Assembly: GCF_016863535.1 (NCBI RefSeq)
Contig: NZ_BOPB01000010.1
Location: forward strand, 1-64,000
Reading direction: 5' to 3'
DNA: 64,000 nt
Source: Micromonospora lutea
Lineage (GTDB): Bacteria; Actinomycetota; Actinomycetes; Mycobacteriales; Micromonosporaceae
The position numbers and the translations under genes are program-made. A model generated the notes under the pieces. That model was given only the letters and a program-made list of their open reading frames with translations. It ran no database searches and had not been told where the DNA came from. Below, piece after piece: positions 1 through 64,000 of this stretch; position 1 is the stretch's first letter, and each line of letters begins with the position of its first letter.

Positions 1-41
1 CCGCGTCGGCGACTCTTGCGGTGTGTGGGGATTTCGTTCAT
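1..41 (-). CDS. Possible start of a gene truncated by the left edge
   Basis: On the minus strand an ATG at 41 is preceded by AAGGAG about 12 nt upstream, and the 13 visible codons read M-N-E-I-P-T-H-R-K-S-R-R-R with no stop. The basic start would suit the n-region of a Sec signal peptide, so a secreted protein is a possible guess. The fairly long, AT-richer upstream region with a promoter-like pair (see 242-269) fits a gene with its own leader. Too little is visible to assign a family; the call rests only on start, ribosome-binding site and context. Confidence 0.4.
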   Translation of the reverse strand, partial: MNEIPTHRKSRRR

Positions 42-357
42 GGTGGCGTGCTTCTCCTTGCGAGAGGCGGCGTGACGTGATCGACGGGGTGCTTGTGGTA
101 ACGGGACGGTCACCGTTCGTCGTTGCCGCGCCATGGTTGTACGAATTACCGGACTGTCGGTTGTGTGGGTGTTCCACTGCTACTTCGCGTCGCCACTGAC
201 CCCCAGACTGAGGATGTTAGCCAGCATCGATGTTTCCGATATCGTTATCCAACGATCGATGTCAGTCAAGGAATGTCGTACGACCGGCTGAATCGATCAA
301 CCAGGCGGATGCCACCGGCTGGTACGTGCGGGCGACGTGGCGGGAGAAGCACGCGGC
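42..357. other. Non-coding region left of ung
   Basis: No convincing gene lies here. The stretch is less GC-rich than its surroundings, especially 140-300. It lies downstream of ung and upstream of the possible partial gene at 1-41 (-), so it probably holds that gene's promoter and leader. No strong hairpin terminator for ung is visible. The short plus-strand open frames here have no family-like sequence. Confidence 0.5.
242..269 (-). promoter_or_regulatory. Promoter-like -35/-10 pair with ATCGAT repeats
   Basis: On the minus strand TTGACT (269-264) is followed after 16 nt by TAACGA (247-242), a plausible sigma-70-like promoter for the possible gene starting at 41. Short CATCGAT/ATCGATG inverted words lie around it and could be operator half-sites. 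This is inference from spacing and sequence only. Confidence 0.3.
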
Positions 358-1059
358 TCAGCCGGCCGAGCGCTCCCAGTCGATGGTGGGCTGGCCGGCG
401 TCGGCGAGCGCCTTGTTGGCCGCGCTGAACGGCCGGCTGCCGAGGAAGCCGCGCGGATTCATCGGGCTGGGATGACCGGCCTCCAGGACCACGTGCGAGG
501 GGTTGCTGACCAGCGTCGCCTTCTTGCGCGCGTAGCCGCCCCAGAGGAGAAAGACCACCCGGGAGTCCAGCGCGTCGAGTGCCCGGATGGTCGCGTCGGT
601 GAACTCCTCCCAGCCCCGGTTCGCGTGCGAACCGGGCTTGCCCTGCCGCACGGTCAGCACCGAGTTGAGCAACAGCACACCCTGCGCCGCCCAGCCGTCG
701 AGGTTGCCGCTGCGCGGCTTCGGCACGCCCAGATCCTCGCCCAGTTCCTTGAAGACGTTGCGCAACGACGGCGGCACCGACACCCCCTCCCGCACACTGA
801 AGCTCAACCCGTGAGCCTGGCCGGCGCGGTGGTAGGGATCCTGACCGAGGATCAACACCCGGCAGGCCGACGGCGCGCAGAGCCGATAGGCCGAGAACAG
901 ATCCTCGACCGGCGGGAAGACCGGGCCGGCAGCGTACTCCCCGGCGACGAACTCGGCCAACGCGGACACCCGGGCCGGGTCGAGATGGGGGGTCAGCACC
1001 GCCCGCCACTCATCGGGAAGCAGCGCCAGCAGGTCGAGAGCAGGGGTGTCGTCGGGCAT
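358..1059 (-). CDS. ung: Uracil-DNA glycosylase (family 1)
   Basis: Removes uracil from DNA to start base-excision repair. The 233-aa product has the family-1 signatures: the catalytic GQDPYH water-activating motif near residue 73, LLLNSVLTV in the middle, and HPSP near the C-terminus in the DNA-intercalation loop. The start is the ATG at 1059, preceded by GAGAGG about 7 nt upstream; an in-frame upstream start adds 12 residues without a better ribosome site. It lies about 60 bp downstream of tsaE on the same strand and may be read with it. Length and motifs are normal for the family. Confidence 0.96.
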   Translation of the reverse strand: MPDDTPALDLLALLPDEWRAVLTPHLDPARVSALAEFVAGEYAAGPVFPPVEDLFSAYRLCAPSACRVLILGQDPYHRAGQAHGLSFSVREGVSVPPSLRNVFKELGEDLGVPKPRSGNLDGWAAQGVLLLNSVLTVRQGKPGSHANRGWEEFTDATIRALDALDSRVVFLLWGGYARKKATLVSNPSHVVLEAGHPSPMNPRGFLGSRPFSAANKALADAGQPTIDWERSAG

Positions 1060-1119
1060 CGGCAACCTCTCACCGGTCGGAACGTCTGCGGGCACTGTAG
1101 GTATCGGGTACGACAGCGC

Positions 1120-1599
1120 TCAGCCCAGGGCGGCGAGGCGCTCCGCCCAGTCGCCACCGACCGGCTCCAGCTCCGCCGTACGGGTATCGTCGTCGTGCCG
1201 GTGCAGGCGGATCCGCAGATGCGCGTCGGCCAGTTGCTCCACCAGCCCTTCGCCCCACTCGACCACGGTCACCGACTCGTCGACCGAAGCGTCGAGGTCG
1301 AGGTCGTCGATCTCGGCCCGGGGATCACCCGCGTCACCCAACCGGTACGCGTCAGCGTGCACCAGCGCCACTGCGCGCCCGCCGGTCGGGTCCGGACGGT
1401 GCACCCGGGCGATCACGAACGTCGGCGAGGTGATGTCACCGAGCACCCCCAGACCGGCCCCGATCCCCCGGGTCAACGCGGTCTTGCCCGCGCCCAGCGG
1501 GCCGGTGAGCAGCACCAGGTCACCGGCGCGCAGCAGCCCGGCCAGCCGACGCCCGAAGGCGTACGTGTCCGCGACCGTCGGCAGCACGACCTCGGTCAC
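1120..1599 (-). CDS. tsaE: tRNA threonylcarbamoyladenosine ATPase TsaE
   Basis: P-loop ATPase that works with TsaB and TsaD in making t6A37 of ANN-decoding tRNAs. The 159-aa product has a Walker A motif (GPLGAGKT, about residues 33-40), the SPTF motif after it and a late VEWGE motif typical of TsaE/YjeE. The GTG start at 1599 overlaps the stop of the upstream hydrolase gene by 4 bp (GTGA), so it is probably translationally coupled and co-transcribed with alr and the hydrolase. tsaB, often the next gene in other actinobacteria, does not follow; ung does. Confidence 0.94.
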   Translation of the reverse strand: MTEVVLPTVADTYAFGRRLAGLLRAGDLVLLTGPLGAGKTALTRGIGAGLGVLGDITSPTFVIARVHRPDPTGGRAVALVHADAYRLGDAGDPRAEIDDLDLDASVDESVTVVEWGEGLVEQLADAHLRIRLHRHDDDTRTAELEPVGGDWAERLAALG

Positions 1600-2699
1600 G
1601 AGCCGTCCCGCCCGCAGGTGTCGAGGAAGCTGAGCAACGCGGCGTTGACCTCGTCGGCGTGCTCCAGCATCACCACGTGACCGCTGTCGGGGATCCGTAC
1701 GAACTCGGCGTGCGGCAGCCGCCGGACGATCTCCTCCGAATGGTTGATCGGGGTGATCATGTCCTTGTCGCCGACGATCACCAGCACCGGCGTGCCCGCC
1801 AACGCGGCCAGTGCCGGAAATCGGGAGTGGGTGGCCAGCGTGCGCAGATAGCGGGTCACCGTGTCGGCGGAGGTACGGGAGTTCATCTGCTCCACGTAGG
1901 ACACCAGGGCAGGGCTCGGATTGCTGGTGCCGAAACCGTACCTGCGCGTGAGCAACCAGGCCACGTTCGTGGTCGAGCGGCGGGCCCGGTCGATCACCGC
2001 CCCGCCGTAACGGGTGACGTTGCCCGCCATGTAGAGCACCGGCGCGCCCACCCGGCCCAGCAGGGCGGGCGCGACCAGCTTCGTCTCCGCCAGCAGCCCG
2101 CCCGACGTGGCCATCAGCACGGTTCCCACCACCCGGTCGCCGAACATCTCCGGATACAGCTCGGCCAGGGCCATGATGGTCATGCCGCCCATCGAGTGAC
2201 CGACGAGCACCAGGGGCCCCTCCGGGGCAGCCTCGTCGATCACCCGGCGCAGCGTACGCCCCAGCGCAGCCAGGTCGTACTCGCCGCTCTCCAGCCGCCC
2301 CGACCGGCCGTGCCCCGGCTGGTCGTACGCGACGATCCGGTGCTCGCCCCGCTCGGCGAGCAGCTTGCGCTGGAAGTGGAAGGTGCCCATGTCCAGGCAG
2401 AAGCCGTGCACCAGCAGCACGGTCGGGTTGCCCGCTACCGGTCGGGTCGGCTCGACCACCTCGACGTGGATGTCGGTGCCGTCGCTCATCTCCAGCCGGT
2501 ACGCCTCGTCGTACCGCTGATCGTCGAAGACCTCGTCGGCGTACGCGTCGGTGGGGTCCGCCTTCAGCCGGCGGACCAGGGCGCGTTCCGTGGCGACGCC
2601 GGCGGCCAGTCCGGCGGCGGCCACCCCCAGCGCCGCGCCCACGAGTCCGGCGGCCTTTCCGGCGGTCGTCCGGGGTCGCGGAATGTGCCAACCGCTCAT
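1596..2699 (-). CDS. Alpha/beta hydrolase with N-terminal hydrophobic segment
   Basis: A 367-aa hydrolase of unknown substrate. Residues about 13-34 form an Ala/Gly-rich hydrophobic segment that may anchor it in the membrane. The fold signatures are HGFCLDMG (oxyanion loop), the nucleophile elbow GHSMGG, and a late GDKDMITP segment and SGHVVMLE segment carrying the acid and the catalytic His. It overlaps alr by 4 bp (ATGA) and tsaE by 4 bp, so alr-hydrolase-tsaE form a tight operon. This neighbourhood is common in actinobacteria, but the substrate is not evident. Confidence 0.9.
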   Translation of the reverse strand: MSGWHIPRPRTTAGKAAGLVGAALGVAAAGLAAGVATERALVRRLKADPTDAYADEVFDDQRYDEAYRLEMSDGTDIHVEVVEPTRPVAGNPTVLLVHGFCLDMGTFHFQRKLLAERGEHRIVAYDQPGHGRSGRLESGEYDLAALGRTLRRVIDEAAPEGPLVLVGHSMGGMTIMALAELYPEMFGDRVVGTVLMATSGGLLAETKLVAPALLGRVGAPVLYMAGNVTRYGGAVIDRARRSTTNVAWLLTRRYGFGTSNPSPALVSYVEQMNSRTSADTVTRYLRTLATHSRFPALAALAGTPVLVIVGDKDMITPINHSEEIVRRLPHAEFVRIPDSGHVVMLEHADEVNAALLSFLDTCGRDGS

Positions 2700-3814
2700 G
2701 GGTGGTCGCCGTCGTAGACGCGGGGCACCCGGGTGCTGCCGAACCGGGTGACGATCTCGTAGTTGATGGTGCCGACCGCCTCGGCCCAGTCGTCAGCGGT
2801 GGGCTCGCCCTCGGCCCCGCTGCCGAACAGGACCGCCACGTCGCCGGCGGCCACCGGGTCGTCGCCGCAGTCGAGCACGAACTGGTCCATGCAGACCCGA
2901 CCGGAGATGGTCCGGCGGACCCCGCCGAGCTGCACCGGACCGGAGTTCGAGGCGTGTCGGGGCACCCCGTCGGCGTAGCCGAGCGGCACCACGGCCAGGT
3001 TCGCCGCACGCTCGGTCGTGTAGGTGTGGCCGTAGGAGACACCCGAACCGGCCGGCACCCGCTTGGTCAGCATCACCCGGGCGCGGGCGGTCATCGCCGG
3101 ACGCAGCCCGTACGTCTCGCCCGCCACCGGGGAGAGTCCGTAGACGGCCAGCCCCGGACGGACCAGGTCGAAATGGGTGTCCGGCCGGGTCAGCGTGGCC
3201 GCCGAGTTGGCCAGGTGCCGGTAGCGCGGGCGCAGCCCGGCCCGCTCGACCATGGCCAGGCCCTCGTGGAAAACGGCCAACTGCCGATCGGTGGTCGGGT
3301 GACCGGGCGAATCCGCGTACACGAAGTGGCTCCACACCCCGACCACCTCGGCCAGCCCGTCGGCCTGTGCCTTCGCGGCGGCGTCGAGCAGAGTCGGCCA
3401 GTCGGCGACCGTCGCGCCGCCCCGGGCCAGCCCGGTGTCGATCTTCAGGTGCAGTCGGACGGGTCGCCCGGCCGTCCGGCTCGCCGCCAGCATCTCGTCG
3501 AGCTGGGGCAGGCTGGCCGCTCCCAGGTCGATGTTGGCCGTCACGCCGGTGTGCAGCGGTAGCCCCGGCGTGAGCAGCCAGGCCAGCACCGGGGCCTCGA
3601 TGCCGGCCGCGCGCAACGCCAGCGCCTCGTCCAGGGTGCAGACGCCGAGCCAGTCCGCTCCCGCGTCGAGCGCCGCTCGGGCGGCCGGAACCATGCCGTG
3701 GCCGTATCCGTCGCCCTTCACCACCGCCATCAGTTCCGCGCTGGTGCCCGCGCGCAGCCGGTCCACGTTCTCCCGGATCGCGTCAAGGTCGACACGTACC
3801 TCGGCCTGCCACAT
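2696..3814 (-). CDS. alr: Alanine racemase
   Basis: PLP-dependent enzyme making D-alanine for peptidoglycan. The 372-aa product starts with VDLDAIRENV and the PLP-lysine motif AVVKGDGYGHG (Lys near residue 34). The catalytic tyrosine lies in the later SYGHTY segment, and the C-terminal domain contains CMDQFVLD. The ATG at 3814 has a GGGTGGAAG ribosome site. It is the second gene of a minus-strand run that starts with the hydrate-repair enzyme and continues to tsaE. Length is typical. Confidence 0.97.
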   Translation of the reverse strand: MWQAEVRVDLDAIRENVDRLRAGTSAELMAVVKGDGYGHGMVPAARAALDAGADWLGVCTLDEALALRAAGIEAPVLAWLLTPGLPLHTGVTANIDLGAASLPQLDEMLAASRTAGRPVRLHLKIDTGLARGGATVADWPTLLDAAAKAQADGLAEVVGVWSHFVYADSPGHPTTDRQLAVFHEGLAMVERAGLRPRYRHLANSAATLTRPDTHFDLVRPGLAVYGLSPVAGETYGLRPAMTARARVMLTKRVPAGSGVSYGHTYTTERAANLAVVPLGYADGVPRHASNSGPVQLGGVRRTISGRVCMDQFVLDCGDDPVAAGDVAVLFGSGAEGEPTADDWAEAVGTINYEIVTRFGSTRVPRVYDGDHP

Positions 3815-3855
3815 GCTTCCACCCTACTTTCCGCGCTGATCACCACGACGGGTAC

Positions 3856-5325
3856 TCAGGGCAGACGGGCCAGCACGGGACGCAACGCGGCGGCGACGTC
3901 CGGCGCGGTCACCGGGCCGCCCCGGGCCGCTTCCCGGCCGGCCAGCCCGTGCAGGTACGCCGCGGCGGCAGCGGCCCGGTCGGCCGGCAACCCCGCCGCG
4001 AGCAGCGAACCGAGCAGTCCGGCCAGCACGTCGCCGGTGCCGCCGGTGGCCAACGCGGGCGTGCCGGTCGGGTTGACGTACGCCTGCCCGTCCGGCGTGC
4101 CGACCACCGTGCGATCCCCCTTGAGCAGCACCACCGCGTTCATCCAGGCAGCCAGTCGCAGCGTGGCGGCGACCCGGTCGGCACCCGGTTCCTCCCCGCA
4201 GAGCCGGGTGAACTCCCGATCGTGCGGGGTGACCACGATCGGCGCGTCCCGTCGTCGCAACTGATCGGCCAGGGAGCCGTCGACCAGCAGGGTCAGCGCG
4301 TCGGCGTCCAGCACCACCGGTACCGGTGCGGCGAGCACCGTCCGCAGTTCGGTCGCCGCCCGCTCGTCGGTGCCCAGTCCTGACCCGCACACCCAGGCCT
4401 GCACCCGGCCGGCATCGGCCACCCGACCGGTGGCGATCACCGAGGGGTGCTCACGCACCACCTCGTCCCGGGCGCCCCCGGCGTAGCGCACCAGGCCGGT
4501 CGGACCGGCGAGCGCGCCGCCGACGGAGAGCACCGCCGCGCCCGGGTACGTCGCGGAGCCGGTGGCGACCCCGACCACACCCCGAGAGTACTTCTCCGAG
4601 GTGGGACCGAGCGGGGGCCACCAGTCGGCCACGTCGGACCACTCCACCACGCGCAGTGCGGGGCTGCCGCGCAGCCACGGCGTCAACCCGATGTCGACCA
4701 GTTCCACCTCGCCGGCCAGTGCGGCGGCGGGGCCGACCGCCAGCGCCGGTTTCCACGCGCCGAAGGCCACCGTCACGTCGGCGTGCACCGCGTTGGGTCG
4801 GCCGGACGGCGTCAGCGGCACCGCTCCGGTGTCCACCGTGACACCGCTGGGCACATCGACCGCCACCACCGTCGCCCGCTCGCCGTCACGTCCCCGGTGC
4901 CGAAGCAGGCTCGCCGCCAACTGGTCAGCGGGCTCCCGCAGCCCACCGTGACCGCCGATGCCGACGATCCCGTCCAGCACCACGTCGACCACCGCAGGTG
5001 GCCGCGACACCACCCGCCCGCCGGCCGCCCGCAGCGCGGCCAGGCCGTCGGCGTGCGCCCGCTCCGGGGTGAGCAACAACGCCGAGACCGCGGCACCGCG
5101 CCGAGCGAGCCGGGCACCGGCGTACAGGGTGTCGCCACCGTTGTCGCCGGAGCCGACGAGCAGCAGCACCGGCGCGGCGTACACCCCGCCCCGCTCGGCG
5201 AGCAGCAGCGCGCAGCGCCGGGCCAGCCCGGCGGCGGCGCGTTGCATCAGCGTGCCGGGTGGCAGGGTGGCCATCAGCGCCGTTTCCGCCGCGCGTATGT
5301 CCGCCACCCGCCAGACCGATCGCAT
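3856..5325 (-). CDS. nnr: Bifunctional NAD(P)H-hydrate epimerase/dehydratase
   Basis: Repairs hydrated NADH and NADPH. The 489-aa product joins an N-terminal epimerase (YjeF_N; GDNGGD near residue 55 and a later DVPSGV) to a C-terminal ribokinase-like ADP-dependent dehydratase (YjeF_C; the TGGTGD motif near residue 445). The ATG at 5325 gives the usual MRSVWRVADIRAAE start; a longer frame upstream has no domain sequence. The tRNA-modification gene tsaE and alr lie downstream, the arrangement found in many actinobacteria. Confidence 0.95.
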   Translation of the reverse strand: MRSVWRVADIRAAETALMATLPPGTLMQRAAAGLARRCALLLAERGGVYAAPVLLLVGSGDNGGDTLYAGARLARRGAAVSALLLTPERAHADGLAALRAAGGRVVSRPPAVVDVVLDGIVGIGGHGGLREPADQLAASLLRHRGRDGERATVVAVDVPSGVTVDTGAVPLTPSGRPNAVHADVTVAFGAWKPALAVGPAAALAGEVELVDIGLTPWLRGSPALRVVEWSDVADWWPPLGPTSEKYSRGVVGVATGSATYPGAAVLSVGGALAGPTGLVRYAGGARDEVVREHPSVIATGRVADAGRVQAWVCGSGLGTDERAATELRTVLAAPVPVVLDADALTLLVDGSLADQLRRRDAPIVVTPHDREFTRLCGEEPGADRVAATLRLAAWMNAVVLLKGDRTVVGTPDGQAYVNPTGTPALATGGTGDVLAGLLGSLLAAGLPADRAAAAAAYLHGLAGREAARGGPVTAPDVAAALRPVLARLP

Positions 5326-5386
5326 GCCCCAAACCCTACCGGCGCGGAGGCCGCAAGATAGCCGTCCGGCGCGCGTCCGGCAACGC

Positions 5387-5429
5387 CTGTGGACAAACCA
5401 GGGGTACGCGCACCGCCGGCTGTCCACAG
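5387..5429. promoter_or_regulatory. Inverted pair of DnaA-box-like sites
   Basis: CTGTGGACAA at 5387-5396 reads TTGTCCACAG on the minus strand, matching the actinomycete DnaA-box form TTGTCCACA. A second, opposite near-match, CTGTCCACA, lies at 5420-5428. Together they form 9-bp inverted arms 25 nt apart in the divergent gap between the hydrate-repair gene and the WXG100-like gene. Function is not shown; a DnaA-responsive promoter or chance are both possible. Confidence 0.35.
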
Positions 5430-5498
5430 GGCACGACCGACGGCCACGTCACCACCTAGCCTCGTCGGCGTCGTGCTGATGCCGGGCGGGAGGAACCG

Positions 5499-5795
5499 AT
5501 GGCCGAGGAGAAGTTGACCGTACGGCCGGAGCTGCTGCACCAGGTCGGGCAGGCGCTGGGGGCTACCGCCTACCGGCTGGCGCACGGGCTGGCCGGTGAG
5601 CGAGGGCTGACCGCACCGGCCCGGGAATGGTCGACGGCACAGGCGCTCGCCGGCCTGGAGACGGCCGTGCACGCCTGGTCCGGGCGGCTCGGTGCCCGGG
5701 TCGCGGAGACCAGTGACGCGGTACGCGCCGCCGCCGGGGCGTACGAGTCGGTGGACGCGCGGGCCGCCGCCCGGCTGTCCGCCCTGCCCCGATGA
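5499..5795 (+). CDS. Small WXG100/ESX-like helical protein
   Basis: A 98-aa, Ala-rich, almost entirely helical protein with no signal peptide or membrane segment. A central W (AREWSTAQAL, then VHAWSGRLG) and two long helices resemble type VII (ESX) substrates of the WXG100/PE-like superfamily, although no clean WXG motif is present. The ATG at 5499 has a strong GGGAGG site. It overlaps the next gene by 4 bp (ATGA), so the two are coupled. Role inferred only from size, helices and neighbour; an ESX secretion partner is plausible. Confidence 0.75.
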   Translation: MAEEKLTVRPELLHQVGQALGATAYRLAHGLAGERGLTAPAREWSTAQALAGLETAVHAWSGRLGARVAETSDAVRAAAGAYESVDARAAARLSALPR

Positions 5796-7390
5796 ACGCA
5801 CCGGGGCAGGTCGGTTACGCCCAACTCTCCACGGTCGACCCGGCCGCCTGGCGGGCCACCGGGTCGGCCTGGGCGGGTCTGACCGGGTTGGTCGAGCGGC
5901 GGGCCGGTGAACTGGCTGACGGCGGTGCGACGCTGCGCACGGGTTGGTCGGGCAGTGCCGCCGGGTCGGCCGACGCTCGACTGTCCGGGCTGCGCGCCGA
6001 GCTGGTCGCCCTGGTTCCGGCCGTGATCGAGACCGATCAGATCCTCGCCGAGTTCGCCGCGCGGTTGGTCGCCGCGCGGGCTCGGCTGGCGGCGGCCGTG
6101 GCGCTGGCCGCCACAACCGGTGTGCTGATCGACCGCCGGGGCGATGTCCGCGCCGATCCGTCCCGGGTGTCGACCGACCGCACCGGCCAGCCGGTGCTCC
6201 AGGTGGCTGCGGCCCTGCGGGAGGCCCTCGACCTGGCCGACGCGGCCGACGCGGAAGCCACGACCCGTCTCGCACGGCTGACCAGGGCCGCCAGCACCGG
6301 CTGGCCGGCTCAGCCACCGTCCTACCGTCCGCCGCCGAACGCCGATCCTGGTCTGGTGCGGCGCTGGTGGGCCGGGCTCACTCCGGCCGAGCGTCGCTGG
6401 CTGGTGGTGCACGATCCGGCGCTGACCGGCCGACTCGACGGGGTGCCGGCCGAAGCCCGTGACCAGGCGAACCGGCTGCTGCTCGCCGCTCGACGGGCGG
6501 CACTGGTCGAGCGGTGGGAGCAGTTGCTGGCCCGGGTGCCACGCGGCCCGCTGGAGCTGGCCGGGCTGCGTGCCGTGGACGCCGCGATGTCCGGGTTGGA
6601 CGCCCTCGTCGACCGGTTGGAGTCAGCTCACCAACCACGGGCGTACCTGCTGGGTCTGGACGTCGGCGGCGAGGGACGGGCGGTGGTGGCGCTGGGCAAC
6701 CCGGACCGCGCCACGGATGTGCTCACCTACGTGCCGGGGATGACCGCTGGGCTCAGCGACGCCACCGGCGAACTGGGCCGGGCGGCCCGGGTGCTGGAGC
6801 GCTGCGCCGAGCTGGCCCCCGGTACGCAGACCTCGGCGGTGCTCTGGCTGGATTACGACGCCCCGGATTTCCTGCACGAGGCGGCCTGGGACGGACAGGC
6901 CCGCGCGGCCGGGGAGGCGCTGCACCGGTTCCAGGAGGGCCTGCGGGCCACCCACGACGGCCCGCCGGGCCGGCAGACCGTGCTCGGGCACAGCTACGGG
7001 TCACTGGTGGTGGGCACCGCCGCCCGCGATCATGGTTTGGCGGCGGACGCGCTGGTCTTCGTCGGCTCACCCGGCGTCGGCGTGACGCACGCGGCCGACC
7101 TGGGGCTGCCACCCGGGCAGGTGTGGGCCAGCACCGCACCGGACGACGTGATCCGGCTGACCCGCCCGCCGGACGAGCTGGCCCGGCGGGCGGCGCTCGG
7201 TGCCACCCCGATCGGCACGATCGCCGGCTGGCTGGCCGGGTCGAGCGACGAACGCTGGTTCGGGCGCGACCCGGCCGAGCCGGGCTTCGGAGGCCGGACG
7301 TTCCCCAGTGGCCGGTACGGCCACACCGGCTACTGGCATCCGGACAATCCGGCGCTGGACGGGATGGCGCGGGTGGTGCTGGGCCGGTGA
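5792..7390 (+). CDS. DUF1023-type alpha/beta hydrolase
   Basis: A 532-aa protein. Residues about 1-160 are helical and WXG-like (TGWSGSAA), followed by a C-terminal alpha/beta-hydrolase region with the nucleophile elbow GHSYGS near residue 400 and a late GHTGYW segment. This architecture matches the DUF1023 hydrolases of actinobacteria, often linked with ESX-type helical modules. No signal peptide is seen. It is coupled to the small helical gene upstream and ends tail-to-tail with glmS, 10 bp away. Substrate unknown. Confidence 0.85.
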   Translation: MNAPGQVGYAQLSTVDPAAWRATGSAWAGLTGLVERRAGELADGGATLRTGWSGSAAGSADARLSGLRAELVALVPAVIETDQILAEFAARLVAARARLAAAVALAATTGVLIDRRGDVRADPSRVSTDRTGQPVLQVAAALREALDLADAADAEATTRLARLTRAASTGWPAQPPSYRPPPNADPGLVRRWWAGLTPAERRWLVVHDPALTGRLDGVPAEARDQANRLLLAARRAALVERWEQLLARVPRGPLELAGLRAVDAAMSGLDALVDRLESAHQPRAYLLGLDVGGEGRAVVALGNPDRATDVLTYVPGMTAGLSDATGELGRAARVLERCAELAPGTQTSAVLWLDYDAPDFLHEAAWDGQARAAGEALHRFQEGLRATHDGPPGRQTVLGHSYGSLVVGTAARDHGLAADALVFVGSPGVGVTHAADLGLPPGQVWASTAPDDVIRLTRPPDELARRAALGATPIGTIAGWLAGSSDERWFGRDPAEPGFGGRTFPSGRYGHTGYWHPDNPALDGMARVVLGR

Positions 7391-7400
7391 CCCACCGCCA

Positions 7401-9314
7401 CTACTCCACGGTGACGGACTTGGCGAGGTTGCGCGGCTGGTCGACGTCGTGGCCCCGGGCGGCGGCGATCTCGGCCGCGAGCACCTGGAGGGGCACCGCG
7501 GTGACCAATGGCGCGAGCAGCGTGGGCGTCCGCGGGACGTAGATCAGGTGGTCGGCGTACCGGACCACCGACTCGTCGCCCTCCTCGGCGATGACGATGG
7601 TGCGCGCACCGCGTGCGCGTACCTCCTGGATGTTGGAGACGACCTTGTCGTGCAACATGCCCCGACCGACCGGGGACGGGACGATGCAGATGACCGGGGT
7701 GTTCTGGTCGATGAGCGAGATCGGCCCATGCTTCAACTCGCCTGCGGCGAAGCCCTCGGCGTGCATGTACGCCAGCTCCTTGAGCTTCAGCGCGCCCTCC
7801 AACGCCACCGGGTAGCCGACGTGCCGGCCGATGAACAGGATGGTCGTCTCGGCGCTCAGCTCACGGGCCAGCTCACGGACCGGCTCGATCCGCCCGAGCA
7901 GGTCCCGCAGCTTCTCCGGCACCTGGTGGAGCTGCTCGACCACGGCCGCCACCTCGTCGGCGAACTTGATGCCGCGCACCTGGGCCAGGTGCAGCCCGAT
8001 CAGGTAACAGGCGACCAGCTGGGTGAGGAACGCCTTGGTGGAGGCGACGGCGATCTCCGGGCCGCCGTGGGTGTAGAGGACCGCGTCGGACTCCCGGGGA
8101 ATGGTGGAGCCGTTGGTGTTGCAGATCGCCAGCACCCGGGCCTTCTGGTCCTTGGCGTGCCGCAGCGCCATCAGGGTGTCCATGGTCTCGCCGGACTGCG
8201 AGATCACCACGATCAGGGTGGACCGGTCCAGCACCGGGTCGCGGTAACGGAACTCGCTGGCCAGCTCCACCTCGCAGGGGATCCGGGTCCAGTGCTCGAT
8301 GGCGTACTTCGCCACCATCCCGGCGTGGTAGGAGGTGCCGCAGGCGACGATGAAGACCTTGTCGACGTCGCGCAGGTCCTGGTCGCTGAGGCGGACCTCG
8401 TCGAGCATGATCTCGCCGGTTTCGGTGAGCCGGCCGAGCAGCGTGTCGGCGACCGCCTCCGGCTGCTCGGCGATCTCCTTGAGCATGAACCAGTCGTAGC
8501 CGCCCTTCTCTGCGGCGGAGGAGTCCCAGTCGATGTGGAAGTCCTTGCCACTGGCGGGCTGGCCGTCGAAGTCGGTGATCTCGATGCTGTCACTGGTGAT
8601 CAGGACGATCTGGTCCTGGCCCAGCTCGACCGCTTCCCGGGTGTGCTCGATGAACGCGGCGACGTCGCTGGCCAGGTAGTTCTCCCCGACACCGCGACCG
8701 ACGACCAGGGGTGAGTTGCGGCGTGCGCCGACCACCGCGCCGGGAATCGCCGAGTCCACGGCGAGCAGTGTGAAGGCGCCCTCCAGCCGTTGGCACACCA
8801 CGCGCATCGCGGCGGTCAGCAACTGCGGCCCGTCCGGCTGGCCGGCCGCGCGCAGCTCGGTCAGGGCAGCCGAGAGCAGGTGCGCCGCGCACTCGGTGTC
8901 GGTGTCGCTGCTGAAGGTGACGCCCTGGTCCTCCAGTTCGGTACGAAGCTTGGCGAAGTTCTCGATGATGCCGTTGTGGATCACCGCAACCCGCCCGTCG
9001 GGCGACAGGTGCGGGTGGGCGTTGCGGTCCGTGGGGCCGCCGTGGGTGGCCCACCGGGTGTGTCCGATGCCGGTGGTGCCGTCGCCGATGCCGATCGGGC
9101 TGGCGCCACAGCCGGCCGGGTTCTCGGCCGCCCGCTCGGAGAGCACCTTCTCCAGGTTGGCCAGCTTGCCGGCCTTCTTCTCGGTCAGTAGCTCCCCGTC
9201 GCAGACGATGGCGACGCCGGCTGAGTCGTAGCCGCGGTACTCCAGCCGCCGCAAGCCGTCGAGCACGATACCGAGCGCCGGTCGGGCGCCGGCGTAACCC
9301 ACGATTCCACACAT
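7401..9314 (-). CDS. glmS: Glutamine-fructose-6-phosphate aminotransferase
   Basis: Makes glucosamine-6-phosphate for the UDP-GlcNAc pathway. The 637-aa product begins MCGIVGYAG, whose Cys2 is the glutaminase nucleophile after Met removal. It continues with RLEYRGYDSAG and GIGHTRWATHG in the glutaminase domain and has two SIS domains (ISQSGET; later GRHVGYPVALEGALKLKE). The C-terminus PRNLAKSVTVE carries the expected sugar-site lysine. glmM, the next pathway enzyme, is 2.5 kb away. Length is normal. Confidence 0.98.
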   Translation of the reverse strand: MCGIVGYAGARPALGIVLDGLRRLEYRGYDSAGVAIVCDGELLTEKKAGKLANLEKVLSERAAENPAGCGASPIGIGDGTTGIGHTRWATHGGPTDRNAHPHLSPDGRVAVIHNGIIENFAKLRTELEDQGVTFSSDTDTECAAHLLSAALTELRAAGQPDGPQLLTAAMRVVCQRLEGAFTLLAVDSAIPGAVVGARRNSPLVVGRGVGENYLASDVAAFIEHTREAVELGQDQIVLITSDSIEITDFDGQPASGKDFHIDWDSSAAEKGGYDWFMLKEIAEQPEAVADTLLGRLTETGEIMLDEVRLSDQDLRDVDKVFIVACGTSYHAGMVAKYAIEHWTRIPCEVELASEFRYRDPVLDRSTLIVVISQSGETMDTLMALRHAKDQKARVLAICNTNGSTIPRESDAVLYTHGGPEIAVASTKAFLTQLVACYLIGLHLAQVRGIKFADEVAAVVEQLHQVPEKLRDLLGRIEPVRELARELSAETTILFIGRHVGYPVALEGALKLKELAYMHAEGFAAGELKHGPISLIDQNTPVICIVPSPVGRGMLHDKVVSNIQEVRARGARTIVIAEEGDESVVRYADHLIYVPRTPTLLAPLVTAVPLQVLAAEIAAARGHDVDQPRNLAKSVTVE

Positions 9315-9470
9315 GGGTGGCAGCCTAACCAGTTTCGCTCACGATGTCTGCTCGAAAGCGGGGTAAACAATCACTGAACTTGAGCGATCTGGCGATCACG
9401 GTGAAGGCTGCCACAAAGCACGCATCCAGCGGCGGGCCGGCCAACAGATCGCACCCGTACCCTGACGGGC
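9315..9470. promoter_or_regulatory. Divergent gap between glmS and the aminotransferase
   Basis: A 156-bp gap between two divergent starts must hold both promoters. Its AT-richer part is around 9355-9420. No clear -35/-10 pair, hairpin or glmS-type ribozyme could be recognised by eye. Confidence 0.35.
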
Positions 9471-10664
9471 GTGACGAGCAGCGATGTCGACCCGCTGGTG
9501 TCCCGGATGCGCCCGTTCGGGACGACCATCTTCGCCGAGATGTCCGCCCTCGCGGTGCGTACCGGTGCGGTGAACCTCGGGCAGGGTTTTCCGGACACCG
9601 ACGGCCCGCCCGAGATGCTCGCCGCCGCGGCGGCGGCGCTGGCCGCCGGCCGCAACCAGTACCCACCCGGGCCCGGCATCCCCGAGCTACGGGCGGCCGT
9701 CGCGGCGCACCAACGCCGTTTCTGGGGACTGGAGTACGACCCGGACGGCGAGGTGGTGGTGACCGCCGGAGCCACCGAGGCGGTGGCCGCGGCCATCCTC
9801 GCCCTCTGCGAGCCCGGCGACGAGGTGATCTGCTTCGAGCCCTACTACGACTCGTACGCGGCCTCCATCGCCCTGGCCGGCGCGGTCCGGCGGCCGGTGA
9901 CGCTGCGCCCGGACTCGGACGGGCGGTACGCCTTCGACCCGGACGACCTGCGGGCCGCGTTCGGTGCGCGTACCCGGCTGGTGCTGCTGAACTCCCCGCA
10001 CAACCCGACCGGCAAGGTGTTCACCCCGGACGAGTTGGCCTTGGTCGCCGAGCTGTGCCAGGAGCACGACACCTACGCGGTCACCGACGAGGTGTACGAG
10101 CATCTGGCCTTCACCGACGCCCCGAGCGGGCACGTTCCGCTGGCCACGCTGCCCGGGATGCGCGAGCGAACCCTGCGGATCTCCTCGGCCGGCAAGACCT
10201 TCTCCTGCACCGGCTGGAAGGTGGGCTGGGCCAGCGGTCCCGCGGCACTGGTGTCGGCGCTGCTGCGGGTCAAACAGTTCCTCACCTTCGTCAACGCCGC
10301 ACCCCTGCAACCTGCGGTGGCGGTGGCTCTCGCCCTGCCCGACGACTACTTCACCGCCTTCCGGGCCGACCTGCAGGCCCGCCGTGACCAACTGATCGAC
10401 GGGCTGACCGCTGCCGGGTTCGACGTGCTCGTCCCGGAGGGCACGTACTTCGTCACCGCCGACATCACCGCCCTGGACGGCAGTGATGGTGTCGACTTCT
10501 GCCGTGCGCTGCCCGAGCGGTCCGGCGTGGTTGCGGTGCCCACCCAGGTCTTCTACGACGACCCCGAGGCCGGTCGGCGGCTGATCCGGTTCGCCTTCTG
10601 CAAGCGTCCCGAGGTGTTGGCCGAGGCAGTGACCCGGCTGCGCCGGCTACCCGAGCTGCGGTGA
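9471..10664 (+). CDS. PLP-dependent class I/II aminotransferase
   Basis: A 397-aa fold-type I aminotransferase. It has the substrate loop VNLGQGFPD, the NSPHNPTGK segment near residue 183, TDEVYEHL and the PLP-lysine motif SSAGKTFSCTGWKVGW near residue 240. These features place it with the kynurenine/methionine aminotransferase group (YbdL/DapC-like), not with aspartate aminotransferase itself. The start is GTG at 9471. Its 3' end overlaps the convergent membrane-protein gene by 18 bp. The true amino donor cannot be told from sequence alone. Confidence 0.92.
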   Translation: MTSSDVDPLVSRMRPFGTTIFAEMSALAVRTGAVNLGQGFPDTDGPPEMLAAAAAALAAGRNQYPPGPGIPELRAAVAAHQRRFWGLEYDPDGEVVVTAGATEAVAAAILALCEPGDEVICFEPYYDSYAASIALAGAVRRPVTLRPDSDGRYAFDPDDLRAAFGARTRLVLLNSPHNPTGKVFTPDELALVAELCQEHDTYAVTDEVYEHLAFTDAPSGHVPLATLPGMRERTLRISSAGKTFSCTGWKVGWASGPAALVSALLRVKQFLTFVNAAPLQPAVAVALALPDDYFTAFRADLQARRDQLIDGLTAAGFDVLVPEGTYFVTADITALDGSDGVDFCRALPERSGVVAVPTQVFYDDPEAGRRLIRFAFCKRPEVLAEAVTRLRRLPELR

Positions 10665-11756
10665 CCGCGCGGCCCGGGCCCGCCGTCGCGCCGCCGACCA
10701 GGCCAGCACCATCGCGACGAGGAAGAGCACGGGCGCGAGCTGAACGAGTTCGGCTGCAGAACGGACATCGTAGGTGACCGCGAGGAATCGGGCCCGCTCG
10801 GCCGCATCCTGCCACTCCTCGGGATCCACCTTGACGTAGTCGGGCGCGATGAAGAGCGCTAAGGCCGCCGGCACCGTCACGAGCAACAGGGCCAGCCGGC
10901 CCCGGGTCGACCGGCGCAGCGCGGCCCACCAGGTCAGAGCGGCGACCGCCAGCATGCCGACCATGATGAGCACCGCGCCACCGCCGAGGGTGGGCCACCA
11001 GACGTTGCGCCGGTCCAGCTCGCTGGCGGTCGCGCCATACACGGTCACCCAGGGCAATGCGATGCCGGCGAGCAACGCCAACGTCCCGGCTCCCGCCACG
11101 ACGACCCGGCCGGAACCCGGCCACGCGCTGGTCAGCACCACGGCGGCGAGGGTCGCGACGGCGAGCACCGCGAACGTCAGGCCGGGGCTGTCATAGCCGA
11201 ACCAGATCGACCCGTAGTCCCGGTCCATCACCGGCGTCAGCCGGCGCACGACCTCGGCCCAGCGGGCAGCGGCCTCGTCCGGTGTCGACGAGAGGTGGTA
11301 CGCGGCACCGACCAGCACGGTCGTCATGGCCAGCAGGGCACCACCCGCCGCGACCGCAGCGGCCCGTCCGGCGGATCTGGGCAATACCACCGCAGCCACC
11401 GTCAGCAGCACCAGCGGCACCAGCAGGAGAAGGTACGCCCAGCCCCACCCGTCGATCTCGGTGACGGCGAGCCCGGTGGTCGAATCCTGATAAAAGAGCG
11501 AGTCGTCTCTACTGCCCAGCACCTCGAGCTGCACCTCGGACCACGGAGCCGCCACGGAGCCGATGACCAGCCCCAGCGTGACCATGGTCATGAGCAGGCG
11601 GCCCCAGCGGGCCCCGAGCCAGCTCTGCTCTGCCTCGGCCGGTGCGTCGGCCGGCGGAAGGCCGGCAGATTGGTCCAGGGAACCAGGAGAACCTGGGTGA
11701 GACACAGTCACCCCCGTGAGATGTGGCGGCCCGCCCCTGCGGCGGCCGGCGGTCAT
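10647..11756 (-). CDS. Multi-pass membrane protein
   Basis: A 369-aa integral membrane protein of unknown function with about eight hydrophobic segments, the first near residues 53-73 and the last near 335-353. Between segments 3 and 4 is a polar loop rich in Asp, Arg and Trp. The ATG at 11756 is used here; a GTG at 11711 would remove a non-conserved-looking basic stretch and is equally possible, since neither has a strong ribosome site. No recognisable transporter or enzyme motif is present. Confidence 0.8.
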   Translation of the reverse strand: MTAGRRRGGPPHLTGVTVSHPGSPGSLDQSAGLPPADAPAEAEQSWLGARWGRLLMTMVTLGLVIGSVAAPWSEVQLEVLGSRDDSLFYQDSTTGLAVTEIDGWGWAYLLLLVPLVLLTVAAVVLPRSAGRAAAVAAGGALLAMTTVLVGAAYHLSSTPDEAAARWAEVVRRLTPVMDRDYGSIWFGYDSPGLTFAVLAVATLAAVVLTSAWPGSGRVVVAGAGTLALLAGIALPWVTVYGATASELDRRNVWWPTLGGGAVLIMVGMLAVAALTWWAALRRSTRGRLALLLVTVPAALALFIAPDYVKVDPEEWQDAAERARFLAVTYDVRSAAELVQLAPVLFLVAMVLAWSAARRRARAARSPQLG

Positions 11757-11831
11757 CGTCCCACGGCACCCTACACAGTAGGGGGACGCGCGTTGACCCT
11801 CGGCGGCGTCGATCGTCGCCGGTGGTGGCGG

Positions 11832-13184
11832 TCAGGCAGGGCTGGCGGTGCGGACCTGAGCGGCGATGCGCTCGGCGATGTCGCGGGCGGCCTGCTCGGT
11901 GGCCGCCTCGACCATCACCCGGACCAACGGCTCGGTACCCGACGGGCGCAGCAGCACCCGGCCGGTCTCGCCCAACTCGGCCTCGGCCCGCTCGACCTCG
12001 GCACGCACCGCCGGTGCGGCGGCACCGATGGTGCGGTCACCGACCGGCACATTGATCAGCACCTGCGGCAGCTTGGTGATCACACCCGCCAGCTCCGTGA
12101 GGGAGCGGCCGGTGGCGGCCATTCGAGCCATCAGGTGCAGTCCGGTGAGGACACCGTCTCCGGTGGTCGCGTACGCCGGCATGACGATGTGCCCGCTCTG
12201 CTCGCCACCCAGGGCAAGCCCGGAGGCACGCAGTTCCTCCAGCACGTACCGGTCGCCGACCTTGGTCTCGACCAGCCGGATGCCGGCGGCGGACATGGCC
12301 AGGCGCAAACCGAGGTTGCTCATCACGGTGGCGACCAGGGTGTCCCCGGTCAGCGTGCCGGCCTCCCGCATGGCCAGCGCCAGGATCGCCATCACCTGGT
12401 CGCCGTCGACCTCGTCGCCCTCGGCGGTCACCGCCATGCACCGGTCGGCGTCACCGTCGTGCGCGATCCCCAGGTGCGCCCCGTGCTCCACCACCGCCTG
12501 GCGCAGCGTCTCGATGTGGTTGGAGCCGCACTCGTCGTTGATGTTGAGCCCGTCCGGCTCGGCGTGGATCGCGATCACCTCTGCACCGGCTTCCCGGTAG
12601 ATCGCCGGAGCCACCTCGGCAGCGGCACCGTTGGCGCAGTCGACCACGACCTTGATTCCGTCGAGCCGGTGCGCCGTCGTTCCGGCGACGTGCTGCACGT
12701 AGTGACTCGCGCCGTCGAGCAGATCGTGTACCCGGCCCACTCCCGCGCCGACCGGACGCTTCCAGGCGGTGGTGCCGTTGGCCTCGATCGCCGCCTCGAT
12801 TCGCAGCTCGATCTCGTCGGGCAGCTTGTGCCCACCGGCGGCGAACAACTTGATCCCGTTGTCCGGCATCGGGTTGTGCGAGGCCGACAGCATCACCCCG
12901 AGGTCCGCCTTGGCCTCTGCGGTGAGGAAGGCGACCGCTGGCGTGGGCAGCACACCGACCCGGATCACCGTCGCGCCCGCGCTGGTCAGCCCGGCCACCA
13001 CGGCGGCTTCGAGCATCTCGCCGCTGGCCCGGGTGTCCCGACCCACCACGGCCAGTGGGGCGCGGCCTCGGTCCGACTCGGCGAGGGTCTGGGCGGCCGC
13101 GACTGCCACCGAGAGCGCCAACTCCGGGGTGAGGTCGGCGTTCGCCCGCCCGCGTACGCCGTCCGTGCCGAACAACCGGCCCAT
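11832..13184 (-). CDS. glmM: Phosphoglucosamine mutase
   Basis: Converts glucosamine-6-phosphate to glucosamine-1-phosphate. The 450-aa product begins [12 protein letters not shown]. It has the phosphoserine active-site loop [13 protein letters not shown] (Ser near residue 104), the metal-binding DGDADR motif near 245, the sugar-binding GGEQSGH motif near 330 and the phosphate-binding [12 protein letters not shown] near the C-terminus. The ATG at 13184 sits 9 nt after GGAGG; nearby TTG/GTG codons upstream are less likely. It follows rpsI, separated by a strong hairpin. Confidence 0.97.
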
Positions 13185-13245
13185 ACCCACCAACCTCCGA
13201 TGAACTGCCGATACAGGAAGAATGCCTTGTCGCGAAGCGACGGAA

Positions 13246-13289
13246 ACGGCCGGCCCACCTCCCCTGTCGAGGGGAGGCGGACCGGCCGT
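13246..13289 (-). terminator. Hairpin between rpsI and glmM
   Basis: A 20-bp stem with two mismatches and a GTCG loop lies 30 bp downstream of the rpsI stop. There is no clear U-tract, as usual in high-GC actinomycetes. It probably ends or reduces rplM-rpsI transcription before glmM. Confidence 0.7.
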
Positions 13290-13318
13290 CCGTCAGAAGT
13301 ACAAGGTGCGGCTGGAGA

Positions 13319-13783
13319 TCAGCGCTTCGAGTACTGGGGAGCCTTACGGGCCTTCTTGAGGCCGTACTTCTTGCTTTCCTTGACCCGGGCGTCCCGGGTC
13401 AGGAAGCCGGCCTTCTTCAGGGCCGGGCGGTCGTCGGGCTCGCTGACGATCAGCGCCCGGGCGATGGCCAGCCGCAGCGCACCGGCCTGGCCGGTGGTGC
13501 CGCCGCCACGCAGGTTGGCGATGACGTCGAACGCCTCGGGCTTCTCGGCGGTCACCAGCGGGTCCTTGATCAGCTGCTGGTGCACCTTGCTCGGGAAGTA
13601 CGCCTCCAGGTCACGTCCGTTGCAGGTGATCTTGCCGGTACCCGGCACGATGCGCACCCGGACGATGGCCTCCTTGCGCCGACCCACGGTCTGGATCGGG
13701 CGGTCACCACGAGGCGCGCGCGCGACGGGCGCCGGCGCCTCGGTGGCCTCAGGGGCGACCTCGGTGGCGGTGATGTCGGTCAT
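13319..13783 (-). CDS. rpsI: 30S ribosomal protein S9
   Basis: Small-subunit protein whose C-terminal tail reaches the P-site tRNA. The 154-aa product has an actinobacterial acidic/Pro-Ala N-terminal extension (about residues 1-30), the conserved [11 protein letters not shown] segment, the [12 protein letters not shown] loop and a C-terminus ending in KAPQYSKR. The ATG at 13783 (MTDIT) has a GAAGGAAG site; a GTG overlapping the rplM stop is less likely. It is co-transcribed with rplM. Confidence 0.98.
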
Positions 13784-13803
13784 GCTGCTTCCTTCGCCCG
13801 CGC

Positions 13804-14247
13804 TCACTGCGCGATCTGCTTGATCTCGAACGGCACTGGCTGCTGCGCGCCGTGCGGGTGCTCGGCACCGGCGTAGACCTTCAGCTTCTTGATGAGCTGA
13901 CGGCCGAGCTTGTTGTGCGGGAGCATCCCCTTCACCGCCAGCTCGATAGCCCGCTCGGGGCGCTTGGTCAGCAACTCGTCGTAGCCAACCTGCTTCAGGC
14001 CACCCGGGTAACCGGAGTGCCGGTAAGCAACCTTCTGCTGACGCTTGTTGCCGGTCAGCGCCACCTTGCCCGCGTTCACGATGACGACGAAGTCGCCCGT
14101 GTCGACGTGCGGCGCGAAAGTCGGCTTGTGCTTGCCCCGCAGCAGCGTGGCGGCGTGGGTGGCCAGGCGGCCCAGCACGACATCAGAGGCGTCGATGACG
14201 TGCCACTGACGCTCGATCTCACCCGGCTTCGGGCTGTACGTACGCAC
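13804..14247 (-). CDS. rplM: 50S ribosomal protein L13
   Basis: Early-assembling large-subunit protein. The 147-aa product begins (V)[19 protein letters not shown] and contains [17 protein letters not shown] and the conserved [10 protein letters not shown] motif. The GTG start at 14247 is the position usual for this family in actinobacteria; a longer upstream frame has no ribosomal sequence. It is the first gene of rplM-rpsI-glmM. In many actinobacteria truA lies close upstream; here truA is about 45 kb away. Confidence 0.98.
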
Positions 14248-14455
14248 AGGTCTACCTTGTCTCGTCGTCGGTCTGGGGTCGCGCGCCGAGGTGACCAGGA
14301 CAACCCAGCCGGACCAGCGCGCACGAACGACCAAGCGTACCTCAGGCGGCACGCCCACAGATGTCGTACAACAGCAGGCAACGATACCCGCAGCCCGGCC
14401 GGCCGGTCAAAACGGGGTCGGGCTGGCAGGGCAAGCGGGGCTTGTATGGCGACCG

Positions 14456-15823
14456 TCACACCCCTGCGCGGGCCATCCGGCTACCGGGACGCAGGTACGC
14501 CACCCAGGTGACCACCAGCAGTACCAGGAAGAACCCGACGTAGAAGCGCAGTGCCGGCTGAATGCCCCCGTAGGTCGACCGGGCCCAGGCATAACAGATC
14601 GGCACCAGAAAACCACCGAAGGCACCGACCGCCGAGATGATGCCCAGCGCACCGGCGGCCTGCCGACGCATCGCCAGCATCACCTCCGGCGTACCGCCCC
14701 GCTCCTCGCCCTTGACCTGGAAGATCCTGCTGATCATCCGGTAGGTCGAGCCGTTACCGACGCCGGTGGCCACGAAGAGCAGCAGGAACGCCGCGAAGAA
14801 CAGGGCCATGCTGCGTTGTTCGACGGACCAGAGCGCGCCCAGGGCACCGACCGCCATCAGCACGAAGCTGACCACCGTGACCTTGGCCCCGCCGACGAGG
14901 TCGGACAGGCGGCCGCCGAACGGCCGGCAGAGCGAGCCCACCCCCGCGCCGAGAAAAGCCCAGCCCAGCGCGACGTCCGGCCGGCCGAACACCGAGTTGA
15001 GCAGGGTGGGGAAGGCCGCCGAGTAGCCGATGAACGAGCCGAACGTGCCGATGTACAGCAGCGACATGATCCAGGTGTCGCGGTGCCGCAGCGACGACCA
15101 GACCGGCCGCACGTCGGCCTTCGCCTCGACCAGGTTGTCCATGAACAGGTACGCACAGACGGCGGCGATCACGGCCAGCGGGATGTACATCAGGCCGGCC
15201 CGGGCCAGGGCGAGGCCGCCGCCGAGCACGATCACCTGGGGCACCACGAACTGCACCACGGCCACCCCGATGTTGCCGCCCGCCGCGTTCAGTCCCAACG
15301 CCCACCCCTTCTCCCGCTCCGGATAGAAGAAGGAGATGTTGGCCATGCTGGAGGCGAAGTTGCCGCCGCCGAGCCCGGCCGTGGCGGCGATCAACAGCAA
15401 TGACACGAAGCCGATCTCCGGGTGCTCGACCGCCCAGGCCAGTCCGGTGCAGGGCACGATCAGCAGCAACGCGGAGATGACCGTCCAGTTGCGGCCGCCG
15501 AAGACCGGCACGGCGAAGGTGTACGGCAGTCGCAGCAGGGCGCCGACCCCGCTCGGCACGGCGGTCAGCCAGAGCGCCTGGCTGGTGGTGAGTTGCCAGC
15601 CGGCGTCGCCGAGCCGGACGACGACGATGCTCCAGAGCAGCCACACCGAGAAGCCGATGTGCTCGGCGAAGATCGACCAGATGAGGTTGCGCCGGGCGAC
15701 ACCACTGCCGATCCGCCGCCAGAAGGCCGGATCCTCAGGTGCCCAGTGCCCGATCCACCGACCCGGTCGGCGGTCCAGGCTCTCCTCTTCGATTACCGTC
15801 GGCTGCGCGCTCGTGGTGGTCAT
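14456..15823 (-). CDS. narK: NarK-type nitrate/nitrite MFS transporter
   Basis: A 455-aa major facilitator protein with about 12 membrane segments. The nitrate-porter signature GLGGGNFASSMANISFF near residue 150 is followed by YPEREKGWALGLNAAGGN, and a second related Gly-rich signature lies in the C-terminal half (FLGAGVGSLCRPFGGRLSD). It probably imports nitrate for the assimilation operon that starts 1.6 kb away on the other strand. No strong ribosome site precedes the ATG at 15823. It belongs with NarK2-like single-domain porters; whether it is a symporter or an antiporter cannot be read from the sequence. Confidence 0.94.
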   Translation of the reverse strand: MTTTSAQPTVIEEESLDRRPGRWIGHWAPEDPAFWRRIGSGVARRNLIWSIFAEHIGFSVWLLWSIVVVRLGDAGWQLTTSQALWLTAVPSGVGALLRLPYTFAVPVFGGRNWTVISALLLIVPCTGLAWAVEHPEIGFVSLLLIAATAGLGGGNFASSMANISFFYPEREKGWALGLNAAGGNIGVAVVQFVVPQVIVLGGGLALARAGLMYIPLAVIAAVCAYLFMDNLVEAKADVRPVWSSLRHRDTWIMSLLYIGTFGSFIGYSAAFPTLLNSVFGRPDVALGWAFLGAGVGSLCRPFGGRLSDLVGGAKVTVVSFVLMAVGALGALWSVEQRSMALFFAAFLLLFVATGVGNGSTYRMISRIFQVKGEERGGTPEVMLAMRRQAAGALGIISAVGAFGGFLVPICYAWARSTYGGIQPALRFYVGFFLVLLVVTWVAYLRPGSRMARAGV

Positions 15824-15936
15824 GGCGCAGAAGCTAGGGATCCGCCGTTACCACGGCGTTCGCCGTTCGGGTCGGCCGGGCAACGGGGAGCGCACCACCA
15901 GCCGGCGGCAATGGTGAGGTGCCGTCAGAGGTGCCG

Positions 15937-16230
15937 TCAGAGTTGCTGGAGGATGCGCAGCGCCCGGTTCACCCGCCCCATCGTCTCCGCGTCGGCGACG
16001 TCGACGCATTCGGTGAACCACTTCTTCATCGGCGAGGAGATCCGGTCGGGCATCACCACCTGGTCCCCCATCGGCACCGCCAGCGGCGAGTCGCGCAACA
16101 GTGCGGCCTCCACCACCTCGGCCACGATCACGATGGGCACCGCCGTGGAGTTGTAGACATCGGAACTGATCACCAGGCCGAGGCGCTCCCGGGCCCCTTC
16201 GATCCGCCAGACCTCGCCCCTACGCAGCAC
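15937..16230 (-). CDS. MazF/PemK-like toxin
   Basis: A 97-aa protein starting at GTG 16230 with LRRGEVWRIEG, the usual beta-1 opening of MazF/PemK endoribonucleases. It has a later RISSPMKKWF segment and a C-terminal helix (MGRVNRALRILQQL). The start overlaps the antitoxin gene by 11 bp, the usual coupled layout. Divergence is considerable, so activity as an mRNA interferase is inferred from fold signatures and context. Confidence 0.8.
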   Translation of the reverse strand: MLRRGEVWRIEGARERLGLVISSDVYNSTAVPIVIVAEVVEAALLRDSPLAVPMGDQVVMPDRISSPMKKWFTECVDVADAETMGRVNRALRILQQL

Positions 16231-16477
16231 GCGGAGGACCACCGAAGAGCAGGTCATCGACCATGCCGACCTCCTGGGCATCGGCCAGCGAGGCGGATTC
16301 CAGATCCAGCCCGGCCCGCCCGACGGCGGCGGCGTGCGCGGCGAAGACCTCACGCAGCGCCTTCTCCCGGGCCGCCTGGTCCATCCAGGCGGAGAGGGAG
16401 AGCCCTTCCCGCTTGGCGAACCGCCGGGCGTCCGCGATCGTCTCGTCAGCGAACGACAGAGTCACCTTGGCCGTCAT
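16220..16477 (-). CDS. Ribbon-helix-helix-like antitoxin
   Basis: An 85-aa protein. Residues 3-45 look like a CopG/MazE-type ribbon-helix-helix DNA-binding domain (a short strand KVTLSFADE, then two helices). The acidic C-terminal half would bind and neutralise the toxin. It overlaps the toxin start by 11 bp and starts 10 bp after the methyltransferase stop, so the three genes may be read together. Such pairs usually repress their own promoter through the antitoxin. Confidence 0.8.
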   Translation of the reverse strand: MTAKVTLSFADETIADARRFAKREGLSLSAWMDQAAREKALREVFAAHAAAVGRAGLDLESASLADAQEVGMVDDLLFGGPPRAA

Positions 16478-16486
16478 ACCGGCAGA

Positions 16487-17233
16487 TTACCCGCTGGTAT
16501 GACCACTAGTCATCCCCGAAGTGCCCCTCGCCCGCCGGCCACCGCGGTGGCCGGCGATGACGGCGAAGCGCCATGCCTTGAAGAAGCAGTCCACGTCATC
16601 CAGGCCCGCCTCGGTCAGCCAACGGCACTGCTCGGTGACCGACGCGGGGCGGTCGTAGGCCATCCGTTGCTCGGCGGCGGCGATCTCGACGGCGTCCGAA
16701 CCGAGCGCCGCGACCTGCGCCAACCAGATCTCGTGGTAGCGCCGGTCCAGTTCCGGGGTCGGGCCGGCCACCTGCTCGGCGTTGACGAAAACGCCGCCGG
16801 GCACCAGCGCCCCGGCTGCCCGCCGGTAGAGGTCGCGCTTGGCGACGTCGTCCAGGTGGTGAATGGCCAGCGCGCTGACCACGGCGTCGTACCGCCCGGC
16901 GGGCAGCGGACCAGTCAGGTCGGCCACCACCACCCGGTGCGCGACACCCCGGCCGGCCAACTGCTCGGCGGCGACCGCCAGCATCTGCGGCGCGGCGTCC
17001 AGCAGGGTCAGCCGCACGCCGGGCACGGCGGCGGAGAGCAGCGCCGACAGCAGACCCGTCCCGGCACCGAGATCGAGCACCTCGGGCGTACGCCCGGCCG
17101 CCAGCGCGGCCCGCAGCGGTGGCGCTGCCACCTCGACGGCGGTCGTGTAGAACGCGTCGAAGCAGGGCACCAGCCTGCGGCGTGCGGCATCGTAACTGCC
17201 TGCCACCGCGTCGAACGCCTCGGCCACACTCAT
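16487..17233 (-). CDS. Class I SAM-dependent methyltransferase
   Basis: A 248-aa Rossmann-type methyltransferase. Motif I is VLDLGAGTGLLSALLS near residue 48, followed by the acidic end of strand 2 (LLDAAPQML) and VSALAIHHLDD near 125, as in UbiE/small-molecule methyltransferases. The ATG at 17233 has GGGAGG 6 nt upstream. The C-terminus is a Gly/Arg/Ser-rich tail. Substrate unknown. It is divergent from nasA, so the gap 17234-17379 serves both, and it lies directly upstream of the toxin-antitoxin pair. Confidence 0.88.
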   Translation of the reverse strand: MSVAEAFDAVAGSYDAARRRLVPCFDAFYTTAVEVAAPPLRAALAAGRTPEVLDLGAGTGLLSALLSAAVPGVRLTLLDAAPQMLAVAAEQLAGRGVAHRVVVADLTGPLPAGRYDAVVSALAIHHLDDVAKRDLYRRAAGALVPGGVFVNAEQVAGPTPELDRRYHEIWLAQVAALGSDAVEIAAAEQRMAYDRPASVTEQCRWLTEAGLDDVDCFFKAWRFAVIAGHRGGRRARGTSGMTSGHTSG

Positions 17234-17317
17234 AACGCCTCCCATATAGCAGGATTCTCGTTCCACATTGTAGACCTGGCGAGTCGACTCTCAGCCGAGG
17301 TGCGGTGTGAGCGGCTC

Positions 17318-17355
17318 TTGACAGGGCCGAAACAAACGGGACGCGGACCGGAAAC
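17318..17355 (+). promoter_or_regulatory. Candidate GlnR-type site upstream of nasA
   Basis: TTGAC (17318-17322), six bases, then GAAAC (17329-17333) matches one a-n6-b pair of the actinobacterial GlnR box. A second, imperfect pair follows: GGGAC (17338-17342) and GAAAC (17351-17355), with spacing off by a few bases. It lies 25-62 bp upstream of the nasA ATG. GlnR is known to control nitrate assimilation in actinomycetes; use here is inferred. Confidence 0.5.
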
Positions 17356-17379
17356 TGCGCAACGGCACGCTTTGCCGAC

Positions 17380-19557
17380 ATGACAGACGGTGCACGGCCA
17401 GCGACGCGACCGGGGCGGGAGCCCCGGGAGGTGGCGACCCACTGCCCGTACTGTGCACTCCAGTGCGGGATGACCCTGCGCGAGGAGGCCGACTCGGTCA
17501 GCGTGCTACCCCGCGACTTCCCCACCAACCGGGGCGGCCTGTGTCAGAAGGGCTGGACCTCGACGGAGTTGCTCGGCCACCCGGACCGGTTGACCAGTCC
17601 CCTGCTGCGCGACCCGGCCAGCGGCGAGCTGCGCCCGGCCAGTTGGGACGCCGCGCTGGACCGGATCACCAGCGGCATTCGCGACGTACAGGAGCAGCAC
17701 GGCCGCGACGCGGTCGCCGTCTTCGGTGGCGGCGGGCTCACCAACGAAAAGGCGTACGCGCTGGGCCGGTTCGCGCGGGTGGCGCTGGGCACCCGGCACA
17801 TCGACTACAACGGACGGTTCTGCATGTCGTCCGCCGCCGCCGCCGGTATGCGGGCCTTCGGGGTGGACCGGGGGCTGCCGTTCCCGCTGTCCGACCTGGG
17901 GCGGGCGGACACCCTGCTGCTGGTCGGCGCGAACCCGGCGGAGACCATGCCGCCGCTGATGCGCTGGCTGACCGAGCAACGGGAGCGGGGCGGCAAGCTG
18001 ATCGTGGTCGACCCACGGGTCACCGCCACCGCCCGGCAGGCCGACCTGCACCTGCAGCCGTTGCCCGGCACCGACCTGGCGGTGGCCAACGCGCTGCTGC
18101 ACGTCGCCCTGACCGAGGGCTACGTCGACGGCGAGTACATCGCCACCCGTACCACCGGATTCACCGCCGTGAAACGCACCGTGGCGGGGTGGTGGCCGGC
18201 CCGCGCCGAAGCGCTCTCCGGCGTGCCCGTGGCCGACCTGGCGGAGACCGCGCGAGCCCTCGGCACCGCCGGGCGGGCGATCATCCTCACCGCACGCGGC
18301 GCCGAACAGCACGCCAAGGGCGTCGACACCGTCACCGGCTTCGTCAACCTCGCCCTCGCGCTCGGCCTGCCCGGCCGTCCCGGCTCCGGATACGGCTGCC
18401 TCACCGGGCAGGGCAACGGGCAGGGCGGCCGGGAGCACGGGCAGAAGGCCGACCAGCTTCCCGGGTACCGCCGGATCGACGATCTGGAGGCCCGAGCCCA
18501 CGTGGCGCGGGTCTGGGGGGTGCCCGCCGACGAGCTGCCCGGGCCGGGGGTGCCGGCGTACCAGTTGCTGGACTCGCTGGGCACGGAGGCAGGGCCACGG
18601 GCGCTGCTGGTGTTCGGCTCGAACCCGGTGGTCTCCGCGCCCCGCGCCGCCCGGGTCGAGGGTCGCCTGCGCGACCTGGACCTGCTGGTCGTCGCCGATT
18701 TCCTGCTCTCCGAGACGGCCGCCCTGGCCGACGTGGTGCTGCCCACCGCCCAGTGGGCCGAGGAGGACGGCACGATGACCAACCTGGAGGGACGGGTGCT
18801 CCGCCGCCGGGCGCTGCGCCCACCCCCGGCGGATGTCCGCACCGACCTGGCGATCCTCGCCGCCCTCACCACCCGCCTCCAAACGCAAGGAAGGGCCCCC
18901 TCTTACCGTCTCGTGCATAGCAAGGGCCCCCTCCTAACAGCTGGCACGCCCTCGGACGAGGCGGACGCAGCCGACCCGCACGCGGTCTTCGCCGAGCTGC
19001 GCCGCGCCTCGGCCGGGGGCATCGCCGACTACGCCGGGATCAGCTGGGACCGGATCGACGCCACCGACGGCGTCTTCTGGCCGTGCCCCGACGACGAAGG
19101 CCCCGATTCCCCTCGACTCTTCACCGACCGCTTCGCCACCGCTGACGGGTTGGCCCGGTTCCACCCGGTGGAGCACCGGCCGGCGGCCGAGGAGGTGTGC
19201 GCCGACTATCCGCTGCACTTCACCACCGGCCGGGTGCTCGCCCAGTACCAGTCCGGCACCCAGACCCGCCGGGTGGCGGCGCTGCGCCGGGCGGCTCCCG
19301 AGGCGTTCGTGGAGCTGCATCCGGACCTCGCCGAACGGCTCGGCGTCGCCGACGGCGAGCCGGTACGCGTGCGCTCGCGGCGTGGCGAGTTCCAGGCACC
19401 GGCCCGGCTGAGCCCCGGCATCCGGCCGGACACCGTCTTCGCGCCCTTCCACTGGGGTGGCCGGGCGCGGGCCAACTCGGTCACCAACGACGCCGTGGAC
19501 CCAATCTCCGGCATGCCGGAGTTCAAGATCTGCGCGGTACGGGTGGAGAAGGCATGA
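17380..19557 (+). CDS. nasA: Assimilatory nitrate reductase catalytic subunit
   Basis: Molybdopterin enzyme reducing nitrate to nitrite in the cytoplasm. The 725-aa product has an N-terminal [4Fe-4S] site (Cys22, Cys25, Cys29, Cys55), then the molybdopterin oxidoreductase domain (NGRFCMSSAAAAG with the likely Mo-ligand Cys near residue 148) and a C-terminal dinucleotide-binding domain (LHFTTGRVLAQYQSGTQTRR onward). There is no Tat signal, which fits the assimilatory type. Codons around 18885-18940 hold a 56-nt repeat read in frame, adding about 19-23 residues in a linker. The stop overlaps the next gene by 4 bp. Confidence 0.95.
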   Translation: MTDGARPATRPGREPREVATHCPYCALQCGMTLREEADSVSVLPRDFPTNRGGLCQKGWTSTELLGHPDRLTSPLLRDPASGELRPASWDAALDRITSGIRDVQEQHGRDAVAVFGGGGLTNEKAYALGRFARVALGTRHIDYNGRFCMSSAAAAGMRAFGVDRGLPFPLSDLGRADTLLLVGANPAETMPPLMRWLTEQRERGGKLIVVDPRVTATARQADLHLQPLPGTDLAVANALLHVALTEGYVDGEYIATRTTGFTAVKRTVAGWWPARAEALSGVPVADLAETARALGTAGRAIILTARGAEQHAKGVDTVTGFVNLALALGLPGRPGSGYGCLTGQGNGQGGREHGQKADQLPGYRRIDDLEARAHVARVWGVPADELPGPGVPAYQLLDSLGTEAGPRALLVFGSNPVVSAPRAARVEGRLRDLDLLVVADFLLSETAALADVVLPTAQWAEEDGTMTNLEGRVLRRRALRPPPADVRTDLAILAALTTRLQTQGRAPSYRLVHSKGPLLTAGTPSDEADAADPHAVFAELRRASAGGIADYAGISWDRIDATDGVFWPCPDDEGPDSPRLFTDRFATADGLARFHPVEHRPAAEEVCADYPLHFTTGRVLAQYQSGTQTRRVAALRRAAPEAFVELHPDLAERLGVADGEPVRVRSRRGEFQAPARLSPGIRPDTVFAPFHWGGRARANSVTNDAVDPISGMPEFKICAVRVEKA
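18885..18940 (+). repeat. 56-nt dispersed repeat, copy A, inside nasA
   Basis: Begins GCAAGGAAGGGCCCCC and ends AGGGCCCCCTCCTAACAG, with GGGCCC palindromic cores in each half. It aligns without gaps to 43285-43340 (44 of 56 positions identical by eye). Here it is translated in frame, giving a low-complexity insertion (QGRAPSYRLVHSKGPLLTAG) between the molybdopterin and C-terminal domains. It is probably a non-autonomous repeat family of the genome. Confidence 0.8.
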
Positions 19558-20999
19558 CCGGACGCAGCGAACGGGTCGTGGTGGTCGGCAACGGGATGGC
19601 CGGCGCCCGGGTGGCGGCGGAACTGCACGCCCGCGGCGAGGACCTGAAGGTCACCGTGCTGGGCGCGGAGCCGCACCCCGCGTACAACCGGATCATGCTG
19701 TCCACCCTGCTCACCGGCAAGATCGGTGAGTCGGACGTGGAGCTGGCGGAGGTCGCCGGACGCGGCGTGGACCTACGCACCGGGGTGACGGTCAGCGCGA
19801 TCGACCGTGCCGCCGGCCTGGTACGCACCGACGACGGCGACCGGATTCCCTACGACCACCTGGTCCTCGCCACCGGCAGCCAGGCGGTGGTGCCCGCACT
19901 GCCCGGGCTCGACCCACGGCAACTCCCGGAGCGGGTGGTCCCGTTCCGCACCCTGGACGACTGTCGGCGCATCCTCGCCCTCGCCGGTGCCGCCCGGCGC
20001 GCCCTGGTGCTCGGCGGCGGCCTGCTCGGCCTGGAGGCCGCCCGTGGGCTGGCACTCCGGGGCCTCGACGTGGGCGTGGTGCACCGGGTGCCGTACCTGA
20101 TGGACCGCCAACTCGACCCGGCCGCCGGTGCCATGCTCGCCGGCACGCTCGCCAACCTCGGCGTGACCACCCACCTGGCGGTGGAACCAACCGCGGTGCA
20201 CGCCGACGCGGCAGGAGTGCGGCTGGAGCTGTCCGAGGGTCGGTCGCTCGACGCCGACCTGCTGGTGCTCGCCTGCGGCGTACGCCCCGACACCGCCCTC
20301 GCTGCGGCAGCCGGCCTGGCCGTGGAGCGGGGTGTGCTGGTCGACGACCGGCTGCGCACCAGTGACCCGCACATCTCCGCGATCGGCGACTGCGCCCAGC
20401 ACGACGGCACGCTGACCGGGCTGGTGGCACCGGCCTGGGCGCAGGCTCGGGTGGTGGCCCAGGTGGTGACCGGGCAGGACCCACTGGCCCGCTACCGGCC
20501 ACGACCGGCGGTCACCCGGCTCAAGGCGGCCGGCATCGATCTCGCCGCGATGGGTGACCCGACGGGTGGCCCCGGCGAGGAGCTGACCTTCGCCGACCCG
20601 GCCCGGGGCACCTACGCCTGGTTGCGCATTCACGACGAGCGGTTGGCCGCCGCGATCCTGCTCGGCGACAACCCCGCCGTGGGCACGGTGATCCAGCTGT
20701 TCGACCGTGGTCACCCGGTGCCCACCGATCGGCGGGCATTGCTGCTCGGCCGAGCCGTCGGCGGGGCCGTCGCGGCACCGGCCGCGTCACCGGCGCTGAT
20801 GCCGGACGCGGCCGTGGTCTGCCAGTGCAACTCGGTGAGCAAGGGAGCCCTCGTGCGGTGTTGGCGGGACGGAGCACGCACGGTCGACGCCGTGGTCGCG
20901 GCGACCCGGGCCGGTACCGGCTGCGGCGGATGCCGCGACGCGGTCGCCGGCATCGTCGACTGGTTGTCCAGAACGGATCCGGTGGAGGTGGGACGATGA
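19554..20999 (+). CDS. NasB-like FAD/NAD(P)H reductase with BFD-like [2Fe-2S] domain
   Basis: A 481-aa flavoprotein resembling the N-terminal half of NirB. It has the FAD dinucleotide fold GNGMAGARVAAE at the start, a second NAD-binding fold LVLGGGLLGLEAARGL near residue 145 and the flavin GDCAQHDGTLTG motif near 280. A C-terminal BFD-like domain follows (CQCNSVSKG, then GTGCGGC; four cysteines). It probably passes electrons from NAD(P)H to NasA, as NasB does in Klebsiella and Bacillus. It overlaps nasA and nirB by 4 bp each. Confidence 0.9.
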   Translation: MTGRSERVVVVGNGMAGARVAAELHARGEDLKVTVLGAEPHPAYNRIMLSTLLTGKIGESDVELAEVAGRGVDLRTGVTVSAIDRAAGLVRTDDGDRIPYDHLVLATGSQAVVPALPGLDPRQLPERVVPFRTLDDCRRILALAGAARRALVLGGGLLGLEAARGLALRGLDVGVVHRVPYLMDRQLDPAAGAMLAGTLANLGVTTHLAVEPTAVHADAAGVRLELSEGRSLDADLLVLACGVRPDTALAAAAGLAVERGVLVDDRLRTSDPHISAIGDCAQHDGTLTGLVAPAWAQARVVAQVVTGQDPLARYRPRPAVTRLKAAGIDLAAMGDPTGGPGEELTFADPARGTYAWLRIHDERLAAAILLGDNPAVGTVIQLFDRGHPVPTDRRALLLGRAVGGAVAAPAASPALMPDAAVVCQCNSVSKGALVRCWRDGARTVDAVVAATRAGTGCGGCRDAVAGIVDWLSRTDPVEVGR

Positions 21000-23518
21000 C
21001 CGGCGGAAACGTGGTTGTCATCGGCAACGGCATGGTCGGCCAGCGGTTCGTGGACGCGCTGCGGGCCCGCGACCCACAAAGACGGTGGCGGGTCACCGTG
21101 CTCGCCGAGGAGAGCAGGCCGGCGTACGACCGGGTGCGTCTCTCGGCGTACTTCGACGGCGCCGACGAGGAGGACCTGAACCTGCACACCCCGCACGACG
21201 GGGTGGAGTTGCGACTCGGCGAGCCGGCCACCGGCGTCGACCGGAGTCGCCGGGTGGTGACCACGACGGCCGACGAGTACCCGTACGACGTCCTGGTCTT
21301 CGCCACCGGGTCGTACCCGTTCGTGCCACCGGTGCCGGGAACGGACCTGCCTGGCGTCTTCGTCTACCGGACCCTGGACGACCTCGCCGCCATCCGTCGG
21401 TACGCGAAGGACCGCCAGACCGGCGCTGTCATCGGTGGCGGGCTGCTCGGCCTGGAGGCGGCGAACGCGCTGCGCCTGCTCGGGTTGACCACAAGCGTGG
21501 TCGAGTTCGCCCCCCGGCTGATGCCGGTGCAGGTGGACACCGCCGGCGGCGCGATGCTCCGCCGCTACGTCGAGGAGTTGGACGTCAGGTGCCACCTGGG
21601 CGTGGCCACCACCGCGCTGCGGCCCGGCACGGACGGAGCCGTGGTCGCCCTGGAACTCGCCGACGGCGCGTTGGTCGACGCCGATCTGGTGGTGGTGGCC
21701 GCCGGTATCCGGCCCCGGGACGAGTTGGCCCGGGCAGCCGGACTCGACATCGGTCCACGCGGTGGTGTGCTGGTCGACGCCGCCTGCCGGACCACGGACG
21801 AGCGCATCTACGCGGTCGGCGAGTGCGCGGCGATCGACGGCACCTGCTACGGCCTGGTCGCCCCCGGGTACGCGATGGCCGAGGTGGTGGCCGACCGGCT
21901 GGTCGGCGGCACCGCCACCTTCCCGGGGGCGGACACCGCCACCAAGCTCAAGCTGCTCGGTGTCGATGTCGCCTCGTTCGGCGACGCGCACGGCGCGACG
22001 CCGGGCTGCCTGGACGTCACCTGGACCGACCCGGCCACCCGGGCGTACGCCAAACTGGTCCTCTCCGACGACGCGTCGACCCTGCTGGGCGGGGTGCTGG
22101 TCGGCGACGCCAGCGCGTACCCGACGCTGCGCGCCAGCGTCGGCGGTCCGCTGCCGGCCGCTCCGCTGGCCCTGCTGGCCGGCGACGACGCGGTGGGAGC
22201 CACGGCCGGTGCCCTGCCCGCGACCGCCCAGATCTGCTCCTGCAACGCGGTGACCCGGGCGGACATCGACACGGCTGTCGCGGACGGCTGCGCCGACGTG
22301 GCCGCCCTGAAGGCGTGCACCCGGGCCGGGACGAGTTGTGGCTCCTGCGTGCCGATGCTCAAGCAGTTGCTCGACGCGGCCGGCGTCGTCCAGTCGAAAG
22401 CGCTCTGCGAGCACTTCGACGTCAGCCGGCAGGAGCTGTTCGACATCGTCCGGGTACGCGGCATCAGGACGTTCTCCCAGTTGATCGCCGAGCATGGTCG
22501 GGGGCGGGGCTGCGACATCTGCAAACCGGTGGTCGCCTCGATCCTCGCCTCGCTCGGCAGCGGTCACATCCTCGACGGCGAGCAGGCCTCGTTGCAGGAC
22601 ACCAACGACCACTTCCTGGCGAACCTGCAACGCGACGGCAGCTACTCGGTGGTGCCTCGGATCCCCGGTGGAGAGATCACCCCGGAGAAGCTGATCATCA
22701 TCGGCGAGGTGGCCCGCGACTTCAACCTCTACACGAAGATCACCGGCGGGCAGCGAATCGACCTGTTCGGTGCCCGGGTCGACCAGTTGCCACAGATCTG
22801 GCGTCGGCTGGTCGACGCCGGGTTCGAGTCCGGGCACGCGTACGGCAAGGCGCTGCGCACGGTGAAGTCCTGCGTCGGCTCCACCTGGTGCCGCTACGGG
22901 GTGCAGGACTCGGTCGGTCTGGCCGTCGCCCTGGAACTTCGCTACCGGGGTCTCCGCGCCCCACACAAGATCAAATCGGCGGTCTCCGGCTGCGCCCGGG
23001 AATGTGCCGAGGCACGCAGCAAGGACTTCGGCGTGATCGCCACCGAAGTCGGCTGGAACCTCTACCTCGGCGGGAACGGCGGCTTCCGTCCTCGACACGC
23101 CGACCTGTTCGCCACCGACCTGTCCACGGAAGCGCTGATCACGCTGATCGACAGGTTCCTGATGTACTACATCCGCACCGCCGACCGGCTGCAACGTACC
23201 GCCGCCTGGATCGAGGCGATGGAGGGCGGCCTGGACCACCTCCGGGCGGTCATCGTGGACGACTCGCTCGGCCTCTGCGCAGAACTCGACGCCGCGATGG
23301 CCCGGCACGTGACCGGCTACTCGGACGAGTGGCGTGACGTGCTGGCAGACGCGGACCGGTTGCGTCGGTTCACCTCGTTCGTCAACGCGCCGGAGGTACC
23401 CGACCCGTCGATCACCTTCGTCACCGAACGCGGACAGCCGGTGCCGGTCGGCGGTCAGCCAGCCGCCACACCGGGCCGCCAACCGGTCGCGCTCGGCCTT
23501 CCGGAGGTGCGCCGATGA
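20996..23518 (+). CDS. nirB: Nitrite reductase [NAD(P)H] large subunit
   Basis: Cytoplasmic siroheme enzyme reducing nitrite to ammonium. The 840-aa product starts with an FAD/NAD(P)H reductase half (GNGMVGQRFVDAL; GGGLLGLEAANAL), then a BFD-like [2Fe-2S] domain (CSCNAV...GTSCGSC, about residues 415-455). The sulfite/nitrite reductase domain has the four Cys that hold siroheme and [4Fe-4S] (CVGSTWC near 626-632 and CARECAEA near 666-670). The ATG at 20996 has GGAGGTGGG upstream and overlaps the previous stop. Full length for NirB. Confidence 0.97.
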   Translation: MTGGNVVVIGNGMVGQRFVDALRARDPQRRWRVTVLAEESRPAYDRVRLSAYFDGADEEDLNLHTPHDGVELRLGEPATGVDRSRRVVTTTADEYPYDVLVFATGSYPFVPPVPGTDLPGVFVYRTLDDLAAIRRYAKDRQTGAVIGGGLLGLEAANALRLLGLTTSVVEFAPRLMPVQVDTAGGAMLRRYVEELDVRCHLGVATTALRPGTDGAVVALELADGALVDADLVVVAAGIRPRDELARAAGLDIGPRGGVLVDAACRTTDERIYAVGECAAIDGTCYGLVAPGYAMAEVVADRLVGGTATFPGADTATKLKLLGVDVASFGDAHGATPGCLDVTWTDPATRAYAKLVLSDDASTLLGGVLVGDASAYPTLRASVGGPLPAAPLALLAGDDAVGATAGALPATAQICSCNAVTRADIDTAVADGCADVAALKACTRAGTSCGSCVPMLKQLLDAAGVVQSKALCEHFDVSRQELFDIVRVRGIRTFSQLIAEHGRGRGCDICKPVVASILASLGSGHILDGEQASLQDTNDHFLANLQRDGSYSVVPRIPGGEITPEKLIIIGEVARDFNLYTKITGGQRIDLFGARVDQLPQIWRRLVDAGFESGHAYGKALRTVKSCVGSTWCRYGVQDSVGLAVALELRYRGLRAPHKIKSAVSGCARECAEARSKDFGVIATEVGWNLYLGGNGGFRPRHADLFATDLSTEALITLIDRFLMYYIRTADRLQRTAAWIEAMEGGLDHLRAVIVDDSLGLCAELDAAMARHVTGYSDEWRDVLADADRLRRFTSFVNAPEVPDPSITFVTERGQPVPVGGQPAATPGRQPVALGLPEVRR

Positions 23519-23862
23519 CCGCCGCGATGACCCTGAGCTGGGTCGCCGTCTGCCCGGTGGACCGCCTGGACCGGGACCGGGGCGTCGCCGCCCTCGTCGA
23601 CGGGGTGCAGGTGGCGATCTTCCAGACCACCGACGGGCTGTACGCCATCGACAACCTCGATCCGGTTTCCGGGGCGTACGTGCTCTCCCGCGGCATCGTG
23701 GGCAGCCGAGGCGAGGCACCGACCGTCGCGTCGCCGCTGCACAAACAGGTGTACGACCTGCGTACGGGGGACTGTCTCGACCTGCCGGGCGTCTGCGTCG
23801 CTCGGCACCAGGTCCGTTGCCACAACGGCATGGTCGAGGTGCGGCTGCGACAGGAGGGTTGA
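23515..23862 (+). CDS. nirD: Nitrite reductase small subunit
   Basis: A 115-aa Rieske-fold partner of NirB. The fold is shown by AIFQTTDGLYAIDNLDP and SPLHKQVYDLRTGDCLDLPG. The CxH/CxxH iron-sulfur ligands of true Rieske proteins are missing, as is normal for NirD. It starts within the nirB stop (ATGA), so the subunits are made coupled. It ends by overlapping the nnaR start. Confidence 0.95.
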   Translation: MTAAMTLSWVAVCPVDRLDRDRGVAALVDGVQVAIFQTTDGLYAIDNLDPVSGAYVLSRGIVGSRGEAPTVASPLHKQVYDLRTGDCLDLPGVCVARHQVRCHNGMVEVRLRQEG

Positions 23863-24950
23863 TGCGCGAGGAACTGGCCGGCTTCACCATCGGGGTGACC
23901 GCCGACCGGCGGCGGGACGAACTCGCCGCGCTGCTCCAACGACGCGGTGCCCGGGTGGTGCTCGCCCCCGCCCTGCGGATCGTGCCGCTCGCGGACGACA
24001 CCGAACTGCGTGAGGCGACCCGTGCCTGCCTGGAACGGCCACCCGACATCCTGATGGCCAACACCGGCATCGGGATGCGCGGATGGCTGGAGGCCGCCGA
24101 GGGTTGGGGGCTCGCCGAGCCGCTGCGTGGGGTCCTCGGTGACGCCTACGTCGTGGCCCGGGGGCCCAAGGCGCGTGGCGCGATCCGGGCAGCCGGCCTG
24201 TACGACCAGTGGTCCCCCGCCTCGGAGAGCTGCGACGAGGTGGTCGATCATCTGCGGCAGCGCGGCGTGTCCGGTCAGGTGATCGCCATGCAGCTGCACG
24301 GCGAACGGCAACCGGAGTGCACCCGTGCGTTGGAGGACGCCGGTGCCACCGTCATCGAGATCCCGGTCTACCGCTGGGCCCCGCCCACCGACCCGGCACC
24401 GCTGCACCGGCTGGTCGACCTGGTGGCGGGACGGCTGGTCGACGCGGTCACCTTCACCTCGGCACCGGCGGTGGAGGCGCTGCTGCGGGCCGCCGGCGAT
24501 CGCACGGACACGGTGCTGGACGCGTTGCGCAGTGACGTGCTGGCCAGTTGCGTCGGCCAGGTGACCGCCGAACCGCTGGTCCGGCGCGGAGTGCCGGTGA
24601 GCGCGCCGAGCCGGGCGCGGCTCGGCGCGCTGGTCCGGACCATCGTCGACGAACTGCCCCGCCGTACGACCACCATCAAGGTCGCTGGACACCTGCTCAC
24701 CCTGCGCGGCCACGCGGCGGTGGTCGACGGTGAGCTACGTCCGTTGGCCCCGGCGCCGATGGCGGTGCTGCGGGCACTGGCCCAGGCCCCCGGGCGAGTG
24801 CTGTCGCGTACCGCCCTGTTGCGTACGCTGCCGCGCGGCGCCGACGAGCATGCCGTGGAGATGGCGGTGGCCCGGCTACGAGCCGGTCTGAAGGCGCCAC
24901 GCGTCGTGCAGACCGTGGTCAAACGGGGCTATCGCCTCCACGTCGACTGA
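23862..24950 (+). CDS. nnaR: HemD-domain / winged-helix regulator (NnaR type)
   Basis: A 362-aa protein joining an uroporphyrinogen-III synthase-like domain (about residues 1-255) to a C-terminal OmpR-type winged helix (about 265-362; VLSRTALLRTL, VEMAVARLRAGL, VVKRGYRLHVD). This architecture is that of NnaR in Streptomyces and Rv0260c in Mycobacterium, regulators or co-regulators of nitrate/nitrite assimilation that work with GlnR. No receiver domain is present. The ATG at 23862 has AGGAGGG and overlaps the nirD stop by 1 bp, so it is the last gene of the operon. Enzymatic siroheme-precursor activity cannot be excluded. Confidence 0.9.
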   Translation: MREELAGFTIGVTADRRRDELAALLQRRGARVVLAPALRIVPLADDTELREATRACLERPPDILMANTGIGMRGWLEAAEGWGLAEPLRGVLGDAYVVARGPKARGAIRAAGLYDQWSPASESCDEVVDHLRQRGVSGQVIAMQLHGERQPECTRALEDAGATVIEIPVYRWAPPTDPAPLHRLVDLVAGRLVDAVTFTSAPAVEALLRAAGDRTDTVLDALRSDVLASCVGQVTAEPLVRRGVPVSAPSRARLGALVRTIVDELPRRTTTIKVAGHLLTLRGHAAVVDGELRPLAPAPMAVLRALAQAPGRVLSRTALLRTLPRGADEHAVEMAVARLRAGLKAPRVVQTVVKRGYRLHVD

Positions 24951-24953
24951 GCC

Positions 24954-25000
24954 GCACGGCACCCACCGGCCCGGCGAAGCCGGGCCGGTGGGTGCCGTGC
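24954..25000. terminator. Perfect 22-bp hairpin between nnaR and cvnD
   Basis: Arms 24954-24975 and 24979-25000 are perfect reverse complements with a GAA loop, only 3 bp after the nnaR stop and 16 bp from the cvnD stop on the other strand. It probably serves as a bidirectional terminator for the two convergent operons. No U-tract is present. Confidence 0.88.
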
Positions 25001-25015
25001 GCAGATTCAGGCGGC

Positions 25016-25639
25016 CTAGCCGACCGGGGTCGGGAAGCCCCGGTCGTGCTCGGCCTGAAGTCGCGCCATGGCGTGCTCGACGACGGTCACCAGCACCCGC
25101 TTGACCGACTCGCGCTGCCGCGCGTCGGTCATCACCAACGGCACGTCCGGCGAGATGGCCAACGCCTCGCGCACCTCGTCCAGCTCGTACTGGGGTGCGC
25201 CGTCGAAGCGGTTGAGCGCGACCACGTACGGCAGGTTGCGGTTCTCGAAGTAGTCGAGCGGGGCGAACGCGTCGGTGATCCGGCGGGTGTCCACCAGCAC
25301 CGCGGCACCCACCGCGCCTCGGATGATCTCGTCCCACATGAACCAGAACCGGGTCTGCCCAGGCGTGCCGAAGAGGTACAGGATCAGATCCTGTGCCATG
25401 GTGATCCTGCCGAAGTCCATGGCGACCGTGGTGGTCTCCTTGCCCGGCACCTTGGACGGGTCGTCAATGCCGACTCCCGCCGAGGTCATCACCGCCTCGG
25501 TGGTCAGCGGTGTGATCTCGGAGATCGCACCGACCAGCGTGGTCTTGCCGACACCGAAGCCACCCGCGACGACGATCTTCGCGGAGATGATTCCCCGGCT
25601 CTGGCGGGCCCCGGCGGGGTCATAGCTCGCGAAGTCCAC
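25016..25639 (-). CDS. cvnD: Conservon small GTPase-like protein CvnD
   Basis: A 207-aa MglA/Gem-like GTP-binding protein, the last of the four conservon genes. Walker A is GGFGVGKTT near residues 26-34, the switch region LFGTPGQTRFWFMW follows near 90, and NRFD near 143 takes the place of NKxD. The GTG at 25639 lies inside the end of cvnC (20-bp overlap). Conservon proteins form a membrane-associated signalling complex with the CvnA kinase. Confidence 0.94.
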   Translation of the reverse strand: MDFASYDPAGARQSRGIISAKIVVAGGFGVGKTTLVGAISEITPLTTEAVMTSAGVGIDDPSKVPGKETTTVAMDFGRITMAQDLILYLFGTPGQTRFWFMWDEIIRGAVGAAVLVDTRRITDAFAPLDYFENRNLPYVVALNRFDGAPQYELDEVREALAISPDVPLVMTDARQRESVKRVLVTVVEHAMARLQAEHDRGFPTPVG

Positions 25640-25982
25640 TCAGCACCCTTCCCAGCATTTCCATCCGCTCCTCGAAACCTGTGGCGGGAGCGGCCGTCTG
25701 TAGCGTCAACAGGCCCTCGGCCACCATGTCGGCGACCAGCACCCGGGCGACACCCAGCGGTAGCCGGGTGTACGCGGCGATTTCCGCCAGCGACTCGGGC
25801 CGGCCCTCGCAGACCATGGCGATGCGATGCTTGTCGTGCCCGGCGAAACGTGATTCGGCGATCTGGGTGGGACTGGCCACCAACACCGCTTCCAGTGCGA
25901 TGTCCTGCAACGGCTCGGTCCGGCCCCGGGTGACCGCGTACGGCCGGACCAACGCACCCCGTGGGTCACGCTGCCGATCCAT
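25620..25982 (-). CDS. cvnC: Conservon DUF742 protein CvnC
   Basis: A 120-aa DUF742 protein with a winged-helix-like core (LAEIAAYTRLPLGVARVLVADMVAEGLL, about residues 65-92). It contains the typical RPYAVTRGRT opening. The ATG at 25982 has a perfect AGGAGG site. It is the third conservon gene, 43 bp after cvnB, and probably acts as an adaptor; DNA binding has not been shown for the family as a rule. Confidence 0.93.
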   Translation of the reverse strand: MDRQRDPRGALVRPYAVTRGRTEPLQDIALEAVLVASPTQIAESRFAGHDKHRIAMVCEGRPESLAEIAAYTRLPLGVARVLVADMVAEGLLTLQTAAPATGFEERMEMLGRVLSGLREL

Positions 25983-26025
25983 CCGTGATCACCTCCTCTG
26001 CCTTCCGCCGGTGTGGTTGCACCCG

Positions 26026-26433
26026 TTACGACCGCACCGCATCCCGGGGCAGCGGCACCAGCGCCGCCCCCACCCGTTCCACCAGCAACGCCATCTCGTA
26101 ACCCACCTGGCCGACGTCGCAGCTACGCGCCGCGAGCACCGCCATCGACGACCCGTCACTGATGGACATCAGGAACAGGTAGCCGCTGTCCATCTCGATC
26201 ACTGTCTGCAACACCCCGCCGGCGCTGAACATCCGCGCGGCACCCTCGGTCAGGCTCACCACGCCGGAGGTGATCGCGGCGAGCTGATCCGCCCGATCCG
26301 TCGGCAGGTCGCGCGAAGAGGCGAGCAACAGCCCGTCCGCGGACACCGCCACCACGTGGGCGATGCCCGCCACGCTGTCGGCGAAGTTGCTGAGCAGCCA
26401 ACCCATATCCTGTATGGCAGCTGGCCTGTTCAT
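26026..26433 (-). CDS. cvnB: Conservon roadblock/LC7 protein CvnB
   Basis: A 135-aa roadblock/LC7-domain protein (LLSNFADSVAGIAHVVAVSADGLLLASS opening; GYLFLMSISDGSSMAVLA core), the likely GTPase-activating or scaffold partner of CvnD. It overlaps cvnA by 4 bp (ATGA). Length is typical for CvnB. Confidence 0.94.
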   Translation of the reverse strand: MNRPAAIQDMGWLLSNFADSVAGIAHVVAVSADGLLLASSRDLPTDRADQLAAITSGVVSLTEGAARMFSAGGVLQTVIEMDSGYLFLMSISDGSSMAVLAARSCDVGQVGYEMALLVERVGAALVPLPRDAVRS

Positions 26434-29400
26434 CGGCTCGTCTCCTTGGTCGAGGTGCTGTTCTGACTCGCCCCGGCCGTCCGGCCACGCTGGACGCCGC
26501 GGTGGTAGGCCGACAGCAGACCGCGTACTTCGTCGGGGGTTCGGCGGCCGTGCTCACGCCCGCTGCGGGGCTCGATGCCACCGGGCACGAGCTGCGCCTG
26601 GGGCACCCGCTTCGGCAGCCCCGACCGGGTCGTCCCAGCGGGGGTGGGCTCGGCCGCCTGGCTGGCCCGTGACCAGCCCTCGTCGGCCGCCGTCCGCCAG
26701 GCGTCGTCCTGCGGCTGGCCGGTTTCGGGCCGGGCGGACTGCGGCGGAGCGGACTGCGGTGCCGGCGGGGGCGGGGTCACCGGCGCGCTCGGCGCCGGAG
26801 TGGTCGTGCTGGCGGACGAGGAAGTGTACGACGGTGGCGGCGCGGGCGTCGCGGCGGCGGCCGCACCCGGCGTGCGGGTTGGCAACGGGCTCCGTCCCCT
26901 GGTGGGCTCGACAGGAGGCGCCGGTGGCACGGCGGCCGCCTGCGGTGTCGGCTCGTCGAACTGCGGCCGACTGAAGATCGTGGTGACGTCGTTTCCGTGC
27001 GACCGGAACCAGACCGCCTCCATCTCCCGGAAGATCGGCGCCTCGGAGGTCTGCTCGGGTGGGACGGTGATCGGACGCGTCGCGGGTGGGGCGGTGGCGG
27101 CCAGGCTGGCACCCAGCCCACGGAACCCGGAGCCGTCACCGCCACTGCCGGGCTGCTGACCGGCGGTCGGCGCGAATCCCGTCGGTGCGGCGACCCCGGC
27201 GCCCGCGACCGGTCCCACCGGCAGTCCGGGCGCGGCGAACTGGCTGTGATCGGTACCCCGGCTCGGCAACGGGTCGAGCGTGGGCTGCGCGACGGTTGGC
27301 GTACCCGCGCTGAAGCCATTGAAGGCCGGCGGCGGTGTACGGGTCGGCGGCGGGTCGGCGGGAGCCGCCTCCCGGACCGGCCAGGGGGTGCCGGAGGACG
27401 TTCCGTCGTGCCAGCGGTCCACCAGCGTCGCGGTGTTGCCGCGCCCCGTGACGCCAGCCGAATCTCCACGGCCCGCCGACGCGAGCGGGGGCTGCTCGAC
27501 CGCGAGCGGCTGCCGGGGCCGGGTGATCGCCTGGTCGCGTCCGCGCAGGCTGGGTAGCACCACGGTGGCGGCGGGCAGGGTGACCTGCGCGACGGTGCCG
27601 CCCTCGACGTTGCGCCGCAACTCGACCCGGATGCTGTAGCGGGCCGCCAGGCGGCTGACCACCGCCAGACCCATCAGGCGGAACGCCGAGACGTCGACCG
27701 CGGACGGCGCGGCGAGCCGCCGGTTGAGTGAATCCAACTGCTCGTCGGAAAGGCCGAGACCCCGATCCTCGATCTGGATGAGCACGTAGTCCCGGATCCG
27801 TCGCCCGTCGGCGACCACCGTGGTGTTGGGCGGCGAAAACCGGGTGGCGTTGTCGAGCAGTTCGGCCACCAGCCGCACCACGTCGTTGACCGCGTGGGCC
27901 GCCACCGACACGTCGGTGTCGACGGTCCCGAACTCGATCCGGTTGTAGAGCTCCACCTCGGACTGCGCGGCCCGGAGCACATCCACCAGCAGAGCGTCGT
28001 CGCGGCGCGGCACGGCCGAGTCCGCCCCGGCCAGCACGAGCAGGTTCTCGTCGTTGCGGCGCATCCGGGTGGCGAGGTGGTCGAGTTCGAAGAGCTGGGC
28101 GAGCCGCTTCGGGTCCTCCTCGCCGCGCTCGATCGCGTCCAGCTCGCCGATCATGCGGTCGACCAGAGTCTGACTGCGTCGGGCCAGGTTCAGGAACATC
28201 GCGGAGACACTGGTCCGCAGGGCCGCCTGTTCGGCCGCGACCCGGACCGCCTCACGGTGCACGACGTTGAAGGCCGAGGCGACCTGACCCACCTCGTCGC
28301 GGTTGTTGAGCTGGATCGGATCGCGTACCTCGCGAACGATCTCGTCGACGCTGCCGTCGCTGACGTTGCCCATCCCCTGTAGCCGACGCACCGCCTCCGG
28401 CAGGTCGTGGTTGGCCACGGAGAGCGCACCCTCTCGCAGCCGACGCAGGGAGTGGTTCAACGAGCGGGCCAGCACCACGGCCAGGGTCACCGCGATGATC
28501 AGCGTGAGCAGCACCAGCGTCGTCTCGACGACGGCCTGCCGGGTGACGTCCGAGCGGGCCTGCTCGGCCTGGGCGAGCAGGCGGTCCTGCAGCTCGATCT
28601 CGGCCCACCGCATCAGCTCGTTGACCGCGCCGATCGCTGCCGTGGCCTCCTGCGCGGTGAACGGCGAGCGTTGGTTCACCGACCGGCTGATGTCACTGGC
28701 GATCCGGTCGGCCAGCACCACCGCGTCGCCGGAAACGGTGCTCTCGACCAACGCACGCTGCACCGGATCGGCGGCGAGCGAGAAGGCAACCAACGCCTCC
28801 TGCTGCCCGGTGAGGGTGGCCACGAAGGCGGAGAACTGCTCGCTGTCCAGCCGGCCGTTGCTGAGTGCGGTGAAGACGACCGCTTCTTCCTCGGCGACGG
28901 CCGCCTTCGCCCGGGCGAAGGCGGCGACCGCCCGGCGGGTGTCACCGAGTGCCTCGTCGCCGGGCAGTTGGGCCAGCCCGTCGCCGTAGCCGACCAGGTC
29001 GCTGAGGACCACGCCGTACCGCAACGCCGCCTCGGCGACCTCCATCTGCTCGCGGGCGAGCACTTCCTGGCGGGTGCCGTCGAGAGTGTCCAGGTGCGCG
29101 TCGATGGCCGTCAGTCGGGCGCGGATCGCCGCGGGCGGGTCACCGAGCTTGGCGCGCTCCGCGCGGTACTCGTCGATCCGCTGTTGGGTCTCCCGCACCC
29201 GCAGGTTGTACGCGTCGGCCCGCTGCTGCGGTGCGGCGAGGTAGGCCGCCGCCGCCATCCGTTCGGCGTGCAGGTCGTTCGTCAGCGCGGAGACATTGAT
29301 GGACAGGGCCGTGAGTGTGCGGGCCTGACTCGCGTCGTAGGCACCCTCGACAACGGAGACCAGGCGGACCGTGGCCAACGCGATGACCGCCGCCACCGGA

Positions 29401-29519
29401 ACGACCAGAATCAATGCCAGCTTGGACCGGATCCGGGCGTCGCGCAGCCGGGGCAGCCGAGCGCCTTTTTTCTGCGCGGCTTCACCACTGGCGGGCAGGG
29501 TCGTCGGTCCGGTGCTCAC
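26430..29519 (-). CDS. cvnA: Conservon sensor histidine kinase CvnA with NIT-like input
   Basis: A 1029-aa membrane kinase. A transmembrane helix near residues 32-58 is followed by an extracellular helical nitrate/nitrite-sensing (NIT)-like domain (about 60-320), a second membrane helix (about 325-350), HAMP, an H-box region (ELDHLATRMRRNDENLLVL, about 478-496) and a HATPase (ELLDNATRFSPP, DRGLGLS, about 540-660). About 370 residues of Pro/Thr/Ala-rich disordered tail complete it. GTG 29519 after GGAGG is preferred over a longer frame. First gene of the conservon, convergent with the nitrate operon. Confidence 0.9.
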   Translation of the reverse strand: MSTGPTTLPASGEAAQKKGARLPRLRDARIRSKLALILVVPVAAVIALATVRLVSVVEGAYDASQARTLTALSINVSALTNDLHAERMAAAAYLAAPQQRADAYNLRVRETQQRIDEYRAERAKLGDPPAAIRARLTAIDAHLDTLDGTRQEVLAREQMEVAEAALRYGVVLSDLVGYGDGLAQLPGDEALGDTRRAVAAFARAKAAVAEEEAVVFTALSNGRLDSEQFSAFVATLTGQQEALVAFSLAADPVQRALVESTVSGDAVVLADRIASDISRSVNQRSPFTAQEATAAIGAVNELMRWAEIELQDRLLAQAEQARSDVTRQAVVETTLVLLTLIIAVTLAVVLARSLNHSLRRLREGALSVANHDLPEAVRRLQGMGNVSDGSVDEIVREVRDPIQLNNRDEVGQVASAFNVVHREAVRVAAEQAALRTSVSAMFLNLARRSQTLVDRMIGELDAIERGEEDPKRLAQLFELDHLATRMRRNDENLLVLAGADSAVPRRDDALLVDVLRAAQSEVELYNRIEFGTVDTDVSVAAHAVNDVVRLVAELLDNATRFSPPNTTVVADGRRIRDYVLIQIEDRGLGLSDEQLDSLNRRLAAPSAVDVSAFRLMGLAVVSRLAARYSIRVELRRNVEGGTVAQVTLPAATVVLPSLRGRDQAITRPRQPLAVEQPPLASAGRGDSAGVTGRGNTATLVDRWHDGTSSGTPWPVREAAPADPPPTRTPPPAFNGFSAGTPTVAQPTLDPLPSRGTDHSQFAAPGLPVGPVAGAGVAAPTGFAPTAGQQPGSGGDGSGFRGLGASLAATAPPATRPITVPPEQTSEAPIFREMEAVWFRSHGNDVTTIFSRPQFDEPTPQAAAVPPAPPVEPTRGRSPLPTRTPGAAAAATPAPPPSYTSSSASTTTPAPSAPVTPPPPAPQSAPPQSARPETGQPQDDAWRTAADEGWSRASQAAEPTPAGTTRSGLPKRVPQAQLVPGGIEPRSGREHGRRTPDEVRGLLSAYHRGVQRGRTAGASQNSTSTKETSR

Positions 29520-29961
29520 GACATCGCCTCCGTCGTTTTCTTCCCGCCAGAACCGCCGACCCGTGCGTGGAGCGACGGCCGGCGCCATGCGCGGCACGGC
29601 CGCGATTTCATCAGACGAGATCGTGTTTGGGAAGCCGCAGGCGGGCAGGAAACGGTCGGACGGCATGCAACCTGTGATCCGGTCAACTAATACCTACATT
29701 TCCACAACGCCCCTGAACAGGGCATGTAACTCCAGAGTGGTCAAGCGTGTCGGCACAGTGAGCATTTGAAAACATTTGGTTACGCCAACATGTGGGATCG
29801 GCGTCCCGAAACGTCTTCGCTGACCCGCTTGACCGCAGGGCCCGGCATTGGCAAGGTTTTGCAGGCTTCGCGCACACGGTACGGCAGAGCCGTCTCATTA
29901 TCCACAGAGGACGGCTGAGCCACCGATCAGCGGGCCCCCGTGCCGCATCAGGAGGACCGAG
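29520..29961. other. Divergent intergenic region, cvnA / binding lipoprotein
   Basis: A 442-bp AT-richer stretch, especially 29680-29800. It should hold the promoters of the conservon and of the divergent lipoprotein gene. It contains TTGACC words on both strands and a TTATCCACA site inside an inverted repeat (29888-29916). No gene-like frame or RNA gene was recognised. Confidence 0.45.
29888..29916 (+). promoter_or_regulatory. TTATCCACA (DnaA-box consensus) within an inverted repeat
   Basis: The exact DnaA-box consensus TTATCCACA lies at 29898-29906, flanked by perfect 7-bp inverted arms AGCCGTC (29888-29894) and GACGGCT (29910-29916). It is 46-74 bp upstream of the likely TTG start of the lipoprotein gene. 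It may be an operator or a DnaA-binding site; function not shown. Confidence 0.35.
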
Positions 29962-31143
29962 TTGACCCCCTTCCGCTCCGCGACCGCCACGGCGCTCGTG
30001 TCGACCCTGCTCGCCACCACCCTCGTCGGTTGTCAGTTCGGCGGGGACGAGCAGGACACGAGCCCGATCGTGATCGCCGCCGACCTGGAACTCTCCGGTG
30101 CTGCGGCCGGGGTCGGCAAGGCGTACCGGCAGGCCCTGGAACTGAAGGTCGAGCAGTTGAACGCCTCCGGCGCACTCAACGGCCGTAAGGTCGACCTATT
30201 GTTGAAGGACAACAGGTCCGACGCCAGTGAGTCGCTGCGGAACATCGTCGACTTCAGCAACGATAAGCGGGTCACCGCCATCATCATGGGTGGCTGCAAC
30301 GAATGCGCTGTCGGTGCGGTGCGTACGGTCAATGAGAAGCAGATCCCGACCATCGCGCTCGCTGCGGCCGGCGCTGTGGTGAACCCGGTCGCGGAACGCC
30401 GCTACATGTTCAAGCTGGCCCCCAACGCCGACGACAACGCCGCAGCGCTCACCGTCGAACTGCGCCGCCGCAACATCGAGCGGGTCGGCCTGCTGCGCAG
30501 CGACGACGCCTACGGCCAGGAGGGGGCCAAGGCCCTGCGCCGCGAGTTCGGCAAGGTCGGCATCCAGGTGCTGGCCGAGGCATCCGTCCGGGGCACCGAC
30601 ACGGAACTGGACGGCCCCGCCGGCAGGCTGGTCTCGGCCGACCCCGACGCTGTGGTCATCTGGACCCCTCCGGAGCAGGCGATGCTCGCGTCCAGCGCGG
30701 TCAAGCGGCTCAGCTACACCGGTGCCCTGTTCCTCGACGCCGCAGCCGCGGGTGACCTCTTCCTCGGCTCGGCCGCGCGGTCCGCAGAGCGGGCCACCCT
30801 GGTCTTCACCCAGACGATGGTGATCGACGACGTCATCGCGACCACCCCCGCGAAGGCCGCACGACGTCAGTGGTTCCAGGCCTACACGGCCCAGTTCGGC
30901 GGCTACCACGGCTCCTCGTCGTTCGCCGCGGACGCGATCCAGCTCATCGCCGACGCGGAGCTGCGGGCCGGCGGCCCCGTCGGCGAGGTCGACCGGGACC
31001 GCCTCCGCGACGTGCTGGAAACCTCCCAGATGGACGGCCTGTCCGGTCCGATCCGGATGACGCCGGACAACCACTCCGGGCTGATGCCGCAGGCGCTGAC
31101 GACCCTGGTCGCCCGTAACGGCCGGTGGCGCCTGGCGAGCTGA
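29962..31143 (+). CDS. Type I periplasmic-binding lipoprotein (Leu/Ile/Val-binding fold)
   Basis: A 393-aa exported lipoprotein. The TTG at 29962 has GGAGG upstream and gives a signal peptide with lipobox LVGC near residue 23. The mature part has the branched-chain amino-acid/amide-binding fold (GGCNECAVGAVRTVNEKQIPTI; later GLLRSDDAYGQEGAKALRREF). No permease or ATPase of that type is adjacent, so it may be an orphan receptor or share a distant transporter. A longer frame upstream to 29848 lacks a signal-peptide start and is disfavoured. Confidence 0.85.
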   Translation: MTPFRSATATALVSTLLATTLVGCQFGGDEQDTSPIVIAADLELSGAAAGVGKAYRQALELKVEQLNASGALNGRKVDLLLKDNRSDASESLRNIVDFSNDKRVTAIIMGGCNECAVGAVRTVNEKQIPTIALAAAGAVVNPVAERRYMFKLAPNADDNAAALTVELRRRNIERVGLLRSDDAYGQEGAKALRREFGKVGIQVLAEASVRGTDTELDGPAGRLVSADPDAVVIWTPPEQAMLASSAVKRLSYTGALFLDAAAAGDLFLGSAARSAERATLVFTQTMVIDDVIATTPAKAARRQWFQAYTAQFGGYHGSSSFAADAIQLIADAELRAGGPVGEVDRDRLRDVLETSQMDGLSGPIRMTPDNHSGLMPQALTTLVARNGRWRLAS

Positions 31144-31158
31144 GCCGGCCCCGGTCGG

Positions 31159-32019
31159 TCAGCGGCTGGAGGTGGTTTCCCGCAGCCAGGGCAGGCTGCG
31201 CCGTTCCAGGAGGACCAGCGCGGCGTAGAGCAGGATGCTGACCAGGGCAACGAGGATGATCGCGGCCCAGGCGGTGGCGGTGTCACCGATGCCGGCGTAC
31301 TGCTGGACCACGTAACCGAGGCCGCCCTCACCGGCCTGGAACTCACCGATCACGGCACCGATCGCGGCCAGCGGCATGGCGACCTTCAGGCCCACGAAGA
31401 TCTGCGGTAGCGCGGCCGGGAAGCGGACCTTGCGAAACGCCTGCCAACGGGAGGCGTTCCAGGACCGCACCAGTTCGGCCAGTTCGGCCGGAGTGGTGGT
31501 CAGGCCGGTGGCGGTGGACAACACGATCGGAAAGAAGCAGAGCAGGAAGACCATGGTGAGGATCGGCTTCTGACCCCAACCGAGCGCCACCACCAGCAGC
31601 GGGCCAAGGGTGATCTTCGGAACCGCGTTGACCGCGACCAGCAGCGGGGTGAACATCCGCTCGACCGTCCGGGAGGCGGCCAACGCCAGGCCGATCAGCA
31701 CCCCGGCCACCGCGGAGAGCGCGAAGCCGATCAGGATCTCGCCGGTGGTGGCGAGGGTGTGCTCCAACAGTCTGGCCGGCCGTTCGGAGAACGCGGTGAA
31801 CACGTCACCGGGCGGTGGCATGGCGGCCGGGTGGATCAGCTCCAGCCGGGCCACCAGCCACCAGAGACCGAGCGCGATCAGCAGCCCGGCTGCCGGCAGC
31901 AGCGCGGCGGCCGTACCCGAGCGCAGGTCACCCGCTCGCCACCGTCGGCCACGCGCTGCGGCCGAAGGCTGCTCGGGTTCGAGCGTCGCCTCCGGCGGCC
32001 GTGGGCGGACGTCGGTCAT
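31159..32019 (-). CDS. ABC transporter permease (SsuC/TauC/ThiX family)
   Basis: A 286-aa inner-membrane permease with about six membrane segments. The coupling-helix EAA region is SWNASRWQAFRKVRFPAALP near residue 180. The ATG at 32019 follows AGGAGG. It lies 96 bp after the binding-protein gene, with a hairpin between them, and pairs with the ATPase encoded divergently at 33404. The family imports sulfonates, nitrate, cyanate, taurine or pyrimidines; substrate not defined here. Confidence 0.92.
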   Translation of the reverse strand: MTDVRPRPPEATLEPEQPSAAARGRRWRAGDLRSGTAAALLPAAGLLIALGLWWLVARLELIHPAAMPPPGDVFTAFSERPARLLEHTLATTGEILIGFALSAVAGVLIGLALAASRTVERMFTPLLVAVNAVPKITLGPLLVVALGWGQKPILTMVFLLCFFPIVLSTATGLTTTPAELAELVRSWNASRWQAFRKVRFPAALPQIFVGLKVAMPLAAIGAVIGEFQAGEGGLGYVVQQYAGIGDTATAWAAIILVALVSILLYAALVLLERRSLPWLRETTSSR

Positions 32020-32062
32020 CGGATCCTCCTGCGGTTCGGTGCCATCGTGAACGGGGAGCGGA

Positions 32063-32093
32063 GTACGCCGCACCGGCGAGCAGTGCGGCGTAC
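32063..32093 (-). terminator. Intercistronic hairpin between binding protein and permease
   Basis: An 11-bp perfect stem (32063-32073 / 32083-32093) with a 9-nt loop lies just after the binding-protein stop. Such stems often stabilise the upstream message or reduce read-through, so that more binding protein than permease is made. Confidence 0.6.
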
Positions 32094-32114
32094 CTCCGTG
32101 CGATACGAGCGACC

Positions 32115-33137
32115 TCAGGCCTTCGGCGCGAGGTTGAAGTCGATGATCTGATCGGGGGTGAGGTCCGACTTCAGGGCACCGGCACCGCGCAGGATCGCGA
32201 TGCTCTTGGCGACCCGGCCGCTGTCCAGCGTGCCCAGTGCGGTGCCCGAGTTGCTGGACCGGACGTAGCCGGCCATCAGCTGCAGCTCGGCGGCAGCCGC
32301 CGCAGGTACGACCGCCTCGGCGTTCTTGGCCAGGATCTCGGCCGCCTCGTCGGGGTGCTCCAAGGCGTACTCCAGGCCCTTGAGCACCGCCTCGGTGAAC
32401 CGCTTGACCTGCTCGGGCTTCTCGCTGGCGTACTGCTTCGAGGTGATCAGCACATTGCCGTAGAGGTCCTGCATCACGTTGCTGTACGGCAGCAGAACCG
32501 CCTTCTTCTTGGTCACCGTCTCGATGGTCGGCTGACCGACGACGAACTGGCCGATGCCGTCCACCGAACCGGAGGCCAGGGTGCCCATCAGGGTCTGCGC
32601 CTCACCGTTGACCCACTTCACCTTGGTGTAGTCGATGCCGGCCATCCGCGCGTACGTCGGGAAGAGGTTGCGGACCACCGAGCCGGGGGTGTCGGCGAGA
32701 GTCTTGCCCTCCAGGTCCTTCGGCGTGGTGATGCCGGTCCCGTCGACCGTGGCGATGGCCGCCATGGTGCGCTGCTGAATAGCGGCCACCGCGACGAAGT
32801 CCTTGGCGTCGCCGTTGCCGAGCTGGAGCAGCCCACCGGTCAGGTCGATCGGGCCGAAGTGCGCCTGACCGCCGACGATGGTCTGGATAACGGCGCCGGT
32901 GCCCTGCCCCGGCTTGATCTCCACGTCGAAGCCGGCGTCCTTGAAGTAGCCCTTCTCCTTGGCCACCCAGGCGTAGGAGTCGCGTCCGAAGTTGCCGAAC
33001 GAGGTGAGGTACGTCACTTGCTCCAGGGAGGAGCCGACGTTGTCGCCGTCAGCGTCGTCCGAGCTGCTGCACGCGGAGACCAGGGCCAGGGCGGTGGCGA
33101 TCGTAGCCGCGGCGACCGTACGGGTCAGCCTTCTCAT
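32115..33137 (-). CDS. ABC substrate-binding lipoprotein (NMT1/SsuA-like)
   Basis: A 340-aa exported lipoprotein with signal peptide and lipobox LVSAC near residue 22. The mature domain is the type II binding fold of NMT1/THI5-SsuA-TauA proteins (YLTSFGNFGRDSYAWVAKEKG; VGGQAHFGPIDL; KTLADTPGSVVRNLFP). The ATG at 33137 was chosen because it starts the signal peptide; an in-frame longer form has none. Ligand uncertain: a pyrimidine/thiamine precursor is possible since a thi operon is 4 kb away, but there is no TPP riboswitch here and sulfonates are equally possible. Confidence 0.88.
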   Translation of the reverse strand: MRRLTRTVAAATIATALALVSACSSSDDADGDNVGSSLEQVTYLTSFGNFGRDSYAWVAKEKGYFKDAGFDVEIKPGQGTGAVIQTIVGGQAHFGPIDLTGGLLQLGNGDAKDFVAVAAIQQRTMAAIATVDGTGITTPKDLEGKTLADTPGSVVRNLFPTYARMAGIDYTKVKWVNGEAQTLMGTLASGSVDGIGQFVVGQPTIETVTKKKAVLLPYSNVMQDLYGNVLITSKQYASEKPEQVKRFTEAVLKGLEYALEHPDEAAEILAKNAEAVVPAAAAAELQLMAGYVRSSNSGTALGTLDSGRVAKSIAILRGAGALKSDLTPDQIIDFNLAPKA

Positions 33138-33403
33138 CAATGCACCTTGTCCTTTCCAACCGGGGCGTCGGGCCGCCGGGAGGGAGTTGTCGGGGCGGCA
33201 CCGGCAGCCGGATGGAAGCCGACACCGCGTATCGAGGGGGACTCTCGCGGGCACAGCGTACGAGAACCCCATCTATGCGACGCCAGGCGTACCGTGTTGC
33301 GGAACGGATACAAAGTGTTGTCCACCCCGGACGGTGCGATACAGGACACGGGCCGATAGCCTTTGCCAGTTCCTGACTTTCCACTCAGGGGAGGCACGTC
33401 GGC
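33138..33403. promoter_or_regulatory. Divergent promoter region of the ABC/LLM cluster
   Basis: A 266-bp gap between divergently transcribed binding protein and ATPase genes must hold both promoters and any shared operator. The AT-richer part is around 33295-33350. No riboswitch (TPP, SAM, cobalamin) and no clear operator palindrome could be recognised. Confidence 0.45.
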
Positions 33404-34189
33404 ATGATCCGACTCTCCGAGGTGTCTCGCACCTTCGACGGCCGCGCCGGCCGGGTCGAGGCGCTGCGAGGTATCGATCTCGACGTCGCCGACGGCGAGT
33501 TCGTCGCCGTACTCGGGCGCTCCGGATGCGGCAAGTCCACGCTGCTGCGGCTGATCTCCGGTCTGATCCCGGTCACCTCCGGCGAGGTCACCGTCGCCGG
33601 CAAGCCGGTCACCGGACCACGCCGGGACATCGCCATGCTGTTCCAGCGGCCGGCCCTGCTCCCCTGGCGCACCGTCCTGGACAACGTCCTGCTGCCGGTG
33701 GAGGTGTTCGGCTGGAAGCGCGCCGCGCACCGCGACCGGGCCCGGGACCTGCTCGACCTGGCCGGGCTGTCCGGCTTCGAGAAGCGGCTGCCACACGAGC
33801 TGTCCGGCGGCATGCAGCAGCGGGTCTCGTTGTGCCGGTCGCTGATCGGCGACCCCCGGGTCATGCTGATGGACGAGCCCTTCTCCGCGCTCGACGCGCT
33901 CACCCGCGAGGAACTCGCCGGCGAGCTCCAGCGGGTGCACATGCGCAACGGCGCAACTGTCGTCTTCGTCACCCACTCCATCGACGAGGCGGTGCTGCTC
34001 GCCGACCGGGTGATGGTGCTCAGCCCGCGCCCCGGCCGCGTCCGCAAGGTCGTCGAGGTGACCATTCCCCGCCCACGCACCCTGGGTCGCAACGCTCATC
34101 TGGCGGAGGTCGCCCAGGTGAGTGCCGACCTGCACGAGCTGCTGATGGAACGCGACCAGCCGGCGGGAGCCGGCGCGGAGGGACGATGA
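33404..34189 (+). CDS. ABC transporter ATPase (SsuB/TauB family)
   Basis: A 261-aa ATP-binding subunit: Walker A GRSGCGKST near residues 38-46, Q-loop MLFQRPALLPWRTV near 81, signature LSGGMQQR near 130, Walker B VMLMDEPFSALDAL near 151 and switch His VTHSID near 188. Family and gene content make it the motor for the permease and binding protein encoded on the other strand. It starts the operon ATPase-LLM-cupin and overlaps the LLM gene by 4 bp. Confidence 0.94.
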   Translation: MIRLSEVSRTFDGRAGRVEALRGIDLDVADGEFVAVLGRSGCGKSTLLRLISGLIPVTSGEVTVAGKPVTGPRRDIAMLFQRPALLPWRTVLDNVLLPVEVFGWKRAAHRDRARDLLDLAGLSGFEKRLPHELSGGMQQRVSLCRSLIGDPRVMLMDEPFSALDALTREELAGELQRVHMRNGATVVFVTHSIDEAVLLADRVMVLSPRPGRVRKVVEVTIPRPRTLGRNAHLAEVAQVSADLHELLMERDQPAGAGAEGR

Positions 34190-35142
34190 GCATGCGGGTG
34201 TCCGTCTTCACGGAGCCGCACCGGGGTGCTACCTACGATGACCAGCTCCACTTCGCCCAACTCGCCGAGCAGGGCGGCTTCGACGCCTTCCTCCGGGCCG
34301 ATCACTACCAGGCCATGAGCGACGAGCCCGCCCCACCCGGACCCACCGACGCCTGGCTGACTCTGGCGGCGCTCGCCCGGGAAACCAGCCGGATCCGGCT
34401 CGGCACGCTGGTCACCTCGGCGACCTTCCGGCTCCCCGGTCCGCTGGCGGTGATGGTGGCCCAGGTCGACCAGATGAGTGGCGGTCGGGTCGAGTTGGGC
34501 ATCGGTGCCGGCTGGTACGCCCGGGAGCACGTCTCGTACGGCATCCCCTTTCCCGGCGCCAGCGAACGCTTCGACCGCCTCGCCGAACAGCTCGACGTGA
34601 TCACCGGTCTGTGGCGCACCCCGTCCGGCGGGACCTTCAACTACGTCGGTGACCACTACCGGCTCACCGACTGTCCGGCCCTGCCCAGACCGGTGCAGAC
34701 CCCGGGCCCCCCGGTAATCATCGGCGGGCGCGGCCCGAAGCGCACCCCGGAGCTCGCCGCCCGGTACGCCGACGAGTTCAACGTCCCCTTCACCAGCGTC
34801 GAGCAGGCCCGCGAGGCGTACGGGCGGGTGCAGGAGGCGTGTCAACGGGTCGACCGGGCCGGCAGCGGGCGACCGCCGTTGACGCTCTCCGCTGGCATCG
34901 TGGTGGCGATCGGACGCACCGACAGCGAAGCTCGACGCCGGGCGGCGCCACTGCACGTCAAGAGCGCCCTGCCGCCCGAGGACCCGGTGGTCGGCTCGCC
35001 GCAGCAGCTGATCGACCGGATCGGCGAGTTCGCGGCGATCGGCACCACCCGGGTGCACCTACGCCTGATCGACCTCACCGACCTGGACCACCTGGAGCTG
35101 ATCGCCGCCGAGGTGCTCCCCCGACTGGATGGAATCCGATGA
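34186..35142 (+). CDS. LLM-class flavin/F420-dependent oxidoreductase
   Basis: A 318-aa TIM-barrel luciferase-like protein: LAEQGGFDAFLRADHY near residues 27-42, IRLGTLVTSATFRLPG, then GGRVELGIGAGWYAREH near 100 and the family pattern PVIIGGRGPKRTPELAARYAD. Actinobacterial members with this layout mostly use F420, others FMN. Tight coupling to a transporter ATPase (4-bp overlap) suggests it acts on the imported compound. Exact reaction unknown. Confidence 0.88.
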   Translation: MSMRVSVFTEPHRGATYDDQLHFAQLAEQGGFDAFLRADHYQAMSDEPAPPGPTDAWLTLAALARETSRIRLGTLVTSATFRLPGPLAVMVAQVDQMSGGRVELGIGAGWYAREHVSYGIPFPGASERFDRLAEQLDVITGLWRTPSGGTFNYVGDHYRLTDCPALPRPVQTPGPPVIIGGRGPKRTPELAARYADEFNVPFTSVEQAREAYGRVQEACQRVDRAGSGRPPLTLSAGIVVAIGRTDSEARRRAAPLHVKSALPPEDPVVGSPQQLIDRIGEFAAIGTTRVHLRLIDLTDLDHLELIAAEVLPRLDGIR

Positions 35143-35462
35143 CCGAGACGCCGTCCGACCTTTCCACGTTCGAGCCCGTACTCGGCCCGGTGGGGCAGGA
35201 GATCGTTCTGGAGAACGACCGGGTCCGGGTCTGGCACATCCGGCTGGAGCCCGGCGAGCGCCAGCCGCTGCACCGCCACGACCACCCCTATCTCGTGGTG
35301 GCCGTCCAGGGCGCGAAGAACGTCATTCAGACCGTCGACGGCGTGCGGATCGACGCCGACGAGCCGACCGGTGGCGTGGTCTACCGCGATCCGGGGGCGG
35401 TGCACATGCTCACCAACGTCGGGGACACGACATATCTGGCCCGGCTGGTAGAGCTCAAGTAG
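35139..35462 (+). CDS. Small cupin-domain protein
   Basis: A 107-aa single-domain cupin. The metal-binding motif is HRHDHPYLVV near residues 45-54, and a second-motif His lies in PGAVHMLTNVGD near 88. It overlaps the LLM gene by 4 bp and ends the operon. Likely a metal-binding enzyme or sensor for the same substrate; no specific function can be assigned. Confidence 0.85.
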   Translation: MTETPSDLSTFEPVLGPVGQEIVLENDRVRVWHIRLEPGERQPLHRHDHPYLVVAVQGAKNVIQTVDGVRIDADEPTGGVVYRDPGAVHMLTNVGDTTYLARLVELK

Positions 35463-35540
35463 ACCCGCCGCGACCAGGTCGTACGTCCGTTCACGGCGTG
35501 CCGGTGGCGATTGGTGGCAACGGACCGTAACGTGCCCGTC

Positions 35541-37721
35541 ATGGCCCATCGGACATCGAGCCGACTACTGTTCACCGCGTTCGGCGTTAGCCTGCTGGCC
35601 GGGGCCGGGCAGCTCGGCCTCGCCTTCGGCTTCGGCATCGTCCGGCTCACCGGCACCTTCACCGGCGCGAGCATCAACCAGTGGCCGGCACAGCTCGTCT
35701 GGGTCGGCTGGTTCGCCATGAACGCCGCCGTGATCGGTGCCATGCTGACCGAGCGGCTGGTCCGTCACGGTGGGCAACTCACCGGCACCCCCCGACAGCT
35801 CGCCGTCGCGGGCGGCGCCGCCCTGGGCGCCACTGTCGTGGCCCCGCTGTGCATGCAGCCGGCCCGCAACGCGGAACTCATCTCGGTCGACCCGGTCTGG
35901 GCCGTGGCCATCTGCGCCGTTCTCGGCGCGGTGGTCGGTGCCGGTGCCGCTGTGGCCGTGCTGGTCCGGCCGCCGCTGGCCTGGAACATGGCCGCGGTGG
36001 CCGCAGTGGTCTGGCTGCTCGCGTTGCTCTCGGTGCTGCCGTCGCTGGGGGCGAGCGGACCACTGACCCCGGTGCGCCTCGGCGTGCTGGAGCCGACCTG
36101 GCTCGCCGCCGGCACCGCGCAGCAACTGGCGCTGCTGATCCTGCCGATGGTGACGCTGCTGGCCGGCGCGGCGACCGCGGCCGTGGCCCGGTGGCGTGGG
36201 CATCCCCCGCTGGTCAGCGGGCCGAGTGGGGTCGCCGGACCGGTGCTGGTGGCCTTTGCCTACCTGGCCGCCGGCCCGGGCGACGCGGGCGACCGGTACC
36301 AGTTGACCCCCTACTACGGAGCGCTGATCGCGGTGCTGGTCGGTGCGCTCGGTTCGGCCGCCGCAGCTCTGCTGCCCTGGACGCTCCCCGACCGGTTCAG
36401 CCACCGGGCCGCCACGCCCGCCAGCAGGACGACCGCCGAGTCGACAGTTATCGAGCCGACCGCCATCCTCCAACCGCTGCCCGCGACCCCCGCGCTGCCT
36501 CCCTCGACCAGTGCCCCGACCGACACGTCGGCCACCCCGGTCGTCGTCGACAGCGACACCGAGGCCGCCCGTCCGACCGGCGACGCCCGCGCCGCCGCCT
36601 CGGACGGCTCACCGCCGCACTGGCACTGGCCGGTCGCGCACACCGACCCAACCGCCGCCGCGGCCACGCCGACCGCCAGCGATGCGGACACCCGCAGCCA
36701 GGTAGCCGCCGTCACCGCACCACCGCCAGCCGCCGCCACACCACCGCCAGCCGCACCGCCGGTCGCCGTGGGGCGCACCGACAGCGGGCAACCCGGAAAC
36801 GACGTGCGATCCGTCGACAACGACGCCACCACCGACAACCACGAGCAGGTCGACGACGGCGCCGAGGGCGACCGGGCGGACGACGGTACGGAGCACGCGG
36901 ACGAGCCTGTGAGGCGCACCGACGCCACCGACCGGTCACCCGACGAGGAGGGACCGCACCGCGGAGAGGGACCGCGTGAGCCGGCCGGGCCGCAGTTCGG
37001 TGGACAGCCCGCGGCGGGAACCGACGGGAAGCCGGATGCGGCCGTCGATCCGACGCCGGTCGGCGACGGCAGTGACCTTCCCCGACCGACACCCGTCACG
37101 ATGGAGCCGGAAGCTCCGGTGGCACCCACCGGAAAGACCCCGACGCCCCGACGCACCCGCGGGCCCCGGACACCGACCCCGGCGGCGGTCCCGCCACCCG
37201 CGACACCCGCGACACCGGCGGTGCCGGACACGCCGACCGTCGAGCCAGCACCAGCGGTGGATGCCGGAGGCGGGGAGGCGGAGGAGGTGTCACCGGAGGC
37301 GACGCCTCGGCCCCGGCAACGGTTCGCGCTGCCGGAACTCGGCCGGGCGACGGCCGGGCCCGACACGTCTGCCGCGCCCGGCATCGCAGCGGCTGTTCCG
37401 GAGACCCCGGAGGTTTCCATCGAGACGGCGGCCACCGCCCGGGACCTGTCGGCCGCCTTCACGAAACCACCCGCCGTCCGGGCCGAGGACGTCCAGCCGG
37501 ACGGCGAACCGGAGAAGGGCCGACGCGGGCTGTTCCGACGGGGCCGGCCCCGCTCCGGAGAGGACGCCACGACCGAGCACGACGAGCCGCTGGCGGCTCA
37601 GGACGAGGAGTACGTCGACTGGGTCGCCGGCCTCAGCCGACCGCTGGACGACGACGAGACGACGCCCCCGAAGGAGCCGCGCCGCTCCCTGCGGTCGACC
37701 GGGCGGCACCACCGGCGCTGA
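35541..37721 (+). CDS. Membrane protein with long disordered acidic tail
   Basis: A 726-aa protein. The N-terminal roughly 290 residues hold about eight hydrophobic segments (first LLFTAFGVSLLAGAGQLGLA). The remaining 430 are low-complexity Pro, Thr, Ala, Asp/Glu and Arg-rich sequence, probably disordered and cytoplasmic, ending RSLRSTGRHHRR. The ATG at 35541 is chosen as it opens the first membrane segment; a TTG at 35511 is possible and no strong ribosome site is seen. No family recognised; similar layouts occur in actinobacterial cell-envelope proteins. Confidence 0.8.
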   Translation: MAHRTSSRLLFTAFGVSLLAGAGQLGLAFGFGIVRLTGTFTGASINQWPAQLVWVGWFAMNAAVIGAMLTERLVRHGGQLTGTPRQLAVAGGAALGATVVAPLCMQPARNAELISVDPVWAVAICAVLGAVVGAGAAVAVLVRPPLAWNMAAVAAVVWLLALLSVLPSLGASGPLTPVRLGVLEPTWLAAGTAQQLALLILPMVTLLAGAATAAVARWRGHPPLVSGPSGVAGPVLVAFAYLAAGPGDAGDRYQLTPYYGALIAVLVGALGSAAAALLPWTLPDRFSHRAATPASRTTAESTVIEPTAILQPLPATPALPPSTSAPTDTSATPVVVDSDTEAARPTGDARAAASDGSPPHWHWPVAHTDPTAAAATPTASDADTRSQVAAVTAPPPAAATPPPAAPPVAVGRTDSGQPGNDVRSVDNDATTDNHEQVDDGAEGDRADDGTEHADEPVRRTDATDRSPDEEGPHRGEGPREPAGPQFGGQPAAGTDGKPDAAVDPTPVGDGSDLPRPTPVTMEPEAPVAPTGKTPTPRRTRGPRTPTPAAVPPPATPATPAVPDTPTVEPAPAVDAGGGEAEEVSPEATPRPRQRFALPELGRATAGPDTSAAPGIAAAVPETPEVSIETAATARDLSAAFTKPPAVRAEDVQPDGEPEKGRRGLFRRGRPRSGEDATTEHDEPLAAQDEEYVDWVAGLSRPLDDDETTPPKEPRRSLRSTGRHHRR

Positions 37722-37730
37722 GGCCCCACA

Positions 37731-37794
37731 CCCCTGCCGACGTCACCTTCCCACGAGGGTACGGCGCGTTCACCGTCGATGATCACGGCAGGGG
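37731..37794. terminator. Weak inverted repeat between convergent genes
   Basis: CCCCTGCCG (37731-37739) and CGGCAGGGG (37786-37794) are perfect 9-bp inverted arms separated by 46 nt, between the membrane-protein gene (+) and thiC (-). They could pair to end either transcript, but the loop is long. Confidence 0.35.
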
Positions 37795-37824
37795 TCATGG
37801 GGCGGCGACACTTCACCCGCCCGC

Positions 37825-40219
<2,395 letters not shown>

Positions 40220-40220
40220 G

Positions 40221-42146
<1,926 letters not shown>

Positions 42147-42156
<10 letters not shown>

Positions 42157-43298
42157 GAGTCGACCTCCGTCGATGGCTGGAAGGTGTTGCCGACAGCGGT
42201 CGCAGCCACGACGCCCGGCAGGTTGGCGAACCGCTCCGGTCGGAACGGCGCGAGCAGCGGCGGAGAACTGCCGCCTCCACAGATCAGATCGGTGATCAGG
42301 TCTGCGGTGACCGGGGTGAGCACGATGCCGTGCCGATGGTGACCGGCGGCGACCAGCACGTCCGGGTGCCCCGGCAACGGGCCCAACATCGGGGCGTTGT
42401 CCGGCGTGCCCGGACGCAGCCCTGCCGAGGTCTCCACCAGGTCGTACTCGGCGATCTCGGGCAGCAGGTCGACGGCGGCCCGGAGCAGTCGCAGCACCGC
42501 TCCGGCGGAGACATCCAGGTCGGAGCGCTCCTCGACGGTCGCGCCGACGACCACCTCGCCGCTGTGCCGCGGCACCAGGTAGACCTGCTCGCCGTCGGCG
42601 TACCCCCGGATCACGTGCCGAAAGCCTGGCGGCGCGCCATCGGGCGCACGCAGCCGCAGCACCTGCCCCTTCACCGGACGGACCGGCAGGCCGGTCAGTG
42701 CCGCGACCCCGCAACCGGCGGCGACCACCGTCACGCCGGCGGTGACGTCGGACAGTCGGCGCACCGGCTCGGTGACCAGCACCGCTCCGGCCCGCTCCGC
42801 CGCCAGCCGCAGCGCCGGCACCAGCCGGCGCGGATCGACCTGATGGTCGGTGGCGGCGAGTGCGCCGCCACGCACCCGGGGTGCCAGCGCCGGCTCACGC
42901 TCGCGTAGCTGTGACGGGCGCAGCGGCGTCACCGGTAACCCCAGACCCTGCTGGTACGCCCAGAGCCGGCGTGCCTCCGCGAGGTCGTCGGCGGTGAGCC
43001 CGACCACCAGCGTGCCCTCGGTCCGGTAGCCGATGTCGGTACCGGCCGCCTCGGTCAGTTCGACGGCGAACTCGGGCCAGCGGCCGGCCGACTCGGTGAG
43101 CAGACCGGTCAGCTCCTGCTCGCCGAAGTACGCCTCGGCGACCGGCGCCAGCATTCCGGCGGCCACGTGCGAGGCACCTGACCCGGGCGTCGGGTCGTGC
43201 ACGACCACCCGCAACCCGCGGGCGGCACACCGCCAGGCGATCGCCAGCCCTACCGGACCCGCCCCCACCACCGCCACATCCGGAGCAAGGAAGGGCAC
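42147..43298 (-). CDS. thiO: Glycine oxidase ThiO
   Basis: FAD enzyme oxidising glycine to the imine used by ThiG. The 383-aa product opens with the FAD fold VAVVGAGPVGLAIAWRCAARG and ends with the DAO-family MLGPLPGHPDVLVAAGHHRHG. The GTG at 43298 is chosen because it gives the usual short lead before the FAD motif. This start codon sits within a 56-nt dispersed repeat, so the first codons (VPFLA) and upstream region come from the repeat. Confidence 0.94.
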
Positions 43299-43340
43299 CT
43301 TGTTAACGCCTCCGGTAGAGGAAGGGCCCCTTCCTAACAC
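43285..43340. repeat. 56-nt dispersed repeat, copy B, thiE/thiO junction
   Basis: Begins GCAAGGAAGGGCACCTTG and ends GAAGGGCCCCTTCCTAACAC, same length as copy A at 18885-18940 (44 of 56 positions identical by eye). On the minus strand it holds the thiE stop (TAG, 43336-43334) and the thiO start (GTG, 43298). GGGCCC-centred palindromes could fold in RNA. Confidence 0.82.
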
Positions 43341-43960
43341 GAAAGCCCCCGGAGCAGCTCCTCGGCGGCGCGGGCGGGATCGGCGGCTGCGGAGAGCGCA
43401 CCGACCACCGCCACCCCGTACGCCCCGGCGGCCCGCAACGGCGGCACGTCCGCCGCCGTCACCCCACCGATGGCGATCACCGGCACGGCGACCGCCCCGG
43501 CCACCGCCCGTACGCCGGCCACACCGATCGGCGGCGGCAGCCCGTCCTTGGTGGTGGTGGCCCGGCACGGCCCCACGCCCAGGTAGCTCGCCCCGGCGGT
43601 GACCGCCGCGAGCGCGGTTGCCGGTTCCCGCGCGGTGGCACCCAGCACGGCAGCCGGGCCGAGCACCTGCCGGGCCGCCGCCACCGGCAGGTCGTCCGCA
43701 CCCACGTGACCGCCGGCGGCACCGGTGGCCAGCGCCACGTGCAGGCGGTCGTTGACCAGGCAGGGCACCTCGTACGGCGCGCAGAGCGCCAACACCTCTC
43801 GGGCCAGCTCGTACGCCTGCCGGTCGGTCGCGGTGTCCTCGACGCGGACCTGCACCACCAGCTGGGTGCGGGCCACCGGCAGTACGGCACGCAGCACGGC
43901 GAGCGGGTCCCGCCCGGGCCGGGTGTCGGTGATCAGATGCAGTCGTCCCAGGGACGGCAC
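43334..43960 (-). CDS. thiE: Thiamine-phosphate synthase ThiE
   Basis: Joins HMP-PP and thiazole phosphate. The 208-aa barrel opens HLITDTRPGRDPL and has NDRLHVALATGAAGGHVGADDLP, the substrate segment GVGPCRATTTKDG and the phosphate-binding AIGGVTAADV near residue 170. The GTG at 43960 has GGGAGGAG 7 nt upstream, at the 3' end of the TPP riboswitch. First gene of the thi operon. Its stop codon lies in the dispersed repeat. Confidence 0.96.
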   Translation of the reverse strand: MPSLGRLHLITDTRPGRDPLAVLRAVLPVARTQLVVQVRVEDTATDRQAYELAREVLALCAPYEVPCLVNDRLHVALATGAAGGHVGADDLPVAAARQVLGPAAVLGATAREPATALAAVTAGASYLGVGPCRATTTKDGLPPPIGVAGVRAVAGAVAVPVIAIGGVTAADVPPLRAAGAYGVAVVGALSAAADPARAAEELLRGLSC

Positions 43961-43969
43961 GGCAACACT

Positions 43970-44058
43970 CCTCCCTGCGCCGGCATTACCCGGATCAGGT
44001 TCGACGGTCGGGGGCTCACAGCCCCCCTCTCAGCCCGGTGCACCGGGCTCCCGTGGGT
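43970..44058 (-). promoter_or_regulatory. TPP riboswitch (THI-box)
   Basis: Read on the minus strand, the leader has the conserved CTGAGA bulge, a GC-rich P3 region with GGGGGCTGTGAGCCCCC and the invariant ACCTGATCCGGGTAATGCCG segment, ending in GCAGGGAGG. Its 3' end touches the ribosome-binding site of thiE (43968-43975), so ligand-bound RNA probably masks translation of thiE, with polar effects on the operon. Sequence match to the TPP class is very clear. Confidence 0.97.
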
Positions 44059-44059
44059 T

Positions 44060-44410
44060 CGTTGGGTGTCACCGTACGACGTTTCGCCGGCTCCGCCAAG
44101 CCCGTCCCACACTGCCGGCCGGGGCGAAGACAGCCCTGTCATGCCGGCTCGCGACACCCTGCCGGGCCGAGTCACAGCGTTTCGGTGATCGAAAAATGGC
44201 ACCGATATGCAGTGACTCGCACCAATAAGGTAACGGCTCGTTACTGAAACGTTACAAGGGTTCGCCTTGCTCGAACTTAATTCACGAACACAAATTGAAT
44301 GATCGGATCGGCTTGTCGCCACCCAGACCTCGCTCAGGTATGGGCGCTCGGACCGACGGAGTGACCACCGCCGTCCACTCCGACCCGTCCCATCGACAGA
44401 GGAGATCTTC
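44060..44410 (+). promoter_or_regulatory. Upstream region of the first ThuA-dehydrogenase gene
   Basis: An AT-richer promoter region. GTAACG (44230-44235) and CGTTAC (44239-44244) form an inverted repeat, followed by TGAAACGTTACA (44245-44256), resembling the AAnCGnTT core of LacI-family operators. The block TTACTGAAACGTTA (44241-44254), 9 nt, GCCTTGC (44264-44270) and AAATTG (44292-44297) recurs upstream of the paralogue (49176-49233). No gene is seen in the stretch. Confidence 0.55.
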
Positions 44411-47400
44411 GTGCCCCGACACCGTCGGCGGCGAGCCCCGCTCGCCCCATTGACCGTGGCGCTACTCGCCCTCTTACTCGTCCTGACCGCCGCACCGGCC
44501 CCGATCGGCGGCCCCGCCGCTGCCCAGGCCGCCAGGACCGCCGTCCCCGTCGCCGCGGCGGCGGAGCCGTACTCCGTCCTGGTCTTCTCCAAGACCGCCG
44601 GATTCCGACACGACTCGATCCCGGCCGGCATCAGTGCGATCCAGCAGCTCGGCACGGCGAACGGGTTCACCGTCACCACCACCGAGGACGGTGCCGCCTT
44701 CACCGACACCAACCTCGCCAGGTTCAAGGCGGTCATCTGGTTGTCGACCACCGGTGACGTGCTCAACGCCAGCCAGCAGGCGGCGTTCGAGCGCTACATC
44801 CGTGCCGGTGGCGGATACGTCGGCGTGCACGCCTCGTCCGACACCGAGTACGACTGGGCCTGGTACGGCCAGTTGGTCGGTGCCTACTTCAACAGCCACC
44901 CGGCCAACCAGACGGCCACCGTGAAGGTCGAGGACACCACCCACGAGTCGACCCGGCACCTGCCGGACCGGTGGTCCCGTTTCGACGAGTGGTACAACTT
45001 CCGCACCAACCCCCGCGCCCGTCAGGTGCAGGTGCTGGCCTCGCTCGACGAACGCAGCTACAGCCCGGGCAGCGGGGCGATGGGCCACGACCACCCGATC
45101 GCCTGGTGCCAGAACTTCGACGGTGGCCGGTCCTGGTACACCGGCGGCGGACACACCCAGGAGTCCTTCACCAACGCCGAGTTCCGGCAGCACCTGCTCG
45201 GTGGCATCCAGACCGCCGCCGGGGTGGTACACGCCGACTGTGGCGCCGGACGGGCCGCCAGCTTCGAGAAGGTGACGCTGGACAGCAACACCAGCAACCC
45301 GATGGAGTTGGACATCGCGCCCGACGGCCGGGTCTTCTACATCGAGCGCGACGGCCGGGTGCAGATCATCAAGCCGGACACCGGCCAGACGGTCACCGCG
45401 CTGCGGCTGAGCGTCTTCGCGGGCAACGAGGACGGGCTGCTCGGCATCCGGCTCGACCCCAACTTCGCCAGCAACGGGTGGATATGGCTCTACTACGCCC
45501 CGAGCGCGGGCGGCTCCCGCAACTACCTGTCCCGGTTCACCGTCACCGGTGACACGATCAGCACGTCGAGCGAGCGGGTGGTCCTGGAGGTGCCCACGCA
45601 GCGCAACACCTGCTGCCACATGGGCGGGACGATGACCTTCGACTCGGCCGGCAACCTCTACCTGGCCACCGGGGACAACACCAACCCCTTCGAGTCCAGC
45701 GGGTACAGCCCGTTGGACGAGCGCTCCGGGCGGGCGGACTACGACTCGCAGCGCACCGCCGGCAACACCAACGACCTGCGTGGGAAGGTGCTCCGGATCC
45801 GGCCGCAGGCCGACGGAACGTACACCATCCCGAGCGGGAACCTGTTCGCCCCGGGCACCGCGCGGACCCGGCCGGAGATCTACGCGATGGGCCTGCGCAA
45901 CCCGTTCCGGATCGGCATCGACCCGGTCACCAACGTGCTCTACGTCGCCGACTACGGCCCGGACGCCACCACCGCCAATGCCAACCGGGGCCCGGAGGGC
46001 CTGGTCGAGTGGAACATCGTCGACCGGCCCGGCAACTTCGGCTGGCCGTACTGCCACGGCAACAACCAGGCGTACAACGACTACCAGTTCCCGTCCGGCC
46101 CGAGCGGGGCGAAGTTCGACTGCGCCGCGCCGGTGAACAACTCCCCCAACAACACCGGCCTGACCAACCTGCCGGCGGCCATCCCGGCCACAGTCGACTA
46201 CGGCTACGGCGGCAACAGCCGCTTCCCGGAGATCGGCGGCGGTGGAGCGCCCATGGCCGGTCCGGTCTACCGGTACGACCCGAACATCTCCTCCAGTCGC
46301 CAGTGGCCGGCGTACTTCGACGGCAAGTCGATCTTCGGCGAGTGGAACCAGTCGCGGATGTACACCATGCAGGTCAGCCGGGACGGCAAGACACTCGTCG
46401 ACATCAACCGGATCCTCGACCAGATGACCTTCGTCCGGCCGATGGACATGGAGTTCGGCCCCGACGGCGCGTTGTACCTGATCGAGTGGGGCAGCGGCTT
46501 CGGCGGCGACAACGACAACTCCGGGGTCTACCGGATCGACTACACCGCCGGTGCCCGCGCCCCGGTCGCGGTCGCCTCGGCGAACCCGACCTCCGGAGCG
46601 CCACCGCTCGCCGTCACCTTCTCCAGCGCCGGCTCCCGCGACCCCGACGGCGGAGCGCTCACCTACGCCTGGACGTTCGGCGACGGCGGCACCTCCACCC
46701 AGGCCAACCCGACCCACACGTACGCCCGGTCCGGCAGCTACACGGCACAGCTCCGGGTCACCAACCCGGCGGGACGGACCGCGGTCGCGAACGTGCCGAT
46801 CACCGTCGGCAACACCGCACCGACCGTCACCATCGAGTTCCCGCCGGACGGCGGCTTCTTCGCCTGGGGTGACCAGGTCGCCTACACCATCAAGGTGACC
46901 GACCCGGAGGACGGCACGATCGACTGCGACGACGTCGAACTCCAGGTCCTCCTCGGCCACGACGAGCACGCCCACCCGCTGGAACGGCACACCGGCTGCA
47001 CCGGCACGGTGCAGACCCAACTCGCCGACGGCCACGGAGCGGACGCCAACGTCTTCACCGTGCTGGAGGCGACCTACACCGACCGGGGCGGAGCCGACGG
47101 GGCCGAGCCGCAGACCGGCCGGGCGTTGAAGATCCTTCAGCCCAAGCGCAAGGAGGCCGAGTACTTCTCGGCCACCGGCCGGGTGGCGGGCGCCACCGGA
47201 GGTGGCACCGCCGGGGTGCAGCGAGAGACCACCGGGGACACCGCCGGCGGCGGGCAGAACATCAGCTTCATCGAGGACGGCGACTGGTGGTCGGTCGATC
47301 CGGCCAGCCTGACCGGCATCACCTCGGTCCGGTTCCGGGTCGCCTCGGCCACGTCCGGTGGCCGGATCGAGGTCCGCGCCGGAGCCGCCGACGGGCCACT

Positions 47401-49084
47401 GATCACCACCGCCACCGTGGCCGGCACCGGGGGGTGGCAGACGTACACCGACGTCACCGCGCAGATACCGAACGGCGCCGCCGCAGAGGGCAAGCTCTTC
47501 TTCGTCGCCCGCGACCCGAACCGGGGCTCCGGCACCCTGTTCAACGTCAACTGGATGGACTTCGTCGGCCCCGGGGTGAGCGGCAACGCCCCACCGACGG
47601 TCACCGCCACGGCCACCCCGACCAGCGGGACCGCACCACTGGCCGTGACCTTCACCGGTACGGCTACTGACCCGGACGGGGACACGCCCCTGACGTACGC
47701 CTGGGACTTCGGTGACGGTGCCACCGCGACCACGCTCAACGCCACCCACACGTACACCACGCCGGGCAGCTACACCGCGACCCTGACGGTCACCGACAGT
47801 CGGGGTGCCCGGGGGCAGGCCAGCGTGCAGATCCGGGTCGACGGGGCGGACAACCCCTGCCAGGCCGAGCAGGGGCCGCAGCGGTCCGACGAGTTCACCG
47901 GCAGCGCGTTGGATCGCCAGCGGTGGACGAGCGTGGTACGGGAGGACCAGTCGTACTCGGTCTCCGAGGGTTCGCTGCGACTGCTCACCTCGGCGGGTGA
48001 CCTGTACGGCACCCGCAACGACGCCACCAACCTGGTGCTCCAGCCCGCGCCCGGCGGGGCCTGGCAGGCGACCACCCGGGTCACCCTGGCGGCCCGGGCC
48101 GACTACCAGCAGGCCGGTCTGATCCTCTACGGCGACGACGACAACTACGCCAAGCTGGACCTGCTCTACGGTGGCAGCCGCCGGGTGGAGTTCATCAGGG
48201 AGAGCGCCGGGACGCCGCGCAACGAGAGCACGGATTCCACGGCAGCTCCCACCGGTGACACCATCCATCTGCGACTGACCAGCGACGGGACGAATCTGAC
48301 CGCCGCCTACTCGACCGACGGGCAGACCTTCACCCCGGTCGGCCGGTCCGCCACGCTGGCCGGGATCACCAACCCCCGGATCGGCCTCTTCGCCCTCAAC
48401 GGCGGCACCACCGCGCCGGTGGTGAACGCCGCGTTCGACTGGTTCCGGGTCACCCCGGAGGTCACCACGGCAGTCGTCGCACCGTCGGACGAGTTCACCG
48501 GCGGCAGCCTGGAGAAGTGCCGGTGGAACGCCATCGTGCGGGAGGATTCGACCCGGTACCGGGTGACCGACGGCTCGTTGCGCATCGACGTGCCGAACGG
48601 TGACATCTACGGCACCGGCAACACCGGGCCGACGAACTTCATCCTGCAGAACAGCCCGGCCGGGAACTGGACGATGCAGACCCGGGTCGACGGCAGTCTG
48701 TTCAACGAGCAGTACCAGCAGGCGGGTCTGCTGGTGTACGCCGACGACGACAACTACCTGAAGTTCGACTACGTGACGGACAACGCGGCCGGTCAGACGG
48801 TCTCGCGGCGGATCGAGTTCCGCAGCGAGATCGGCGGAACGGTGCAAAGTACGCAGCCGCAGGCGACCGGCCTGACCCAGGGGATCTGGCACCTGCGGGT
48901 GTCGCGTAGCGGAAGCACCTTCACCGCCGCGTACTCGGCCGACGGCACGAGTTGGACGACCCTGGGGACGTTGACGAGCACCGCGGTCGGGACGACTCCG
49001 AAGGTGGGTCTGTTCACTCTCGGTGGCAACCAGACCGCCTCGAAGACGGCCGCGTTCGACTACTTCCGGCTCACGCCCGGGTAG
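44411..49084 (+). CDS. Secreted ThuA-like / sugar dehydrogenase-like modular protein 1
   Basis: A 1557-aa exported protein. Order: signal peptide (about 1-43), ThuA-like domain (54-270; VFSKTAGFRHDSIP, HPIAWCQ), GSDH/PQQ-type six-bladed propeller (283-710; NPMELDIAPDGRVFYIERDGR, AMGLRNPFRIGID), PKD (717-802), Ig-like stretch (803-912), CBM6-like domain (914-1054; NWMDFVG end), second PKD (1060-1145), then two concanavalin/DUF1349-like domains (1157-1353, 1357-1557). GTG 44411 has GGAG upstream. Likely binds and oxidises extracellular sugars or keto-sugars; substrate unknown. Tandem paralogue follows. Confidence 0.9.
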   Translation: MPRHRRRRAPLAPLTVALLALLLVLTAAPAPIGGPAAAQAARTAVPVAAAAEPYSVLVFSKTAGFRHDSIPAGISAIQQLGTANGFTVTTTEDGAAFTDTNLARFKAVIWLSTTGDVLNASQQAAFERYIRAGGGYVGVHASSDTEYDWAWYGQLVGAYFNSHPANQTATVKVEDTTHESTRHLPDRWSRFDEWYNFRTNPRARQVQVLASLDERSYSPGSGAMGHDHPIAWCQNFDGGRSWYTGGGHTQESFTNAEFRQHLLGGIQTAAGVVHADCGAGRAASFEKVTLDSNTSNPMELDIAPDGRVFYIERDGRVQIIKPDTGQTVTALRLSVFAGNEDGLLGIRLDPNFASNGWIWLYYAPSAGGSRNYLSRFTVTGDTISTSSERVVLEVPTQRNTCCHMGGTMTFDSAGNLYLATGDNTNPFESSGYSPLDERSGRADYDSQRTAGNTNDLRGKVLRIRPQADGTYTIPSGNLFAPGTARTRPEIYAMGLRNPFRIGIDPVTNVLYVADYGPDATTANANRGPEGLVEWNIVDRPGNFGWPYCHGNNQAYNDYQFPSGPSGAKFDCAAPVNNSPNNTGLTNLPAAIPATVDYGYGGNSRFPEIGGGGAPMAGPVYRYDPNISSSRQWPAYFDGKSIFGEWNQSRMYTMQVSRDGKTLVDINRILDQMTFVRPMDMEFGPDGALYLIEWGSGFGGDNDNSGVYRIDYTAGARAPVAVASANPTSGAPPLAVTFSSAGSRDPDGGALTYAWTFGDGGTSTQANPTHTYARSGSYTAQLRVTNPAGRTAVANVPITVGNTAPTVTIEFPPDGGFFAWGDQVAYTIKVTDPEDGTIDCDDVELQVLLGHDEHAHPLERHTGCTGTVQTQLADGHGADANVFTVLEATYTDRGGADGAEPQTGRALKILQPKRKEAEYFSATGRVAGATGGGTAGVQRETTGDTAGGGQNISFIEDGDWWSVDPASLTGITSVRFRVASATSGGRIEVRAGAADGPLITTATVAGTGGWQTYTDVTAQIPNGAAAEGKLFFVARDPNRGSGTLFNVNWMDFVGPGVSGNAPPTVTATATPTSGTAPLAVTFTGTATDPDGDTPLTYAWDFGDGATATTLNATHTYTTPGSYTATLTVTDSRGARGQASVQIRVDGADNPCQAEQGPQRSDEFTGSALDRQRWTSVVREDQSYSVSEGSLRLLTSAGDLYGTRNDATNLVLQPAPGGAWQATTRVTLAARADYQQAGLILYGDDDNYAKLDLLYGGSRRVEFIRESAGTPRNESTDSTAAPTGDTIHLRLTSDGTNLTAAYSTDGQTFTPVGRSATLAGITNPRIGLFALNGGTTAPVVNAAFDWFRVTPEVTTAVVAPSDEFTGGSLEKCRWNAIVREDSTRYRVTDGSLRIDVPNGDIYGTGNTGPTNFILQNSPAGNWTMQTRVDGSLFNEQYQQAGLLVYADDDNYLKFDYVTDNAAGQTVSRRIEFRSEIGGTVQSTQPQATGLTQGIWHLRVSRSGSTFTAAYSADGTSWTTLGTLTSTAVGTTPKVGLFTLGGNQTASKTAAFDYFRLTPG

Positions 49085-49360
49085 TTGGTCGACATCGCCG
49101 GCCCGTACCTCCGCCGGAGGTGCGGGCCGGCGCTCGCGGCGCTTTGGACGGACTGTACGGGAATGTCGCCCGTATTTACTGAAACGTTATACATCGAAGC
49201 CTTGCCATAAATCGTTTTAACCGAAATAAATTGTTTAGCGACTCGACATAATGCTGGGACGGACACCATTCGGCACGGTGGCCGGACCAGCTCCACCTGG
49301 GACGGTCTTCGGCGAGCCGGCCCCCGCGACTCACGTCCAACAAGGACAGAGGAGACCGGA
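49085..49360 (+). promoter_or_regulatory. Intergenic region between the two ThuA paralogues
   Basis: Holds the terminator of the first gene and, from 49176, a repeat of the upstream block: TTACTGAAACGTTA (49176-49189), 9 nt, GCCTTGC (49199-49205), AAATTG (49228-49233). The spacing equals that upstream of the first gene, so both paralogues probably answer to the same regulator and have separate promoters. Confidence 0.55.
49097..49131 (+). terminator. Terminator hairpin after ThuA paralogue 1
   Basis: A 16-bp stem (49097-49112 / 49116-49131) with one wobble and a 3-nt GCC loop lies 13 bp after the stop. It separates the two paralogues into individual transcription units. Confidence 0.78.
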
Positions 49361-52300
49361 GTGCTCCGAACACCCCGTGCCCGCGTACCCATCACCGCCG
49401 CGCTACTCACCCTCGGCCTCGCCGCGACCGGCCTTGTCGGCGTTCCTGCCGCCCAGGCCGCGCCGAGCACCGAGACCATGGCGCAGCGCGCACCCGTCCA
49501 GCAGGTCCAGCCCGCAGCCGCGGCCGACGACTTCGCGGTCCTGGTCTTCTCCAAGACCGCCGGTTTCCGCCACGACTCCATCCCCACCGGCATCGCCACC
49601 ATCCAGCAACTCGGTGCGGAGCACGGTTTCACCGTCGACACCACCGAGGACGGCGCCGCCTTCACCGATGCCAACCTCGCCCGCTACCAGGCGGTGATCT
49701 GGCTCTCCACCACCGGTGACGTGCTCAACACCGACCAGCAGGCCGCGTTCGAACGCTACATCCAGGCCGGTGGCGGCTACGCCGGCATCCACGCCGCCTC
49801 CGACACCGAGTACAACTGGGCCTGGTACGGCGAACTGGTCGGTGCGTACTTCAACAGCCACCCGGCCAACCAGACGGCCACCGTCAAGGTCGAGGATCCG
49901 GCGCACCCCTCCACCGCCCACCTGCCGGAACGCTGGTCCCGGTTCGACGAGTGGTACAACTACCGCACCAACCCGCGTGGCGCGGTGCACGTGCTGGCCA
50001 CCCTCGACGAGAACAGCTACAACCCGGGTTCGGGCGCGATGGGGCATGACCACCCGATCGCCTGGTGCCAGGACTACGACGGCGGTCGCGCCTGGTACAC
50101 CGGCGGCGGCCACACCCACGAGTCGTACGCCGAACCGAACTTCCGCACCCATCTGCTCGGCGGCATCCGCACCGCAGCCGGGAGCGAGGGAGCCGACTGT
50201 GGGGCGTCGCTGACCGCCAGCTTCGAGAAGGTGACGCTGGACAGCAACACCAGCAACCCGATGGAGCTGGACATCGCCCCCGACGGCCGGGTCTTCTACA
50301 TCGAGCGCGACGGCCGGGTCCAGATCATCAAACCGGACACCGGCAACACCGTCACCGCCATCGACCTCGACGTCTTCACCGGCAACGAGGACGGCCTGAT
50401 CGGCATCCGGCTCGACCCGAACTTCGCCACCAACAACTGGGTGTACCTCTACTACGCCCCGAACGACGGGATCGCGCGTAACCTGCTGTCCCGGTTCACC
50501 GTCTCCGGCGACACGATCGACCCGGCGAGCGAGCAGCAGGTGCTGCGGGTCGACACGCAGCGCAACACCTGCTGCCACGCGGGCGGGACGATGGTCTTCG
50601 ACTCGGCCGGCAACCTCTACCTGGCCACCGGAGACAACACCAATCCGTTCTCGTCGGACGCGTACACCCCGATCGACGAGCGGCCCGGCCGCGCCGACTA
50701 CGACGCGCAGCGCAGCTCCGGCAACACCAACGACCTGCGCGGCAAGGTGATCCGGATCCACCCGGAGGACGACGGGACGTACACCATCCCGGAGGGCAAC
50801 CTGTTCCCGCCGGGCACCGAGAAGACCCGTCCTGAGATCTACGCGATGGGCTTCCGGAACCCGTTCCGGATCGGCATCGACCTCGCCACGAACGTGCTCT
50901 ACGTGGCCGACTACGGGCCGGACGCCAACTCCGCCAACCCGAACCGGGGCCCGGAGGGCCTGGTCGAGTGGAACATCGTCGACCGGCCCGGCAACTTCGG
51001 CTGGCCGTACTGCCACGGCGCCAACAAGGCGTACAACGACTACCAGTTCCCGTCCGGGCCGAGCGGCGCCAAGTTCGACTGCGCGAACCTGGTCAACGAC
51101 TCGCCCAACAACACCGGCCTGACCAACCTGCCGCCGGCCATCGCGGCCACCGTCGACTACGGCTACGCCGCCAACCCGCTCTTCCCCGAGATCGGTGGCG
51201 GCGGCGCGCCGATGGGCGGCCCGGTCTACCGGTACGACGCCGACCTCGACTCCAACCGCAAGTGGCCGGCGTACTTCGACGGCAAGGCGCTGCTCGGTGA
51301 GTGGAACCAGTCGCGGATGTACACCATGCAGGTCACCTCGGACGGCAAGTCCCTGGTGGACATCAACCGGCTGCTGGACGGGATGAGCTTCATCCGGCCG
51401 ATGGACTTCGAGTTCGGCCCCGACGGCGCGCTCTACATGATCGAGTGGGGCAGCGGCTTCGGCGGCAACAACGACAACTCCGGCGTCTACCGGATCGACT
51501 ACATCGCCGGTGACCGGGCCCCGATCGCGGTGGCCAGCGCCGACCCCACCTCCGGGCCGGCACCGCTGACCGTCAGCTTCTCCAGCGCCGGGTCCCGTGA
51601 CCCGGACGGCGGTGCGCTCACCTACGCCTGGACGTTCGGCGACGGCGACACCTCTGACGAGGCCAACCCCACCCACACGTACGCCTCGGCGGGCAACTAC
51701 AACGCCCAGCTCACTGTGACCAACCCCAAGGGGCGCACCGCGGTGGCGAACGTGCCGGTCACGGTCGGCAACACCGTACCGACGGTCACCATCGAGTTCC
51801 CGCCGGACGGCGGCTTCTTCGACTGGGGTGACCAGGTCAAATACACCATCAAGGTGACCGACCCGGAGGACGGCGAGATCGACTGCGACGACGTCGAACT
51901 CCAGGTCCTCCTCGGCCACGACGAACACGCCCACCCGCTGGAGCAGCACACCGGCTGCGAGGGCGTGGTGCAGACCCAGCTCGCCGCCGGGCACGGCGCC
52001 GAGGCGAACGTGTTCACCGTGCTGGAGGCGACCTACACCGACAAGGGCGGCTCCGGTGACGCCAACCCGCTCACCGGTCGGGCCCTGGAGATCCTCCAGC
52101 CCAAGCGCAAGCAGGCCGAGTACTACTCCAACACCGGCCGGCTGGCGGACGGCGTCGGCAGCGGTGACCCGGGAGTGGGCAAGGAAGCCAGCGGCGACAG
52201 CGCCGGCGGTGGTGACAACATCGGCTTCATCGAGGACGGCGACTGGTGGTCGATCGAGCCGGCGAGCCTGACCGGCATCGAGTCGATCCGGTTCCGGGTG

Positions 52301-55195
52301 GCCTCGGCCAACTCCGGCGGCCGACTTGAGGTCCGCGCCGGTGCCGCCGACGGTCCGCTGGTCACCTCCGTCGTCGTACCGGGCACCGGAGACTGGCAGG
52401 CGTACACCGACGTCACCGCGGAGGTGCCGGCGGAGGCCGACTCGAACGGCAAGCTGTTCTTCGTCGCCCGTGACCCGGCCGGCGGCACGGCGAGCCTGTT
52501 CAACGTCAACTGGATCGACTTCCTCGGCAAGGGCGTGACCGACAACGCGCCGCCGGTCGTCACCGCCACCGCCACGCCGACCACCGGCACCGCGCCGCTC
52601 ACCGTCGCGTTCAGCGGTACGGCCACCGACCCCGAGGGCGACACCCCGCTGACGTACGAGTGGGACTTCGGTGACGGTGACACGGCCGACACGCTGAACG
52701 CCGAGCACACCTACGCCGCGCCCGGCAACTTCACCGCCACCCTGACGGTGACCGACAGTCGGGGTGCCCGGTCGTACGCCACCGTGCCCGTCCGGGTCGA
52801 ATCGCCGAACACCTCCTGCCTCGGGGCACGTTCGGACAACTTCGACGGCGACACGCTCAACCGCGACCGGTGGAGCAGCGTGGTGCGGGAGAACCAGCTC
52901 CTGTCCGTCTCCGACGGCGCGCTGCGACTTCCCACCGAGGCCGGTGACCTCTACGGCAGCCGCAACGACGCGACAAACCTGGTGCTCCAGCCCGCGCCGA
53001 CGGGTGCCTGGCAGGCGACCACGAAGGTCACTGTCCCGGTGACGGCCACCTACCAGCAGGCCGGTCTGATCGTCTACGGCGACGACGACAACTACGCCAA
53101 GGTCGACCTGCTCTACAACGGCAGCCGGCGGGTGGAGTTCCTCCGGGAGACTGCCGGCACACCGCGCAACGACAGTGACGACAACGTCGCCGCGCCCGAG
53201 GGTGACACCGTCTACCTGCGGATCAGCAGCGACGGCACCAACCTGACCGCGGAGATGTCGGCCGACGGGCAGACCTACAGCCCGGTCGGGCGCTCCGCCG
53301 AGCTGGCCGGCATCGAGAACCCGCGGATCGGCCTGTTCGCCCTCAACGGTGGCACCGACGCCCCCGTCGTGGATGCCGCGTTCGACTGGTTCCAGGTGGT
53401 GCCGGACGAGCCGGCCGGGCCGGTCGACCCGTCCGACGACTTCGACGGAATCTCGCTGGACAAGTGCCGGTGGAACGCGATCCTGCGGGAGGACCCGAGC
53501 GCCTACCGGGTCAGCGGTGGGAAGCTCTACGTCGACGTGCCCAACGGTGACATCTACGGCACCAACAACACCGATCCGACGAACTTCATCCTGCAGAACG
53601 CCCCGACCGGCGACTGGACGATGGAAACCAAGATCGACGGCAGTCTGCTGGACGAGCAGTACCAGCAGGCGGGTCTGATCGTGTACGGCGACGACGACAA
53701 CTACCTCAAGTTCGACTTCGTCGTGGACAACCAGGCCGGCCAGCCGGTGTCCCGGCGGATCGAGTTCCGCAGCGAGATCGACGGATCGATCCAGGATCCC
53801 CAGCCGGGGGCGGAGAACCTGACCTCGTCCGAGTGGTACCTGCGGGTGTCGCGCGCCGGTGACACCTTCACCGCGTCGTACTCGGCGGACGGCACCACCT
53901 GGACGGCGTTGACCGAACTGGTCAACGCGGCCGTGGGGGCGACCCCGAAGGTGGGCGTGTTCACCCTCAGCGGCAACCAGACCGCCTCGAAGGTGGCGTC
54001 GTTCGACTACTTCCGGTTCTCCGCGGAGGAGGTGCCGAGCGACACCGTGGCGCCGGTGACCACCGCCGAGGTGTCCGGTACGCCGGTCGACGGCTGGCAC
54101 GCCGGTCCGGTGACCGTCACGCTCTCCGCCACCGATGCCGACGGCGGCAGCGGGGTGGCCCGCACCGAGTACCAGCTCGGTGAGGCCACCGAGTGGACCA
54201 CCTACACCGACCCGGTGCAGGTGACCGGGGACGGCGAACACGAGCTGCGGTTCCGTTCCGTCGACGAGGCCGGCAACGTGGAGGAGACCAAGACGGTAAC
54301 CGTCAAGATCGACACCACGGCACCGGTCAGCACCGCGACGTTCGCTCCGGCGAACGACGAGGGTTGGCATGACGGCGCCATCCCGGTGGTGCTCACCTCG
54401 ACCGATGCCGGTTCCGGGGTGGAGCTGCTGGAATGGTCGCTCGACGGCGGTGACTGGACGCCGTACACCGACCCGGTGGAGATCAGCGGTGACGGCCTCC
54501 ACGAGTTGCTGTACCGAGCCACCGACAAGCTCGGCCACGTGGAGACGTTGAAGTCGGCGGTGGTACGCATCGACGGCACGAAGCCGACCCTGCTCGTCTC
54601 CGGCATCGCCGACGGCCAGCTCTACGGCGACAGCCAGGACGTGCGGGTCTCCTGGCAGGCGGTCGACCCGACCTCCGGCATCGCCACCGTGGTCGGCACG
54701 CTCAACGGCCGGCCGTACGCCAGCGGCACGCTTCAGGCGATGTACGAGCTGCCGTTGGGCCTGCACGAGCTGACCGTGACCGCGACCGACAAGGCGGGTA
54801 ACGCCACCACCACGTCGGTCCGGTTCTTCGTCACCACCTCGTTCCGGGACATGCAGAACCTGCTGGACCGGTTCAAGGTGACCGGACGCCTGTCGAACAA
54901 GGCGTACGACCAGTTGTCGAAGCGGCTGGGCAACGCCCGTACGGCCGAGGCGGCTGGCAACGACAAGCGGGCGATCAACCAGCTCACCGCGTTCCGGACG
55001 CTGGCCGGCGACGCCACGCTGGTCGGCGAGGCGGAGATCCGGGACACCCTGGTCCGGGACGCCGACGCCATGATCACTCGGCTCGGCGGCACGGCCAGCA
55101 CGGCGGGCGTCAAGGCTAACGACGGCAAGTCCGTCAAGGGCGCCGGTCGCCTCGGCGAGGATCCCACCCGGCTCGCCCCCGGTCGTCGCCTGTGA
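49361..55195 (+). CDS. Secreted ThuA-like / sugar dehydrogenase-like modular protein 2
   Basis: A 1944-aa exported paralogue with the same order of domains: signal peptide, ThuA-like (57-270), GSDH propeller (285-716), PKD, Ig-like, CBM6-like (914-1053), PKD, two DUF1349-like domains (1153-1346, 1356-1555). It has an extra C-terminus: two OmpL47-like Ig repeats (about 1560-1653, 1655-1740; DGWHAGPVTVTLSATDADG and EGWHDGAIPVVLTSTDAGS), a third Ig-like stretch and a final helical FIMAH-like domain (about 1826-1896). GTG 49361 follows an AGGAG-containing leader. Probably cell-wall or matrix associated. Confidence 0.9.
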   Translation: MLRTPRARVPITAALLTLGLAATGLVGVPAAQAAPSTETMAQRAPVQQVQPAAAADDFAVLVFSKTAGFRHDSIPTGIATIQQLGAEHGFTVDTTEDGAAFTDANLARYQAVIWLSTTGDVLNTDQQAAFERYIQAGGGYAGIHAASDTEYNWAWYGELVGAYFNSHPANQTATVKVEDPAHPSTAHLPERWSRFDEWYNYRTNPRGAVHVLATLDENSYNPGSGAMGHDHPIAWCQDYDGGRAWYTGGGHTHESYAEPNFRTHLLGGIRTAAGSEGADCGASLTASFEKVTLDSNTSNPMELDIAPDGRVFYIERDGRVQIIKPDTGNTVTAIDLDVFTGNEDGLIGIRLDPNFATNNWVYLYYAPNDGIARNLLSRFTVSGDTIDPASEQQVLRVDTQRNTCCHAGGTMVFDSAGNLYLATGDNTNPFSSDAYTPIDERPGRADYDAQRSSGNTNDLRGKVIRIHPEDDGTYTIPEGNLFPPGTEKTRPEIYAMGFRNPFRIGIDLATNVLYVADYGPDANSANPNRGPEGLVEWNIVDRPGNFGWPYCHGANKAYNDYQFPSGPSGAKFDCANLVNDSPNNTGLTNLPPAIAATVDYGYAANPLFPEIGGGGAPMGGPVYRYDADLDSNRKWPAYFDGKALLGEWNQSRMYTMQVTSDGKSLVDINRLLDGMSFIRPMDFEFGPDGALYMIEWGSGFGGNNDNSGVYRIDYIAGDRAPIAVASADPTSGPAPLTVSFSSAGSRDPDGGALTYAWTFGDGDTSDEANPTHTYASAGNYNAQLTVTNPKGRTAVANVPVTVGNTVPTVTIEFPPDGGFFDWGDQVKYTIKVTDPEDGEIDCDDVELQVLLGHDEHAHPLEQHTGCEGVVQTQLAAGHGAEANVFTVLEATYTDKGGSGDANPLTGRALEILQPKRKQAEYYSNTGRLADGVGSGDPGVGKEASGDSAGGGDNIGFIEDGDWWSIEPASLTGIESIRFRVASANSGGRLEVRAGAADGPLVTSVVVPGTGDWQAYTDVTAEVPAEADSNGKLFFVARDPAGGTASLFNVNWIDFLGKGVTDNAPPVVTATATPTTGTAPLTVAFSGTATDPEGDTPLTYEWDFGDGDTADTLNAEHTYAAPGNFTATLTVTDSRGARSYATVPVRVESPNTSCLGARSDNFDGDTLNRDRWSSVVRENQLLSVSDGALRLPTEAGDLYGSRNDATNLVLQPAPTGAWQATTKVTVPVTATYQQAGLIVYGDDDNYAKVDLLYNGSRRVEFLRETAGTPRNDSDDNVAAPEGDTVYLRISSDGTNLTAEMSADGQTYSPVGRSAELAGIENPRIGLFALNGGTDAPVVDAAFDWFQVVPDEPAGPVDPSDDFDGISLDKCRWNAILREDPSAYRVSGGKLYVDVPNGDIYGTNNTDPTNFILQNAPTGDWTMETKIDGSLLDEQYQQAGLIVYGDDDNYLKFDFVVDNQAGQPVSRRIEFRSEIDGSIQDPQPGAENLTSSEWYLRVSRAGDTFTASYSADGTTWTALTELVNAAVGATPKVGVFTLSGNQTASKVASFDYFRFSAEEVPSDTVAPVTTAEVSGTPVDGWHAGPVTVTLSATDADGGSGVARTEYQLGEATEWTTYTDPVQVTGDGEHELRFRSVDEAGNVEETKTVTVKIDTTAPVSTATFAPANDEGWHDGAIPVVLTSTDAGSGVELLEWSLDGGDWTPYTDPVEISGDGLHELLYRATDKLGHVETLKSAVVRIDGTKPTLLVSGIADGQLYGDSQDVRVSWQAVDPTSGIATVVGTLNGRPYASGTLQAMYELPLGLHELTVTATDKAGNATTTSVRFFVTTSFRDMQNLLDRFKVTGRLSNKAYDQLSKRLGNARTAEAAGNDKRAINQLTAFRTLAGDATLVGEAEIRDTLVRDADAMITRLGGTASTAGVKANDGKSVKGAGRLGEDPTRLAPGRRL

Positions 55196-55200
55196 TCCAT

Positions 55201-55232
55201 GGGCCCCGTCCGGTCTCGACCGGACGGGGCCC
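55201..55232 (+). terminator. Terminator hairpin after ThuA paralogue 2
   Basis: A perfect 14-bp stem (55201-55214 / 55219-55232) with a CTCG loop lies 5 bp after the stop of the second paralogue. Confidence 0.85.
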
Positions 55233-55288
55233 GACGGCCGCGGCACACCCGGCTGGTAATGGGTGGTCGGGACCGGTTTCAAGCGGTA

Positions 55289-55329
55289 CGGCAGGGCCCG
55301 GCACGCAGCGCGCGTGCCGGGCCCTGCCG
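55289..55329. terminator. Perfect 18-bp hairpin near the aldo/keto reductase 3' end
   Basis: Arms 55289-55306 and 55312-55329 are perfect reverse complements with a 5-nt loop. It lies 28 bp beyond the stop of the minus-strand aldo/keto reductase and probably terminates that gene, backing up the plus-strand terminator. Confidence 0.8.
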
Positions 55330-55357
55330 GTTGTCCAGCGTCGACGCCGCCACGCCG

Positions 55358-56320
<963 letters not shown>

Positions 56321-56383
56321 GAGATCACCATATGTCGCCCCGTCGGGTGGTCGCAGGGCTGACGGCAGGAGCCGATGCGGTGG

Positions 56384-58063
56384 TCAGCCCACGTCCCACA
56401 CCGGCTCGTCGGTCTCGACCACCTCGCCGTCGCCCCGGAACAGCAGGAACCGGTCGAAGGTCCGGGTGAACCAACGGTCGTGGGTGACCGCCACCACCGT
56501 GCCGGAGAACGCGGCGAGTCCGGCTTCCAGCGCCTCGGCCGAGGCCAGGTCGAGGTTGTCGGTGGGCTCGTCGAGCAGCAGCATGGTCGCACCGGACAGC
56601 TCCAGCAGCAGCACCAGGAAGCGGGCCTGCTGCCCGCCGGAGAGGGTGCCGAAGCGCTGATCGCCCTGTCCGGTCAGCTCGTACCGGCTCAGTGCCGCCA
56701 TGGCCGTGTGTCGGTCCATGCCGGCCCGGTGCTCGTCGCCCCGCCACAGGATGTCGACGAGTGTCCGGTCCATCAACTCGGGCCGGTCGTGGGTCTGGGA
56801 GAAGTGACCGGGACGCACCCGCGCACCAAGCCGGGCCACCCCGTCGTGCGCCACCGGCGCCAGCACCTCCGCACCGTCGACCGGGCCGTTCGCCGGGTCC
56901 GGGTCCGTCCCGCCCCGGGCCAACAGGCGCAGGAAGTGGGACTTGCCGGTGCCGTTGGCGCCGAGCACCGCGAGACGGTCGCCGTACCACAGCTCCAGGT
57001 CGAAGGGATAGGTCAGGCCGTCCAGTTCCAGCTGCTCGCAGACCAGCGCGCGCTTGCCGGTCCGTCCACCGGCCAGCCGCATCCGGATGTCCTGCTCCTT
57101 CGGCGGTACGGGCGGCGGCCCGGCCTCCTCGAACTTGCGCAGCCGGGTCTGCGCCGCCTGGTAGCGCGAGGCCATGCTGGAGTTGTACGCGGCCTTCTGC
57201 TTGTACATCAGCATCAGCTCGCGCAGCTTCTGATGCTCCTCGTCCCACCGTTTGCGCTGCTCGTCGAGGCGGTCGTGCCGCGACAGGCGCGCCGCGTGCC
57301 AGCTGGCGAAGCCGCCCGGGTGCACCCAGGCGCTGCCACCCTCCACGGCGACCACCCGGTCGGCGGTGTGCGACAGCAGTTCCCGGTCGTGCGAGACGTA
57401 CAGCACCGACTTGGCCGACTCCCGCAGCCGCGCCTCCAACCAACGTTTTCCGGGCACGTCGAGGAAGTTGTCCGGCTCGTCGAGCAGCAGCACCTCGTCG
57501 GAGCCGCGCAGCAGTAGTTCCAGGGCGAAACGTTTCTGCTGTCCACCGGAGAGGGTGCGAACCGGGCGATGCCGGGCGGTCTCCCAGGGCAGGTCGAGGA
57601 CGATGGTGGCGACGGTGTCGAAGAGCACCTCCGCGTCGTACCCGCCGGTCTCTCCCCAGGCGGCCAACGCGTCGGCGTACGCCAGTTGAGCCTTGCCGGC
57701 GGCGGTGCTGTACTTGCCGCGCAGCTCTGCCTCGCGCATGGCCGTCTCGGTCTCGGCCAGCCGGTGGCCGGCGGCGCGCAGCGGTGGCGGGGCGAGCGAC
57801 AGGGCCAGGTCGGCGAGGGTCGACTCGTCGCCGATCATGCCGATGAACTGGCGCATGACGCCCAGCCCGCCGGTACGCGCGATCGCGCCGGTGGTCACCG
57901 GCAGGTCACCGGCGACCATCCGCAGCAACGTCGTCTTGCCCGCGCCGTTCGGGCCGACCAGTGCCACCTTGGCGCCCTCACCAACCCGGAACGACACGTC
58001 GGCGAAGAGTTCCCGCCCGTCCGGCAGGACATGCCCGACCGCCGCCACGTCCACGTATCCCAC
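56384..58063 (-). CDS. ABC-F family ATPase
   Basis: A 559-aa soluble protein with two ABC domains and no membrane segments. First site: GPNGAGKTT near residue 37, LSGGQQKR near 187 and LLLDEPDNFLD. Second site: GANGTGKS near 365, LSGGQQAR near 480 and LLLDEPTDNLD. The linker between them is charged and helical (about 265-325), as in ribosome-acting ABC-F proteins. GTG start at 58063. It could act in translation or antibiotic protection; a specific role cannot be assigned. Confidence 0.92.
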   Translation of the reverse strand: MGYVDVAAVGHVLPDGRELFADVSFRVGEGAKVALVGPNGAGKTTLLRMVAGDLPVTTGAIARTGGLGVMRQFIGMIGDESTLADLALSLAPPPLRAAGHRLAETETAMREAELRGKYSTAAGKAQLAYADALAAWGETGGYDAEVLFDTVATIVLDLPWETARHRPVRTLSGGQQKRFALELLLRGSDEVLLLDEPDNFLDVPGKRWLEARLRESAKSVLYVSHDRELLSHTADRVVAVEGGSAWVHPGGFASWHAARLSRHDRLDEQRKRWDEEHQKLRELMLMYKQKAAYNSSMASRYQAAQTRLRKFEEAGPPPVPPKEQDIRMRLAGGRTGKRALVCEQLELDGLTYPFDLELWYGDRLAVLGANGTGKSHFLRLLARGGTDPDPANGPVDGAEVLAPVAHDGVARLGARVRPGHFSQTHDRPELMDRTLVDILWRGDEHRAGMDRHTAMAALSRYELTGQGDQRFGTLSGGQQARFLVLLLELSGATMLLLDEPTDNLDLASAEALEAGLAAFSGTVVAVTHDRWFTRTFDRFLLFRGDGEVVETDEPVWDVG

Positions 58064-58110
58064 GTCGGCATCCTGCCCGAGCCGAACCGACCAGCCAACC
58101 GATTACCCGG

Positions 58111-58725
58111 TCAGCCGGTGACGCGCAGCACCCGAAATCCCTTCTGACTGGCGTGCCGAGCGACCTGCCAACCCTGCTCGACCAGCCAACTCTGCAACGA
58201 GTCACCGCCCAGGTGGCGGGCCACCACGAGCCAGGCCACCCCATCCGGAGCGAGCCGGGGCAGCCAGCGCAGCAGCATCCGGTGCAGCTCCTCCTTGCCG
58301 ACCCGGATCGGCGGGTTGGACCAGATCTGCGCGAAGCGGAGGTCGGCGGGCACCTCATCGGGTGCGGCCACCCGCAGCCGGCCGGACAGACCGAGCCGGG
58401 CGGCGTTCTCAGCCGTGACGTTCCGAGCCCGCTCGTTCACGTCCACCGCCCAGGTCGTCGCGGCGGGGGCGACGGTGGCCAGCACACAGGCGATCGGGCC
58501 GAACCCACAGCCGAGGTCGAGCAGGGCACCGGTGGTCGCGGGGTCCGGCGGTTCGGCCTTCCGCAACAGCACGGTGGTGCCGGGGTCGAGCCGATTGGCT
58601 GAGAAGACCCCGGACGCCGAGACCAGGGTGTAGTCGCGCCCAGCGACGGTGAACTGCACCTCGCGCGCACGAGCGGGCGCGTCCGGTTCGGCGGTGAAGT
58701 AGTGGTCCCCGGTCACGCGGGCCAT
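58111..58725 (-). CDS. RsmC-like class I methyltransferase
   Basis: A 204-aa enzyme: motif I LLDLGCGFGPIACVLA near residue 70, AVDVNERA near 93 and the NPPIR motif near 137, typical of N-methyltransferases of the RsmC/RlmG group acting on nucleobases. It is shorter than E. coli RsmC, having only the catalytic half. Likely target is 16S or 23S rRNA. ATG at 58725. 47 bp upstream of the ABC-F gene, possibly co-transcribed. Confidence 0.88.
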   Translation of the reverse strand: MARVTGDHYFTAEPDAPARAREVQFTVAGRDYTLVSASGVFSANRLDPGTTVLLRKAEPPDPATTGALLDLGCGFGPIACVLATVAPAATTWAVDVNERARNVTAENAARLGLSGRLRVAAPDEVPADLRFAQIWSNPPIRVGKEELHRMLLRWLPRLAPDGVAWLVVARHLGGDSLQSWLVEQGWQVARHASQKGFRVLRVTG

Positions 58726-58844
58726 TCTCGCACCCAGTCAGGATCCGGTCGAAGGTGCGGCGGCCGAAGTGGATCCGACACGTCCACCCACCGCATTTCC
58801 GCAAAATACCTGCTAAAGGGATAAACATCCCTACTCTGGACGAC

Positions 58845-59936
58845 ATGGTGTATCGGTACGACTCCGATGAGGACGCATACGGCCCGTACCGGGACGACGA
58901 GCCCGAGGGCATCTCGCCCCAGCCCGTCCCGCCGCCGGCAGGCCCGTCCCCGTCGCGCTTCCCCACCCCGTCGCTGGCCCGGCCGAACCAGATCATGCTG
59001 CCGTCGTCGACGCCGCCGCGCGGGACCTTCTCCACCACGCAGCAGGAGCCGCCACCACGGTACGACCCGGCACCGGCAACACCCGACGAACCGACGCCGG
59101 TCGGCGTGGCGGCGGAGGCTGGCACGAACACTGTCGTACCGCCGCCGCGGCGCAACAGCGGTCGCGCCTGGCAGCTGCTGATCGGCGGTGCCGCAGCGCT
59201 GGTGCTGGTCGCCCTCTGCGGTCTCACCGCCGCCACCCTGCTGGACGGTCGGACCCTGATCGGTCAGCAGGCCGCGCCCAGCGCGGCGACCGACACCACC
59301 GGCGAAACGGTGCCCGCCGAGGCGAGCGACCTCGATTCCCGGGACACCGACCAGGCACCGCTCACCGCCCGCGAGGTCTTTCCCGCCAGCACTCTCGCCG
59401 TCGGTGACGGTGAGAACGGCTATGAGGTGCTACGCACCCAGTCCAGCGCCAGTTGCGCGGTGGCCGCCACCGGGGAGGTCGGCGAGCTGTTGGTGCGACT
59501 CGGCTGCAACCAGGTCGTCCGCGCCACCCTCCGCACGCCGGACGGCGACCACCTGGTCACCACGGGCCTGTTCAACCTCACCGACCGGTCCAGCGCCGAA
59601 CGAGCCCGGGACCGGATCCGCCAGCTGCTCGACGAGCGGCAGGGCCGTTTCCGCGGCCTGTCGGCGGGAGACGGCACCGAGGTCGTCGCCACCGCCCCGG
59701 CGCGGGTCGGCTGGCAGGTACGCGGCCACTACATCGCCTACGCGGTGGTCGCCCGCACTGACGGCGCGACCATCCGCTCCGGTGACACCACGGTCCGCGA
59801 GATCCTCTTCGACATGCTCGAACAACATCTCAACCAGGGCGTGCTGGAGCGGCGGGCCGAGGGCGGGACGGCGAGCCAGCCGACCGAGCCGCCCACCGAC
59901 GACACCGGCAGCCAGGGCGAGTCCACCGAGGACTGA
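58845..59936 (+). CDS. Single-pass membrane-anchored protein of unknown function
   Basis: A 363-aa protein: Pro/Asp-rich disordered N-terminus (about 1-105), one transmembrane helix (LLIGGAAALVLVALCGLTAA, about 108-127) and an extracytoplasmic domain (about 165-335) with two Cys (SASCAV, RLGCNQ) that may form a disulfide, then a Thr/Pro/Glu-rich tail. The ATG at 58845 is preferred over a longer frame with a non-typical basic lead. No family recognised. Confidence 0.82.
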   Translation: MVYRYDSDEDAYGPYRDDEPEGISPQPVPPPAGPSPSRFPTPSLARPNQIMLPSSTPPRGTFSTTQQEPPPRYDPAPATPDEPTPVGVAAEAGTNTVVPPPRRNSGRAWQLLIGGAAALVLVALCGLTAATLLDGRTLIGQQAAPSAATDTTGETVPAEASDLDSRDTDQAPLTAREVFPASTLAVGDGENGYEVLRTQSSASCAVAATGEVGELLVRLGCNQVVRATLRTPDGDHLVTTGLFNLTDRSSAERARDRIRQLLDERQGRFRGLSAGDGTEVVATAPARVGWQVRGHYIAYAVVARTDGATIRSGDTTVREILFDMLEQHLNQGVLERRAEGGTASQPTEPPTDDTGSQGESTED

Positions 59937-59946
59937 CCGACCGCCG

Positions 59947-60771
59947 CTATCGCGGTACCCGCAGCCGCCGGGTCGCCTCGGCCCGGCGCGCGTACTCGAC
60001 CGGATCGTCCGGGTAGCCGACCGCCACCAGGGTCAGCCCGTGCGCCGGCGCCACGGTCACCTCACTGGCCCGCTCTCGACGGGCCAGCAGGTCGGCCGGC
60101 CACTGCACCGGACGGCGACCATCGCCGGCGACCAGCATCGCGCCGACCAGGCTGCGGACCATCGCCTGGCAGAACGCGTCGGCCTGCACGGTGGCGACCA
60201 GTGTCCCGTCGCCGTCGCGCCGCCAGTCCAGCCTGGTCACCTCCCGCAGCGTGGTGGCGTTCTCCTTGCGCCGGCAGTACGCGGCGAAGTCGTGCTCCCC
60301 CACCAGCCCGGCCGCCGCCGTGGCCAGTCGGTCGAGGTCGAGTGGCCGGGGCCAGGCCAGGACCTCGTGCCGGCGCAGCGGGTCGCACCCCCACGGCGCA
60401 TCGGTCACCCGGTACTCGTAGCGGCGGAAGGTCGCCGAGAATCGGGCGTCGAAGGTGGCCGGCACCTCACGCATCCCCCGTACCCGCACATCGGTCGGGA
60501 GTAGGCGGGCCAGCCGGCGCAGCAGCCGCCCCTCGTACGCCCGCCAGACGTCGGTGCGCAGGTCCAGGTGACAAACCTGCCCGCTGGCGTGCACCCCGGC
60601 GTCGGTGCGGCCGGCGACGGTCAGTCCCGTCGCGACGCCCTGACCGAGCACCAGGTCCAGCGTCTCGGCCAGGACTCCCGCGACAGTCCGCCGTTCCGGC
60701 TGCGCGGCCCAGCCGGAAAAGGCCGTGCCGTCGTACGCGACGTCCAGCCGCAGCCGGGTCCGCTCGTCCAC
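59947..60771 (-). CDS. truA: tRNA pseudouridine synthase TruA
   Basis: Makes pseudouridine at positions 38-40 of tRNA anticodon arms. The 274-aa product opens LRLDVAYDGTAFSGWAAQP and has the catalytic Asp in AGRTDAGVHASGQV near residue 50; RRYEYRVTDAP and CQAMVRSLVGAML are further signatures. The GTG at 60771 follows GGGAGG. It lies downstream of rplQ, as in many actinobacteria. Confidence 0.96.
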   Translation of the reverse strand: MDERTRLRLDVAYDGTAFSGWAAQPERRTVAGVLAETLDLVLGQGVATGLTVAGRTDAGVHASGQVCHLDLRTDVWRAYEGRLLRRLARLLPTDVRVRGMREVPATFDARFSATFRRYEYRVTDAPWGCDPLRRHEVLAWPRPLDLDRLATAAAGLVGEHDFAAYCRRKENATTLREVTRLDWRRDGDGTLVATVQADAFCQAMVRSLVGAMLVAGDGRRPVQWPADLLARRERASEVTVAPAHGLTLVAVGYPDDPVEYARRAEATRRLRVPR

Positions 60772-60845
60772 GTCGTACCTCCCAGAAGAACGTCCACCCA
60801 GCCGCGACACTGCCAGCGGTCCTGGACACACCGCACCAGATGCTT

Positions 60846-60877
60846 CGGGCCCGGCACCCCAGGGGGTGCCGGGCCCG
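60846..60877 (-). terminator. Hairpin between rplQ and truA
   Basis: A 15-bp GC palindrome (arms 60846-60860 and 60863-60877) lies just after the rplQ stop. The innermost pairs must open to form a loop. It probably ends most rpsM-rplQ transcription before truA. Confidence 0.75.
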
Positions 60878-60890
60878 ACGACGGCCTGGA

Positions 60891-61451
60891 TCAGGCCTTG
60901 CCTTCCTCGGTGGCCAGGTCGCTGTCCTTGCGGGCAGCGGCGGTGTCACCAGAAGCCGACTGCGGCGGCTCGGCGTCCTGGTCGGCCTGCTCCGAAGCGG
61001 GAACCTCCTCGGCCGGCGCCAGCGCCTCGACCTTGTCCTGCTGGGCAGCCTTGCGGCCGGCGGTCTTCTTGTTCGCCTTCGGCTCGGCGACCTGAAGCTC
61101 CTCGACCAGCTCGATGATCGCCATCGGCGCGGCGTCACCCTTGCGCGGACCGGTCTTCACGATCCGGGTGTAGCCGCCGTTGCGGTTGGCGTACCGCGGC
61201 GCGATCTGGTCGAACAGGGCGTAGACCACGTCCTTGTCCTTGACCACGGTCAGCACCCGCCGACGCGACGCGAGGTCGCCCCGCTTGGCCTTGGTGATCA
61301 GCTGCTCGGCGAGCGGACGCAGCCGCCGGGCCTTGGTCTCGGTGGTCTTGATCTTGCCGTGCTGGAACAGCGAGGTGGCCAGGTTGGCCAGCATCAGCCG
61401 CTCGTGCGCGGGGCTGCCGCCGAGGCGGGGGCCCTTGGTGGGCGTGGGCAT
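60891..61451 (-). CDS. rplQ: 50S ribosomal protein L17
   Basis: The 186-aa product opens [21 protein letters not shown] and contains [17 protein letters not shown] and the conserved [27 protein letters not shown]. The last about 65 residues are an acidic, Ala/Lys-rich tail usual in actinobacterial L17. ATG at 61451. It follows rpoA by 34 bp. Confidence 0.98.
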
Positions 61452-61485
61452 GCTTGGTGCTCCTCAGGTGTGGCGGCAGCGCGGA

Positions 61486-62508
61486 CTAGAGCTGCTCGGT
61501 CTCGCGGTAGTCGTCGGTGTCGTAGTCGGCCTCGCCGAAGGCGTCCACGACGTGCGCCGGGTCGAAGTTCGGAGCCGAGTCCTTCAGCCCGAGACCCATC
61601 CCGGCGAGCTTCATCTTGACCTCGTCGATCGACTTCTGACCGAAGTTACGGATGTCGAGGAGGTCGGCCTCGGTACGCCCGATGAGCTCACCAACGGAGT
61701 TGATGCCCTCGCGCTTGAGGCAGTTGTAGGAGCGGACGGTCAGGTCCAGCTCCTCGATCGGCAGGGCGAGGTCCGCCGCCAGCTGGGCGTCCTGCGGCGA
61801 CGGGCCGATGTCGATGCCCTCGGCGGTCTCGTCCAGCTCACGGGCCAGCCCGAACAGCTCCACCAGCGTCGAACCGGCCGAGGCCAGAGCGGTACGCGGC
61901 CCCATCGACGGCTTGGTCTCGACGTCGATGATCAACCGGTCGAAGTCCGTCCGCTGCTCGACGCGGGTCGCCTCGACGCGGTAGGTCACCTTGAGCACCG
62001 GGGAGTAGATCGAGTCGACCGGGATCCGGCCGATCTCCGCACCCGCCTGCTTGTTCTGCGCCGCCGTGACGTAACCGCGCCCCCGCTCGACGGTCAGCTC
62101 CATGTCGAGCCGGCCCTTGCCGTTGAGGGTGGCGAGCTTCAGGTCCGGGTTGTGCACCGAGACACCGGCCGGAGGCTGGATGTCGCCGGCGGTCACATCG
62201 CCCGGGCCCTGCTTACGCAGGTACATGCTGACCGGCTCGTCGTGCTCGGAGCTGACGCAGAGCTCCTTGATGTTCATGACGAGCTCGACCACGTCCTCCT
62301 TGACCCCGGGGATCGTGGTGAACTCGTGCAGCACACCGTCGATCTTGATCGAGGTGACCGCCGCACCCGGGATGGACGACAGCAGCGTACGCCGCAGCGA
62401 GTTGCCCAGGGTGTAGCCGAAGCCCGGCTCCAGCGGCTCGATGGTGAACCGGGACCGGGTCTCGTTGATCGACTCCTCGGAGAGAGTCGGTCGCTGGCTG
62501 ATGAGCAT
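61486..62508 (-). CDS. rpoA: RNA polymerase alpha subunit
   Basis: The 340-aa product starts [13 protein letters not shown], has the assembly motif [21 protein letters not shown] near residue 28, and the C-terminal domain [24 protein letters not shown] with [14 protein letters not shown], which contacts DNA and regulators. Full length. Part of rpsM-rpsK-rpsD-rpoA-rplQ. Confidence 0.99.
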
Positions 62509-62565
62509 GTCTTCTCTTCTCTTCCGGGACGCCCGCTATATGACGTCCACGACACAAACTGTTCC

Positions 62566-62595
62566 GGTGGCCCACCCCGCCGGGGGCGGGCCACC
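62566..62595 (-). promoter_or_regulatory. Hairpin between rpsD and rpoA
   Basis: Perfect 8-bp arms GGTGGCCC (62566-62573) and GGGCCACC (62588-62595) with a 14-nt GC-rich loop lie 12 bp after the rpsD stop and 57 bp before the rpoA start. It may attenuate read-through or stabilise the message. Confidence 0.5.
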
Positions 62596-62606
62596 GCAAC
62601 GAGCCC

Positions 62607-63233
62607 TTACTTGGAGTAGAGCTCGACGATCAGCTGCTCCTGGACCTGGGTGTCGATCACCTGTCGGGCCGGGAGCGAGTGCACCAGGATCTTCATCTGG
62701 CTGGGGATGGCCTCCAGCCACGCCGGAACGGACTTGGAGCCGGCCTCGGCCTGGGCCACGATGAACGGGGTCAACTCCTTGCTCTTGCCCCGGACCTCGA
62801 TGATGTCGTGCTCCTTGACGCGGTACGACGGGATGTCGACCTTCCTGCCGTTCACCGTGAAGTGACCGTGCTTGACCAGCTGACGGGCCATGTCCCGGGA
62901 CTTGGCGTAGCCGGCCCGGTAGACCACGTTGTCCAGCCGCGACTCGAGGATCTGCAGCAGCACCTCGCCGGTCTTGGCCGCCTTGGCCACGGCTTCCTCG
63001 TAGTAGCCACGGAACTGCTTCTCCAGCACGCCGTAGACGCGGCGGGCCTTCTGCTTCTCACGGAGCTGGAGCAGGTACTCCGTCTCCTTCGTGCGGCCGC
63101 GGCCGTGCTGCCCGGGCGGGAACGGCCGGGACTCGAACGGGCACTTCGGACCATCGCACTTGCTGCCCTTGAGGAACAGCTTCATCTTCTCCCGCCGGCA
63201 ACGGCGGCAGTCGGCACCGGTGTAACGAGCCAT
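62607..63233 (-). CDS. rpsD: 30S ribosomal protein S4
   Basis: Primary 16S-binding protein. The 208-aa product opens MARYTGADCRRCRREKMKLFLKG, with a Cys cluster (Cys9, Cys12, Cys26, Cys31) of the zinc-binding S4 type, and an S4 domain near residues 95-155 (ESRLDNVVYRAGYAKSRDMARQLV). ATG at 63233, 13 bp after rpsK. Confidence 0.98.
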   Translation of the reverse strand: MARYTGADCRRCRREKMKLFLKGSKCDGPKCPFESRPFPPGQHGRGRTKETEYLLQLREKQKARRVYGVLEKQFRGYYEEAVAKAAKTGEVLLQILESRLDNVVYRAGYAKSRDMARQLVKHGHFTVNGRKVDIPSYRVKEHDIIEVRGKSKELTPFIVAQAEAGSKSVPAWLEAIPSQMKILVHSLPARQVIDTQVQEQLIVELYSK

Positions 63234-63246
63234 CTCTCTCTACCTC

Positions 63247-63654
63247 TCAGACCCGACGACGCTTCGGCGGACGGCACCCGTTGTGCGGCTGCGGGGTGAC
63301 GTCGGAGATCTGCCCGACCTCGAGGCCCACGGCCTGCAGCGAACGGATGGCGGTCTCCCGGCCGGAGCCGGGGCCCTTGACGAACACGTCGACCTTGCGC
63401 ATCCCGTGCTCCATGGCCCGACGCGCGGCGGCCTCGGCGGCCAGCTGCGCGGCGAACGGAGTCGACTTGCGGGAGCCCTTGAAGCCCACCTGGCCGGACG
63501 AGGCCCAGGAGATGACGGCACCAGTCGGATCGGTGATCGAGACGATGGTGTTGTTGAAGGTGCTCTTGATGTGCGCCTGCCCGTGGGCGACGTTCTTACG
63601 TTCCTTGCGCCGGACCTTCTTGACAGCGGCTCCGGCACGAGCCTTCGGTGGCAT
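63247..63654 (-). CDS. rpsK: 30S ribosomal protein S11
   Basis: The 135-aa product contains the conserved [27 protein letters not shown] segment, [18 protein letters not shown] and the C-terminal [23 protein letters not shown] at 63654, 18 bp after rpsM. Length normal. Confidence 0.99.
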
Positions 63655-63672
63655 AAGTCTGTGCGCTCCTAT

Positions 63673-64000
63673 TTACTTCTTGCCGGGCTTCTTCTTGCCG
63701 GCGACGGTCCGCTTCGGGCCCTTGCGGGTCCGCGCGTTGGTCTTGGTCCGCTGGCCACGCACGGGCAGGCCCCGGCGGTGCCGGATGCCGGCGTAGCAGC
63801 CGATCTCGACCTTGCGGCGGATGTCAGCGGCGACCTCGCGGCGCAGGTCGCCTTCAACCTTGTAGTTGGCCTCGATGTGGTTGCGGAGCTGCACCAGCTC
63901 CTCGTCCGTGAGGTCCCGAACGCGCGTGTCCGGCGAGATGCCAGTAGCGCTGAGCGTCTCCAGGGCGCGGGTGCGCCCCACGCCGAAGATGTAGGTGAGC
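63673..64000 (-). CDS. rpsM: 30S ribosomal protein S13 (5' end outside the window)
   Basis: The visible 108 codons open with [16 protein letters not shown], which is internal to S13; the first about 17 residues lie beyond the window edge. It has the helix-hairpin-helix [15 protein letters not shown] and the C-terminal [24 protein letters not shown]. First visible gene of rpsM-rpsK-rpsD-rpoA-rplQ. Confidence 0.98.

Follow-up and report, generated by a model that had tools for sequence, protein, structure and literature searches.

The nasA gene of Micromonospora lutea contains a short palindromic element, translated in frame, of which a second copy lies between called genes elsewhere in the 64,000 nt of DNA analyzed here (the window; Table 1), and the question raised is what such an element is doing in a core metabolic enzyme. 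An earlier inspection of the letters alone (the sequence-only reading) had paired the two copies without gaps, and the pairing is borne out: positions 18885–18939 and 43285–43339 are identical at 44 of 55 positions (80%; the earlier count was 44/56). A 20 nt half-module pattern, allowing up to three mismatches, matched the window exactly four times, i.e., at the two modules of each copy, where 100 dinucleotide shuffles give an expectation of 0.00. The earlier description of the element as GC-palindromic was also correct, in that each copy consists of two quasi-palindromic modules; minimum free energy (MFE) pairing is mainly from module to module and yields one long hairpin. Copy 2 begins 7 nt away from the 5′ end of a minus-strand called gene and, at its other end, shares 5 nt with the 3′ end of the called gene that follows. 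An Rfam scan of the window gave no match at the repeat, the sole match being a TPP riboswitch at 43955–44064.

Table 1. Positions in the window of nasA and of the two repeat copies with their modules.
Feature	Position	Strand	Basis
nasA (assimilatory nitrate reductase-like catalytic subunit, 725 aa; host of copy 1)	17380..19557	+	ORF and domain searches
Copy 1, in frame in nasA	18885..18938	+	Pattern, pairwise alignment, sequence model
Left quasi-palindromic module, copy 1	18888..18907	+	Half-module pattern
Right quasi-palindromic module, copy 1, 31 nt after left	18919..18938	+	Half-module pattern
Copy 2, between called genes	43285..43338	+	Pairwise alignment, sequence model
Left module, copy 2	43288..43307	+	Half-module pattern
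Right module, copy 2	43319..43338	+	Half-module pattern

The two copies belong to a large family. Over the M. lutea genome (6.09 Mb in 62 contigs), the half-site pattern matched 139 times vs. zero for a reversed-pattern control, and a sequence model made from 29 copies gave 133 matches. Twenty of these had E-values above 5e-6 and were dropped; 15 of the 20 were the opposite strand of accepted copies, and those at C2:59332, C5:230370, C6:55414, and C16:111431–111480 (two matches) may be decayed copies. The at least 113 matches that were kept, each about 54 nt, are a lower bound because the model scored 150 of 1560 first-look candidates; they include two overlapping pairs on opposite strands (C11:94107/94145 and C29:137189/137221), and 110 of them entered the analyses of mutual information, target duplication, and dialects described below. 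The sequence-only reading was staked on the element occurring elsewhere, as it clearly does. The consensus is about GTAAGGAAGGGCMCCTTNTTAACGCCTNNNGTAKAGGAAGGGSCCCTTCCTAAC, its ends often being extended to GGTGT...ACACC; among the M. lutea copies, these end letters are less conserved than the core. The spacing of the two modules is fixed in 108 of the 113 copies around a variable centre.

RNA folding predicts a single long hairpin between the modules in 111 of the 113 copies, with a mean MFE of −26.2 kcal/mol vs. −15.4 kcal/mol for mononucleotide shuffles. When four copies were folded as DNA and compared with dinucleotide shuffles, z-scores ran from −1.0 to −4.2; copy 2 scored −2.3, and the −1.0 was that of the diverged nasA copy, which folds poorly. 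Mutual information over 110 copies revealed no compensatory base changes between the hairpin arms, and the predicted RNA structure is thus without proof of that kind. Behind the hairpin, TTTT occurs within 20 nt in none of the 113 copies in the sense direction and in one in the antisense direction, so the repeat is not a classical intrinsic terminator; the missing T-run and the missing covariation both count against a simple terminator.

Placement relative to genes, whose ends were taken from codon-usage gene calling and not from annotation, is far from uniform. Only five of the 113 copies are inside a called gene, the other 108 being between genes or overlapping a gene end. A gene 3′ end lies on the 5′ side of the repeat in 78 copies, and in 68 of those the stop codon is no more than 8 nt away; uniform placement in the same gaps would bring 26.6 ± 2.9 within that distance, with a maximum of 40 in 10,000 trials. 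The preference is one-sided: a gene end is found within 8 nt of the repeat's 3′ side in 8/67, and between convergent genes such an end is found on the 5′ side in 42 of 48 pairs vs. 7 of 48 on the 3′ side. Thirty of the 68 stops are at exactly 3 nt and 14 are at 2, 4, 6, 7, 8, or −3 nt; in 18, the repeat's own TAA (G-TAA-GG) serves as the stop codon of the gene, and in six, a TGA overlapping the GAAAGG variant does so. The stop codon is likewise within 8 nt in 9 of 10 copies with an upstream gene 3′ end in a 400 kb sample of genome G107 (Micromonospora zingiberis), in 13 of 16 in a 400 kb sample of genome G215, and, in a set of 30 high-scoring copies taken from other genera (seven genomes), in 18 of the 23 whose 5′ side faces a gene 3′ end. 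Note, however, that in 30 of the 113 M. lutea copies it is the 5′ end of a gene that lies on the repeat's 5′ side, and a 3′-end function cannot therefore be universal. Spread into enzymes, as suggested by the sequence-only reading, is not the main habit of the repeat (5/113 inside a called gene vs. 68/113 with a stop codon no further than 8 nt from the 5′ end). The earlier interpretation is thus partly supported: a dispersed repeat translated within a core enzyme is genuine, but the emphasis shifts to the stop codons of genes.

Forty-eight of 108 copies are between convergent genes, 49 between tandem and 11 between divergent genes. The excess of convergent contexts (48/108 vs. 214/1211 baseline gene pairs) would suit sites for a DNA-binding protein, in which palindromes 31 bp apart, or about three helical turns, serve a nucleoid or topology protein as a double operator and are parked behind genes, where they are least harmful, much like gyrase-binding BIMEs. 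That each module is itself palindromic, and that the module spacing is constant despite the variable centre, also fits such sites. A double operator is nonetheless unlikely, as it leaves the nucleotide-level, one-sided placement at the stop codon unexplained and calls for a hypothetical binding protein.

Copy 1 does leave the nasA reading frame open, as had been claimed, and contributes the residues ...QGRAPSYRLVHSKGPLLT... to a product whose best NCBIfam model is the assimilatory nitrate reductase NasC (776 bits, less than the model's threshold of 1100). The insert is flanked by the Molybdopterin domain (residues 70–498) and the Molydop_binding domain (612–719), and in a structure model with a mean pLDDT of 82.4, residues 504–526, between the two molybdopterin domains, have values below 50. 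The insert thus fills a linker that is predicted to be disordered, but an added enzyme function is unsupported by any result. The sober reading is of a tolerated loop insertion in a probably disordered inter-domain linker, which is also variable in length, other Micromonospora species having unrelated long inserts in it.

The same place in nasA is occupied by the repeat in genomes G107, G310, G283, G243, G134 (Micromonospora mirobrigensis), and G249; in G306, the insert is in reverse orientation with a different centre, requiring at least two events or one inversion. It is absent from the close relatives G191, CP22, and G215, and the sequence model matches two of 80 named nasA loci, those of M. 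zingiberis and M. mirobrigensis. The shared position may reflect either one old insertion that was lost many times or several insertions at one tolerant spot. Alignment A2, which comprises 34 selected nasA loci, contains 15 rows from outside the Micromonosporaceae, and all 15 have a short linker at this site without the insert. No distant genus in it thus has the stretch without the repeat; the earlier suggestion that the residues are extra holds with respect to those rows, but they are not extra only in M. lutea, as other species have the insert at the same place.

Because the repeat core holds TAA, only three of the 113 family members lack a stop in the nasA reading frame. Copy 1 has TAC where 106 of the 113 copies carry the last A of the in-frame TAA, and all seven same-orientation nasA copies that were read are stop-free, with TAC or TAT in place of TAA. 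The plain explanation is selection for a translatable enzyme. The contrast between seven of seven and three of 113, and the use of the same site in several species, could also be taken to indicate a peptide module selected for its action in the enzyme, but an open frame requires no benefit from the peptide, which is disordered in the structure model, reversed with a different centre in G306, and missing from the three close relatives. Moreover, the five in-gene copies (in nasA, two genes for DsbD-like membrane proteins, an AAA ATPase gene, and a gene for a methyltransferase with a THUMP-like domain) are in four readings (sense offset 0 twice, 1, and 2, and antisense), the four outside nasA being in other frames or on the opposite strand. 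An adaptive peptide is thus very improbable, and the nasA copy is most likely irrelevant to nitrate reduction.

A search of other Micromonosporaceae, as proposed in the sequence-only reading, showed that the family recurs but is patchy: at least one match was found in 96 of 300 sampled genomes. Among 106 genomes of the genus Micromonospora, 32 had 20 or more matches, five had 6–19, and 69 had 0–5, the count across this one genus running from 0 to 298. Eight of 22 named genomes had 102–342 matches (Micromonospora sp. CP22, NBS 11-29, and PLK6-60; M. zingiberis, M. mirobrigensis, and M. echinofusca; Catellatospora bangladeshensis; and Plantactinospora alkalitolerans), three had 1–6, and 11, including Salinispora vitiensis, M. 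saelicesensis, and P. endophytica, had none. CP22 has 104 half-site matches. In a sample of the class, which also held three Micromonospora genomes, 17 of the 391 genomes outside the genus had a match, one each and with one mismatch, and the control pattern also gives single matches. Within the genomes sampled, the repeat family is confined to the Micromonosporaceae, where it is patchy and occurs in species-specific versions.

Genome G191 allowed the absence of the repeat to be followed site by site. Its NasA is about 95% identical to that of M. lutea outside the linker, with a fourfold-site identity of 80%, and the NasA tree, from which three rows that are likely duplicates were omitted, places G191 beside M. 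lutea and CP22 within a group in which the other genomes with counts (G107, G283, and G215) are rich in the element. The whole G191 genome contains one half-site match. No copy was found in 722 kb, and none of the 17 M. lutea sites located there had the repeat; 18 were located, but own48, whose right flank is displaced, failed a stricter rule, and own108 and own109 form one overlapping pair. By eye, 9 of the 11 stop-adjacent sites located in G191 end the gene at the same codon as in M. lutea, and in two of those nine a TGA or TAG in G191 corresponds to a TAA supplied by the repeat in M. lutea. Relative to G191, the native TGA is gone at own55 and the protein is about six residues longer, whereas at own51 the ends differ. 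Also by eye, G191 has a different GC hairpin in the same place at own4 and own70, and merely 5–18 nt at six sites. No comparable enriched 9-mer family, as might indicate a replacement repeat, was found at G191 gene ends in the sample. The simplest reading, with the tree being that of one gene, is wholesale loss of the repeat in G191; loss across a genome is also what would be expected from losing the one protein that binds a double operator.

Other relatives retain the repeat. It is present at 10 of the 13 M. lutea sites located in G215 and, by score, at six of the eight located in G107, where a seventh is degenerate; many copies, therefore, look old. Of four G107 copies located in G215, one is present there. 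Over the 30 core positions, and only for those shared sites that have a recognized repeat, identity to M. lutea is 0.98 in G215 (300 positions) and 0.96 in G107 (210 positions), compared with 0.74 and 0.76, respectively, at fourfold sites. The 14 variable positions at shared sites are 50–55% identical, close to the paralogue level of 46%. In G215, they are less alike (0.50) than fourfold sites are (0.74), and at some shared sites the distance to the stop codon is not the same; both observations agree better with turnover or re-insertion than with simple vertical constraint. Orthologous copies are nearer to each other than to random M. lutea copies (mean rank 0.26, z −3.4), indicating some vertical memory. 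At position 12, the 110 M. lutea copies are split between A (60) and C (49), whereas C predominates in G215 (21 of 22 copies); other genera have centre versions of their own (four or five high-scoring copies per genome). To judge from these comparisons of sequence, the pattern looks like concerted change combined with constraint on a recognized core.

The main rival to a function at gene ends is a selfish non-autonomous transposon (MITE- or REPIN-like) with an enzyme that selects stop codons in DNA or RNA as its target, so that position reflects target choice and copies decay once the enzyme is gone. Imperfect terminal inverted repeats are present by consensus (GGTGTWAGGAAGGG at either end, GGTGTWAGG), and the patchy presence within one genus, the four readings among five in-gene copies, the divergence of variable positions beyond that of fourfold sites with stop offsets that can differ, and the short gaps (5, 8, 8, and 14 nt) at some G191 sites all fit a selfish transposon. 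However, a target-site duplication was not apparent among 110 copies (best z 3.2, with 6 observed and 1.8 expected, over all registers tried), although such a duplication may have been lost with age. No common parent element was found in the 800 nt flanks of the copies either: 56 of 79 flank match pairs are other repeat copies in the flank, 19 are the same DNA from neighbouring copies, and, of the other four, two are weak (66% and 71%) and two are one 163 nt segment, 99% identical, beside the copies at C11:3313 and C38:31192. The sharing of most locatable sites with G215 and G107, where the core is conserved nonetheless, and the distribution of Y1 transposases (below) also count against a selfish transposon, which we consider rather unlikely.

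Three candidates were set aside. A RAYT/Y1 transposase as the driver was rejected, since 7 of 34 genomes rich in the element and 7 of 31 poor in it have a Y1_Tnp (p = 1.00); M. lutea has one. A reverse transcriptase, with retron-like copying, is unsupported, being found in 13 of 23 rich and 8 of 22 poor genomes (p = 0.24), and 10 rich genomes are without one. An integron attC-like site was considered by consensus only and dropped.

Several known repeats invite comparison. Mycobacterial MIRUs are actinobacterial repeats that, like the one described here, are found at stop/start junctions, but they are longer and are tied to stop-start overlaps in operons. Neisseria DNA uptake sequences share the arrangement of inverted pairs behind genes and the lineage dialects, which are kept by a trans-acting receptor; they are far shorter and more numerous. 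REP dimers are the closest known kind: the repeat works like one but differs in tag and RAYT, and because neither the end tag nor the RAYT association is found, it is not filed as a REP member. In the available portions of PMC3733652, GTAG and CGTC REPs and their dimers are described as short high-copy palindromes that usually lie downstream of coding sequences, where neighbouring genes are co-directional or convergent; GTAG REP ends often supply the stop codon TAG, CGTC REPs have no dedicated transposase, and some REPs are intragenic, encode 20–30 residues, and may occupy flexible regions (PMC3733652). The present repeat resembles REPs and BIMEs in being a short high-copy palindrome that lies mostly outside called genes, forms one predicted long hairpin, and is found behind coding regions in tandem or convergent contexts. 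Unlike in GTAG REPs, GTAG is at the 5′ end in 0/113 copies and CTAC near the 3′ end in 1/113, with an internal GTAG in 50/113; unlike in CGTC REPs, CGTC or its complement occurs anywhere in just 9/113; and unlike in RAYT-linked REPs, there is no association with a Y1 transposase. One stop offset dominates (30/78 at exactly +3), which sets the repeat apart from the REPs of those portions of PMC3733652, and, in the genomes sampled, it is found in the Micromonosporaceae alone, whereas REPs are found in many bacteria.

E. coli REPs within 15 nt of a stop codon down-regulate translation, as reported in the accessible part of PMC12306157, which places 446 of 4,072 predicted REPs (about 11%) within that distance and gives 260/496 for an earlier study. 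The present hairpin is similarly palindromic and close behind the stop codon, but proximity here is tighter than for E. coli REPs, with 68/113 within 8 nt. Rickettsia palindromic elements, to which the in-frame copy in a metabolic gene bears a likeness (here a side effect), are about 150 bp and frequently in-gene according to the portions available of PMC10969869 and PMC3733652, in contrast to about 54 nt and 5/113 here. No earlier description of the Micromonosporaceae repeat came up among the open-access papers listed in literature searches. PMC3733652 contains none of the words Micromonospora, Salinispora, actino-, Frankia, Streptomyces, and Mycobacterium; in passages from three genome papers on Micromonospora, "palindromic" is used of CRISPR (PMC5765111, PMC8990736, PMC4392142), and one of the three counts 27 "interspersed repeats" without giving sequence (PMC4392142).

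The one-sided, nearly nucleotide-precise placement at stop codons, together with the conserved core and the predicted hairpin, makes a 3′-end RNA function the most likely. We therefore favour, at a probability of roughly 0.6 for the statement as a whole, a REP-like palindromic repeat of the Micromonosporaceae that acts as a 3′-end RNA element and whose copies in any one genome are kept similar by a trans-acting agent. The copy number, the stop-codon placement, the core retained at shared sites, the hairpin prediction, the dialects, and the near-absence from some relatives were computed directly. From them, we infer that the repeat affects where transcripts end, how stable they are, or how they are translated, and that some agent maintains the family. 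The hairpin would form directly behind the terminating ribosome, where it would end or protect the mRNA, and it may be usable from both sides, which would account for the excess between convergent genes. The candidate agent, a copying or converting enzyme or a binding partner, would keep copies alike within a genome, and a lineage losing it would lose the family. The nasA copy would be a stray intragenic member, tolerated because it lies in a probably disordered inter-domain linker and is without an in-frame stop codon. We put forward only tentatively the further proposal that the repeat is the cis half of a new trans-acting system, a gene-end mark at tens to at least a hundred stops per genome in a per-species dialect; such a mark would be erased genome-wide upon loss of the agent, as in G191, and kept in the tested relatives M. 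lutea, CP22, G215, G283, and G107.

If these inferences are true, an antibiotic-producing actinomycete family would have a genome-wide hairpin at gene ends, its position relative to the stop codon being set almost to the nucleotide, and this would constitute a natural experiment on the effects of 3′ hairpins in termination, mRNA stability, and translation. The pairing of M. lutea, with at least about 110 copies, and G191 could make the maintaining agent findable through gene content. As to the question with which we began, an element usually at home behind a stop codon can, as a by-product, end up as an in-frame insertion in an enzyme.

In the M. lutea genome, the copy of the palindromic element at position 253366 of contig C2 (locus L009) was seen by eye to be readable onward as the N-terminus of the next gene. 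The counterpart of this locus in G191, a close relative nearly lacking the element, is a 52-nt stretch of low identity that could be aligned by eye over the full length of the element and that seems to code for the start of the following gene. This stretch is either an old, decayed copy held under coding constraint or a pre-existing element-like sequence. In G306, a genome with a reversed copy in nasA (L036), visual inspection revealed a perfect 18-nt terminal inverted repeat that extends into the flank (CCAGGTGCAAGGAAGGGC) and exceeds the length seen in other copies.

Two further M. lutea copies, at C11:3313 (L078) and C38:31192 (L117), both adjoin a 163-nt segment, 98.8% identical between the two sites and, by eye, possessing inverted ends of its own; it is possibly a separate and recent small mobile element. 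Oppositely oriented pairs of element matches 0.4-0.7 kb apart occur at C38:31192 and 31596 (L117) and at C13:223565 and 224257 (L087).

Features of the window besides the two copies of the element are tabulated. The second copy of the element (43285-43338) lies ~600 nt from the TPP riboswitch. A repeat search of the window gave identities of mostly 78-84% for the long direct repeats, and the large region containing them looks like a tandem duplication.

Other features in the window
Feature	Position	Strand	Details
TPP riboswitch	43955-44064	-	RF00059, 66.1 bits
Long direct repeats	44551-54034		~4.95 kb spacing; families D1-D4, D6, D7, D10 and others
Inverted repeat I10	within 40256-40449		30 nt, 93% complementary
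Direct repeat D16	within 40256-40449		GCGTGGGCACGGTCGGCC unit, three copies of 33 nt

Motifs were also counted in genome samples (L118-L137, L178-L194, and L275-L314) of G191 and of two element-rich relatives, G107 (M. zingiberis) and G215. CGATCTTGC occurred 16, 22, and 11 times, respectively, in some cases 3' of stop codons, and GTTGATCATG occurred nine times in G191, twice in G215, and not at all in the G107 sample. Both motifs may represent additional repeat families at gene ends.
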